Below are positions 1 to 45,150 of a DNA stretch of 45,150 nt, piece by piece. The notes beneath the pieces are model-generated. The model ran no database searches, was not told the DNA's origin, and saw only the letters and a list, made by a program, of their open reading frames with translations. A program made the translations under genes and the position numbers. Position 1 is the first letter of the stretch. Every line of letters begins with the position of its first letter. Origin of the DNA: Thermovibrio sp. (GTDB lineage Bacteria > Aquificota > Aquificia > Desulfurobacteriales > Desulfurobacteriaceae); contig WFYG01000045.1 in the NCBI GenBank assembly GCA_015490195.1, forward strand, positions 1 through 45,150, given 5' to 3'.

Positions 1-2
1 AA

Positions 3-611
3 ACAGCACTTGATTACGCAAAACGTTTTGAAGACATAGGCTTTACAAACCTCAAGTTTTCACTGAAAGGCTCGGAAGTTAAAACTACCGTTATTGCCAA
101 CAAACTCTTTGCAGAGAAAACAGACTATCCGATTCATATCGGCATAACAGAGGCTGGAACTTTCATTTCCGGAGCCGTTAAATCGGCTGTTGGAGTTGGA
201 ATACTCCTGTATGAAGGAATTGGAGATACCGTAAGAATCTCCCTATCAACTCACCCAAAAGAGGAAGTAAAGATAGCCTACAAAATCCTCTCTTTCTTAG
301 AGCTCAGAAAACGGGGAGTTGAAGTTATTTCCTGTCCTACGTGCGGAAGGTGCCTGGTTGATGTTGAAACGCTGGCGGAGGAGGTTGAGAGAAGATTGGA
401 ACACATAGACGTTCCACTGAAGGTTGCAGTTATGGGTTGCGCAGTAAACGGCCCCGGAGAGGCGATGTTTGCCGATGTTGGAATAGCCGGCGCAGGCGAC
501 TACTTTATCCTCTTTGTTAAGGGAAAGGTAATAGATAAGCTCTCTCAGTCAGAAGCTTTAGAGAGACTGGTTGAGGAGGCAGAGCGAATTGCAGCCGAAA
601 GGGAAGGTTAA
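3..611 (+). CDS. ispG: 4-hydroxy-3-methylbut-2-enyl diphosphate synthase, 3' part (5' end outside window)
   Basis: This gene encodes the C-terminal 202 residues of IspG (GcpE), the [4Fe-4S] enzyme that reductively converts MEcPP to HMBPP in the MEP isoprenoid pathway. The reading frame is open from base 3. The cluster-binding cysteines are visible: the CPTC pair in CPTCGRC, and the third Cys in MGCAVNGPGEA, the best-conserved GcpE motif. About 150 N-terminal residues (most of the TIM barrel) lie upstream of the window. Another MEP gene, ispF, lies about 9 kb downstream on the same strand. The gene overlaps the start of the following FolB-like gene. Confidence 0.95.
   Translation, partial: TALDYAKRFEDIGFTNLKFSLKGSEVKTTVIANKLFAEKTDYPIHIGITEAGTFISGAVKSAVGVGILLYEGIGDTVRISLSTHPKEEVKIAYKILSFLELRKRGVEVISCPTCGRCLVDVETLAEEVERRLEHIDVPLKVAVMGCAVNGPGEAMFADVGIAGAGDYFILFVKGKVIDKLSQSEALERLVEEAERIAAEREG
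573..579 (+). promoter_or_regulatory. Ribosome binding site deciding the folB-like start
   Basis: GAGGAGG lies nine bases before the TTG at 589, inside the 3' end of ispG. The earlier in-frame TTG at 571 has no purine-rich element at a workable distance, so 589 is the better start. Confidence 0.6.
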
Positions 612-936
612 GAGAACGGTCTTTATTGAAGGTTTAAAACTTCACGTTAAGTGCGGAGTTTACCCTGAAGAGAGGAAGTTGGGAGTGGAGATTGAGCTTG
701 ATGTTGAAGTTTCCTCAGAGGAGTTTGTTGACTATCAGGAGCTTTACAGGACAGTTCTGGAAGTTTCAGAGGAGACCTATACATACATTGAGGAGTTTCA
801 AGATAACTTGTTGAATAATATTCTTAAAAAATGGAATCCCGATTTTGTTAGAATAAAATCTGTTAAACTTAGTATGCCCTTTCAGAACAGCTTTAAGGGA
901 GCGGGGGTTGAGCTGATATGGGAGAGAGAAAAATAG
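589..936 (+). CDS. FolB-like (dihydroneopterin aldolase fold) protein, catalytic Lys apparently missing
   Basis: A protein of about 115 residues resembling the T-fold enzyme FolB (dihydroneopterin aldolase, folate synthesis). The N-terminal pattern VFIEGLKLHVKCGVYPEER matches the FolB start, with a Glu at the usual substrate-anchoring region. A second conserved Glu occurs in the central helix (YIEEFQDN). In typical FolB the C-terminal strand carries a KP pair whose Lys is catalytic. Here that site reads SMPFQNS, with Met in place of Lys. It may therefore be a diverged paralogue or use another residue. I chose the TTG at 589 because of a strong SD at 573-579; a longer form from TTG 571 is possible. 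It overlaps ispG by 23 bases and the GGDEF gene by 19. Confidence 0.7.
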   Translation: MQPKGKVKRTVFIEGLKLHVKCGVYPEERKLGVEIELDVEVSSEEFVDYQELYRTVLEVSEETYTYIEEFQDNLLNNILKKWNPDFVRIKSVKLSMPFQNSFKGAGVELIWEREK

Positions 937-1997
937 AGTGCAAACTGCTGAAGCAGGTAAGAGAAAAAAAGAAACTCACTCCTTCCGAACTCCAGAAGAT
1001 AACGGAGATTGCAAAGGAGGAGCTCCGCTTCCTTGCCAGGAACAACATTCCCCTCATACCGGAAAACTACGTCCTCTGGTTTGAAATATTCTGCTACATA
1101 CTGGAAAACGACCTGAAGCTCTCAGACCTTGAGATAATGGGGCTCTTTAAGGAGAAATATCCAACTACAACGGAAGTTGAGAACGTTCTTATAGAAGTTG
1201 AACCGGAGGAGAAAGAACTTGTAAAAAGGGTAGCTTCTGAGATAGTTTCTGAAATAGACAGTGTAATAGAGAGTCTTGAAAGACACAACCAGAACCTTTC
1301 CAGGAAAGAGGAGTCCTTTAAGGAGATAAAGGAGAACGTAGAAGACCGTTCAGTAAAGGACATGGTCGGTCAGGTTCTCGTGGAGCTCCAGGAAATAAGG
1401 AAGCAGAACGAAGAGCTCAAAAAACGGCTTGAGGAGGCCAACAGCCAGATAAAAAAGTTAACTGAAGAGCTTGAGGAAAGGAAAAAAGAAGCAACTATTG
1501 ATTTCCTGACGCAGGTTGCAAACAGAGCAAGCTTTGACAGAGCTCTCTCAGACATGGTCAACGACTTCTACAGAAGGAACTACCCATTTGCTCTGATAAT
1601 GATTGATATAGACGATTTCAAAAAAATCAACGACACCTATGGCCATCAGGCCGGTGATTACGTTCTCCAGGAGCTTGCACGGGTTCTTAAAAGCCAGCTG
1701 AGAGCCAGAGACGTTATAGCCCGCTACGGCGGAGAGGAGTTTGCAATTCTCCTTCCCGGGGTTACCTTCAGCCAGGCTTTGAGAGTCGCAGAGAGGCTCA
1801 GGAAGTCAATAGAGAAACACCTCTTCAAATACAAAGACGTTCAGATACCTGTAACGATAAGCCTCGGCGTTGCGATGATGAGAGACGGGCTTGACGAAAC
1901 GGCGATTGTTGAAAAGGCCGATAAAGCCTTATACCTTGCAAAGCGTTCCGGCAAAAACCAGGTAAAGACAGATCTAGACGTGGAGCTTGAGGAGTGA
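918..1997 (+). CDS. GGDEF-domain diguanylate cyclase
   Basis: A predicted soluble diguanylate cyclase that makes c-di-GMP from two GTP. The C-terminal GGDEF domain (about 195-350) begins with DFLTQVANRASFD and contains GGEEF at 271-275. An RxxD inhibitory site (RARD) sits at the usual distance before it, so product inhibition is expected. The N-terminal region (about 1-110) has the PENYVLWFEIFCYIL pattern seen at the front of several bacterial GGDEF proteins. Residues about 120-195 form a strongly charged coiled coil, probably the dimerising signal helix. No transmembrane segment is visible. It overlaps the FolB-like gene by 19 bases and meets queH at a GTGA overlap. Confidence 0.92.
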   Translation: MGERKIECKLLKQVREKKKLTPSELQKITEIAKEELRFLARNNIPLIPENYVLWFEIFCYILENDLKLSDLEIMGLFKEKYPTTTEVENVLIEVEPEEKELVKRVASEIVSEIDSVIESLERHNQNLSRKEESFKEIKENVEDRSVKDMVGQVLVELQEIRKQNEELKKRLEEANSQIKKLTEELEERKKEATIDFLTQVANRASFDRALSDMVNDFYRRNYPFALIMIDIDDFKKINDTYGHQAGDYVLQELARVLKSQLRARDVIARYGGEEFAILLPGVTFSQALRVAERLRKSIEKHLFKYKDVQIPVTISLGVAMMRDGLDETAIVEKADKALYLAKRSGKNQVKTDLDVELEE

Positions 1998-2602
1998 GAG
2001 TTCTTCTTCACATCTGTTGTGCTCCTTGTGCTTGCTACCCTATAAAGTGGCTGAAAGAAAAGGGATACGAAGTAGTAGGTCTCTGGTACAACCCCAACAT
2101 TCACCCCTGTACAGAGTTCGTTAAGCGTATGGAAACCGTTAAGAAGCTGGAAAGGATAGAGAACATAAAGGTTATCTACTTTGACACCTACGAGCCTGAA
2201 AAGTGGTTCAGAGCCGTTGCTTTCAGGGAAGAAAAGCCCGTAAGATGTCAGATCTGCTACTCAATGCGCCTTGAGATGGCGGCAGCTGTGGCAAAGAAGG
2301 GAAAGTTTGATGCCTTTACCTCCACTCTTTTCTACTCAAAATACCAAAAGCGGGAACTGATGGTTCCTCTTGCAGAGAGTGCAGCTCAGAAATTCGGAGT
2401 GAAATTCCTGAACGTTGACTTCAGGGAAGGATGGAAAGAGGGAATAGAGATTTCAAAGGCAGAGGGTCTCTACCGTCAACAGTACTGCGGCTGTCTCTAC
2501 TCTGAAAAGGAGCGCTACTGCCCTAAGGGAAAACCGAAGTCTGAGTGGGTTATCGGTCAGGTTCTTGAAGAGGCTGAGAGGGTAATTTCTCACTTTAAAT
2601 AA
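1994..2602 (+). CDS. queH: Epoxyqueuosine reductase QueH
   Basis: QueH (formerly DUF208) carries out the last step of queuosine synthesis in tRNA anticodons, reducing epoxyqueuosine. It replaces the cobalamin-dependent QueG in many bacteria. The 202-residue protein starts with LLHICCAPC, the diagnostic CCxPC motif (C8, C9, C12). Further conserved cysteines occur in CQICYSMRLE and QQYCGCLYSE near the C-terminus, consistent with an iron-sulfur cluster and a redox disulfide. The GTG start overlaps the TGA of the upstream gene in a four-base GTGA, so translation is probably coupled. Confidence 0.92.
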   Translation: MRVLLHICCAPCACYPIKWLKEKGYEVVGLWYNPNIHPCTEFVKRMETVKKLERIENIKVIYFDTYEPEKWFRAVAFREEKPVRCQICYSMRLEMAAAVAKKGKFDAFTSTLFYSKYQKRELMVPLAESAAQKFGVKFLNVDFREGWKEGIEISKAEGLYRQQYCGCLYSEKERYCPKGKPKSEWVIGQVLEEAERVISHFK

Positions 2603-2648
2603 TAACCTTTATAATTCCTTCAGTTTAAAAACTTTTCAGGAGGCGAAC

Positions 2649-5177
2649 TTGTCAAAAAACCCCTTCTCAGAATCTGAGCGTATCTGGGTTTTAGACGGCG
2701 GAATGGGAACAATGCTTATGAAGAAGGGGGTTGACGTTAACTATGCGCCGGAGCTCCTCAACGTAGAAAAACCGGAAGTCTTAAAGGAGATACACTCTGA
2801 GTACATAGAGGCGGGAGCAGACATAATTGAAACAAATACCTTCGGCAGCAACAGGATAAAGCTTTCACACTACGGCCTAGAAGATAGAGTGAAAGAACTC
2901 ACGGCAGCCGGAGTAAAGATTGCAAAGGAAGTTGCCAGAGGGAGAGCTCTCGTTGCCCTCTCTGTAGGTCCCACCGGCGTTTTCGTTGAGCCGGTTGGAG
3001 ACTACACCTTTGACGAAATTGTTGACGTCTTTAAAGAGCAGATAGAGGCAGGAGCAGAGGCGGGAGCAGATTTAATCCTGATTGAAACCATGTCTGATAT
3101 AAAAGAGGCAAAGGCTGCAGTTGTTGCGGCTCAGGAGGTCTGCGACCTTCCCGTTATGGTCAGTATGACCTATCAGGAAGACGGAAGAACCCTCCTTGGA
3201 ACTCCCCCTGAAGTTTCGGCTGCAATCTTTGAGGGTTTTAAAGTTGCCGCAGTTGGAGCCAACTGCTCCTTAGGGCCTGAGAGCTTTGTAGACCTTGTGA
3301 AAAGAATGGCATCTGTAACCGAAACTCCCATAGTTGTTTATGCAAACGCCGGCCTCCCGATTCTAAAAGACGGGAAGACAATCTACCCTGAACCTCCTGA
3401 AACCTTTGGTGAGTACGCTGTTGAGTTTGTAAAAGCGGGAGCAAACATAATAGGGGGCTGCTGCGGAACGACTCCAGACCACATAAGGGCAATAAAAGAG
3501 GCAGTTAAAGACCTGAAGCCAGTAAAGAGAGACCCGATTAGAGGCGTGAAAGTTGCCAGTAGAACAAAACTTGTTTTTTTAGGAAGTGGCCACCCTACAG
3601 GGATAATAGGAGAAAGGATAAACCCAACTGGTAAAAAGAGGCTTCAGGAAGCCCTTAAAAAGGGCGACTTCTCGATAGTAAAAGAAGAGGCCAAAAAACA
3701 GACAGAGGAGGGAGCAGACCTTTTAGATGTTAACGTTGGCGTTCCCGGAATAGACGAGCCCTCTGCAATGAGAGAGGCCATAAAAGTTGTAATGGAGACG
3801 ACAGACCTTCCCCTCGTTATTGATAGTAAAGACCCGAAAGCTATTGAAGAAGCCCTGAAAATGTGCGACGGGAGGCCGATCGTTAACTCCTGTTCCGGCG
3901 AAGAGAAAGACATAGAAAATATTCTTCCTCTGGTGAAAAAGTACGGAGCCAACGTCCTGCTCCTTGCCATAGACGACGAAGGACTGAAAGAGAAGGCAGA
4001 TGATAGGGTTGAGATAGTGAAGAGGCTCTTAGGTGAATGTCAAAAGTTAGGAATATCAAAGGACTCAACAGTTGCAGACGTTTTAAACCTTGCAGTCAGC
4101 GCAATGCCAGACTCCACCGTTGAAACTTTAAAGGCTATAAGGCTCGTTAAAGAACGGTTTGGAATAGCCACAACTCTGGGAGTAAGCAATGTCTCCTTTG
4201 GACTTCCTGCCCGCCCTCTCATAAACTCGGCTTTTATGGCAATGGCCATCTACAACGGCCTTGACTCTGGAATAGTCAATACAGGCGACTCCAGAATGGT
4301 TGAGACTATCTACGCTTCAGACGTTCTTGTAGGTAAAGACAGGGGAGCCCAGAGGTTCGTTGAGAAGTTCCAGAACTATAAACCCAAAGGAGAGGATAAA
4401 GAGTGCAGGGAGCTCCTCAAAAAAATCTGCCAACTCACCTGCTCTTTTGTCGGAGGAGAGAAGGTCTCTTTAGAGTTTGAGCCCAAAGGAGAGAAAAAGG
4501 AAGAGAGGGGGGAGTCTAAAGAGGAAGAGGGAGCTCCCCCCGGCGTTTTAGGTGAAATATTCCGGAAAGTTTTAGAGGGAGACAGGGAGGGAATTGTTGA
4601 GCCGACGGAGAGAGCTCTCTCAGAGTTTGATCCGGTTGAGATAAGCGATAGAGCTCTCATTCCTGCCTTAGACGTTGTCGGAAAGCGGTTTGAGAAGGGA
4701 GAGATATTCCTTCCCCAGATGCTCAGGTCTGCACAGGCCGTTCAGTCTGCTTTTGAGATTCTAAAGAGGGAAATGAAAAAGAAAGGAGGAGACGTTAAGC
4801 TTGGCGGGAAGATAGTTATGGCAACAGTTCACGGAGACGTCCACGAGATAGGGAAAAACATCGTTATAACAATGCTTGAAAACAGCGGTTTTGACGTTGT
4901 TGACCTCGGAACTAACGTTCCTCCTGAAAAAGTTGTTGAGGCCGCTAAAAAAGAGAGGGCAGACGTTGTTGGTCTCAGCGCCCTTATGACTACAACCCTT
5001 CCCGCCATGGAAGAAACAATTAAAGCCATAAGAGAAGCGGGGCTTGATATACCTGTAATAGTTGGAGGAGCTGTTGTAACTCCCGAGTATGCCGAGTCAA
5101 TAGGCGGTATTTACGGCGGAGACGCCCAGCAAGCTGTTAAAATTGTCAAAAAACTGCTCAACCTGGAGGAGAAATGA
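2649..5177 (+). CDS. metH: Cobalamin-dependent methionine synthase lacking the SAM reactivation domain
   Basis: MetH transfers a methyl group from methyl-tetrahydrofolate via cobalamin to homocysteine. Three modules are visible. The homocysteine-binding barrel (about 1-295) has zinc ligands C206, C271 and C272. The pterin-binding barrel spans about 315-580. The cobalamin cap plus Rossmann domain (about 645-842) has the DVHEIGKN motif, whose H732 should coordinate cobalt. A charged low-complexity linker lies near 615-640. The protein stops at 842 residues, so the fourth domain of E. coli MetH (about 1200 residues), which binds SAM for reductive reactivation, is absent. The TTG start has AGGAGG at 2638-2643, five bases upstream. 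The stop overlaps apt by four bases (ATGA). Confidence 0.95.
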   Translation: MSKNPFSESERIWVLDGGMGTMLMKKGVDVNYAPELLNVEKPEVLKEIHSEYIEAGADIIETNTFGSNRIKLSHYGLEDRVKELTAAGVKIAKEVARGRALVALSVGPTGVFVEPVGDYTFDEIVDVFKEQIEAGAEAGADLILIETMSDIKEAKAAVVAAQEVCDLPVMVSMTYQEDGRTLLGTPPEVSAAIFEGFKVAAVGANCSLGPESFVDLVKRMASVTETPIVVYANAGLPILKDGKTIYPEPPETFGEYAVEFVKAGANIIGGCCGTTPDHIRAIKEAVKDLKPVKRDPIRGVKVASRTKLVFLGSGHPTGIIGERINPTGKKRLQEALKKGDFSIVKEEAKKQTEEGADLLDVNVGVPGIDEPSAMREAIKVVMETTDLPLVIDSKDPKAIEEALKMCDGRPIVNSCSGEEKDIENILPLVKKYGANVLLLAIDDEGLKEKADDRVEIVKRLLGECQKLGISKDSTVADVLNLAVSAMPDSTVETLKAIRLVKERFGIATTLGVSNVSFGLPARPLINSAFMAMAIYNGLDSGIVNTGDSRMVETIYASDVLVGKDRGAQRFVEKFQNYKPKGEDKECRELLKKICQLTCSFVGGEKVSLEFEPKGEKKEERGESKEEEGAPPGVLGEIFRKVLEGDREGIVEPTERALSEFDPVEISDRALIPALDVVGKRFEKGEIFLPQMLRSAQAVQSAFEILKREMKKKGGDVKLGGKIVMATVHGDVHEIGKNIVITMLENSGFDVVDLGTNVPPEKVVEAAKKERADVVGLSALMTTTLPAMEETIKAIREAGLDIPVIVGGAVVTPEYAESIGGIYGGDAQQAVKIVKKLLNLEEK

Positions 5178-5734
5178 GCTTTAACGAAACAGACTTAAAC
5201 ATTCATAAGGAGATAGAGGAGCTTAAGTCCCTCATAAGAGACGTTCCAGACTTTCCAAAACCCGGAATAGTCTTTAAAGACATAACCCCTCTTCTCCATA
5301 CACCCTGGGCTTTTCAAAAGGTTATAGACTACATAGGAAACAGATACATCGGTGCAGGAGTTGAGATAGTTGCAGGGATAGAGTCAAGGGGATTTATACT
5401 TGCAGCAGCCCTTGCCTATAAAATTGGAGCCGGACTTGCCATAATCAGGAAGCCCGGAAAACTTCCCTATAAAACAATTAAAGCCACATACACTCTGGAG
5501 TACGGAGAGGACAGCATAGAGATACACGAAGATGCCATACAGGAGGGAACGAAAGTAGTTCTCATAGACGATGTTCTTGCAACAGGCGGAACAATGAGTG
5601 CAGCAATAGACCTTGTTGAGAAGTTAGGAGGAAACATCATAAGCGTTGACTTCCTTTTAGAGCTTACCTTCCTTGAAGGAAGGAAGAAAATTGAGGAGAG
5701 AGGATACCCCGTATTTTCACTCATAAAGTTCTAA
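5174..5734 (+). CDS. apt: Adenine phosphoribosyltransferase
   Basis: Apt salvages adenine by joining it to PRPP to form AMP. The 186-residue protein shows the family start ([20 protein letters not shown]), the flexible-loop region around GIESRGF, and the PRPP-binding motif [13 protein letters not shown]. It has about a dozen extra N-terminal residues compared with many Apt proteins. Its ATG overlaps the metH stop by four bases, and fabF follows 11 bases downstream, so it is part of the same transcription unit. Confidence 0.95.
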
Positions 5735-5745
5735 GGAGTAGAAAA

Positions 5746-6987
5746 ATGGGAAGGAGAGTTGTTGTTACAGGACTGGGAGTTATTTCGCCTGTGGGGAGCT
5801 CCGTCAGCAAATTCTGGGAGAGCCTGACGGCGGGAAAGTCTGGAATCGGCAGAATCACAAAGTTTGATCCTGAAGGCTATCCCGTCCAGATAGCTGGAGA
5901 GGTAAAAGACTTTGACCCACTGGAGTACTTTGACAGGAAAGAGGTCAGGAGGACAGACCCTTTCATCCAGTTTGCAGTTGGGGCTGCCGTTCAGGCTGTC
6001 AAGAGTTCAGGTTTGGAAGAGTCAGACGTAGATAAAACGAGGGTTGGTGTTCTCATAGGTTCGGGAATTGGTGGTCTTTCAACGATAGAGCAACAGCTGA
6101 AAATACTGTGGGAGAAGGGACCAAGGCGTGTATCTCCTTTCTGCGTTCCCATGGAGATAATAAACATGGCTTCAGGCCTTGTCTCAATCAGATTCGGATA
6201 TAAAGGTCCTAACATCTCCGTTGTTACTGCCTGTGCAACGGGAACCCACGCAATAGGAGAGGCCTACAGGACTATCCAGTACGGCGATGCAGACGTTATG
6301 GTCGCCGGAGGAACTGAAAGCTGTATAACCCCCTTAGCAGTTGCAGGTTTTGCTGCCGCTAAAGCCCTCTCTACACGTAACGACGAGCCTGAGAAGGCCA
6401 GCAGGCCTTTTGAGAAGAACAGAGACGGCTTTGTAATGGGAGAGGGTGCAGGAATTGTTGTTCTTGAAGAGCTTGAGCATGCAAAAAGGAGGGGAGCCAA
6501 GATACTTGCAGAGGTTGTAGGGTATGGAACCAGCGGAGACGCCTACCACATGACCGCTCCAGCTCCGGGAGGAGAGGGTGCCGCGAGAGCTATGGCAAAT
6601 GCCCTGAAGGACGCTGGAGTAAAGCCGGAAGAGATAGACTACATAAACGCCCATGGAACTTCAACAAAGTTCAACGACCTCTTTGAGACGATGGCGATAA
6701 AAAGGGTTTTCGGGGAGCACGCCTATAAAGTGAAGATAAGCAGTATAAAGTCCATGATAGGCCACCTTCTCGGAGCTGCCGGAGGAGTTGAGGTCGTCTC
6801 ATCAGTTATGACTCTTCAAACCGGCGTTATTCCTCCGACAATTAACTACGAGGAGCCCGACCCTGAGTGTGACCTTGACTACACGCCAAACAAGGCCGTT
6901 AAGACCGACGTCAGGTACGTTCTTAAAAACTCTTTTGGCTTTGGTGGAACAAACGCCTGCCTCGTCCTGAAGAGGTACGAAGGTTGA
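5746..6987 (+). CDS. fabF: 3-oxoacyl-[acyl-carrier-protein] synthase II
   Basis: FabF is the condensing enzyme that elongates acyl-ACP with malonyl-ACP in type II fatty acid synthesis. The 413-residue length is normal for the family. The catalytic triad falls where expected: C163 in TACATGTH, H303 in NAHGTST and H340 in [11 protein letters not shown]. It starts with ATG after AAGGAG. The TGA overlaps the TTG start of rnc (TTGA). In many bacteria rnc directly follows acpP-fabF, and that order is kept here, although no acpP or fabG lies immediately upstream. Confidence 0.96.
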
Positions 6988-7697
6988 TAAGGAGAGAGAA
7001 ACTGGCTGAGCTTGAGAGGAGGCTTGGTTACTCTTTTAAAAATAAAGGACTTTTAAAGAGAGCTCTCATCCATCGTTCCTTCGCTTTTGAGAAGGAGACC
7101 GGCGAAAACTACGAAGTTTTAGAGTTCTTAGGGGACGCTGTTATCGGTCTCATAGTTAGTGAAGAGCTTATAAAGAGGTTTCCTGAAAAGAGTGAGGGGG
7201 AGCTCTCCCAGATCCGCTCTTTCCTGGTCAGCGAGCCCTCACTCTCTGAGCTTGCAAAAACCATAGACCTTGGGAAGTTCCTCTACCTTGGCAGGGGAGA
7301 GAAGAGGAGTGGGGGAAGCAAAAAGTCCTCTCTCCTTTGCGATGTCTTTGAGGCTGTTTTCGGAGCTCTCTACTTAGACGCAGGGTTTGAGAAGGCCAAA
7401 GAGATATTCAGGGAGAAGTTCTTAGGGAAACTATGGGATATACTGGAGAACGCCATTACCTATAAGGACTTTAAAAGCTACCTTCAGGAGATTACCCAGA
7501 GGGAGTTTAAGGAGCTTCCTTCCTACACCCTCGTAGAGACAGAGGGGCCTGAACACGAGAAAACCTTTAGGGTGGAGTGTAGAGTTAGAGACCTTATAAC
7601 CGTTGGTACAGGCAGGTCAAAAAAGGCTGCAGAACAGGAAGCGGCTAAAGAGATGCTCAAGCTTCTGGGGGTGATAGGTGATAAGAGAAAGTCTTAA
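6984..7697 (+). CDS. rnc: Ribonuclease III
   Basis: RNase III cleaves double-stranded RNA in rRNA precursor processing and mRNA control. The 237-residue protein has the catalytic signature [12 protein letters not shown] in the N-terminal nuclease domain, with the second acidic cluster around [16 protein letters not shown]-terminal double-stranded RNA binding domain (about 155-230) ends in the typical [16 protein letters not shown] helix. The TTG start lies within a TTGA overlap with fabF, consistent with translational coupling. Confidence 0.96.
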
Positions 7698-8256
7698 AAT
7701 AGCTCTGGTTTCCTCTTCACCCAGGAGAAGAGAGATCCTTGAAATGGCAGGATTCAAATTCAGAGTTATAAAGGTTGAGGCTGAAGAGAGAGTTTTTCCT
7801 TCTCCTTACAAAACTGCTGTAGAGAACTCAAAACTCAAACTTGAGGCTGCCAGAGGACTCATTCAACCGAGAGAGGTTGGCCTTTCGGCAGACACAATAG
7901 TTGTTTTAGGGGACGAAATTCTCGGAAAACCCTCCTCTCTTGAAGAGGCTGTTGAGTACCTTAAACGTCTCTCTGGTTCCTGGCACACCGTAATAACCGG
8001 TTTCTCAATTCTTTTGGAAGACAAGATCGTCTCCTCCTACGAAGAGACCAGGGTAAAGTTTAAAAGGCTCACGGCTTCAGAGATAGAGTGGTACATTTCA
8101 ACAGGCGAACCCCTTGATAAGGCGGGAGCCTACGGCGTTCAGGGTAAAGGAGCTCTCTTCATAGAACGAATAGACGGTGACTATTACAACGTTATGGGAC
8201 TTCCTGTTGGAAAAATTTACGATATACTTACATTAGAATTACAACCAAGAAGATGA
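7678..8256 (+). CDS. maf: Maf-family nucleoside triphosphate pyrophosphatase
   Basis: Maf proteins hydrolyse non-canonical or excess nucleoside triphosphates (dTTP/UTP or 7-methyl-GTP) to monophosphates. The 192-residue sequence has the family start ALVSSSPRRREILEMAG, the central LSADTIVVLGDEILGKP and the C-terminal DKAGAYGVQGKGA. I cannot decide the subfamily with certainty; the DKAGAYGVQGKG form suits the dTTP/UTP group. The GTG start gives a 20-base overlap with rnc. Confidence 0.92.
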   Translation: MIRESLKIALVSSSPRRREILEMAGFKFRVIKVEAEERVFPSPYKTAVENSKLKLEAARGLIQPREVGLSADTIVVLGDEILGKPSSLEEAVEYLKRLSGSWHTVITGFSILLEDKIVSSYEETRVKFKRLTASEIEWYISTGEPLDKAGAYGVQGKGALFIERIDGDYYNVMGLPVGKIYDILTLELQPRR

Positions 8257-8266
8257 GGAAGAGGAA

Positions 8267-8995
8267 ATGGATTTAGGGGCTGTTACGTTAGTTGTTGCCA
8301 TAACTTTTGCAGGAATAGGTATTTTCATGGGTATACTTATTTCTCGCTTACTCTCAAAGAGAGAAGAACATCAACCTGACTTCTTAAAAGTAGAGGAGAA
8401 GGTAGATGGTCTTGTAGATAGATTAAATCACCTTGCCGAAGAGATAAGCGGAAGGCTGAAAGAGATACGGCAAGGGAACGTAGAGGAACTTAAGCAGGAA
8501 GTGTCCGGACTTCTGTCTGAGATAGAGAGATTGAAGAGGGAGCTTCACCAGTTAGACCTCTCAAAAAACAGCATTTCCCTGCTTGATGACACAGAAAACA
8601 GGCTAAGAGAAATAGAATTTAACCTTCCCCGTATAGATGAGTCTCTTCTTACTCAAATAAAAGACAACCTGATTATTCTCAGAAACGATGTAACCAACCT
8701 CCTTCTTAAAATGAAAGAGAAGGAGTCAAAACCGGTACCTGCATTTGATCCCTCGTTACTTGAACCGGCTGTGGACTCCTTAAATACGGCGATAGAGCTC
8801 TCAAAAAAGCTTAATGCTCTTCTTGTTAAAGGAGAATTAACAGCCCTTGCGGCTTCCTTTAAAAACGAAGATCTCTCATCGTTTGTGAAAGAGCTTGATG
8901 ATCAGGCTATCAACTCAAAAGAGCTGGTTGTCCTTCTGGAAGATGCTAAGAAAAAACTGGAAGAGGTGAGAAATGAAGCTTCTTTACGTAGATGA
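8267..8995 (+). CDS. Membrane-anchored coiled-coil protein, unknown function
   Basis: I do not recognise this 242-residue protein as a named family. One hydrophobic segment at about 5-28 should anchor it in the inner membrane. The rest is charged and largely helical, with heptad-like stretches at about 40-110 and 115-150 and a less regular C-terminal part. It has no enzymatic motif. A good SD (GAGGAAGAGG) precedes the ATG. Its 3' end overlaps the response regulator gene by 23 bases, so the two products may work together, for example as a membrane scaffold for a phospho-receiver. That pairing is inference. Confidence 0.7.
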   Translation: MDLGAVTLVVAITFAGIGIFMGILISRLLSKREEHQPDFLKVEEKVDGLVDRLNHLAEEISGRLKEIRQGNVEELKQEVSGLLSEIERLKRELHQLDLSKNSISLLDDTENRLREIEFNLPRIDESLLTQIKDNLIILRNDVTNLLLKMKEKESKPVPAFDPSLLEPAVDSLNTAIELSKKLNALLVKGELTALAASFKNEDLSSFVKELDDQAINSKELVVLLEDAKKKLEEVRNEASLRR

Positions 8996-9767
8996 TAAGA
9001 AAACCTGGCATAAACTTATTGAAATTGTTCTATCTCTAAGGGGAGTGAACGTTCTTCACGCTTACACTCCAAAAGAGGCTCTTAACATAGCTGCTGCCGA
9101 GAAACCGGACTTAGCCCTTATTGACGTCTCTATTTCGGGGGGATCTGCGTACGACTTAATTCCAGAGATTTTAAGGAGAGGAGTTCCTGTTGTTGTTATA
9201 GGTCATAAAGCTGAAGGCTTTGACAGGGAAAAAGCCCTTTCCCTTGGTGCTTACGAAGCCCTTGAAAAACCGTTTACAGTAGAAGAACTTCTTGACCTTT
9301 TGAGAAAGGCGAGAAAAGAGGCTTCTAAACCAGAAGAGAAACTTGAACTTGTTTTGCCTTCTGAAAGTGAAGAGTTTGAAACTGTAAGTTTAGGATTGGA
9401 ACCTGAAGAGAGTGTGGCCGAAATTTCGGAAGAGGAAGTTCCTGTTATTCCGGTAGAGAAAGAGCTCCGGGAGAGCATTCCCGTTATTCCAGTTGAAGTT
9501 GAAGAATCTGGAGAGAGAGAGAAGTCACCTGTTACTGTAGAAGAAACTGTTGAGGAGAAGAAGGAGAAAGGGGAATCTGAAAAAGAAATAGTTAAAAGAG
9601 CAGAAGAGGAAGTTAAACAGAAAGTGGAAAAAGTATCTGGGGTTACCGTTCCTGAGGAGAAGGTAGAGGAGATAATAAGAGAGATAGCCTGGGAGGTAAT
9701 TCCCGAAATAGCAGAGAAGGTTATAAGGGAAGAGGTGGAAAAACTGATAAGGAGCCGACTTGCCTAA
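8973..9767 (+). CDS. Response regulator receiver domain with long acidic linker and conserved C-terminal helices
   Basis: The N-terminal CheY-like receiver (about 1-115) has the acidic pair D7/D8, phospho-acceptor D51 (ALIDVS) and K99 in EKPF. The usual switch Thr/Ser after the fourth strand is Gly in VVVIGHKA. Residues about 118-215 are highly acidic and rich in Glu, Val and Pro, with VPVIPVE and IPVIPVE as a short internal repeat. The last 45 or so residues form amphipathic helices containing AWEVIPEIAEKVIREEVEKL. There is no DNA-binding or enzymatic output domain. The arrangement recalls receiver proteins of deltaproteobacteria and, loosely, the oligomerising tail of PopZ; that comparison is from memory. 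No partner kinase is in the window. Confidence 0.8.
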   Translation: MKLLYVDDKKTWHKLIEIVLSLRGVNVLHAYTPKEALNIAAAEKPDLALIDVSISGGSAYDLIPEILRRGVPVVVIGHKAEGFDREKALSLGAYEALEKPFTVEELLDLLRKARKEASKPEEKLELVLPSESEEFETVSLGLEPEESVAEISEEEVPVIPVEKELRESIPVIPVEVEESGEREKSPVTVEETVEEKKEKGESEKEIVKRAEEEVKQKVEKVSGVTVPEEKVEEIIREIAWEVIPEIAEKVIREEVEKLIRSRLA

Positions 9768-10262
9768 ATGTTTAGAGTCGGTATCGGCTACGACGTTCAC
9801 ACCCTTGAACCCGGGTATGACCTCGTAATAGGCGGGGTTAAAATTCCCCACGAGAAGGGTCTTAAAGGCCACTCAGATGCAGATGTTCTGATTCATGCAA
9901 TCTGCGATGCACTGCTGGGAGCGCTCTCTCTCGGTGACATAGGTCAGCACTTCCCCGATACTTCCCCTGAATACAGCGGAATTTCCAGCCTTAAACTCCT
10001 CGGCAGAGTGGCTTTCCTCATCAAAGACCAGGGATACCAGGTCGTTAACGTAGATTCCGTTGTTGTAGCCCAGAGGCCTCGCCTTGCTCCGTACGTACCG
10101 GAAATGAGAAAGAAAATCGCCTCCGTTCTTGGTATACTTCCCTCTCAGGTTTCGGTAAAAGCTACAACGACCGAGAGGCTCGGCTTTGAGGGGAGAGAGG
10201 AGGGAATCTCTGCCCAGGCCGTTGTCCTCCTAAAAAAGGATACAGGAGGCTTAAGTTGGTAA
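9768..10262 (+). CDS. ispF: 2-C-methyl-D-erythritol 2,4-cyclodiphosphate synthase
   Basis: IspF cyclises CDP-methylerythritol 2-phosphate to MEcPP, the substrate of the IspG encoded at the window start. The 164-residue protein has the zinc-binding GIGYDVHTL start, the [20 protein letters not shown] signature, and the C-terminal [20 protein letters not shown] directly follows the upstream TAA, with AAGGAG at 9749-9754. The end overlaps the fabZ start region. Confidence 0.96.
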
Positions 10263-10693
10263 TGGACATTACTGAAATAATGGAAGTTATTCCTCATAGG
10301 TATCCCTTTCTTCTCGTTGACAAGATAATTGAGTTTGAACCTAAGAAGAGAATAGTAGGCATTAAAAACGTTACGATGAACGAACCTTTCTTTCAAGGAC
10401 ACTTTCCCGGTCACCCGATTTTCCCGGGAGCCCTTCTCGTAGAGGCAATGGCTCAGGTCGGTTGTATCCTTATGTTTAAGTCCTTTAACATCTCCCCTGA
10501 AGAGTACGTTGTTTACTTTATGGGAATTGATAAAGCAAGGTTTAGGAAACCGGTCAAACCCGGAGACACTGTCAGGTTTGTTCTTGAGCCAAAAGTGATA
10601 AAGAAGAGAATGTCAAAGATGAAAGGAGAGGCCTTCGTCGGAGATGATCTCGTCTGCGATGCTGAGATAATGGCCATGATCGCGAGGAAGTGA
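10256..10693 (+). CDS. fabZ: 3-hydroxyacyl-[acyl-carrier-protein] dehydratase
   Basis: FabZ dehydrates 3-hydroxyacyl-ACP in fatty acid elongation. The hot-dog fold motif is complete: [13 protein letters not shown], then [20 protein letters not shown] with the catalytic His and, later, Glu. AGGAGG at 10244-10249 lies six bases before a TTG at 10256 and twelve before an ATG at 10262. The spacing favours TTG and the codon favours ATG; the difference is two residues. lpxA follows at once, the usual fabZ-lpxA order that balances phospholipid and lipid A synthesis. Confidence 0.95.
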
Positions 10694-11469
10694 TGGTTCA
10701 GATTCACCCGCTTGCTGTAGTAGAGAGGGGAGCAGAGCTTGACGAGGGCGTTGTAGTAGAGCCCTTTGCCTACGTTGGAAGCAAAGTTAAAGTAGGTAAG
10801 AAAACTGTCATCAGGAAGGGTGCCGTTATAGAGGGTAGAACGACGATCGGTGAAAACTGTGAGATTTTCTCCTCCCACATAGGTGTCGTTCCCCAGGACT
10901 TAAAGTTCAAAGGGGAAGATACGGAAGTTATTATAGGTAACGGAGTAAAAGTCAGGGAGTATGTAACGATCCACAAAGGGACAGAAGGAGGAGGAGGCGT
11001 TACTTACGTTGGAGATAACGTTCTCCTTATGGCCTACGTTCACGTTGCCCACGATGTTAGAATAGAGAAGAATGCCATAGTTGCAAACGCCGTTCAGATT
11101 GCAGGACACGTTGAGATAGGAGAGTCTGCCGTAATAGGTGGCCTTACCGGCATTCACCAGTTTGTCAGAATAGGTAAACACGCCATGGTTGGGGGAGCCT
11201 CTGCCGTTCACAGAGACGTTCCTCCCTTCGTAGTTGCTCAGGGAAACAGAGCGAGGCTTGAGGGTATCAACATAGTGGGTTTAAAGAGGAGGGGGTTCGG
11301 CAGGGAGACGATAAGAGCTCTCACTACCGCCTTTGAGATAATCTTTAAAACAGACGAACCCCTTCTTGTATCGCTGGGAAGAGTTGAGGAGGAGTTCAGG
11401 GATGTTCCTGAAGTTCTTGAAATGGTTGAATTTATAAGGAAGAGTAAGAGAGGTATCTGTCCGGCTTGA
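10693..11469 (+). CDS. lpxA: UDP-N-acetylglucosamine acyltransferase
   Basis: LpxA attaches the first 3-hydroxyacyl chain to UDP-GlcNAc in lipid A synthesis, which implies an LPS-bearing outer membrane. The protein opens with IHPLAVVE and hexapeptide repeats of a left-handed beta helix. The active-site region is VHVAHDVRIEKNAIVANA, followed by HQFVRIGKHAMVGG and the C-terminal helical cap. I chose ATG 10693, which forms a TGATG junction with fabZ. A GTG three bases earlier is possible but sits too close to the GAGG element. Confidence 0.95.
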   Translation: MVQIHPLAVVERGAELDEGVVVEPFAYVGSKVKVGKKTVIRKGAVIEGRTTIGENCEIFSSHIGVVPQDLKFKGEDTEVIIGNGVKVREYVTIHKGTEGGGGVTYVGDNVLLMAYVHVAHDVRIEKNAIVANAVQIAGHVEIGESAVIGGLTGIHQFVRIGKHAMVGGASAVHRDVPPFVVAQGNRARLEGINIVGLKRRGFGRETIRALTTAFEIIFKTDEPLLVSLGRVEEEFRDVPEVLEMVEFIRKSKRGICPA

Positions 11470-12272
11470 AGTTAGGCAGGGAGAAACTCAAAGGCAAGCT
11501 TGTATTCCTGGGAACTGCAGGTGCCCGTTACGTGGCGTTCGGTTTTGAGAGGCAGGCGGGCGGCCTCTACTTCGGGTTTCCAGACCTTAATGTTCACGTT
11601 GACCCCGGCCCCGGTGCCTTCGTCCACTCCCACAGGAAAGGGATTGAGCCTCACTGGACAGACGTTGTTATCCTCTCCCACCGTCACCTTGATCACTGTG
11701 CAGACGTTAACCACATACTTGAGTCTATGACTCTGGGAGGAAAGAGAAAGAGGGGACTTTTAATCTGCCCTTCAGACTGTATAGACGAAGACCCTGTCGT
11801 TCTCAGGTACACCAGGCAGCACATAGAGAGGACGGAAATTGTAGAGGAAGGGAAGAGCCTAGAACTTTCCTCAGAAGTTGGCGTCTCTTTTCCTGTTAGG
11901 CACGTCCACGGCGTTGAAACCTACGGGGTCGTTTTCAGGTGGAGAGGGAACGTTTACAGCTACGTTTCAGATACTAAGTTCTTTGAAGGTCTTCTCTCTG
12001 CCTACAGAGGTTCCAGACTCCTGATAATCAATACAACTCTTTTAAAGCCAACCCCTAAAGTTGACCACCTCTCTGCAGACGACGCAAAGGTAATAGTTGG
12101 AGAGTTAAAGCCCGAACTTGCCGTCCTTACCCACTTTGGAAGGACAATGCTGTCGGCAAAGCCGTGGGAGGTTGCTCTCTCTATTTCTAAAGAGACCGGA
12201 GTAAAAGTGATAGCTGCCTACGACAACATGATACTTGACCTTGAATCCCTTTCTGTTGTGAGGCAGAGGTGA
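11466..12272 (+). CDS. MBL-fold metallohydrolase
   Basis: A 268-residue metallo-beta-lactamase-fold hydrolase, probably cytosolic. The dinuclear metal motif is SHRHLDHC (HxHxDH type), with further His ligands in RHVHGVETYG, the Asp in SYVSDTKFF and the late His in LTHFGRTML. The overall pattern is closer to RNase Z, PhnP and related MBL hydrolases than to beta-lactamases, but the substrate cannot be read from the sequence. The TTG start overlaps the lpxA stop (TTGA), and its own stop overlaps the next gene (GTGA). Confidence 0.85.
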   Translation: MKLGREKLKGKLVFLGTAGARYVAFGFERQAGGLYFGFPDLNVHVDPGPGAFVHSHRKGIEPHWTDVVILSHRHLDHCADVNHILESMTLGGKRKRGLLICPSDCIDEDPVVLRYTRQHIERTEIVEEGKSLELSSEVGVSFPVRHVHGVETYGVVFRWRGNVYSYVSDTKFFEGLLSAYRGSRLLIINTTLLKPTPKVDHLSADDAKVIVGELKPELAVLTHFGRTMLSAKPWEVALSISKETGVKVIAAYDNMILDLESLSVVRQR

Positions 12273-12808
12273 AAATAGCCCTTACCGGGAGGCCGGGAAT
12301 AGGGAAGACAACTGCCGTTAAAAGGGTTGTTTCTCTTCTTGGGGAGAAGGCAAAGGGGTTCTGGACAGAAGAGATAAGGGTAAATGGTAAAAGGTGGGGG
12401 TTTAAAGTTGTTAGAACGGACGGGGAGGAGGAGCTCCTTGCCTCTGTTGAGGCAGATTCCCTCTACAGAGTCGGTAGGTACGGCGTTTTTGTTGATAAAT
12501 TTGAGACCTTTGCCGTTCCTTTTCTAATTGAAGCGATAGATGAGGAAAAGGTTGTAGTGGTTGACGAGGTGGGAAAGATGGAGCTCCTCTCAAAAGCCTT
12601 TCAGCATGCAGTCTCCCGTCTGGTAGAAGAGGAGGTTGCAGCCCTTGTAACAATTCCGATAAAGGACGTTCATCCTCTTGTTTCCCGTATACGGAAGCGT
12701 TTCAAGGTCATACATTTAACCCTTACAAACAGAGATAACGTTCCCGCCGAGATAGTTAAACTGCTGGAGGGTAGAGATGGAAAAGAGAGAGGAGAACAGG
12801 AACCTTAA
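12269..12808 (+). CDS. THEP1-type nucleoside-triphosphatase
   Basis: A P-loop NTPase of the THEP1 family, known from hyperthermophiles including Aquifex, that hydrolyses NTPs to NDPs in vitro. Its cellular role is unclear. The 179-residue sequence has a Walker A motif GRPGIGKTT at 7-15, the family strand GFWTEEIR, and a Walker B region VVVVDEVGKMEL. The GTG start lies in a GTGA overlap with the MBL gene. The 3' end overlaps hslO by 32 bases. Confidence 0.88.
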   Translation: MKIALTGRPGIGKTTAVKRVVSLLGEKAKGFWTEEIRVNGKRWGFKVVRTDGEEELLASVEADSLYRVGRYGVFVDKFETFAVPFLIEAIDEEKVVVVDEVGKMELLSKAFQHAVSRLVEEEVAALVTIPIKDVHPLVSRIRKRFKVIHLTLTNRDNVPAEIVKLLEGRDGKERGEQEP

Positions 12809-13784
12809 GCAGCTTCCGTCCAGGGAACAGCTTGTAAAGGAGCTGACTCCGCAGGTTAAAGAGGATCTTAAGAACTACTTTAAAGACAGGGATTACGGCG
12901 TAATAGCCATAACGAGGGAAGATGCCCTCAGAGCTTTCGTTGTTAAGACGACAAACCTATGTGAGATAGCAAGGCTTAGACATAAGCTCTCTCCTATGGC
13001 TACCGCTGTTCTCGGTAGAGCTCTGACAGGAGCCATCCTTTTAACCTCTCTTTTAAAGCACGGAACAGATCAGAGGATACTCCTGAGGATAGAAGGGGAC
13101 GGCCCCATAGGTCTCGTCGTTGCAGAGGCCAACGCAAAAGGTGAGGTGAGGGGTTTTGTCCAGAACCCCGACGTTCCCCTGTTTGTAAAGGAAGAGAACG
13201 GCAGGAAGAAGTTTGACATAGCCAGGGCTGTTGGTAAGGGAACGCTTACGGTTGTGAAGGACCTCGGTTTTGGAACTCCGTACGAGAGCTCCGTTCCCAT
13301 CGTCTCCGGAGAGATAGCTCAGGACATAGCCTACTACCTCCTAAAGTCGGAACAGATTCCCTCTGCCGTTGCAATAGGTGTTCTGGTTGGAGAAAACGGA
13401 AAGGTTGAAGCTGCAGGCGGTTTCCTTGCTCAGCCGCTTCCCGGAGCTTCAGACGAAGCAATTACTAAGCTTGAGGAGAATGTGAAGTCTATGCCTCCTG
13501 TCAGTTCCCTTATAAAGGAAGGAAAGAGGCCAGAGGAGATAGCGGAGCTCCTCTTTAAAGGGTTTACTACCGAGCTTCTGGCTCTAAAGGAGCTCTCCTT
13601 CAGGTGCCGCTGCTCAAAGGAGGTTGCAGAGAGGAGCCTCGTTGCCATGCCCGTTGAGGAGCTGAAGGAGTTAAAGAAAGAAGGAGGCGTCTCAATAAAG
13701 TGTAACTTCTGCGGAGAGGAGTACTTCTTCTCTCCGGAAGAGATAGCGGAGGTTATAAAAGAGAAAGAGAAGGGGGAAAACTAA
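12777..13784 (+). CDS. hslO: Redox-regulated chaperone Hsp33, with an N-terminal extension
   Basis: Hsp33 is a cytosolic holdase chaperone activated when oxidation releases zinc from four cysteines. The core begins near residue 37 (YGVIAITREDALRAFVVKTT) and runs through RIEGDGPIGLVVAEANAKG. The C-terminal redox switch has CRC followed by CNFC, the expected CxC...CxxC. At 335 residues it is roughly 40 longer than usual, mostly in a charged N-terminal extension before the core. ATG 12777 has GGAGGG upstream, so the extension seems real, though a later start cannot be excluded. Confidence 0.93.
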   Translation: MEKREENRNLKQLPSREQLVKELTPQVKEDLKNYFKDRDYGVIAITREDALRAFVVKTTNLCEIARLRHKLSPMATAVLGRALTGAILLTSLLKHGTDQRILLRIEGDGPIGLVVAEANAKGEVRGFVQNPDVPLFVKEENGRKKFDIARAVGKGTLTVVKDLGFGTPYESSVPIVSGEIAQDIAYYLLKSEQIPSAVAIGVLVGENGKVEAAGGFLAQPLPGASDEAITKLEENVKSMPPVSSLIKEGKRPEEIAELLFKGFTTELLALKELSFRCRCSKEVAERSLVAMPVEELKELKKEGGVSIKCNFCGEEYFFSPEEIAEVIKEKEKGEN

Positions 13785-14305
13785 TGGCTGTTTGCTCCCT
13801 CTTCTCCGTTGGTGTTTCTCTCCCTTCTGTTGAGGAGGAAACAGAGAAAGTTATAAGGGAGAAGTTTAAACTTACTCCCCGATTTGAAGGGATTGTCCCT
13901 CCCGACTCCAGAGGTTCAAGAACTTCTCAACTCCTTGCAGAAGTCCAGCTTCAGAACGTCCTCTCTCTGAAACCCTCCGATGCCCTCTTTGCAGTTGCAG
14001 TTACCCCTTACGACCTCTATTCCGACAGCTTAAACTTCGTTTTCGGTGTTGCCTATCCTTTTAAGGGGGGCATAGTTTCGTACGCTAGGCTTCTTTCAGA
14101 GAGTACAGAGCTCTTTCTTTCACGGGTAAGGAAAGAGGTTACCCACGAGATGGGGCATGTCTTTGGCCTCTCCCACTGCCCCGACCCAAAGTGCGTTATG
14201 CACTTTTCCAACTCCCTTGCAGATACAGACTACAAGAGTGAGGACTTCTGCCCGTTGTGCAAAAAGAAGCTTGCCAGCGCTATGAAGCAGCTTGGCCTTT
14301 TTTAA
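13784..14305 (+). CDS. Archaemetzincin-like zinc metalloprotease
   Basis: A 173-residue protein with the archaemetzincin signature: HEMGHVFGLSH with H121, H125 and H131 as catalytic zinc ligands and E122 as base. C132 and C137 follow, then the Met-turn CVM and a CPLC pair, forming the second, cysteine-bound zinc site. The family is widespread in archaea and animals and patchy in bacteria; its substrates are poorly known. No signal peptide is visible, so it should be cytosolic. Its ATG overlaps the hslO TAA by one base. Its stop shares TTAA with the convergent nucleoside phosphorylase gene. Confidence 0.88.
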   Translation: MAVCSLFSVGVSLPSVEEETEKVIREKFKLTPRFEGIVPPDSRGSRTSQLLAEVQLQNVLSLKPSDALFAVAVTPYDLYSDSLNFVFGVAYPFKGGIVSYARLLSESTELFLSRVRKEVTHEMGHVFGLSHCPDPKCVMHFSNSLADTDYKSEDFCPLCKKKLASAMKQLGLF

Positions 14306-15087
14306 AGTTTAACCTGTTTGATACCTTCCAGTAAAACGGTTTTCAGCTTTTCTCCTCGTTCCTTTGAGAGTTTTAAAACGTCATGATGGCTTGCCTCTAC
14401 CTGTAGGGTATCGTTTGTAAATATCGTCAGAGCGACAACCTTCATTCCGTAGAAGTTTGCCGCTATAACGTCTGGAACCGTTGACATGCTCACGCAGTCT
14501 GCCCCAAGTAGTTCAAGCATCCTTACTTCAGAGAAAGTTTCGTAGTTGGGACCCAGCGTTGCTGCAAGAACAGAGGGTATAACCTTTACTCCCTCGTTTA
14601 GTCCTGCTCTGATAAAGGTCTCTACCAGAGATCTGTCGTAAAACTTTTTTCCGTTTACAAATACTCTGCTTCCGTACTCCTTGATCAGTCCAACTAAAGG
14701 GTTTCTCCCTAAAAGGTTAATATGGTCGTATATAACTCCTATTTCTGACTCTACAGCCCTTCTTGATACAGCTCCCGAGGCACAGGTTGGTATAAACACT
14801 TTTACACCTAAAGAGGCGGAAAGTTGAGGGATGAACCTTATTTCCCAGTCTTCTCTTCCCTCGTAGTAGTGAAACCTTCCTTCAAAGAAGAGGAGGGATT
14901 TTCCTGAAACGGTGAAGACTTTAAGGTGGCCTCTGTGGCCTGGAACTGCCGGTTCAGGCATACCCGGTATTTCTGAGTAGGGTATTTCCACCTCTGCTTT
15001 TCCAAGGTCAATACCTGAACCTCCAACAACCGCAACGTCAAAACATTTTTTTCCCGTTAGTTTTTTCACTTTCTCTGCTGCTTCCAC
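14302..15087 (-). CDS. Purine nucleoside phosphorylase (PNP/MTAP family)
   Basis: A PNP_UDP_1-family phosphorylase that would split purine nucleosides to base plus (deoxy)ribose 1-phosphate. Family elements in order are VVGGSGID, VPGHRGHL, GRFHYYEG, YDHINLLGRNPLVG, LGPNYETFSEVRML and GADCVSMSTVPD, then TNDT near the expected specificity residue (Asn, as in PNP rather than MTA phosphorylase). A role in 5'-deoxyadenosine or methylthioadenosine salvage remains possible. The start is GTG with a GAGGGAAAG element. It lies 12 bases after the lipoprotein gene in the same direction, so the two are probably co-transcribed. Confidence 0.85.
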   Translation of the reverse strand: MEAAEKVKKLTGKKCFDVAVVGGSGIDLGKAEVEIPYSEIPGMPEPAVPGHRGHLKVFTVSGKSLLFFEGRFHYYEGREDWEIRFIPQLSASLGVKVFIPTCASGAVSRRAVESEIGVIYDHINLLGRNPLVGLIKEYGSRVFVNGKKFYDRSLVETFIRAGLNEGVKVIPSVLAATLGPNYETFSEVRMLELLGADCVSMSTVPDVIAANFYGMKVVALTIFTNDTLQVEASHHDVLKLSKERGEKLKTVLLEGIKQVKL

Positions 15088-15099
15088 CTTTCCCTCTTC

Positions 15100-16782
15100 C
15101 TAAATTTTTGGTTTTATAAAGAGCAGTTTGGACTTTGGTCTGGTAAGTATGTTTACTTTCGTGAATATTGAGACAAACAGGTCTTCTTGGGGTAGATAGT
15201 CAAACTCTTCAATTCCTCCCAGCTTGTAGATGGGAGATGTTGCCTCTTCCCAGTTAAAGGTGTCTCCGCTTCTGTAGAGTAGGAGAACTCTTCCACCATC
15301 AAAGGTGTAGATGTTTCTTAGGATTCCCGGTACTGCGTTTTTGTTCTGTGAGAAGAGAACTTCCTGGTTACCGTCTCCGTTTACGTCAATAGGCTTTGGT
15401 TTTGGAGTGATGTAGTAGGTAACGAGGTTGTCGTCCTCGTACCAGTATATTGCGTTTGGAGAGGCTCCTATCTGGATAGGCGAGCGCCAGAGTAGCTTCT
15501 CTCCGTCTGAGACGTTGAAGTAGTAATCAAGGTCGTAGTATGCGAACAATTCCTTCCCTTCGCTTTTGAACGTCTGGGCGCTGGTTACCTGAAATCCTGC
15601 TGGAATCTTTATTCTTTTCACTTTAACTAGCTTTCCTTCCGAAAGCTTGAGCCTATAAACTTTTTTGCCGAAGAACTTATCCCCTTCCTCACTTACGGTC
15701 TGTCCCATTACTGTTTCGTTTATTCCGTCTCCGTCTGTGTCAAAACAGGAAAGTATGAGCTTTGAGGAGGCAACTTTCCTAAGCTTTCCATTTTGCAGGG
15801 TGAAGATTCCCGACGATACGCTCTTTGAGTTCTGATAGAAGCCGTCAACTACAAATTCCATCTTTCCGTCTCTGTTAACGTCAACCGGGCAGACGTGGAA
15901 AAGGTAGGAGCCGCGGAACGGATTTTTAAACTTCTTGATGAGTTTTACACCGTAAGGCGTTGGTTTAAAGAGGTCTAAGCTATTTTCCTCGCTTACCAGT
16001 ATTGCCTCTTCGTGGTTTTTCAGCAGGTTTGCAACAAAAAGGCTCGTTGCATGGCCTTTAAAGTCGTAAACCACTTTGTAGGGGCTGCCCATTGCAACTG
16101 AGATGGAACTCTGGGGAGCTCCTCTCCACGGGAAGAACTTTATAAGGTGTTTTGTTGAGTCGTAAAGAGCAACTCCCTCATCGGTTGCAATCATGAAGGC
16201 GTCGTAACCTGTAAGTTTATCTACGGGAACTTTCCTTCTAAAGTCTCCCGGATATTTAAGATGAAACTTCTCCTTTACCTTTTTCCCCTTGCTGTAGGGT
16301 GCAAGGTGGAGGTTCTTTACCTCTTTTTTGAGCTTGTTGTAGAGCTCCTCTCCTTTCTTCCCTGCGAAGTTTATAAAGAGAACTCTGTTGTAGAGGAGTT
16401 TCTGGACTTTCTCTCCAATTGTTGGATTCCCAAGTGTTGGGAGAGCTATTGAGTAGTTCTTTTTAACCTGAGTTACTTTTAAAACGGCTCCGCTTTCAGA
16501 GATAAACCTGTCTCCAACAGAAACTCCCTGCTCCTTTCCAACGTCAATTACAAAGCCGTCGTAGCTGTTCAGTACTATCTCTCCCTCAACAGGAGTAAAG
16601 AACTGTTTAATGTAGTAGACGGCATTTCTGTACCCTTCTTTAGGAACGCCAACACCCTCCTGCTGGCTCTGGTAGGAAGCGTAGGGAGTGTACTGAGGTT
16701 CCTCCTGTTTACTGAACGGGTTAAGGCTTGCTATTCCGCAGGAGGTCAGTAGAAGGGGGAGCAGGAGAAGGCTCTTTCTCAT
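15100..16782 (-). CDS. Lipoprotein with FG-GAP/VCBS-like calcium-binding repeats
   Basis: A 560-residue envelope lipoprotein. The signal peptide ends in the lipobox LTSC, with C15 as the lipidated residue. Residues about 50-190 look like a small beta-rich domain and a basic linker. The remainder resembles a beta-propeller, with at least three DxNxDGxxE-type calcium loops: VNRDGKMEFVVD, TDGDGINETVMG and VNGDGNQEVLF. No catalytic motif is visible. I infer a surface or periplasmic binding or scaffold role. It is the first gene of a two-gene unit with the phosphorylase and is divergent from amt. Confidence 0.8.
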   Translation of the reverse strand: MRKSLLLLPLLLTSCGIASLNPFSKQEEPQYTPYASYQSQQEGVGVPKEGYRNAVYYIKQFFTPVEGEIVLNSYDGFVIDVGKEQGVSVGDRFISESGAVLKVTQVKKNYSIALPTLGNPTIGEKVQKLLYNRVLFINFAGKKGEELYNKLKKEVKNLHLAPYSKGKKVKEKFHLKYPGDFRRKVPVDKLTGYDAFMIATDEGVALYDSTKHLIKFFPWRGAPQSSISVAMGSPYKVVYDFKGHATSLFVANLLKNHEEAILVSEENSLDLFKPTPYGVKLIKKFKNPFRGSYLFHVCPVDVNRDGKMEFVVDGFYQNSKSVSSGIFTLQNGKLRKVASSKLILSCFDTDGDGINETVMGQTVSEEGDKFFGKKVYRLKLSEGKLVKVKRIKIPAGFQVTSAQTFKSEGKELFAYYDLDYYFNVSDGEKLLWRSPIQIGASPNAIYWYEDDNLVTYYITPKPKPIDVNGDGNQEVLFSQNKNAVPGILRNIYTFDGGRVLLLYRSGDTFNWEEATSPIYKLGGIEEFDYLPQEDLFVSIFTKVNILTRPKSKLLFIKPKI

Positions 16783-16826
16783 CCTTTCACCTCTGTCTGG
16801 ATTTACCGAATAATACCAAAAGAAAA

Positions 16827-16842
16827 TGGCATCAGATTTGCT
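16827..16842 (+). promoter_or_regulatory. Sigma-54 promoter of amt
   Basis: TGGCAT at 16827-16832, five bases, then TTGCT at 16838-16842. This matches the sigma-54 consensus TGGCAY-N5-TTGCW with the invariant GG and GC in correct spacing. Transcription should begin about a dozen bases downstream, some 30 bases before the amt ATG. The glnB promoter has the same two half-elements. I saw no clear enhancer-binding-protein site in the short upstream stretch. Confidence 0.85.
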
Positions 16843-16886
16843 TAAAATTTCTGGGTGGAGGAGAAATTACCTGAAAGGAGGTCTAA

Positions 16887-18104
16887 ATGGAAGCGGGAAT
16901 TGAGCGCCTGCTCCAGTCCCTTAACATCTTCTACCTTCTTGCTGGCGCTGTAATGATACTATCAATGCACGCAGGGTTTGCCTTCCTTGAAGCTGGAACG
17001 GTCAGAAAGAAGAACCAGGTTAACGCTCTCGTAAAAATTATCGTTGACGTTTCTGTTGCCACCCTTGCCTACTACTTTATCGGTTATCCCATTGCCCATA
17101 AGGTCTGTTTTATTAAGCCGGCTTCAGGGCTTATGGCCGATCAGGGGCTTGAGCTGGTCAGGTTTTTCTTCCTTCTCATGTTTGCCGCCTGTATTTCTGC
17201 TATAGTTTCAGGCGGTGTTGCAGAGAGAATGAAGTTCAGGCCTTACATAACAGCAGGTTTCTTTCTTGCCGGCGTCGTTTACCCTATCTTTGAAGCTCTC
17301 ATCTGGGGAGAGAGGTGGTCGCCCGCCTTTCAGGGGTGGATTAAGCACATTTTCGGTGCACCTATCCACGACTTTGCCGGCTCTATGGTAGTTCACGGCC
17401 TTGGTGGTTGGATAGCTCTTCCTGCAATTCTCCTTCTTGGTCCCCGTATGGGACGCTACGTTAAAGGGAAGTCAAGGCCTATACCCATCAGCAACATTCC
17501 TTACCTTGCCCTTGGTAGCTGGATTTTGATAATAGGCTGGTTCGGTTTTAACGTTATGAGCTCCCAGAAGCTTGAAGACATTTCGGGGCTTGTTGCAGTT
17601 AACTCTCTTATGGCAACGGCCGGAGGGATAATAGGAGGGGTTCTCTTCGGAAAGAACGACCCCGGCTTTATCCACAACGGAGCTCTTGCCGGTCTTGTTG
17701 CCATATGTGCAGGTTCAGACATTGTGAACCCTCTTGGGGCCTTTGTTATAGGTCTTATAGCTGCGTTTATCTTCGTTAAGGCTTTTATCTACGAACAGGA
17801 AGTTCTGAAAATTGACGACGTTTTAGGTGTTGTTCCCCTTCACGGCCTTAACGGTCTATGGGGAGGAGTTGCAGCCGGGATATTCGGTCAGAAGTTCCTG
17901 TGGGGTCTTGGAGGAGTCTCTTTCTGGGCTCAGCTCTTAGGAGCTCTCCTGACCCTCGTTTACGCAGTTATTGCAGGTTTTATTCTCTACGGAGCCCTTA
18001 AAAAGATTATGGGACTCAGGCTCTCTGAAGAAGAGGAGTTTGAGGGAGCCGACCTCTCCATTCACAGGATTACGGCCTACCCTGAAGACAGAGTCAAAAT
18101 ATAA
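16887..18104 (+). CDS. amt: Ammonium transporter (Amt family)
   Basis: A 405-residue Amt/MEP/Rh channel for ammonium in the inner membrane, with about eleven hydrophobic segments. The pore twin histidines appear in DFAGSMVVHGLGGW and PLHGLNGLWGG. The early segment AGFAFLEAGTVRKKNQVN is a family hallmark. The start has a near-perfect AAAGGAGGT SD at 16875-16883, and a sigma-54 promoter lies upstream. A strong terminator follows, so it is a single-gene unit. Control of its activity by the GlnB encoded nearby is expected from other bacteria. Confidence 0.95.
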   Translation: MEAGIERLLQSLNIFYLLAGAVMILSMHAGFAFLEAGTVRKKNQVNALVKIIVDVSVATLAYYFIGYPIAHKVCFIKPASGLMADQGLELVRFFFLLMFAACISAIVSGGVAERMKFRPYITAGFFLAGVVYPIFEALIWGERWSPAFQGWIKHIFGAPIHDFAGSMVVHGLGGWIALPAILLLGPRMGRYVKGKSRPIPISNIPYLALGSWILIIGWFGFNVMSSQKLEDISGLVAVNSLMATAGGIIGGVLFGKNDPGFIHNGALAGLVAICAGSDIVNPLGAFVIGLIAAFIFVKAFIYEQEVLKIDDVLGVVPLHGLNGLWGGVAAGIFGQKFLWGLGGVSFWAQLLGALLTLVYAVIAGFILYGALKKIMGLRLSEEEEFEGADLSIHRITAYPEDRVKI

Positions 18105-18134
18105 GGGTTTTTCCTTCACTTCCACCCCCTTTCT

Positions 18135-18162
18135 GCCCCCGTAAGGGGGCTTTCTTTTTTTA
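18135..18162 (+). terminator. Intrinsic terminator after amt
   Basis: A perfect six-pair stem GCCCCC/GGGGGC with a GTAA loop (18135-18150), followed by a T-rich tract TTTCTTTTTTT. It separates amt from the Fur-family gene. Confidence 0.92.
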
Positions 18163-18201
18163 TAAAGAATAGTTATTATTTAAGGAGTTCAAACTTTTGG
18201 T

Positions 18202-18210
18202 AGGAGGAGG
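18202..18210 (+). promoter_or_regulatory. Ribosome binding site deciding the Fur-family start
   Basis: AGGAGGAGG lies four bases before a TTG at 18215. The upstream in-frame TTG at 18197 would place this element inside the coding region, so 18215 is the likelier start. Confidence 0.7.
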
Positions 18211-18214
18211 AATT

Positions 18215-18637
18215 TTGAATAACACAGAACTAAAAAGACAAAAGCGAAAGAGGAATACACGCCAGAAAGCGATTGTTTATCAAGTAGTTCTTGATTCCCA
18301 CGACCATCCAACGGCAGAAAAGGTTTATGAAAGGGCAAGGAAGGAGCTCCCCAACATTAGCCTCGGTACTGTTTACAGGGTTCTGAAGGAGCTCTCTCAG
18401 GAGGGGAAAATTAAAGAGATCATCGTTAATAAGCAGTCTCACTTTGAAGGCAGGACAGACTTTCACCACCACTTCATATGCAGATCTTGTGGAAAGATTG
18501 AAGATGTTGAAACTCCCATCTGCCGTTACACCTGCAGGAAGGTGGAGCAAAAAGGCTACGTTGTTGAGGACATAGAGTATAAGTTCTACGGCCTCTGTTC
18601 TAAGTGTGCACAAAAACTAGGCATAGAATCAGAGTAG
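18215..18637 (+). CDS. Fur-family metal-responsive transcriptional regulator
   Basis: A 140-residue Fur/PerR/Zur-family repressor. The N-terminal winged helix (about 10-85) has RQKAIVYQVVLDSHDHPTAEKVY and the recognition region ISLGTVYRVLKELSQEG. The C-terminal dimer domain has the regulatory-metal cluster DFHHHFICRSCGKIED and two CxxC pairs (CRSC, CSKC) that bind structural zinc. The ligand cannot be settled from sequence; the HHHF pattern suits Fur and PerR. The region 18163-18200 is AT-rich and probably holds its promoter, but I could not define an operator. It sits between amt and glnB in the nitrogen block. Confidence 0.88.
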   Translation: MNNTELKRQKRKRNTRQKAIVYQVVLDSHDHPTAEKVYERARKELPNISLGTVYRVLKELSQEGKIKEIIVNKQSHFEGRTDFHHHFICRSCGKIEDVETPICRYTCRKVEQKGYVVEDIEYKFYGLCSKCAQKLGIESE

Positions 18638-18697
18638 TTGAACAGTTTTTATTCATCCAGTTTCGCATAAGTTCCTCTTTTGCTCAGTTTCCAGTTT

Positions 18698-18713
18698 TGG
18701 CATCTACTTTGCT
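18698..18713 (+). promoter_or_regulatory. Sigma-54 promoter of glnB-glnA
   Basis: TGGCAT at 18698-18703, five bases, then TTGCT at 18709-18713, the same half-elements and spacing as at amt, followed by an AT-rich stretch. It lies about 65 bases before the glnB ATG, inside the 142-base gap after the Fur-family gene. The rest of that gap shows no tRNA or obvious structured RNA. Confidence 0.85.
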
Positions 18714-18755
18714 TTAATTAAGGTTGAAGACGGATACGAGTGGTAAAATAGCTAA

Positions 18756-19118
<363 letters not shown>

Positions 19119-19140
19119 ACATAAACGGAAGGAGGGATTC

Positions 19141-20559
19141 ATGAAGCCGCAAAACGCAAAAGAAGTTGTAGAGATGATTCAAAGGGAAGGTATTAAGTTC
19201 GTTGACCTCAGATTTACAGACATGTTTGGAACCTGGCACCACATCACCTTCCCCGCTCACGAGATTTCTGAGGAGAGCTTTGAACAAGGGCTTTTCTTTG
19301 ACGGCTCCTCAATCAGACAGTGGCAGCCTATCAATGCCAGCGACATGATGTTTAAGCTTGATCCGACAACTGCAACTGTAGATCCAATTTCTGAGATACC
19401 TACTCTCGTTGTAATTGCAGACATCGTTGATCCTGTCACAAAAGAGCCGTACCACAAGGATCCGAGGAACATTGCAAAGAAGGCTGTTGAGTACCTCAGG
19501 TCAACTGGAATTGCAGACACTTTCTACTGTGGTCCCGAGCCTGAGTTCTTCGTCTTTGACGACGTTAAGTACGATGTTGGAACAAACTACGGCTTCTACG
19601 AGGTAGACTCAGTAGAAGGCTGGTGGAGAACAGGAGCTGACGAAAACCCCAACCTTGGTCACAAAATCAAGCCAAAGGGTGGCTACTTCCCCGTTCCTCC
19701 AAACGATCAACTTGATCACATAAGGAAAGTAATGACTATGAAGATGGAAGAGGCTGGAATTGTAGTTGAAGCCCTCCATCACGAGGTTGCTACCGGTGGC
19801 CAGTGTGAGATTGACTTCCGCTTTGGAACCATAATTGAAGCAGCCGATAACATTCAGTGGACAAAATACATAGTTAAAAACGTTGCGAAGATGTTCGGTA
19901 AAACCGCCACATTTATGCCCAAGCCCCTCTTTGGAGACAACGGTTCCGGTATGCACACCCACGTTTCTCTCTGGAAGAATGGAGAGAATCTCTTTGTAGG
20001 AGATAGCTACGCAGGTCTTTCTGAGCTTGCCCTCTACTTTATCGGTGGAATTATTAAGCATGCTAAAGCTATCTGTGCCTTTACAAACGCTACAGTTAAC
20101 TCTTACAAGAGACTCGTTCCCGGCTACGAGGCTCCCGTTAATCTCTGTTACTCTGCAAGGAACAGATCTGCTGCAATAAGGGTTCCCGTTGTTACCTCTC
20201 CTAAGGCCAAGAGGATTGAGGTCAGGTTCCCTGACTCTTCTGGAGCTCCCTACCTCACATTTGCAGCTCTCCTTATGGCAGGTCTTGACGGAATTGAAAA
20301 CAAGATCCATCCGGGAGAGCCGGTTGATAAGAATCTCTACGACCTTCCACCAGAGGAGCTTAAAGACATTCCAACAGTCCCCGGCTCCCTTGAGGAAGCC
20401 GTTAATGCCCTTGAGAAGGACTACGAGTTCCTTACAAAGGGCGGCGTAATGAGCGAGGAATTCCTTGCCGACTACATTGAGTACAAGAGGAAGGAAGAAA
20501 TTGACCCTGTAAGACTCAGACCTACACCTATGGAGTTCCTCCTCTACTACGATGTTTAA
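19141..20559 (+). CDS. glnA: Glutamine synthetase type I
   Basis: GlnA makes glutamine from glutamate, ammonia and ATP and is the main ammonium-assimilation enzyme. The 472-residue length fits the adenylylatable GSI-beta form. Visible motifs are the [10 protein letters not shown] region near the N-terminus, [11 protein letters not shown], the ATP-binding [18 protein letters not shown], and [10 protein letters not shown] with Y400 at the adenylylation site. GGAGGG precedes the ATG. A strong terminator follows. No adenylyltransferase gene is in the window. Confidence 0.97.
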
Positions 20560-20581
20560 ACTGCTTAAGAAACCGACCTTT

Positions 20582-20611
20582 AAACCCCCGCTTAGGCGGG
20601 GGTTTTCTATT
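20582..20611 (+). terminator. Intrinsic terminator after glnA
   Basis: An uninterrupted ten-pair stem AAACCCCCGC/GCGGGGGTTT with a TTAG loop, followed by a T-rich tail. It closes the glnB-glnA unit just before the methyltransferase RBS. Confidence 0.93.
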
Positions 20612-20622
20612 TTGGAGGTGTT

Positions 20623-21225
20623 ATGAGCCTGTTTGACGAAGCTGCAAAGACCTGGGACTTAAAACCCCACAGGGTAGAGACCGCCAGAAAGGTCGGTGAG
20701 GCAATCCTTTCCTCAGTTCCTGTCTCTAAGAGCTGGGTAGCACTTGACTTTGGAGCCGGAACAGGGCTTCTAACTTTCTACCTTTCTCCATACCTTTCCC
20801 GCATCTACGCCTTAGACAACTCTAAGGGAATGGTTGAGGTTTTAAAAGAAAAGGTTGAGAAGTTGAGGGCAGAAAACGTTGAGCCTGTTTTTGGCTCTTA
20901 CGGTGAGTTTTATCCTGAAGAGCCTTTAGACCTTATCATTTCCAGTATGTCTATCCACCATGTTAAGAAGGTTGACGAGCTCTTTAAGTGGTTCTCCTCC
21001 ATTTTAAAGGAGGGTGGTTACGTTGCAGTTGCAGATCTTGTGAAAGAGGATGGAACCTTCCACAGAGATAACACTGGCGTTTTCCACTTCGGTTTTGATA
21101 GAGAGGAGTTTGATAGCTATATGACCTCTGCTGGCATAGAACCTGTTGAGTTTAAGGTTGTCCACTCAATAGAGAGGAACGGCAGGGAGTACCCCATCTT
21201 CCTCTCCGTTGGCAGGAAGGTTTAA
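20623..21225 (+). CDS. Class I SAM-dependent methyltransferase
   Basis: A 200-residue Rossmann-type methyltransferase of the Methyltransf_11/UbiE-like group. Motif I is LDFGAGTGLL; the acidic residue after strand 2 is in YALDNSKGM; motif IV is DLIISSMSIHHV. The substrate is unknown. The DEAAKTWDLKPHRVETARKV start is common in small-molecule methyltransferases. GGAGG precedes the ATG. It is separated from glnA by a terminator but could be reached by readthrough. Its TAA shares TTAA with the convergent lysA. Confidence 0.85.
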   Translation: MSLFDEAAKTWDLKPHRVETARKVGEAILSSVPVSKSWVALDFGAGTGLLTFYLSPYLSRIYALDNSKGMVEVLKEKVEKLRAENVEPVFGSYGEFYPEEPLDLIISSMSIHHVKKVDELFKWFSSILKEGGYVAVADLVKEDGTFHRDNTGVFHFGFDREEFDSYMTSAGIEPVEFKVVHSIERNGREYPIFLSVGRKV

Positions 21226-22475
21226 AACTCCCTGGCTATGAGGTCTGAGAGGGTCTCTCTCTGCCTTACGATTTTGAAGTTTTCCCCTTCAACCATCACC
21301 TCGGCAGGTCTTGGCCTTGAATTGTAGTTTGATGCCATTGTAAAGCCGTAGGCTCCGGCGCTTAGAACTGCTATGTAGTCTCCCTCCTTAAGTGATGGGA
21401 GTTCCCTCTCCTTTGCTATAACGTCTCCCGTTTCACAGATGGGCCCTACAACGTCTGCAACAACATTCTCCCCTTCCCTCTCCTGAAGCGGAACTATGTG
21501 GTGGTATGCTCCGTAGAGGGAAGGTCTTGCTATGTCGTTCATTCCGGCATCCACTATGTAGAAGGTTTTATTCTCTCGCTTCTTTACGTAGAGAACTTGG
21601 GTTATCAGAACTCCTGCGTTTCCGCTTATTCTCCTTCCCGGCTCTAAAATCAGGTGACAACCGAGCTCTTTTACTACAGGGATAATTTCTTCTGCCAACC
21701 TCTTTGCCGGTACTATCTTCTCTTCCGGCCTGTAGTTGATGCCAAGCCCTCCGCCGGCGTCAAAGTACTCAACCTCTATGCCTTCTGAGTGGAGCTCTCT
21801 TACGAAGTTTGCAACCTTTCTGGCAGCTTCTCCAAAAACGGAGATGTCTGTTATTTGCGAGCCTATGTGGAAGTGGATACCTACAGGTTCCAGCCACCTG
21901 CTCTTCTTTGCGTACCTGTAGAGCTCAAAGGCCTTTTCAAAGGTTACTCCAAACTTTGCCTCTTTGAGCCCCGTTGAGATGTAGGGGTGGGTTTTCGGGT
22001 TTACGTCGGGGTTTACCCTTACCGCAAGGGGAGCTCTTCTTCCAAGCTTCTGTGCCACCTTTTCAAGAGCGTAGAGTTCCCCTTCAGATTCAACGTTTAC
22101 CATCAGAATACCCCTCTCAAGGGCGAAGTGGAGCTCCTCCTCTCTCTTCCCCACCCCTGCAAAGACTACTTTTTTGGGGTTTATTCCTGAGGTAAGAGCT
22201 CTGAATATTTCTCCCATTGAGACTGTGTCCGCTCCTGCACCAAGCTCTTTTAAAACTTTCAGTACGTGAACGTTAGAGTTTGATTTAACGGCAAAACAGG
22301 TTGTGTGGGGAACCTCTGAAAAGGCTAAGTCAAACTCGTTGAACCAGTACTCTAAGGCCTTTCTGCTGTAAACGTAAACGGGAGTTCCTACTCTTTGAAC
22401 CACCTCTTTCAGCGGAACTTCTTCAAAGAAGAGCTCCCCGTTTCTGTACCCAAGTTCTGGGTAAATCTCTTTCAT
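21222..22475 (-). CDS. lysA: Diaminopimelate decarboxylase
   Basis: LysA decarboxylates meso-diaminopimelate to L-lysine using PLP. The 417-residue protein has the PLP lysine in CFAVKSNSN, the glycine loop DAGGGLGI, EPGRRISGNAG and the C-terminal CETGDVIAKE, which carries the active-site Cys. Its ATG overlaps the tyrA stop in an ATGA, so it is the last gene of an aldolase-tyrA-lysA unit. dapD of the same pathway lies at 41364. Confidence 0.95.
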   Translation of the reverse strand: MKEIYPELGYRNGELFFEEVPLKEVVQRVGTPVYVYSRKALEYWFNEFDLAFSEVPHTTCFAVKSNSNVHVLKVLKELGAGADTVSMGEIFRALTSGINPKKVVFAGVGKREEELHFALERGILMVNVESEGELYALEKVAQKLGRRAPLAVRVNPDVNPKTHPYISTGLKEAKFGVTFEKAFELYRYAKKSRWLEPVGIHFHIGSQITDISVFGEAARKVANFVRELHSEGIEVEYFDAGGGLGINYRPEEKIVPAKRLAEEIIPVVKELGCHLILEPGRRISGNAGVLITQVLYVKKRENKTFYIVDAGMNDIARPSLYGAYHHIVPLQEREGENVVADVVGPICETGDVIAKERELPSLKEGDYIAVLSAGAYGFTMASNYNSRPRPAEVMVEGENFKIVRQRETLSDLIAREF

Positions 22476-23335
22476 TTGACAACACTCCTCTTCTCTTTTG
22501 CTCTCTGGAAAAATTCCTTAAGTCCTTCTCTGTTTTCTTCCTCTATGAGTCTTTCAATCTCTTCAAGGGCAGACTTAAACGTTTTTAACGACTTTAGCAG
22601 GTTCTCCTTGTTAGCTATGCAGATATCCCTCCACATTATCGGGTCGCTCATTGCAATTCGCGTAAAGTCCTTAAACCCCCCTCCAGTGTAGTCAAAAAGA
22701 TTCGTCTGAACTTCTTCAGATAGCTGGTCTATAGCTGCAACTATAGAGTAGGCAACAACGTGGGGAAGGTGGCTTACGGCGGCAAATACCCTGTCGTGAT
22801 AAAAGGGGTCCATTTCAACAACTTCAGATCCCAGGTTCTTCCAGAGTCTCTTAATCCTTTCAAGGGCTTTTCTATCTGTTTTCTCCGTTGGTGTAACGAT
22901 GAACTTGGCGTTTACAAAGAGGTTCTCAACAGCGTTCTCAACCCCCGACTTTTCTGTTCCCGCTATCGGGTGTCCTCCAACGAAAGGAGCAACACCTTCA
23001 AGGAGTTCCTCGCACTTTAGGACTAGTTTTCCCTTAACGCTTCCCAAGTCCGTTACTACTGTTCCTTCCTTTATGAAGGGGTTAATCTGGTTTATTACTG
23101 TCTCATAAACTCCCACAGGTGTTGCAATTACTACAAGGTCGGCAGTTGAAACTATTGAGTGCTTTATACTTCCTCTGTCTATAACGTCAAGTTCAAGTCC
23201 CTTCTCAATGGCTTCAGGGTTGATGTCAACTGCCGTAATTCTTCCCGGGAAACCTTTCAATTTTAAGTTGAGGGCAAACGAGCCTCCTATAAGTCCCAGT
23301 CCTATTACGCAGATCTCCTGAAAGTCCCAGTTCAA
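22472..23335 (-). CDS. tyrA: Prephenate/arogenate dehydrogenase
   Basis: TyrA oxidatively decarboxylates prephenate (or arogenate) in tyrosine synthesis. The 287-residue protein begins with the NAD(P)-binding motif VIGLGLIGGSFALNLK and has GGHPIAGTEKSG at the substrate site, plus the helical C-terminal dimer domain. No fused chorismate mutase or ACT domain is present. The TTG start overlaps the aldolase stop (TTGA) with AAGGAG upstream. Confidence 0.93.
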   Translation of the reverse strand: MNWDFQEICVIGLGLIGGSFALNLKLKGFPGRITAVDINPEAIEKGLELDVIDRGSIKHSIVSTADLVVIATPVGVYETVINQINPFIKEGTVVTDLGSVKGKLVLKCEELLEGVAPFVGGHPIAGTEKSGVENAVENLFVNAKFIVTPTEKTDRKALERIKRLWKNLGSEVVEMDPFYHDRVFAAVSHLPHVVAYSIVAAIDQLSEEVQTNLFDYTGGGFKDFTRIAMSDPIMWRDICIANKENLLKSLKTFKSALEEIERLIEEENREGLKEFFQRAKEKRSVVK

Positions 23336-23916
23336 GGGAGCTCTCCTTGAAGGTTTTTTACTGCAGCCAGAATTTTACAGGAGTTCTCAAGTGCTGAAAC
23401 GTACATTAGAGCCTCTTCCGGGGTTTTCCCTACGGCAAAAGGGCCGTGGCTGTAAACAATAGCAACCATGTGTTTGGTAAGCAGCTTTGATATCTTCTCG
23501 GCAACTTCCCGAGAAGAGACAACTTTTTCGGCTTTAACTACGGGAACTTCTCCAAGAAGGAGCTTTCCCTCTGAGTCAATCGGCGTAATGGAGTTCTCAT
23601 ACTTTAATGAGCAGGCTACAGTGAAGGGTGAATGGGTGTGGAGTATAGACTTTACTTCAGGGTTTTCTCTGTATATAGCCCTGTGAACTACAAGTTCCAT
23701 AGAGGCAAACCTGTCAAGCTCTCTGTTCTCGTTAACTGTTGTTAGAACGAAGTCCTCCTCTTTCAGATAGCCAAGCATCTTCCCAGAGCGTTTTATGAGT
23801 ATGTAATTTCCAATCCTCATGCTTATGTTTCCGCCGTGAGTATCTGTAAGTCCGGCTTCAAATGCGATTCTCCCCGTCCTTATCAGCTCTCTTCTCTCTT
23901 TTAAAAAAGGGACCAT
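23332..23916 (-). CDS. Class II aldolase/adducin-family protein
   Basis: A 194-residue zinc aldolase of the FucA/AraD/MtnB superfamily. The phosphate-binding loop is THGGNISMRI, the metal ligands lie in HTHSPF and the later SHGPFAVG histidine, and a conserved Glu sits in MELVVHRAIY. Possible substrates include fuculose 1-phosphate, methylthioribulose 1-phosphate or other deoxypentulose phosphates; sequence alone does not decide. It heads a unit with tyrA and lysA. AGGAGG precedes the ATG, and the terminator of the upstream sensor gene lies just before it. Confidence 0.87.
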   Translation of the reverse strand: MVPFLKERRELIRTGRIAFEAGLTDTHGGNISMRIGNYILIKRSGKMLGYLKEEDFVLTTVNENRELDRFASMELVVHRAIYRENPEVKSILHTHSPFTVACSLKYENSITPIDSEGKLLLGEVPVVKAEKVVSSREVAEKISKLLTKHMVAIVYSHGPFAVGKTPEEALMYVSALENSCKILAAVKNLQGELP

Positions 23917-23931
23917 TCTCTCCTCCTAAAT

Positions 23932-23954
23932 GAAAAGGCCGCCCGAAGGCGGCC
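23932..23954 (-). terminator. Intrinsic terminator after the heme sensor gene
   Basis: Read on the minus strand, a seven-pair GGCCGCC/GGCGGCC stem closes the very stable cUUCGg tetraloop and is followed by TTTTCATTT. It ends the PATAN-DUF3365 unit before the aldolase gene. Confidence 0.88.
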
Positions 23955-23979
23955 TCTCCGTAGGTCTTAATGCTTTTAC

Positions 23980-24972
23980 TTACTTTTTCCTCTTACGGAG
24001 TCTCTCCATAGCTATCTGGATACTAGCCCTGAGTCTGTCAATTGCAATTGCTAGTTTTGTTATTTCGTCTTTAACTTCTTCTTCCTTGAGACCTCTAACT
24101 CCAAGGTCTATGTCAAGCTTTCCTACGCTGATGTCGTGGGCTGCTTTTGTAAGCCTTTCAATAGGCTTGATGATCTCGCTCTTTGCGAAGTACCAGAAAA
24201 TGGCAAATGCAAGGATAAGTGCCAGAACGTTCCAGATGTCTACCATGTTAATGGCGGAACTTATAAGACCAGGAGGAACGATCGTTACGCTGATGATTCC
24301 ACGGAGCTCTCCAACTTTATAACCGGAAGCCCTTCTAAAGGCTTCCTCTCCGTACTTTGCGATGATAGCTTTTTTATATATAGGGTCAACTTCGTCCGGA
24401 GTTCCATGACACTTAAGGCAAGCTTTTTCTACTCTCAGTGCTTTGGCAAAGCGGAACTTATCTCCGTCCCATCCCCAGTACTCTCCGCTGGTATTTCCCT
24501 TTTTGTACTCTTTCTCTATTGCCTTTATGGCTTTCTCTTCCCACTTGTCAGGTTTGTCAGCAGGTGCTAAGTATCTGTCCGATACGGCTCTAAAGCTCCA
24601 GCCGTACTCAATATTTACAAGTCGGGAGAGTTCCCTCGTCGCAAGGGCAGGGTTGTGGGCGTAGAAGTGAACTTCTCCTATATCCTGAAGTACTTCTTTA
24701 TCACCGTAGCTTTTCAGAACACCGTTTTTAGCATCAAGGGAGAGCAGATAGCCGATGTCGGGGTTATATTTGTTTTCTGTCCATATGGTGTTAAAACCGG
24801 CTATCCATTTACGGAATATAATGACCTGCTGAGCAATAATTTTACCCTCTTTTACCAGCTGCTGCTGATAGTTCTTGTTAAGAAGGTGAAGGAAGGATAG
24901 GGTGGCAAGGCCTACAACTATACTGAAAACTATCAGGACTTTGTGAGAGATACTTAAATTTTTAAGCCCCAT
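23980..24972 (-). CDS. DUF3365-type c-heme sensor protein with HAMP domain
   Basis: A 330-residue membrane sensor. A transmembrane segment at about 10-30 is followed by an extracytoplasmic DUF3365/Tll0287-like domain with a c-type heme motif CLKCH (C185, C188, H189). A second transmembrane segment (about 245-265, rich in Ala, Leu and Phe) precedes a HAMP domain with IKPIERLTKAAHDISVGKLD. The protein ends soon after in a basic coiled coil, with no kinase, GGDEF or methyl-accepting module. It must therefore act through a partner, or it is a shortened receptor. It overlaps the end of the PATAN gene by 11 bases. Confidence 0.87.
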   Translation of the reverse strand: MGLKNLSISHKVLIVFSIVVGLATLSFLHLLNKNYQQQLVKEGKIIAQQVIIFRKWIAGFNTIWTENKYNPDIGYLLSLDAKNGVLKSYGDKEVLQDIGEVHFYAHNPALATRELSRLVNIEYGWSFRAVSDRYLAPADKPDKWEEKAIKAIEKEYKKGNTSGEYWGWDGDKFRFAKALRVEKACLKCHGTPDEVDPIYKKAIIAKYGEEAFRRASGYKVGELRGIISVTIVPPGLISSAINMVDIWNVLALILAFAIFWYFAKSEIIKPIERLTKAAHDISVGKLDIDLGVRGLKEEEVKDEITKLAIAIDRLRASIQIAMERLRKRKK

Positions 24973-25852
24973 TTGCTCCTCCTCTTAGAATAAGAGTTAT
25001 CTCATTTTTCAACTTCTCTCTGCAGCTTTCCCCGTTTATCAGACAACTGTCTGGTATTTTCTCTAGAAGGTTTTCAACAAAAGCATCAATCATGTTTACA
25101 GGGAGCCTGGTTATGTCCATGTCTTCAAAAGTTTCTTCAATCAGGAACTCTCCCATCGGTCCCATGGCTTCTATAAGGAGTTCCCTTATTTTCTCAAACA
25201 GTTCAGGGTTAACAAACGCGTTTTGTTGAGGTTCTTCTACTGTCTTTTTAACCTCTTTTTTCTCTTCGCCCGCTTCTTTTATAAGTCCTTTTTCCTTAAA
25301 GCTGTAGGCTCTTTCCAGTCCGCCCTTAAAGGAGTCTGCACCTGAAAATATCGCTTCGGCGAGTTTGTGTCCCTTTGAAATCAGAGAAAGCAGCTTCCAG
25401 TCTTCTCTATCAAGGGTAACCGGTTCAGATATTTCTTCTGAGAGTTCAAATCGCGGATTTTTCTTGAAGAACTCTTTAAGGTTGTCGGGTATTTCGTCCT
25501 GCTCTTTTGTGAAGTCCATCATTATATTTATTGTGTCTGCCTCTCCTATAGGTTCTTCGTCTATATCCCTCTCAAGGAAAGAGAATCTTCCTTTATCCCA
25601 CATGGCTACGTAGTGGAGTAGGAACTTTATCGCTTCAAAGAGGGGGATTTCTCCTTTTACTATTCTCTCTTTTAGGTGTTCCAGGAAGGGAACGTTTGTC
25701 TTAAAGTTTGTGATCTTTCCGTTCTTTAGTTGAATTGTTATGCTTTCTCCATCACTATTTAGAACCACTTCTCCGGTTTTTTTGCCTATGCTAACTATTT
25801 GTAACAGATCTAAAATTTCGGAATATGAGGAGAAATCACCCCTTAGTTCCAT
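24962..25852 (-). CDS. PATAN (DUF4388) domain protein with C-terminal helical module
   Basis: A 296-residue cytosolic protein. The N-terminal PATAN/DUF4388 domain (about 1-105) is recognised by MELRGDFSSYSEILDLLQIV, then GEVVLNSDGESITIQLKNG, and the WDKGRFSFLE ending. PATAN domains are protein-interaction modules linked to receiver-type signalling. Residues about 210-290 form a helical module (IRELLIEAMGPMGEFLIEET, then a LLEKIPD segment). The divergent neighbour carries two diverged copies of this module. The gene lies upstream of, and overlaps, the heme sensor gene, so the two should be co-expressed. Confidence 0.82.
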   Translation of the reverse strand: MELRGDFSSYSEILDLLQIVSIGKKTGEVVLNSDGESITIQLKNGKITNFKTNVPFLEHLKERIVKGEIPLFEAIKFLLHYVAMWDKGRFSFLERDIDEEPIGEADTINIMMDFTKEQDEIPDNLKEFFKKNPRFELSEEISEPVTLDREDWKLLSLISKGHKLAEAIFSGADSFKGGLERAYSFKEKGLIKEAGEEKKEVKKTVEEPQQNAFVNPELFEKIRELLIEAMGPMGEFLIEETFEDMDITRLPVNMIDAFVENLLEKIPDSCLINGESCREKLKNEITLILRGGANGA

Positions 25853-25925
25853 GGTATCTCCTGAGATTGTTTAGGTGTTAGAATAATCGTAGCATATAAC
25901 CTCTACTGGGAGAAGAGGAGATGAG

Positions 25926-26621
25926 ATGGCTGTTTCCTACAATGAAGATGTGAGAATAGGGAACTCTGTTTTTCACGTGCAGACTGAGTACTACAGAAAG
26001 AGCGGGAAAGTTGTTTCTAACATTTTTAAAGACGGTCTCTCCATAAAGAGGTTGGAGAGGGAAGTAGAAGAGGGGATGGATATTGATTCTGCCGTAAGTG
26101 ATTTTCACAGGTATGTTGTTGAGCGATTGAGAAGCGGCGTTAGGGATAAGAAGGCTCCTGCGAAGAAGAAGGTTCTTACCTTGCCTGAAGCAGTTGAACA
26201 GGAGCTGCTGGAAATTATTTACCCTTACTTCGGTGTGGCCTCATCTCTCGTGATTGACGAGGCCCTTGCTGTTTCCTCTACCTCTGGTGAGTTTTTGGAA
26301 CATCTGCTGGAGGGTTTACCTGATAATCTGAGGGAAGCTCTAACGGCTCAGCTTGCTCCCATACTCTCTTCGCTCTCTTCCGTTGAGAGTTCTGGCAGTG
26401 AAGAGAGCTTCTCTTCACAGGGGGAGGAGATAGACGAGGAGAAGAGGGAGAAGTTGCTTAAGGTACTTTCTGAGTATTTTGGGATAATGGCTCTTCCCGT
26501 TCTTGAGGAGTCTTTAGAGGAGTGGAACGGAGATTACCACCACCTTGTTGAGCTGATAGTCTCCCACCTTGACGATGAGAAGGAGAGGGAGGAACTCTAC
26601 CACAGGCTTATGTTTTTATAA
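25926..26621 (+). CDS. Tandem helical-module protein, divergent from the PATAN gene
   Basis: A 231-residue protein that I cannot name. Residues 1-45 (RIGNSVFHVQTEYYRKSGKV onward) resemble a short beta-hairpin domain found in several uncharacterised signalling proteins. Two related helical modules follow at about 91-147 and 174-231, each with an L..ii..yFG.....vi.E.l pattern, a variable loop, and a hydrophobic helix ending near a (P)D turn. They are separated by a Ser/Glu-rich linker. The same module ends the PATAN protein encoded on the other side of a 73-base gap. No membrane segment or enzymatic motif is visible. The 3' end overlaps mqnA by 14 bases (convergent). Confidence 0.7.
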   Translation: MAVSYNEDVRIGNSVFHVQTEYYRKSGKVVSNIFKDGLSIKRLEREVEEGMDIDSAVSDFHRYVVERLRSGVRDKKAPAKKKVLTLPEAVEQELLEIIYPYFGVASSLVIDEALAVSSTSGEFLEHLLEGLPDNLREALTAQLAPILSSLSSVESSGSEESFSSQGEEIDEEKREKLLKVLSEYFGIMALPVLEESLEEWNGDYHHLVELIVSHLDDEKEREELYHRLMFL

Positions 26622-27414
26622 ACTCCGGCCTGAAAGGCTGGTTTATCTTCTCGGAGAAGAGTTTAAGTGATTCTAGCTCCTTCTCTCTCAGGTGGAAATT
26701 AAGGCAGTTCAGGTAGTTCTCACACAGTTTATTGGGGAGTTCCAGTTTCGGGGCGTACTCTCTGCATATCTCGTCGTAGTGTTTTTCGCCGTAGTTTCTT
26801 GATTCAACAAGTTTTCTGTAGAACTCCTCCACCTCTTCTCTCTTTTTCTTGTAGCTCTCTCTCCTTACTGCCCAAAGGGCAAAGACGAAGGGAAGGCCTG
26901 TAAGGTTGAACCACTCCTCTGCCAGATCGTAGATGAAGGGGAACTTCTTCATCTTCATCAGCTTTAGTGCGTCGTCGCCTATTGCCAGCACGGCTCTGGG
27001 ATTCCCGGGGAGGGTGTTCTCTTTCATTGAGTAGTAGTAGAAGTTGGGCTCAACGCCATAAACTTCCCGAAGAAGGTATTTGAGGAGCTCCTTTGAAGTT
27101 ATGGAGCTCCTGGTTATCCAAACGTCCTTTCTGTGGAGCTGGTGGATGGGGACTGTTGAGAGGAACAGAACGCTTACGACCCTTCTCTCTGCAGATATTG
27201 AGAGGTCTGGTAGAAGAAGGTACTTGTCGCTGTTGGCAATGTATTCGTACGAAGATATAACGGAAGCATCAAGGAACCCTTCACTCAGTAGTCTGTTAAG
27301 CTCTGACGGTACGTCTTCAACGAACTCAACTCCGCTGCTGTCAACAACTCCCCTGATAAAGCCGTAGTAGACGGGAACAGTATTCAGGTACTCAATTTTC
27401 CCTACTTTCAGCAT
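26608..27414 (-). CDS. mqnA: Chorismate dehydratase MqnA
   Basis: MqnA converts chorismate to 3-enolpyruvyl-benzoate, the first step of the futalosine route to menaquinone. The 268-residue protein has the family start KVGKIEYLNTVPVYYG, VPSELNRLLSEGFLDASVIS, and a periplasmic-binding-protein-like fold with the LAIGDDALK region. Its presence implies a menaquinone-type quinone. GGAGAGG precedes the ATG. It overlaps the 3' end of ttuA by 23 bases. Confidence 0.92.
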   Translation of the reverse strand: MLKVGKIEYLNTVPVYYGFIRGVVDSSGVEFVEDVPSELNRLLSEGFLDASVISSYEYIANSDKYLLLPDLSISAERRVVSVLFLSTVPIHQLHRKDVWITRSSITSKELLKYLLREVYGVEPNFYYYSMKENTLPGNPRAVLAIGDDALKLMKMKKFPFIYDLAEEWFNLTGLPFVFALWAVRRESYKKKREEVEEFYRKLVESRNYGEKHYDEICREYAPKLELPNKLCENYLNCLNFHLREKELESLKLFSEKINQPFRPEFIKT

Positions 27415-28333
27415 TCTTCAACCTCTCCAAAGTCCTGCAGACAGAGCAGACCGGTGCAGTTGTAGGCATTCCACACACTTCACACTCGTTGAGGTCAAGC
27501 TGTTCTTTCAGTTCTCTCTCAAATATCGGCCTCGCCTTTTTTAGAAACTCCTTGTAGAATCTCAGTTTTGTTCCTGGCATCTGGTGTTCTAAAAGGGCTA
27601 AAGCCTGCTTGTATATTTTTGATGTGGCCTCCTTTGCGTTTGGGCAGCCCGTCTCCATGTAATCAATTCTGTTAAGTATAGCGTAGCTTACCGTTTCCTT
27701 CTCTGTCAAAAAACAGAACGGCTTAACCTTTCTTGCAAATCCTCCCTCTTCTGGAAGGACGGGGTACTGTCTTCCGAGGTACCCTATTTCCCACCTCATA
27801 GTGTTTGAGAGGAGGAGTGCCGACTCGTCGTCAAGGTTGTGGCCGGTGGCTACGACTCTAAATCCGTGCTCCCTTGCAATTCTGTTCATCAGGTACCTTT
27901 TGAATGTTCCACACACAGAGCAGACGTCTCTCCTTCCCGAACCTTTTGCAATCTCTTCTATGGTGTAGCCAAACTCCTCCTTAAGGTTGAAAACTATTAA
28001 AGGCCTTCCAATTCTCTCTGAGAACTTCCTGCAGACTTCAAGGGACTTTTCCGAGTAGTTCCACCCTTCTATTCCAAGACTTATGTGGATCCCGTAAGTT
28101 TCGTAACCGAGTCTGTGGAGGGCAAGCCACAGAGAGAGGCTGTCTTTCCCTCCTGAAACGGCAACTGCTACTTTTTCTTTTTTTGAGAACATTTTGAACT
28201 GTTTTATGGTTTTCTGAACCTGCTTTTCAAACCACTCTATGAAGTGCTCTTTACAGAGGGCAAGCCGGTGGTGTCTCAGGTAGATAACGGCCTTTGTCCT
28301 CTTTCCCTTTGATTTACAGATTTTACAGAGCAT
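27392..28333 (-). CDS. ttuA: tRNA 2-thiolation enzyme TtuA
   Basis: TtuA thiolates position 54 of tRNA (5-methyl-2-thiouridine), which stabilises tRNA in thermophiles. The 313-residue protein has an N-terminal zinc finger (C3, C6, C27, H30), the PP-loop SGGKDS at 60-65, a CSVC pair and a later single Cys in ETGCPNA that would hold the catalytic iron-sulfur cluster. A C-terminal zinc finger reads CEVC...CSVC. Both zinc fingers favour TtuA over the related TtcA. No TtuB sulfur carrier is in the window. Confidence 0.9.
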   Translation of the reverse strand: MLCKICKSKGKRTKAVIYLRHHRLALCKEHFIEWFEKQVQKTIKQFKMFSKKEKVAVAVSGGKDSLSLWLALHRLGYETYGIHISLGIEGWNYSEKSLEVCRKFSERIGRPLIVFNLKEEFGYTIEEIAKGSGRRDVCSVCGTFKRYLMNRIAREHGFRVVATGHNLDDESALLLSNTMRWEIGYLGRQYPVLPEEGGFARKVKPFCFLTEKETVSYAILNRIDYMETGCPNAKEATSKIYKQALALLEHQMPGTKLRFYKEFLKKARPIFERELKEQLDLNECEVCGMPTTAPVCSVCRTLERLKNAESREN

Positions 28334-28360
28334 AGGCTGGCCTCTTATCTCTTTTAACTC

Positions 28361-29332
28361 TTATTCTACCAGGAGCTTTTCGGCAGCTTCCTCTATCTCC
28401 TCTACCGTTGCCGTTGCTGTTCCCAGTTTTCCTACAACTACTCCGGCGGCAAGGTTTGCTATCTCTCCGGCCTCAAAAGGGGTAGCTCCAGCTGCTACAG
28501 ATAGTGCAAAGGCGCTTATTACTGTGTCTCCCGCTCCTGTTACGTCAAATACCTGTTTTGCTCTCGTTGGTATGTGTTTGGCTTCTCTCTCCGTTACGAC
28601 AGAGAGTCCCTTCTCGCTCCTTGTTACTACGGCGTAGTCAAGGCTGTACTTCTCTATCAGTCTTCTTCCCGCCTCTTCTGCTTTGCTGTCTGTTTCCGGG
28701 GTTACTCCAACTGCCTGAAAGGTTTCTTTCATGTTAGGGGTCATTGTTGTAACTTTACTGTAGATGTCAAAGTTTTTCTCTTTCGGGTCAAGGAAGACGG
28801 GAACCTCTCTTTTTATTTTCCCTGTATGTTTGAAGAGTTCCCTTGTAACAACTCCTTTTCCGTAGTCTGAAATAATGATTGCGTCAAACTCTCTGTAGTT
28901 GCTCAGAAGAAAGGAGATGAGCTCTCTTTCAACCTCTTTGGTCAGGTAGTCTCTGCTCTCCCAGTCAACCCTCAGAAGCTGCTGTGAGCCGGCTATTATC
29001 CTGGTTTTCCTGGTTGTAGGCCTTGAAGGGTCTGTTAAGAGGGTTTCTGTGTTGATTCCCATTTCTTTTAAGAGTTCTTTCAGTCTATCTCCTGCTTCAT
29101 CGTTCCCTACAACTCCAAGGGGAACTGCTTTGCCTCCTAGGGCTCTTATGTTGGCAACTACGTTTGCAGCGCCTCCCGGTTTCAGCGTTATTCCCTTTGC
29201 TTCAACAACCGGGACTGGTGCTTCTGGAGAGATCCTCTCAACGGTTCCCTTTATGTACTCGTCAACCATAAAGTCACCGATTACAAGTATTCTCTTTCCT
29301 GTAAACTTTTTAAGGAGCTCCTTTCTAAACAA
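28361..29332 (-). CDS. hldA: D-glycero-beta-D-manno-heptose-7-phosphate kinase
   Basis: A stand-alone heptose kinase, equivalent to the N-terminal half of HldE (RfaE), that phosphorylates heptose 7-phosphate for the LPS inner core. PfkB-family motifs are present: GGAANVVANIRALGG near the N-terminus and DVTGAGDTVISAFAL with the catalytic Asp near the C-terminus. RISPEAPVPVVE is diagnostic of the RfaE group. At 323 residues it lacks the cytidylyltransferase half, which must be encoded elsewhere. The TTG start follows a purine-rich GGAGAGGGAG and overlaps radC by eight bases. Confidence 0.92.
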   Translation of the reverse strand: MFRKELLKKFTGKRILVIGDFMVDEYIKGTVERISPEAPVPVVEAKGITLKPGGAANVVANIRALGGKAVPLGVVGNDEAGDRLKELLKEMGINTETLLTDPSRPTTRKTRIIAGSQQLLRVDWESRDYLTKEVERELISFLLSNYREFDAIIISDYGKGVVTRELFKHTGKIKREVPVFLDPKEKNFDIYSKVTTMTPNMKETFQAVGVTPETDSKAEEAGRRLIEKYSLDYAVVTRSEKGLSVVTEREAKHIPTRAKQVFDVTGAGDTVISAFALSVAAGATPFEAGEIANLAAGVVVGKLGTATATVEEIEEAAEKLLVE

Positions 29333-29993
29333 CTCCCTCTCCTTTCAGGCTTACGAAACTGTCGTTCCCTAAAACTATGTGGTCTAAAACTTCAATTCCA
29401 AGGAGTCTGCCGGCTTCGGCAAGTTTTCTCGTTACCTCTATGTCCTCTCTGCTGGGGATCGGGTCTCCTGAAGGGTGGTTGTGAAAGAGTATTACTGCCT
29501 CTGCAAGGTCTCTCACCGCAGGGCTGAAGACCTCTTTAGGGTTTACAGAGGCGCTTCCAGTTCCTCCTACCGATACAACGTGAACGTTTATCAGGAAGCC
29601 TTTTCTGTTGAGTGTCAGTATTCCGAAGTGCTCTGTCTCTTTGTAGCTGAAGTTCTTTACCGCTTCGTAGGCCTCTTCAGGTGTCGTTATCTTTCTGTTC
29701 CGGTTTACTTTAACCCGTTTTGATATTTCAAAGGCTGCCTTCAGGGTTACGGCCTTTGCCCTTCCGAGTCCTTTAAAGGAACTGAGCTCTTCAACTGATG
29801 CTTTTGAGAGGTTGTCTATTCCGCCGAAGTGATTAAGGAGCTCTCTTGCCAGGTCAACTGCATTTTTCCCGCTGGTTCCCGTTCTTATAAGAATTGCAAG
29901 GAGCTCGGAGTCTGTGAGGTTTTCAGCTCCGAGCTCTAAAAGTTTCTCTCTGGGTCTGTCAGATGGGGGGAGTTCCTTCAGCCTGTACCTCAA
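29325..29993 (-). CDS. radC: RadC-family JAMM-domain protein
   Basis: RadC proteins combine an N-terminal helix-hairpin-helix (LSSFKGLGRAKAVTLKAAFE) with a C-terminal JAMM/MPN metalloprotease-like domain. The metal motif HNHPSGDPIPSREDIEVT is intact. A role in recombination repair was once proposed but is not firmly established. I placed the start at TTG 29993, where it overlaps the ileS TGA as TTGA, has GGGAG eight bases upstream, and gives the usual RYRLKELPPSDRPREKLL opening. The longer form starting at 30032 would overlap ileS by 43 bases. Confidence 0.9.
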   Translation of the reverse strand: MRYRLKELPPSDRPREKLLELGAENLTDSELLAILIRTGTSGKNAVDLARELLNHFGGIDNLSKASVEELSSFKGLGRAKAVTLKAAFEISKRVKVNRNRKITTPEEAYEAVKNFSYKETEHFGILTLNRKGFLINVHVVSVGGTGSASVNPKEVFSPAVRDLAEAVILFHNHPSGDPIPSREDIEVTRKLAEAGRLLGIEVLDHIVLGNDSFVSLKGEGVV

Positions 29994-32779
29994 GCCTTCA
30001 GCTCCCTTAAGACTTTTTCGCACCTTTCGCAAACGTCGGGGTATTCTTCGTCTTTACCTACCGTTTCGCTGTAGATCCAGCACCTCTGGCACTTCTTGCC
30101 CCTTGCTCTTTCTGCAACGGCCTTAACGCCTTTCACCTCTTCAACCTCTACGGCAGTTTCTGGTGCCTCTTCAAGGGGAAGAACCTCTGCCTGAGAGGTG
30201 ATGAAGATGTAGGGGAGCTCCCTCTCGTACTGTTTCAGGAGCTCGTAGTTTTCTCCTTCTGCGTAGACCTTAACGGCAGCTTCTAAAGAGTGGCTTATGA
30301 CTCCTTCTTTTCTTGCCAGCTCAAGAGCCTTGTTCACAACGCTTTTTATCTCAATAAGCCTGTTCCATCGGTTGAGTATTTCCCTGTCAAGCTCTTCGCA
30401 CAGGGGCGGGAACTCTTCTAAAAAGACAGACTCCTTTTCCGTTCCTGGTATCAGCCTGTAGGCCTCCTCAGCAGTGAACGAAAGTATTGGTGCAATAAGT
30501 GTTGTTAATCCGTAGAGAATTCTATAGATGGCAGTTTGAGCACTTCTCCTCTTCCTTGATTCAGGGTGTTCGCAGTAGAGAGTGTCTTTACTTATGTCAA
30601 GGTAGATAGAACTCAGTTCAACGGAGCAGTACTCGTAGATTTTCCTGAATACTCTATTAAACCTATACTCGTTGTAGTCTTTAATGATTTCGTTGGCGAG
30701 CTGCTGGAACCTGTTTACTGCCCACCTGTCAATCTCCTCCATCTCTTCGTAGGGAAGAGACTTTTCCGGTGTGAAGTCTGAGAGGTTGCCAAGCATAAAC
30801 CTGATAGTGTTTCTTATCTTCTTGTAGGCGTCGCTTACCTTCTTCAGTATGTTGTCTGAAATCCTGACGTCTTCTGTAAAGTTCTCACTTGCCACCCACA
30901 GCCTTAAGATGTCTGCTCCATACCTTTTAACGACGTCCAGCGGAGATATTACGTTCCCTAAAGATTTGCTCATTTTGTAGCCTTTCTCGTCTAATGTGAA
31001 GCCGTGGGTGAGGACTGATCTGTAGGGAGCTCTCCCCCTCGTTCCACACGATTCTAAAAGGCTTGCCTGGAACCAGCCTCTGTGCTGGTCTGAACCTTCT
31101 AAGTAGAGGTCTGCAGGCCAGGAGAGCTCCGGCCTCCTCTCAAGAACTGCAGCATGGGAGGAGCCCGAGTCAAACCAGACGTCTAAGATGTCCATCTCTT
31201 TCTCAAATTCTTTCCCACCGCACTTAGGGCAGGTGAAACCTTCAGGTAGCAACTCTTCAGCGCTTTTCTCATACCAGGCGTCTGCAGACTCCTTCTCAAA
31301 AATTTCAGCTACTCTATCTGCAAGTTCCCTTGAGTAGATAACCTCTCCACAGTTTTTGCAGTAAAAAGCCACTATCGGAACGCCCCAGATCCTCTGCCTT
31401 GAGATGCACCAGTCCGGGCGCTGTTCAACCATGTTCCTTATCCTTGTCCTTCCCCATTCCGGTATCCACTTAACCCTGTCAATCTCAGAGAGAGCAATCT
31501 CCCTCAGCGTAGGGTTACCTCTGTCCATGGCGATAAACCACTGTGGAGTAGCCCTGAAGATTACCTTTCCCTTACACCTCCAGCAGTGGGGGTACGAGTG
31601 GTTTATCTTCCCTGCGTATAGGAGGTTCCCGAGCTCTTTCAGTTTCTCAACGATTACACCGTTTGCCTCCCATATCTTTATTCCCTTCAGCCACTGGGGA
31701 GCCTCATCTGTAAACCTTCCGTAGTCGTCAACGGGAACTAAAACAGGCAGGCCGTACTTTAGCCCAACCTGGTAGTCCTCCTCACCGTGGCCGGGAGCGA
31801 TGTGGACAAGACCTGTTCCTGTATCGGCTGCAACGTAGTCGGCGAGAACTACTTTTCCTTCTCTCTGAACAAAGGGGTGAGTATAGGTTACTCCTTCAAG
31901 CTCTGTACCCTGAACCTCTTTAACTACCTCTCCTTCAATACCGGCCTTCTCTTTAAAGTCCTCAACGAGGGAGGTTGCAACTATATAGTACCTATCACCG
32001 GACTTTAAGACTGAGTACTTTAGCTCAGGGTTTACGGCAACGGCAACGTTTGCAGGTAAAGTCCACGGAGTTGTCGTCCAAATTACAAGGTAGGAGTTCT
32101 CTGGGAGGAGGCCTTTTCCATCTTTAACCCTAAATGCAACGTAGATTGAAGGGGAGGTTTCGTCTCCGTACTCAATTTCAGCCTCTGCAAGTGCTGTTAC
32201 ACAGCTTGGGCACCAGTAAACGGGCTTTTTAGCCCTGTAAACCAGTCCTTTTTCGTAAAACTTCCCAAGCTCCCTTACAATGTCTGCTTGGTACTTTGGA
32301 GCCATCGTGATGTAGGGATTTCCCCAGTCCCCTATAACTCCCAGCCTTATAAACTCCTCCTTCTGGGTCTTAACCCACTTCTCTGCGTACTCCCTGCAGA
32401 GTTTCCTCACTTCTAGCGGGTCAACCTCGTCTTTCCTCTTCTTTATCTTCTTAAAGACTGCCCTTTCTATTGGCAGGCCGTGGCAGTCCCAGCCGGGAAC
32501 GAACGGCGTCTGGTAACCCTGCATCGTCTTTGACTTGATGACGATGTCCTTCAGTATTTTGTTTAAAGCGTGGCCGATGTGGATGTGGCCGTTGGCATAA
32601 GGTGGCCCGTCGTGGAGAATGAACTGGTCATCACACTTGTGTTCTTCTAGGAGTTTTCTGTATAGGTTAATCTCTTGCCATCTTTTGAGCAGTTCAGGTT
32701 CTTTCTTTGGTAAATTTCCCCTCATGGGAAACTCTGTTTTTGGAAGGTTTAGCGTTTCCTTGTAGTCTTTACCGCCCAT
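29990..32779 (-). CDS. ileS: Isoleucyl-tRNA synthetase
   Basis: IleS charges tRNA-Ile. The 929-residue class I synthetase has the HIGH motif in GHIHIGHALNKILKD, a long editing (CP1) domain with TTPWTLPANVAVAVN, DQHRGWFQ, and KMSKS in GYKMSKSLGN. The C-terminal zinc finger CQRC...CERC closes the protein, as in the bacterial IleS type. AGGAGG precedes the ATG. The 85-base gap to argS carries both divergent starts and is too short for a T-box leader. Confidence 0.97.
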   Translation of the reverse strand: MGGKDYKETLNLPKTEFPMRGNLPKKEPELLKRWQEINLYRKLLEEHKCDDQFILHDGPPYANGHIHIGHALNKILKDIVIKSKTMQGYQTPFVPGWDCHGLPIERAVFKKIKKRKDEVDPLEVRKLCREYAEKWVKTQKEEFIRLGVIGDWGNPYITMAPKYQADIVRELGKFYEKGLVYRAKKPVYWCPSCVTALAEAEIEYGDETSPSIYVAFRVKDGKGLLPENSYLVIWTTTPWTLPANVAVAVNPELKYSVLKSGDRYYIVATSLVEDFKEKAGIEGEVVKEVQGTELEGVTYTHPFVQREGKVVLADYVAADTGTGLVHIAPGHGEEDYQVGLKYGLPVLVPVDDYGRFTDEAPQWLKGIKIWEANGVIVEKLKELGNLLYAGKINHSYPHCWRCKGKVIFRATPQWFIAMDRGNPTLREIALSEIDRVKWIPEWGRTRIRNMVEQRPDWCISRQRIWGVPIVAFYCKNCGEVIYSRELADRVAEIFEKESADAWYEKSAEELLPEGFTCPKCGGKEFEKEMDILDVWFDSGSSHAAVLERRPELSWPADLYLEGSDQHRGWFQASLLESCGTRGRAPYRSVLTHGFTLDEKGYKMSKSLGNVISPLDVVKRYGADILRLWVASENFTEDVRISDNILKKVSDAYKKIRNTIRFMLGNLSDFTPEKSLPYEEMEEIDRWAVNRFQQLANEIIKDYNEYRFNRVFRKIYEYCSVELSSIYLDISKDTLYCEHPESRKRRSAQTAIYRILYGLTTLIAPILSFTAEEAYRLIPGTEKESVFLEEFPPLCEELDREILNRWNRLIEIKSVVNKALELARKEGVISHSLEAAVKVYAEGENYELLKQYERELPYIFITSQAEVLPLEEAPETAVEVEEVKGVKAVAERARGKKCQRCWIYSETVGKDEEYPDVCERCEKVLRELKA

Positions 32780-32824
32780 AGGGTTCCTCCTGAAAAAAGT
32801 GGCTCTATTTTATCAGAGTTGAAA

Positions 32825-32830
32825 TATAAT
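32825..32830 (+). promoter_or_regulatory. Possible -10 element for argS
   Basis: An exact TATAAT lies 35 bases before the argS ATG in the divergent ileS/argS gap, but no convincing -35 hexamer sits 16-18 bases upstream. It is a weak prediction. Confidence 0.3.
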
Positions 32831-32864
32831 TCACTTTCAAACTCAAGGCTTTAAAGGTGAGAAG

Positions 32865-34526
32865 ATGAAAGAACTTGTTAAGGAAAGGGTGGCTGAAGCC
32901 GTAAGGAAGGTTTACGGAGAAGATGCCGTAGCCGTCCTTGAGAGAGCCTCTTTTGAGAAGCCTAAGAGGAAGGAGTTCGGTGACCTTGCTACAAACGCTG
33001 CTTTTCTCCTTGCAAAGATTTTACGGCAGTCTCCTCAGGCTATAGCTGAAGAAATTGTAAAGGTTTTAAAGGGAAGTGGAGACTTTGAGAGCGTGGAAGT
33101 TGCAGGTGGAGGATTCATAAACTTCAAGCTTTCTCAGTCTCTCTATGAAGAGATTCTAAGAGCAGTTGTTGAGACGGACTTCTACCTTTCAGATGTTGGA
33201 AAAGGTGAAAGAGTTCTCCTTGAGTACGTTTCAGCAAATCCAACAGGGCCACTCCACGTTGGACACGGAAGGGGAGCTGTTGTTGGAGATGTTCTCTACA
33301 GGGTTATGAAACTGACCGGCTACAGGCCTGAGAGGGAGTTCTACATAAACGATGCCGGCAGGCAGATTAAGCTTCTGGGTCTTTCTATCTATCTGAGAGC
33401 TAAGGAGTTAAAGGGTGAAAAGATAACCCTTCCCGAGGATGCCTACTCGGGAGAGATTGAGATATGGAAAAGAAACTACATTAGGGAGCTTGCTGAGAAA
33501 CTTCTCAAGCTGAAGCCAGACCTTTTGGAGCTCCCCGAAGAGGAGGCAGTTGAAATAGCTGCGGAGTTCGGGAAAGAGGAGCTCCTTAAACAGATTCAGG
33601 AAGACCTGAGGGAGCTCCGTGTTGACTTTGACAGCTGGTTCAGTGAGAGGGAGCTCTACGAAAAAGGCGAAGTTGAGCGGGTTTTAAAGATTTTAGAGGA
33701 GAAGGGTTACATCTACGAGAAAGAAGGGGCTCTCTGGCTAAAGACAACCCTCTTTGGAGACGATAAAGACAGGGTTGTCCGCCGTTCAAACGGCGAGTAC
33801 ACCTACTTTGCCTCAGATATTGCCTACCACTACAACAAAATAGAGAGAGGGTACGACAGAGGAATAGACATCTGGGGAGCAGACCACCACGGCTACATTC
33901 CAAGGGTAAAAGCTGCGATAGCTGCTCTTGGCAAAGATCCAGACTGGCTTGAAATTATTCTTATACAACTTGTAAAGCTCTTCCGGAACGGTGAAGAGAT
34001 AAAGATGTCCAAAAGGAAGGGGAACTTTATTCCCCTTAAGTGGCTTATAGACGAGGTTGGAGTTGACGCCGTCCGTTTCTTCTTCCTCCTTAAGCGTCAC
34101 GATACACCTTTAGACTTTGACTTAGACCTTGCTCTCTCTACGAAAAGTGAAAACCCTGTTTTCTACGTTCAGTACGCCCATGCAAGACTCTGTAGCGTAC
34201 TTGATAAAGCGAAAGAGGAAGGTTTTAAGCCCTCTTCAAACTCTTTAAATCTCTTGACTGCCGAGGAAGAGAGAGAGCTTGTACTGAGGTGTTACAGTTT
34301 GAAGTACGAGCTTCAGCAAGTAGTTGTTAAGAGGGAGCCTCACAGGTTGACTTACTACCTGATAGAGCTTGCCTCTGCCCTTCACCGTTTCTACAACAGA
34401 CATAGAGTTGTGGATTGTAGAAACCGAGAACTTACCTCTGCCCGCCTTTACCTCGTCGAAGGTGTGAGGAGGACTCTTGAGATTGGCCTTGGGATACTGA
34501 ATGTTAAAGCACCCAGGAGGATGTAA
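32865..34526 (+). CDS. argS: Arginyl-tRNA synthetase
   Basis: ArgS charges tRNA-Arg. The 553-residue protein has an N-terminal additional domain (about 1-110), the HIGH region in SANPTGPLHVGHGRGAVVG, a KMSKR-type loop (KMSKRKGNFI), and the DALR anticodon-binding domain at the C-terminus. It begins the plus-strand run that continues to 40982. Its TAA overlaps the next gene's ATG by one base (TAATG). Confidence 0.96.
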   Translation: MKELVKERVAEAVRKVYGEDAVAVLERASFEKPKRKEFGDLATNAAFLLAKILRQSPQAIAEEIVKVLKGSGDFESVEVAGGGFINFKLSQSLYEEILRAVVETDFYLSDVGKGERVLLEYVSANPTGPLHVGHGRGAVVGDVLYRVMKLTGYRPEREFYINDAGRQIKLLGLSIYLRAKELKGEKITLPEDAYSGEIEIWKRNYIRELAEKLLKLKPDLLELPEEEAVEIAAEFGKEELLKQIQEDLRELRVDFDSWFSERELYEKGEVERVLKILEEKGYIYEKEGALWLKTTLFGDDKDRVVRRSNGEYTYFASDIAYHYNKIERGYDRGIDIWGADHHGYIPRVKAAIAALGKDPDWLEIILIQLVKLFRNGEEIKMSKRKGNFIPLKWLIDEVGVDAVRFFFLLKRHDTPLDFDLDLALSTKSENPVFYVQYAHARLCSVLDKAKEEGFKPSSNSLNLLTAEEERELVLRCYSLKYELQQVVVKREPHRLTYYLIELASALHRFYNRHRVVDCRNRELTSARLYLVEGVRRTLEIGLGILNVKAPRRM

Positions 34527-35200
34527 TGGAAGGAGACAGGAGGGTTCAGATTTTAGTTGCAGTCATAGCAGCCGTCCTTCTAACTTTTGCTTATGGGGTT
34601 GGTTACTACGTCGGAAAGAGTTCTGGAATGGAAGAGGAGAAGAAGATCTGTGAGGTGGAAAAGAGGCAGCTTATAAAGACGCTTTCCAGTATGACGCCGG
34701 TTTCAAGACCCGAGCCTGTAGAGGAAAAGATTGTGGGAGCTCCCGCTCAGTCATCTCCGGTGAAAAACCTTCCGGAGACCCTGCAGAAGAGTGATAAAAA
34801 GGTGAAAAGTTCTGAAACTGAGTCTGCTCCCGAAAAGACAGTTACTTCTGAAAGTCAGAAAACTGCAACTAAGCCTGAAAGTAAGGTTCCCGTAGTTCAA
34901 CAGGCGGTTAAGAGTGAAAAAGTTTCTCCGGAAAAACCATCTCTGGTTAAATCTACTCAAACTGTTTCGGAAGAGAAGAGGGTTTACTACCTTCAGATTG
35001 GCGTGTTCAAAAGCAAGGCCAACGCTGTAAAACTTGCTCAGGAGCTTATGAGAAAAGGATTTCAGGCTAAAACTCTCTTTGAAAGGGGTTATGCAAAGGT
35101 TATAGTCGGTTACTTTAATTCATCACACCAGGCTAAAGTTATTCAGAAGGAGCTCCGCTCAGCCGGGTTCAACTCCATTCTCAGATGGAGGAAAGAGTGA
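34526..35200 (+). CDS. Single-pass membrane protein with SPOR domain
   Basis: A 224-residue inner-membrane protein. It has a short cytosolic N-terminus, one transmembrane helix at about 8-28, then a long low-complexity Ser/Glu/Lys/Pro linker (about 60-150). A C-terminal SPOR domain (about 152-222) contains YYLQIGVFKSKANAVKLAQE and KVIVGYFNS. SPOR domains bind denuded septal peptidoglycan, so a division-site or cell-wall role (FtsN/DedD-like) is likely. It is commonly found beside argS in related bacteria. Confidence 0.88.
   Translation: MEGDRRVQILVAVIAAVLLTFAYGVGYYVGKSSGMEEEKKICEVEKRQLIKTLSSMTPVSRPEPVEEKIVGAPAQSSPVKNLPETLQKSDKKVKSSETESAPEKTVTSESQKTATKPESKVPVVQQAVKSEKVSPEKPSLVKSTQTVSEEKRVYYLQIGVFKSKANAVKLAQELMRKGFQAKTLFERGYAKVIVGYFNSSHQAKVIQKELRSAGFNSILRWRKE
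35187..35191 (+). promoter_or_regulatory. Ribosome binding site deciding the tatD-fusion start
   Basis: GGAGG lies five bases before GTG 35197, which overlaps the upstream TGA as GTGA. The alternative ATG at 35185 lies on top of the SD and lacks one of its own. Confidence 0.6.
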
Positions 35201-36585
35201 TAGATACCCACGTCCACATTCACTTCCCCCAGTTTGATAAAGACAGAGACGAGATAATAAAGGAGTGTGAGGAGAAGTTAGACGCCGTAATCACCGTAGG
35301 GTGCGACCTTGAAGACAGCAAGAGAGCCATATCTGTCGCTTCAAAGGGAAAGAACATCTACGCCTCTGTTGGGATTCACCCCCACGAAGCCAGAAACTAC
35401 TCAGAGAAAGACTACGACAGGCTGGTTAAACTGGCAAAGTCTCCCAAAGTTGTAGCGCTGGGAGAGATGGGACTTGACTTTTACAGGAACCTATCACCTA
35501 AAGAGAAGCAGTACGAGATATTCAGTATGCAGATTGAAGCAGCGAAAGAGCTAAACCTTCCTGTAATAATCCACACCCGAAATGCTGCAAAGGAAATGGC
35601 AGATTTTATAAGGAGATACTTTGATAGAGTTAGGGGAGTTATCCACTGCTTCAGCGGAGAGAGGGAGCTCCTTAAAGCAGCCTTAGATGCGGGACTCTAT
35701 ATCTCGTACGCCGGCATCGTTACCTACCCTAAAAATGAAGATCTGAGAGAAACTTTAAAGTACGTACCCTCTTCAAGGCTTCTTGTAGAAACCGACTCCC
35801 CTTACCTCTCACCTCAGCCTGTTCGGGGAAAGAGGAACAAGCCCACTTACGTAGCCTACACTGCAATGAAAATTGCAGAGGTTCTCGGCCTCTCGTTTAC
35901 AGACATAGACAGGATAACCACAATAAACGCCAAAAGGCTCTTTAACCTTCCCATGACTTCCGAGGAGAAAAAGGAGAGGCTTGTCTATCAGGTTGGAGAT
36001 AGGCTCTACGTAAACCTTACCTCTAAGTGTCCGTGCAGTTGTAAGTTCTGCTTTAGAGGAGTAGAGGACTACATATTAGGTTACAACCTTAACCTCTCAA
36101 GGGAGCCGATAGCCGAAGAGTACATGTACAGAATAAAAAATCCGAAAGTTTACAGTGAGATTGTCTTCTGCGGTTACGGTGAACCCTTTGAAAGATACGA
36201 AACCTTAAAGAGCGTTGCCGGCTGGGTGAAGAAGTTTGCAAAAGAGGTTCCCGTTAGAGTTGATACCTGCGGGCTTGCTTACCTGATAACAGGTAATAGG
36301 AAAATTTTAGACGAGCTGAAAGGCCTCGTTGACTCCTTCAGCGTAAGCGTTAACGCTTCAAACAAAGAGGAGTATATAAAGGTTGTGAAACCGAAGTTCG
36401 GTGAAGAGAGCTGGAGGGAGCTCCTTTCCTTCATAAGAGACGCAAAAGGGAAAGGTTATGCTGTAACCGTTACTGCAGTTGATTACCCCGGTTTTAACAG
36501 AGAAGCTTTCAAAAGATTTGCAGAGGAACTTGGTGTAAACTTTAGAATAAGACCGTTTAAGAGGTTTAAACCTTGGGAAGAGTAG
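35197..36585 (+). CDS. TatD-family metal hydrolase fused to a radical SAM domain
   Basis: A two-domain protein of 462 residues. The first half (about 1-255) is a complete TatD metal-dependent nuclease/deacylase-like barrel: IDTHVHIHF, the GIHPHEA His, GEMGLDF Glu, HTRNAA, IHCFSG and ETDSPYLSP. The second half (about 265-462) is a radical SAM domain with CPCSCKFCF, which supplies the CxxxCxxC cluster motif, followed by VFCGYGEPFERYE, the SAM glycine region. Radical SAM proteins linked or fused to TatD are a known group of undetermined function. The GTG start is chosen from the SD at 35187-35191. The 3' end overlaps nikR by 13 bases. Confidence 0.92.
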   Translation: MIDTHVHIHFPQFDKDRDEIIKECEEKLDAVITVGCDLEDSKRAISVASKGKNIYASVGIHPHEARNYSEKDYDRLVKLAKSPKVVALGEMGLDFYRNLSPKEKQYEIFSMQIEAAKELNLPVIIHTRNAAKEMADFIRRYFDRVRGVIHCFSGERELLKAALDAGLYISYAGIVTYPKNEDLRETLKYVPSSRLLVETDSPYLSPQPVRGKRNKPTYVAYTAMKIAEVLGLSFTDIDRITTINAKRLFNLPMTSEEKKERLVYQVGDRLYVNLTSKCPCSCKFCFRGVEDYILGYNLNLSREPIAEEYMYRIKNPKVYSEIVFCGYGEPFERYETLKSVAGWVKKFAKEVPVRVDTCGLAYLITGNRKILDELKGLVDSFSVSVNASNKEEYIKVVKPKFGEESWRELLSFIRDAKGKGYAVTVTAVDYPGFNREAFKRFAEELGVNFRIRPFKRFKPWEE

Positions 36586-36980
36586 TCAGGTTTACAGTTT
36601 CAATAGACGAGAAGCTCCTTGAGAAGTTTGATGCTTTTATAGAGGAAAAGGGATACGTAAACAGATCTGAAGCTGTAAGGGATTTAATCCGTTCAGCTCT
36701 CATAGAGAAAGACTTAAAGCCAGACAGCTTTGCCTTTGGAACCCTCACAATAGTTTACGACCATCACCAGAGAGAGCTCTCTGAAAAGATTACAGAGATA
36801 GAGCACAGCTACCTTGACAACATAATCTCAACCATGCACATCCACATAGACCACCACCACTGTCTGGAGATAGTGGCGGTTAAGGGGAAAGTAAGGGAAA
36901 TAAAGGAGCTTGCCGACAGGATCTCTTCTCTGAAGGGGGTAAAGCACTCAAAGCTGGTCTTTACCGGTGTTGAACCGTAG
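36573..36980 (+). CDS. nikR: Nickel-responsive regulator NikR
   Basis: NikR represses or activates nickel uptake and nickel enzyme genes. The 135-residue protein has the N-terminal ribbon-helix-helix (VVRFTVSIDEKLLEKFDAFI, NRSEAVRDLIRSAL) and a C-terminal ACT-like domain with the nickel ligands in STMHIHIDHHHCLEIVAVKG. It suggests nickel enzymes such as NiFe hydrogenases, which are not in this window. The TTG start overlaps the TatD fusion gene, so the two are likely co-translated; no target genes are adjacent. Confidence 0.95.
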   Translation: MGRVVRFTVSIDEKLLEKFDAFIEEKGYVNRSEAVRDLIRSALIEKDLKPDSFAFGTLTIVYDHHQRELSEKITEIEHSYLDNIISTMHIHIDHHHCLEIVAVKGKVREIKELADRISSLKGVKHSKLVFTGVEP

Positions 36981-37017
36981 AGTAATCTGTCTATATTCCC
37001 TTGCCAGTAACAAAATT

Positions 37018-37023
37018 GGGAGG
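37018..37023 (+). promoter_or_regulatory. Ribosome binding site deciding the yebC start
   Basis: GGGAGG lies seven bases before ATG 37031. The upstream in-frame start near 37001 would encode this SD and add ten residues absent from the family. Confidence 0.75.
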
Positions 37024-37030
37024 TTTAAAA

Positions 37031-37774
37031 ATGGCAGGCCACTCCAAATGGGCAAACATTCGCCATAAAAAGGCAGCTCAAGACGCCAAAAGGGGAAAGA
37101 TCTTCACGAAACTTGCGAGAGAGATAACCGTTGCTGCAAGGGAAGGGGGCGGAGACCCTGAATCCAACCCCAGGCTCAGAGCTGCAATAGAGAGAGCACG
37201 TAAGTTCAACATGCCTAAAGAGAACATAGAGAGGGCTATAAAGAGGGGAACCGGAGAGATAGCCGGAGAGACATTTGAGGAAGTTACCTACGAAGGTTAC
37301 GGCCCCGGTGGAGTTGCAATAATTGTTAAGTGTTTAACCGATAACAGGAATAGAACAGCTGCAGAAGTGAGGCACGCCTTCTCAAAGCACGGCGGAAACC
37401 TTGGAACTTCCGGCTGCGTCTCCTGGATGTTTGAGAGAAAAGGGGTTATTGTTGTTCCTGGAGATAAGTACGATGAAGAGACTGTAATGCTTGCAGCCCT
37501 TGATGCAGGAGCGGATGACGTTGTTTCAGAAGATGGGAAGTTCATCGTTTACACCCAGCCTTCAGAACTTGAAAATGTGAGGAAAGGTCTTTTAGACGCA
37601 GGTATTGAGATTGAAGAGGCAAAGCTTGACCTGATTCCAACAACCACAACGAGGGTCGAGGGAGATACAGCCCTCAAGGTTCTGAAACTCCTTGAAGCCC
37701 TTGAAGACCTTGACGACGTTCAGGAGGTCTACTCCAACTTTGACATGCCGGAAGAGGTTATGAATAATGCGTAA
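37031..37774 (+). CDS. yebC: YebC/PmpR (TACO1-family) protein
   Basis: YebC proteins act as transcription regulators in some bacteria and help ribosomes through difficult (proline-rich) sequences in others. The 247-residue protein starts with the invariant [18 protein letters not shown] and keeps the [13 protein letters not shown] and [20 protein letters not shown] blocks. The ATG at 37031 fits both the family start and the SD. Its stop overlaps the transglycosylase gene by eight bases. Confidence 0.95.
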
Positions 37775-38810
37775 ACTGCTGCCTCTGTTGTTTCTTCTTG
37801 TGGCAGCACCCTCTTACGGAGCCAATCTTGATTCAGTTGTTCAGCGGGAGGCGAGGGAGCTCTCCCTCTTCTCCTTTTCCTTTCATCCAGATTCTACTTT
37901 TCTGAACATTCCCTGGGACAAGCCCTCTTTTCAGTTCTGGCTCTCTTACTACAAAAACCGGTGGAACAGAGTAAAGCTACTCTCTCAAGTTGACTCCTTT
38001 AAGCCTATTTATCCCATTGTTAGAAAGATTTTTAAGAGAGAAGGGCTTCCGGAAGGACTGGCACTCCTTGCAATAATTGAGAGTGGAGGAGACCCGGCGG
38101 TTGTTTCCAGAGCTGGAGCTGCGGGTCTGTGGCAGTTAATGCCCGGAACTGCCAGGCGACTCGGGCTGAAGGTTAACTGGTTTATTGATGAGCGATTTGA
38201 CATAGTTAAGTCAACAGTTGCTGCAGCCCGCTATCTTAAGGAGCTCTACTCAATATTTGGAAGATGGGATCTTGCAATAGCCGCCTACAATGCCGGTCCT
38301 GGAACTATAAAGAGCAGGATTAAAAAGCTTGGTGTTGACCAATTCTGGGATATGACAAAACTTCCCGACGAAACCCTTGAGTATGTTCCCAAGTTTTTTG
38401 CTGTTCTATCGGTTGTTGAAGCCTCAAATGTGCTGAAAAAAAACTCAAAAAACCGTCTTATAGTTGTGAAAGTAGCATCGCGAACCTCTCTTTACAGAGT
38501 TGCAAAGGCGCTTAGAGTTCCTTATTCAACTGTAAAACGTTTTAATAGACAGTTCAAACGAGGAATTGTTCCAAGAGGATACTCTGTCTATCTTCCTGCT
38601 TCCTCTGTAGGAAACTATGCGGTTCTCCATTATGCTAAGAATTCAAAAGTTTACGTCTATGTTCCTGTAAGGAAGGAAAAACTTACAACAATAGCTCGCC
38701 GTTTTGGAGTGTCGCCTGAACAGATAAAGAGAATAAACAGACTGAGATACAACGTTGCTTTTAGAGGTCAGCCCATAGTTATAGTAAAGAGGAAAGATGG
38801 AAACAGTTAG
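37767..38810 (+). CDS. mltD: Membrane-bound lytic transglycosylase-like protein with LysM
   Basis: A secreted murein lytic transglycosylase of 347 residues. The signal peptide (about 1-19) ends near PSYGA. The SLT domain (about 90-215) has the catalytic Glu in AIIESGGDP, followed by [18 protein letters not shown] and [10 protein letters not shown], as in MltD. The C-terminal region (about 275-345) carries at least one LysM-like segment ([20 protein letters not shown]) that would bind peptidoglycan. A weaker LysM-like stretch, [20 protein letters not shown], precedes it. The signal peptide has no obvious lipobox. Confidence 0.88.
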
Positions 38811-39588
38811 AGAGACAGATTTAGTAATACTTTTTGACTCTGAGAAAAAGAAAAAATATTTTATCAATCTTTCCCTTACAAAGGGGAAGTTTAATACTGA
38901 AAAGGGGGAGATAGACCTTTCTGAGGTTGTAGGAAAACCTTACGGTTCTGTTATAAAAACTCACAAAGGTTACCCTTACCTTATTCTTCCCTGTACCCTT
39001 TACGAGTTTATAATGTTTAAGCTCAACAGGCTTACTCAGATAGTTTATCCCAAAGATGCAGCTTACATACTCCTCCGGCTAGATGTTAAACCTGGCGACC
39101 TTGTGGTTGAGAGCGGAATTGGGAGCGGAGCTCTCACCGCCGTCTTTGCCCAGGCTGTTGGTGAAACGGGAAAGGTTGTCAGCTATGAAAAGAGGGAAGA
39201 GTTCATAAAGAACGCCCTTTCAAACCTGCGGAAAGTTGGGCTTGATTCAAGGGTTGAGGTAAAACACAGGGATATTTCAGAAGGGTTTGACGAGGAAGAA
39301 AAGGCAGATGCCCTCTTTTTAGACGTTAGGGAACCCTGGCTTTACTTGGATAAGGCCTACTCTGCCCTGAAGCCTGGTAGGTTTCTGGGAATTTTAGTCC
39401 CAACTGCCAATCAGGTCATAGAGACTCTTAAGGTTTTAGAAGGTATGCCGTTTATAGATTTAGAGGTTTCAGAGATTCTCCTGAGGAAGTATAAAACTGT
39501 TCCAGAAAGATTCCGACCTGAAGACAGGATGCCGGCACATACAGCTTATCTTATATTTGCAAGAAAAATGCCGGAGGGGAACTTCTAA
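38797..39588 (+). CDS. trmI: tRNA (adenine-58-N1)-methyltransferase TrmI
   Basis: TrmI methylates A58 in the T-loop of tRNA, a modification important for growth at high temperature in Thermus. The 263-residue protein has the N-terminal beta domain with an IDLSEVVGKPYGS element, the QIVYPKDAAYILLRLDVKPG linker, SAM motif I ESGIGSGALT, and the ADALFLDVREPW catalytic region. Together with TtuA, which acts at position 54, it is the second T-loop modifier in the window. It overlaps the transglycosylase gene by 14 bases. Confidence 0.93.
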   Translation: METVRETDLVILFDSEKKKKYFINLSLTKGKFNTEKGEIDLSEVVGKPYGSVIKTHKGYPYLILPCTLYEFIMFKLNRLTQIVYPKDAAYILLRLDVKPGDLVVESGIGSGALTAVFAQAVGETGKVVSYEKREEFIKNALSNLRKVGLDSRVEVKHRDISEGFDEEEKADALFLDVREPWLYLDKAYSALKPGRFLGILVPTANQVIETLKVLEGMPFIDLEVSEILLRKYKTVPERFRPEDRMPAHTAYLIFARKMPEGNF

Positions 39589-40206
39589 ATGGGAGGGCTT
39601 GAAATACTAACCAAGTCGGGGATTGTTGGCTATACCATATTTGCCCTTTCAGTTTTTGCACTGGCGGTGGTTATAGAAAAACTTTTAACCCTTAGAATGG
39701 GAAAGCTTATTCCTAAGGAAGACCTTAAACTTCTCCTGGATTTTCTCAGACAGGGAAACGTTGGGGATGCCGTTGAGCTCTGTAAGAGGAGGAAAAGTTT
39801 TCTTTCTCTCATTGTTCTTGATACACTGAGAAACCTTGGAGAGCCAACCAAGGAGAACTTCCTTAACGCCTTTGAAGTAAGTGCCAGAAGGCGGTTTACT
39901 GAGCTTGAAAGGGGAATGGTTCTCCTTGCAACAACTGCTGCAATCTCTCCCCTTTTGGGTCTTCTTGGAACTGTTCTTGGAATGGTAAAGATATTTGGGG
40001 TTTTGACCGGAGGAGGAGCTATAGGGAGCCCCCAGCAGCTCTCTGCCGGTGTGGCAGAAGCCCTTTTAACAACTATTCTGGGTCTTATCGTGGCAATTCC
40101 CGCTGTTGTCATGTTCAACTTCTTCAATAAAAAGCTTGACAAGATAGCAGCTGAAGTTGAAGCTGCAGGTGTCCTTCTTGCCAACAACTTTAAGGGGCTC
40201 AAGTAG
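39589..40206 (+). CDS. MotA/TolQ/ExbB proton channel family protein
   Basis: A 205-residue inner-membrane protein with three hydrophobic segments (about 15-35, 107-130 and 155-178), as in TolQ and ExbB. The family core LATTAAISPLLGLLGTVLGMVKIF and AGVAEALLTTILGLIVAIPAVV is intact. It would form a proton channel energising a TonB- or TolA-type system, but no ExbD/TolR or TonB gene lies beside it. The ATG follows the trmI TAA directly. Confidence 0.92.
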   Translation: MGGLEILTKSGIVGYTIFALSVFALAVVIEKLLTLRMGKLIPKEDLKLLLDFLRQGNVGDAVELCKRRKSFLSLIVLDTLRNLGEPTKENFLNAFEVSARRRFTELERGMVLLATTAAISPLLGLLGTVLGMVKIFGVLTGGGAIGSPQQLSAGVAEALLTTILGLIVAIPAVVMFNFFNKKLDKIAAEVEAAGVLLANNFKGLK

Positions 40207-40982
40207 TGAGGGTAGCAACCTGGAACGTTAACTCCATAAGGGTTCGCCTTTTATTAGTTCTTAACTGGCTTGAAGAGACGGAAACAGACGTTCTGGGAAT
40301 GCAGGAGATTAAGGTTGAGGAGGAGCTCTACCCCTACTCATTTTTCAAAGAGGCCGGATACAGCTGCGAAGTCCACGGACAGAAAGCCTACAACGGCGTT
40401 GCAGTCTGCTCTAAGGGAGCTCCCCAGAAAGTAGTTAAGGGCTGGCCCGACGGCGAGGAGGATGAGAAACGGATTATTACAGCTTACTTCAAGGATTTCA
40501 CTCTTGTTAACGTCTACGTTCCAAGGGGAGGAGAGAGGGGAACGGAGAGGCACGCCTATAAGATCTACTTCCTCACAAAACTAAAAGTTTTCCTTACAGA
40601 GAACTTCTCCCCCTCAGATCCCTTAATTGTTTTGGGGGACTTCAACGTTGCCCGCTCAGAGATAGACGTTTACGACCCGGACATCTGGAAGGGAAGGCCG
40701 GGGTTTATGGACGACGAGAGGAAAGCTTTAGAGGATCTTCTCTCCTTTGGCCTTTACGACCTGTTTAGAGAGAAAAACCCTAAGCTACAGAAGTTCAGCT
40801 GGTTTGACATAGAGACCGGTGCCTTCTCAAGACACAGGGGATTGAGGATTGACTACATCTTTGCCACAAAACCCCTGCTTGATGCCTGTTTGAAGTGCGA
40901 TATTGACTACAACGCCAGGAAGAAGAGGGATAACCTATTACCTTCAGACCACGCTCCTGTTTACGCTGAGTTCAAATTTTAA
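40206..40982 (+). CDS. xth: Exonuclease III family AP endonuclease
   Basis: An exonuclease III (EEP superfamily) that cuts DNA at abasic sites in base excision repair. The 258-residue protein has ATWNVNSIR, the metal-binding Glu in GMQEIKVE, VYVPRGG, the LGDFNVAR catalytic block, and the terminal RIDYIFAT and LPSDHAPVYAEF. The start GTG shares one base with the upstream TAG. Its TAA shares TTAA with the convergent orphan ORF. Confidence 0.94.
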   Translation: MRVATWNVNSIRVRLLLVLNWLEETETDVLGMQEIKVEEELYPYSFFKEAGYSCEVHGQKAYNGVAVCSKGAPQKVVKGWPDGEEDEKRIITAYFKDFTLVNVYVPRGGERGTERHAYKIYFLTKLKVFLTENFSPSDPLIVLGDFNVARSEIDVYDPDIWKGRPGFMDDERKALEDLLSFGLYDLFREKNPKLQKFSWFDIETGAFSRHRGLRIDYIFATKPLLDACLKCDIDYNARKKRDNLLPSDHAPVYAEFKF

Positions 40983-41344
40983 GCGTATACGCTGATGGAG
41001 CTCCCACCGCCTACGTTCTGATTCAGGGAGTTTATCAGGATCATTATTGTCTGATACGTAACTTCCTGAGCCTTAGACATTGCGAAAAGCCCTCTTATCT
41101 CGCTTAGAGCTCTCTTCCTCATCTCTTCAGGCATCTTCCCAAGGAGTGAGATTACCTGTTTCATCTGGTCTTCAGGTAGCCGTTTTAAAAAGTTCAGCTG
41201 GCTGGAAGACTGGAAGTTCGGGTAGAATAAAGAGTATCCGTAGTTCCCTACTTTTCCTACCACTGTTTCCTCTGAGAATCGGTTTACATTTCTATTATCG
41301 TCAAACCCTGCAAAACTTTGAATTTTGTAAGATATTCCCCACAA
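40979..41344 (-). CDS. Hypothetical protein, 121 codons
   Basis: I do not recognise this protein. It has no signal peptide or membrane segment. The middle (PEDQMKQVISLLGKMPEEMRKRALSEI in two short amphipathic helices) and the following AQEVTYQTIMILINS look helical, while the N-terminus and the Gly/Ser-rich C-terminus look disordered. Support for its being real is moderate: codon use resembles the neighbours, and its stop shares TTAA with xth, as other convergent pairs here do. The TTG start lacks a good SD, and the first 30 or so codons lie where a dapD promoter would be expected, so the true start may be further in. Confidence 0.5.
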   Translation of the reverse strand: MWGISYKIQSFAGFDDNRNVNRFSEETVVGKVGNYGYSLFYPNFQSSSQLNFLKRLPEDQMKQVISLLGKMPEEMRKRALSEIRGLFAMSKAQEVTYQTIMILINSLNQNVGGGSSISVYA

Positions 41345-41363
41345 ACTTCAGGGAGGTTCTGTA

Positions 41364-42182
41364 ATGGAGCAGCTCAAGAAGATGGTTGAAGAAGCCTGGG
41401 AGAACAGGGAGCTCCTCAAGGATGAGAAATATAAGGAAGCCGTAAGGGAAGTTATTGATCTCCTTGATAAGGGAAAGGTCAGGGTTGCAGAGAGGATAAG
41501 CGTTGGAAACTGGAAGGTCAACGACTGGGTCAAGAAGGCCATTCTCCTCTTTTTCCCCATTTCAGAGATGAAGGTTATGGAGGTTGGCCCCTTTGAATAC
41601 TACGATAAGATACCCTTAAAGAAGGGCTGGGACAAATTGGGCGTAAGGGTTGTTCCCCCTGCAACTGCCCGCTACGGCTCATTCATAGAGAGCGGCGCAA
41701 TTCTCATGCCCTCTTACGTTAACATTGGTGCATACGTCGGCTCCGGAACGATGGTTGACACGTGGGCAACGGTCGGTTCCTGTGCACAGATTGGAAGAAA
41801 CGTTCACCTCTCCGGTGGAGTTGGAATAGGTGGAGTCCTTGAGCCACCAAACGCAACTCCTGTAATCATTGAAGACAACTGCTTCATAGGTTCAAGGTGC
41901 ATCATCGTTGAGGGGGCAATCATTGAAGAAGAAGCCGTTTTGGGAGCAGGTGTTGTAATAACTGCTTCAACGCGCATTATTGACGTTACCGGAGACGAAC
42001 CCGTTGAGTACAGGGGAAGGGTTCCTGCAAGGAGCGTTGTCATACCCGGAACGAGGGTTAAGAAGTTCCCCGCCGGCGAATACCACATCCCCTGTGCCCT
42101 CATTATCGGAAAGAGGAAGGAGTCAACGGATAAGAAAACATCACTGAACGAAGTTCTCAGGGAATTTAACGTTCCCGTTTAA
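41364..42182 (+). CDS. dapD: Tetrahydrodipicolinate N-succinyltransferase
   Basis: DapD succinylates tetrahydrodipicolinate in the succinylase branch of diaminopimelate/lysine synthesis. The 272-residue protein has the helical N-terminal domain with RVAERISVGNWKVNDWVKKA, a left-handed beta-helix with GAYVGSGTMVDTWATVGSCAQIG, VHLSGGVGIGGVLEPPNATP, and the C-terminal GEYHIPCALIIGKRK. GGGAGG precedes the ATG. LysA of the same pathway is at 21222-22475. Confidence 0.95.
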   Translation: MEQLKKMVEEAWENRELLKDEKYKEAVREVIDLLDKGKVRVAERISVGNWKVNDWVKKAILLFFPISEMKVMEVGPFEYYDKIPLKKGWDKLGVRVVPPATARYGSFIESGAILMPSYVNIGAYVGSGTMVDTWATVGSCAQIGRNVHLSGGVGIGGVLEPPNATPVIIEDNCFIGSRCIIVEGAIIEEEAVLGAGVVITASTRIIDVTGDEPVEYRGRVPARSVVIPGTRVKKFPAGEYHIPCALIIGKRKESTDKKTSLNEVLREFNVPV

Positions 42183-42192
42183 GGAGGAAGCC

Positions 42193-43770
42193 TTGAGCGG
42201 CAAGTTCTACGTAACAACGCCTATCTACTACGTTAACGATAAGCCTCACTTAGGCCATGCCTACACAACAACAGCTGCAGACATCGTTGCCCGTTTCAAC
42301 AGGTTTCTTGGAAAAGATGTCTTTTTCCTCACGGGAACTGACGAGCACGGCCAGAAGATACAGCAGGCTGCCGAAAAGAGAGGAATGTCTCCTAAAGAGT
42401 TTGTTGACTCCTTGGTTCCCGTTTTTAAGGAGCTCTGGAAGAAGTTGAACATCTCCTACGACCACTTCATAAGGACGACAGACCCTTACCATGTTAAGGC
42501 GGTTCAGCACATCTTTATGGAGTGCTACAAAAAGGGAGACATCTACTTAGGAGAGTATGAGGGCTGGTACTGTATCCCCTGTGAAACCTACTACACAGAG
42601 AAAGACTTGCTGGAAGGGAAGCTCTGCCCTGCCTGTAAGAGGGAAGTTGTAAGGGTTAAGGAGGAGAGCTACTTTTTCAGGCTCAGCAAGTATCAGGATA
42701 AACTGTTGGAGTTCTACGAGAAGAACCCCGACTTCATAGCTCCCGAGTTCAGAAGGAACGAGGTTGTAAACTTTGTCAAGCAGGGGCTTAAAGACCTCTC
42801 CATCTCAAGGACCAGCTTCACCTGGGGTATTCCCGTTCCAATAAACGAGAAGCACGTTATTTACGTCTGGTTTGACGCCCTTACAAACTACCTCTCAGCC
42901 ATAGGCTACCCCGAAGATACAGAGAGATTTAACCGCTACTGGCCTGCAGACCTCCACCTTGTGGGAAAGGATATTCTCCGTTTCCACGCCGTTTACTGGC
43001 CTGCCTTCCTCATGTCTGCCGATCTTCCCGTTCCCAAGAGGGTCTTTGCCCACGGCTGGTGGACGGTTGAAGGCGAAAAGATGAGTAAATCTAAGGGAAA
43101 CGTTATTGACCCATTTCGGCTTGTAGAGAAGTTCGGCGTAGATCAGGTTAGGTTTTTCCTCTTTAGAGAGGTCTCATTCGGTTTGGATGGAGACTTCTCC
43201 AACGAAAAGCTTGTTGCTAGGATAAACGGAGAGCTTGCAAACGACCTTGGGAACCTCTTTAATAGAACTCTCTCAATGCTCAAGAAATACAGAAAGAGTG
43301 TTGTTCCAGAGCCTAAGGGTATTGAGGAGGAACTTGACGTAAAGCTGAAAAACAAAGCCCTTGCAACCCTTGAATCCCTTAAAGAGCTCATCCCAAAAGC
43401 CGAACTGACAAAGGCTTTAGACGAAATTTGGCAGTTTGTTGGGTTTGTCAACTACTACATAGACAGGAGAGCTCCCTGGAGCCTCAACAAGGAGGGAAAG
43501 GAAGAGCTTGATAGAGTCCTCTACAACATGGTTGAGTCTTTAAGGTTTATAACAGCTTTTGTTTACCCCTACATGCCTGAATCTGCCCAGAAGATGGCAG
43601 ACCTGTTAAGGCTCGGTAGAAAAGTTGAGGATTTACGCTCATCTGAATTTGAGGAGTGGGGTGGCATAGAACCCGGAAAAGAGGTTGAGAAGGGAGGAAT
43701 TCTCTTCCCAAGGATTGAGTACGATAAAGAGACAGGAGAGGTTCGCCTGGCAAAGACGAAGAAAGGTTAG
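42193..43770 (+). CDS. metG: Methionyl-tRNA synthetase
   Basis: MetG charges tRNA-Met. The 525-residue class I synthetase has the HIGH-type motif in VNDKPHLGHAYTTTAADI, GTDEHGQKIQ, a CIPC...CPAC four-cysteine zinc knuckle, KMSKS in GEKMSKSKGNVIDP, and an anticodon domain. It ends without the EMAP/tRNA-binding C-terminal domain found in longer forms. The start is TTG with AAGGAGG upstream, eleven bases after dapD. A decayed MNT-HEPN locus follows three bases after its stop. Confidence 0.96.
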   Translation: MSGKFYVTTPIYYVNDKPHLGHAYTTTAADIVARFNRFLGKDVFFLTGTDEHGQKIQQAAEKRGMSPKEFVDSLVPVFKELWKKLNISYDHFIRTTDPYHVKAVQHIFMECYKKGDIYLGEYEGWYCIPCETYYTEKDLLEGKLCPACKREVVRVKEESYFFRLSKYQDKLLEFYEKNPDFIAPEFRRNEVVNFVKQGLKDLSISRTSFTWGIPVPINEKHVIYVWFDALTNYLSAIGYPEDTERFNRYWPADLHLVGKDILRFHAVYWPAFLMSADLPVPKRVFAHGWWTVEGEKMSKSKGNVIDPFRLVEKFGVDQVRFFLFREVSFGLDGDFSNEKLVARINGELANDLGNLFNRTLSMLKKYRKSVVPEPKGIEEELDVKLKNKALATLESLKELIPKAELTKALDEIWQFVGFVNYYIDRRAPWSLNKEGKEELDRVLYNMVESLRFITAFVYPYMPESAQKMADLLRLGRKVEDLRSSEFEEWGGIEPGKEVEKGGILFPRIEYDKETGEVRLAKTKKG

Positions 43771-43773
43771 ACT

Positions 43774-44068
43774 TTGATAAGGAAATACACGAAAGAGGAC
43801 TACATAGAACTCATCGGGAGGGCTCTTGAGGGAGCTCTCCCCAAACTCCTTAATAATATTCTTCGGTTCTATTCTCACAGACCGGTTTTCCCGAACTTCG
43901 GATGTTGACCTTGCCATCTACTCTCCCGGCCTTTCAGATTATGAGTTCTTAAAGCTCTATGATGCGGTTGAGGAACTCCCCATCTTAAGGGATGTTGATA
44001 TAGTTAACCTTGAGACTGTCAGAAATCCTGAGATCTTGAGGAAAGTCCTTGAGGAGGGGCTCTTTTAG
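43774..44068 (+). pseudogene. Broken MNT-family nucleotidyltransferase (MntA-like antitoxin)
   Basis: This is a remnant of a minimal nucleotidyltransferase of the MntA type, which in intact systems AMPylates and silences a HEPN toxin. Frame one from TTG 43774 reads as a plausible N-terminal helix (YTKEDYIELIGRALEGAL). The conserved core lies in another frame from about 43830: FFGSILTDRFSRTSDVDLA, which keeps the GSX10DXD motif. A TAG at 44066 interrupts the tail, and residues resembling its continuation (KRDEELVRDLRECL) follow in frame. Restarting at TTG 43826 would give an 80-residue protein lacking the N-terminal helix. I judge it a decayed gene. Confidence 0.65.
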
Positions 44069-44103
44069 AAAAGAGACGAAGAGCTTGTGAGAGATTTGAG
44101 AGA

Positions 44104-45150
<1,047 letters not shown>

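Follow-up and report, generated by a model that had tools for sequence, protein, structure and literature searches.

The window, a stretch of 45,150 nucleotides from a deep-sea heat-loving bacterium, holds three genes, here called A, B, and C, whose features are listed in Table 1. A and B share the reverse strand and overlap, probably with translational coupling, and homologous pairs also show overlaps, of 11 or 4 bases. An earlier sequence-only reading had described a PATAN gene overlapping the gene of a c-heme sensor and a third gene encoded divergently 73 bases away; the positions of all three genes, the overlap, and the spacing are as it gave them.

Table 1. Genes and features of the A-B/C locus (window coordinates)
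Feature	Position	Strand	Details
Gene A	23980..24972	-	330 aa; c-heme Tll0287/DUF3365 (sCache_heme), TM, and HAMP at the C-terminal end
HAMP domain of A	24016..24174	-	residues 267-319; PF00672 7e-7; HAMP signature alignment
Covalent c-heme motif CLKCH of A	24406..24420	-	residues 185-189; heme motif given as CLKCHG
Tll0287-like/DUF3365 domain of A	24280..24876	-	residues 33-231; PF11845 5.4e-28
A/B gene overlap	24962..24972	-	11 bases
Gene B	24962..25852	-	296 aa; DUF4388/PATAN and C-terminal GPxG module; proposed adaptor
GPxG module of B	24986..25222	-	residues 211-289; core MGPMGEFLIEET
CX6C pair in the module of B	25022..25045	-	C270, C277
DUF4388/PATAN domain of B	25493..25840	-	PF14332 1.0e-11 (genome search), 3.4e-11 (Pfam)
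Intergenic region between divergent B and C	25853..25925	.	73 bases
Gene C	25926..26621	+	231 aa; RomY-like N-terminal domain and two GPxG-like modules
RomY-like N-terminal domain of C	25926..26165	+	about residues 1-80; NF053858 1.9e-6, 28.2 bits
Module copy C1	26175..26366	+	residues 84-147; hhalign to C2 98.9, to B 92.5
Module copy C2	26424..26618	+	residues 167-231; hhalign to C1 98.9, to B 53.8

Gene A Encodes a c-Heme Receptor Ending at HAMP

The Tll0287-like domain of A scores 98.7 bits against PF11845 (Pfam gathering cut-off 24.1), and its CLKCH motif is invariant among 11 aligned homologs. Pfam finds no domain in A past HAMP, where just a terminal helix follows, itself conserved in the HAMP signature alignment, so that the earlier description of A as a c-heme DUF3365 sensor with HAMP and no output domain stands. 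HAMP-attached heme-Cache domains bind NO, whereas stand-alone Tll0287 proteins behave as redox proteins rather than as NO sensors (PMC12889525). The domain order of A is that of the NO binder Target 2 of P. azotoformans (two TM segments and HAMP) in the same study; NO is the known ligand of Target 2 but a putative one for A. Elsewhere in the window's genome, a 205-aa protein similar to the heme domain region of A (G000:C16, L214:4997-5614; 2.8e-18) and with no HAMP match is probably a stand-alone Tll0287 protein.

Gene B Combines a PATAN Domain with a GPxG Module

B scores 43.7 bits against PF14332 (gathering cut-off 25) and is the one DUF4388 match returned by a profile search of the whole genome. 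Its C-terminal module is modelled by AlphaFold2 as helical, in agreement with the earlier picture of a PATAN protein ending in a helical module. We use the name GPxG module for a family defined here by a match to the module profile together with an adjacent receptor that ends in HAMP, and the A-B pair shows both features (module profile match 98.7, with A overlapping B). Within the module, C270 is invariant and C277 nearly so in 14 homologs of B, and this CX6C pair, which could be a cytoplasmic thiol redox switch or input or a metal site, is missing from the GPxG modules of other families and specific to the window's family. In a single genome, G008, A has been lost and the second cysteine of the pair is lost too.

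Gene C Carries a RomY-like Domain

The NCBIfam RomY_Nterm match spans the first 72 residues of C, a region modelled by AlphaFold2 as four strands and one helix. The score (Table 1; 29.7 bits in the genome search) lies below the curated NF053858 cut-off of 50 bits, and Pfam gives no significant match on C, which is, as judged from these profiles, a distant relative of RomY and not a certified member. C alone gives this match in the genome, and 14 control genomes gave none, while eight of ten relatives tested match the RomY domain (7e-4 to 4e-8; 19.9-33.7 bits), the syntenic homologs of C doing so at 4e-6 to 4e-8. In Myxococcus, RomY makes MglB a stronger GAP for MglA, an effect that lies mostly in residues 1-89 (PMC9481161); the RomY-like domain of C would be expected to help MglB in the same way. 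The architecture of C, a RomY-like domain followed by two modules, is also present in hydrothermal Acidobacteria MAGs (L125, L127, and L132; modules read by eye), which possess MglA.

RomY-like paralogs occur within the family, and three of them adjoin Roadblock genes (Robl_LC7 2.6e-16, 3.7e-12, and 1.3e-12). One lies in an operon-like Roadblock-RomY-like-MglA arrangement that forms a second MglA system in its genome (L063:5201-7066, G018). Desulfurobacterium-type genomes join the RomY-like domain to a response-regulator receiver, beside a GGDEF-like gene (L050:5683-6693, L052, L053, and L054), and at further loci (L059:4899-6491, L061, and L062) its fusion partner is a PPDK_N/PEP-synthase-like ATP-binding domain. 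By eye, the C-terminal parts of some paralogs (L050, L058, L060, and L063) could plausibly have been Roadblock domains, but profile comparison did not bear this out.

The Module Copies of B and C Are Related

Profiles built from 13-14 family homologs align the three module copies with the hhalign probabilities given in Table 1, whereas column-shuffled controls that keep the composition (100 per pair, 300 trials) reached at most 3.8. The kinship of the copies proposed from the sequence is thus borne out, but the claim that two of them make up most of C is true only in part, as they cover about 129 of its 231 residues and the first 80 form the separate RomY-like domain. The modules of C, like that of B, are modelled as helical, from alignments of modest depth. 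B-type modules (family f1) match a profile of f3, f4, and g3 modules alone at 98.7, and C2 matches the GPxG modules of other families at 46.8, with shuffles reaching at most 1.7. The corresponding value for C1 is marginal (22.9, with one shuffle at 16.9), and its kinship to the modules of other families therefore rests on B. Pfam and NCBIfam scans assign the modules to no family, and Foldseek against the PDB gave no match at E ≤ 0.001 for either model; weak DnaK-SBD and PUR-repeat matches to C above this limit were not used.

A, B, and C Are Retained Together

A, B, and C each have full-length orthologs in one and the same set of 14 family genomes (in G001, A is split into two pieces on separate contigs), a count whose force is limited by the incompleteness and relatedness of the genomes. 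G008 keeps B with a truncated C. The A-B/C order recurs in the family, but the flanking genes (mqnA, TtcA-like, rfaE, radC, and ileS; aldolase, tyrA, and lysA) are equally syntenic, and we therefore rejected an argument from synteny alone for a link between the three genes, their order by itself being weak evidence. Two genomes are rearranged: G017 has A and B together with C elsewhere, G013 has A 57 kb from B and C, and both genomes keep all three genes. That one pattern holds across 14 genomes despite rearrangement is an argument that the genes form a functional set, over and above their common synteny.

GPxG Modules Lie beside HAMP-ending Receptors and Ras-like GTPases

When Aquificota genomes were searched with B, the C-terminal module alone was found in other families, and independently searched MglA coordinates adjoin it. 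The module profile matches 82 of 136 Aquificota genomes and 26 of 297 genomes of the phylum of an Acidobacteria genome. Among 62 GPxG proteins sampled over four groups, 54 have an adjacent same-strand receptor that ends 0-5 residues after HAMP, often in an overlapping gene, although the neighborhood samples are not phylogenetically independent. In the same loci (760 ORFs), only 5 of 62 proteins with the HAMP signature are not beside a threshold-passing GPxG gene; four of these come from Acidobacteriota loci that were included on account of a weaker GPxG match, and the fifth is A of G013, which has moved away from B.

Two families, which we infer to be Aquificaceae (f3) and Hydrogenothermaceae (f4), place the module next to GTPases in different fixed orders. 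Of the 36 f3 genomes with the module, 32 have MglA no more than 2.3 kb away from it, in an operon with small overlaps that runs MglB, MglA, GPxG protein, and Tll0287 c-heme/HAMP receptor with CxxCH kept. Since the f3 receptor has both Tll0287 and HAMP (Pfam 1.5e-30 and 2.2e-14 for the L197 protein), this operon closes with the B-A pair of the window in unchanged order. At L195 and L210 a further f3 set carries a dCache_3-HAMP receptor in place of the Tll0287 one, and three f3 loci have two HAMP proteins followed by a GPxG protein with no nearby GTPase. Triplets of this kind, made up of two short TM-HAMP proteins and a GPxG protein of 222-231 aa, are seen in genus g10 (L231, L232, and L240). 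The N-terminal part of f3 GPxG proteins is matched to PATAN with a probability of only 2-17% in profile comparison. In f4, all 17 sampled GPxG genes stand in clusters of HAMP membrane protein, GPxG, Roadblock, DUF4388, and small GTPase, the last being weakly MglA-like and Ras/Arf by Pfam.

In Acidobacteriota, DUF4388-GPxG proteins (DUF4388 3.8e-24) neighbor a Cache-HAMP receptor and Roadblock, and a single protein fuses Roadblock with GPxG (2.8e-4, just below the cut-off); the MglA profile found no MglA within 5.5 kb of GPxG in this phylum. MglA-like domains occur inside frames of 394-713 aa in Acidobacteria MAGs (G137/G138, L246-L250), which are possible MglA fusions. Weak module matches in long proteins in the PilQ position (L291 and L293) were taken as probable chance.

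The Genome Encodes MglA, MglB, and Pilus ATPases

At L003, a 158-aa MglB gene lies directly before a 193-aa MglA gene, the MglB matching Robl_LC7 at 7.4e-12 and NF052242 at 5.6e-17, below the 200-bit equivalog cut-off of the latter. The pair is kept in all 22 family genomes, at a locus unlinked to A-B, so that MglB and MglA accompany the RomY-like domain; in other families of the Aquificota, MglA-like genes occur where RomY is absent. The genome also has four T2SSE ATPases, two PilB-sized and two PilT-sized, which makes pili a plausible output. In cyanobacteria, PATAN response regulators act on the pilus machinery, and PixE has been proposed to bind PilB1 (PMC7690835).

A Proposed Input Arm for MglA/MglB

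We consider it probable that A, B, and C together serve as an arm through which sensory input reaches MglA/MglB, the Ras-like GTPase switch of the cell. The link to MglA/MglB comes from the RomY-like domain in C and from the presence of B's module beside MglA and MglB in other families. Membership of the set in this circuit is well supported by the domains, the homology of the modules, the conserved gene pairs and operons, the co-occurrence, and the MglA, MglB, and pilus ATPases of the genome. For the biochemistry, that is the ligand, the physical contacts, the sign of regulation, and the output, we infer the following scheme. The periplasmic c-heme domain of A would change state with NO or redox, and HAMP would relay it through the membrane. 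As A itself lacks a kinase or any other output, the GPxG module of B may directly read the HAMP end and the conserved terminal helix. B, with its PATAN domain and module, could then alter the GTP/GDP state or the location of MglA, while C, as a RomY-like protein, would tune MglB. Since the RomY-like domain of C sits on two GPxG-like modules, C could share the docking surface of B, and by competing for it or joining it may set an opposing arm. The output would probably be control of type IV pili or of the pole and polarity. We lean slightly toward extending the scheme to a general design in which kinase-free HAMP-ending receptors with swappable sensors (c-heme, dCache, or none) act directly, through a GPxG adaptor of their own, on MglA in at least two phyla, the Desulfurobacteriaceae having a RomY-like counter-arm whose protein uses the same module.

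The alternative that carries most weight, although we regard it as unlikely, is that A-B is a stand-alone pair acting elsewhere than on MglA, for instance on the pilus ATPases via PATAN, with MglB-MglA adjacency reflecting a shared regulon. The unlinked position of A-B in the window's family, the action of cyanobacterial PATAN regulators on pili with PixE as a proposed PilB1 binder, and the HAMP-HAMP-GPxG sets without a GTPase all fit this reading, but it leaves aside the recurrent MglB-MglA-GPxG-receptor order of f3, the other fixed order at every f4 locus sampled, the Acidobacteriota modules that adjoin Roadblock proteins or are fused with them, and the RomY-like domain contributed by C.

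Far less probable is that A is an electron-carrier-like heme Cache redox protein and not a receptor, with B and C as unrelated neighbors held by synteny. The equal synteny of the flanks and the redox behavior of stand-alone Tll0287 proteins speak for it, yet the TM segment and HAMP of A are those of the class for which NO binding has been shown, the outer domain of the receptors is exchanged (Tll0287, dCache_3, or none) while HAMP and the GPxG partner stay constant, and the three genes are retained in G017 and G013, where A+B and B+C respectively have stayed together. We give still less credence to the idea that the resemblance of the module copies is a convergence in composition between generic acidic helical segments. 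It could draw on the lack of a Pfam family for the modules and on the identity of 25% between aligned C1 and C2, but it is already contradicted by the composition-keeping shuffles, which stay far below the C1-C2, C1-B, and C2-B scores, and by the match of the B-type module to the modules of other families. The sequence-only reading had proposed a signalling island with gas or redox input in which module proteins would form hetero-oligomers, the latter a conjecture; an island with a c-heme gas or redox input is supported, but the evidence ties the set to MglA/MglB rather than leaving it free-standing.

Comparison with Known Systems

To our knowledge, the routes by which extracellular signals reach bacterial Ras-like switches are poorly known, chemosensory arrays and histidine-kinase-like receptors being the known ones. 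The arrangement seen here and at related loci suggests a kinase-free route with a named adaptor module and a heme input of a ligand class that can already be measured, and would bring a deep-branching phylum of thermophiles into the range of RomY-type regulation. The earlier remark that no named pathway has this composition is fair for the exact set of parts, but two named systems come close. The MglA/MglB/RomY polarity module of Myxococcus shares with this genome MglA, the MglB Roadblock GAP, a RomY-like domain (here in C), and type IV pilus-type ATPases. It differs in its RomY, of 188 aa and with no GPxG modules described, where C has 231 aa and two GPxG-like modules, and in its input, which comes from the Frz chemosensory system via RomR/RomX with no c-heme HAMP receptor or GPxG adaptor.

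The actinobacterial conservons, in which a kinase-like receptor with HAMP shares an operon with a Roadblock GAP, a GTPase, and the likely GEF CvnC (PMC13343842), are closest in logic but not in parts. CvnA (of CvnA-D; AGPS) is histidine-kinase-like after HAMP, where A stops; CvnC belongs to a family different from GPxG/DUF4388; and cvnA-D are four syntenic genes of Actinomycetota, whereas the genes described here belong to another phylum and another gene set, with MglA/MglB elsewhere. The DUF4388 domain of B recalls the PATAN genes noted in 2014 near some MglA Group 1 and 5 genes; the part of that account available to us does not report the GPxG module, the HAMP-ending receptor, or the fixed operon (PMC4316618). 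We did not find the GPxG module, its HAMP-ending partner, or the c-heme input in the open-licence papers searched. As the study of sCache_heme HAMP sensors contains no occurrence of GTPases (PMC12889525), the partner offered here for these output-less heme sensors is new.

In the window's own genome, an ODP diiron beta-lactamase-fold protein (PF19583 3.5e-64) is clustered with a Roadblock and a small GTPase-like protein that gives weak SRPRB/Arf matches (G000:C15; L065:6438-9288, L004), possibly a second sensor-GTPase cluster, and in G126 (L230) an ODP gene stands directly before the HAMP-GPxG-Roadblock-DUF4388-GTPase operon.
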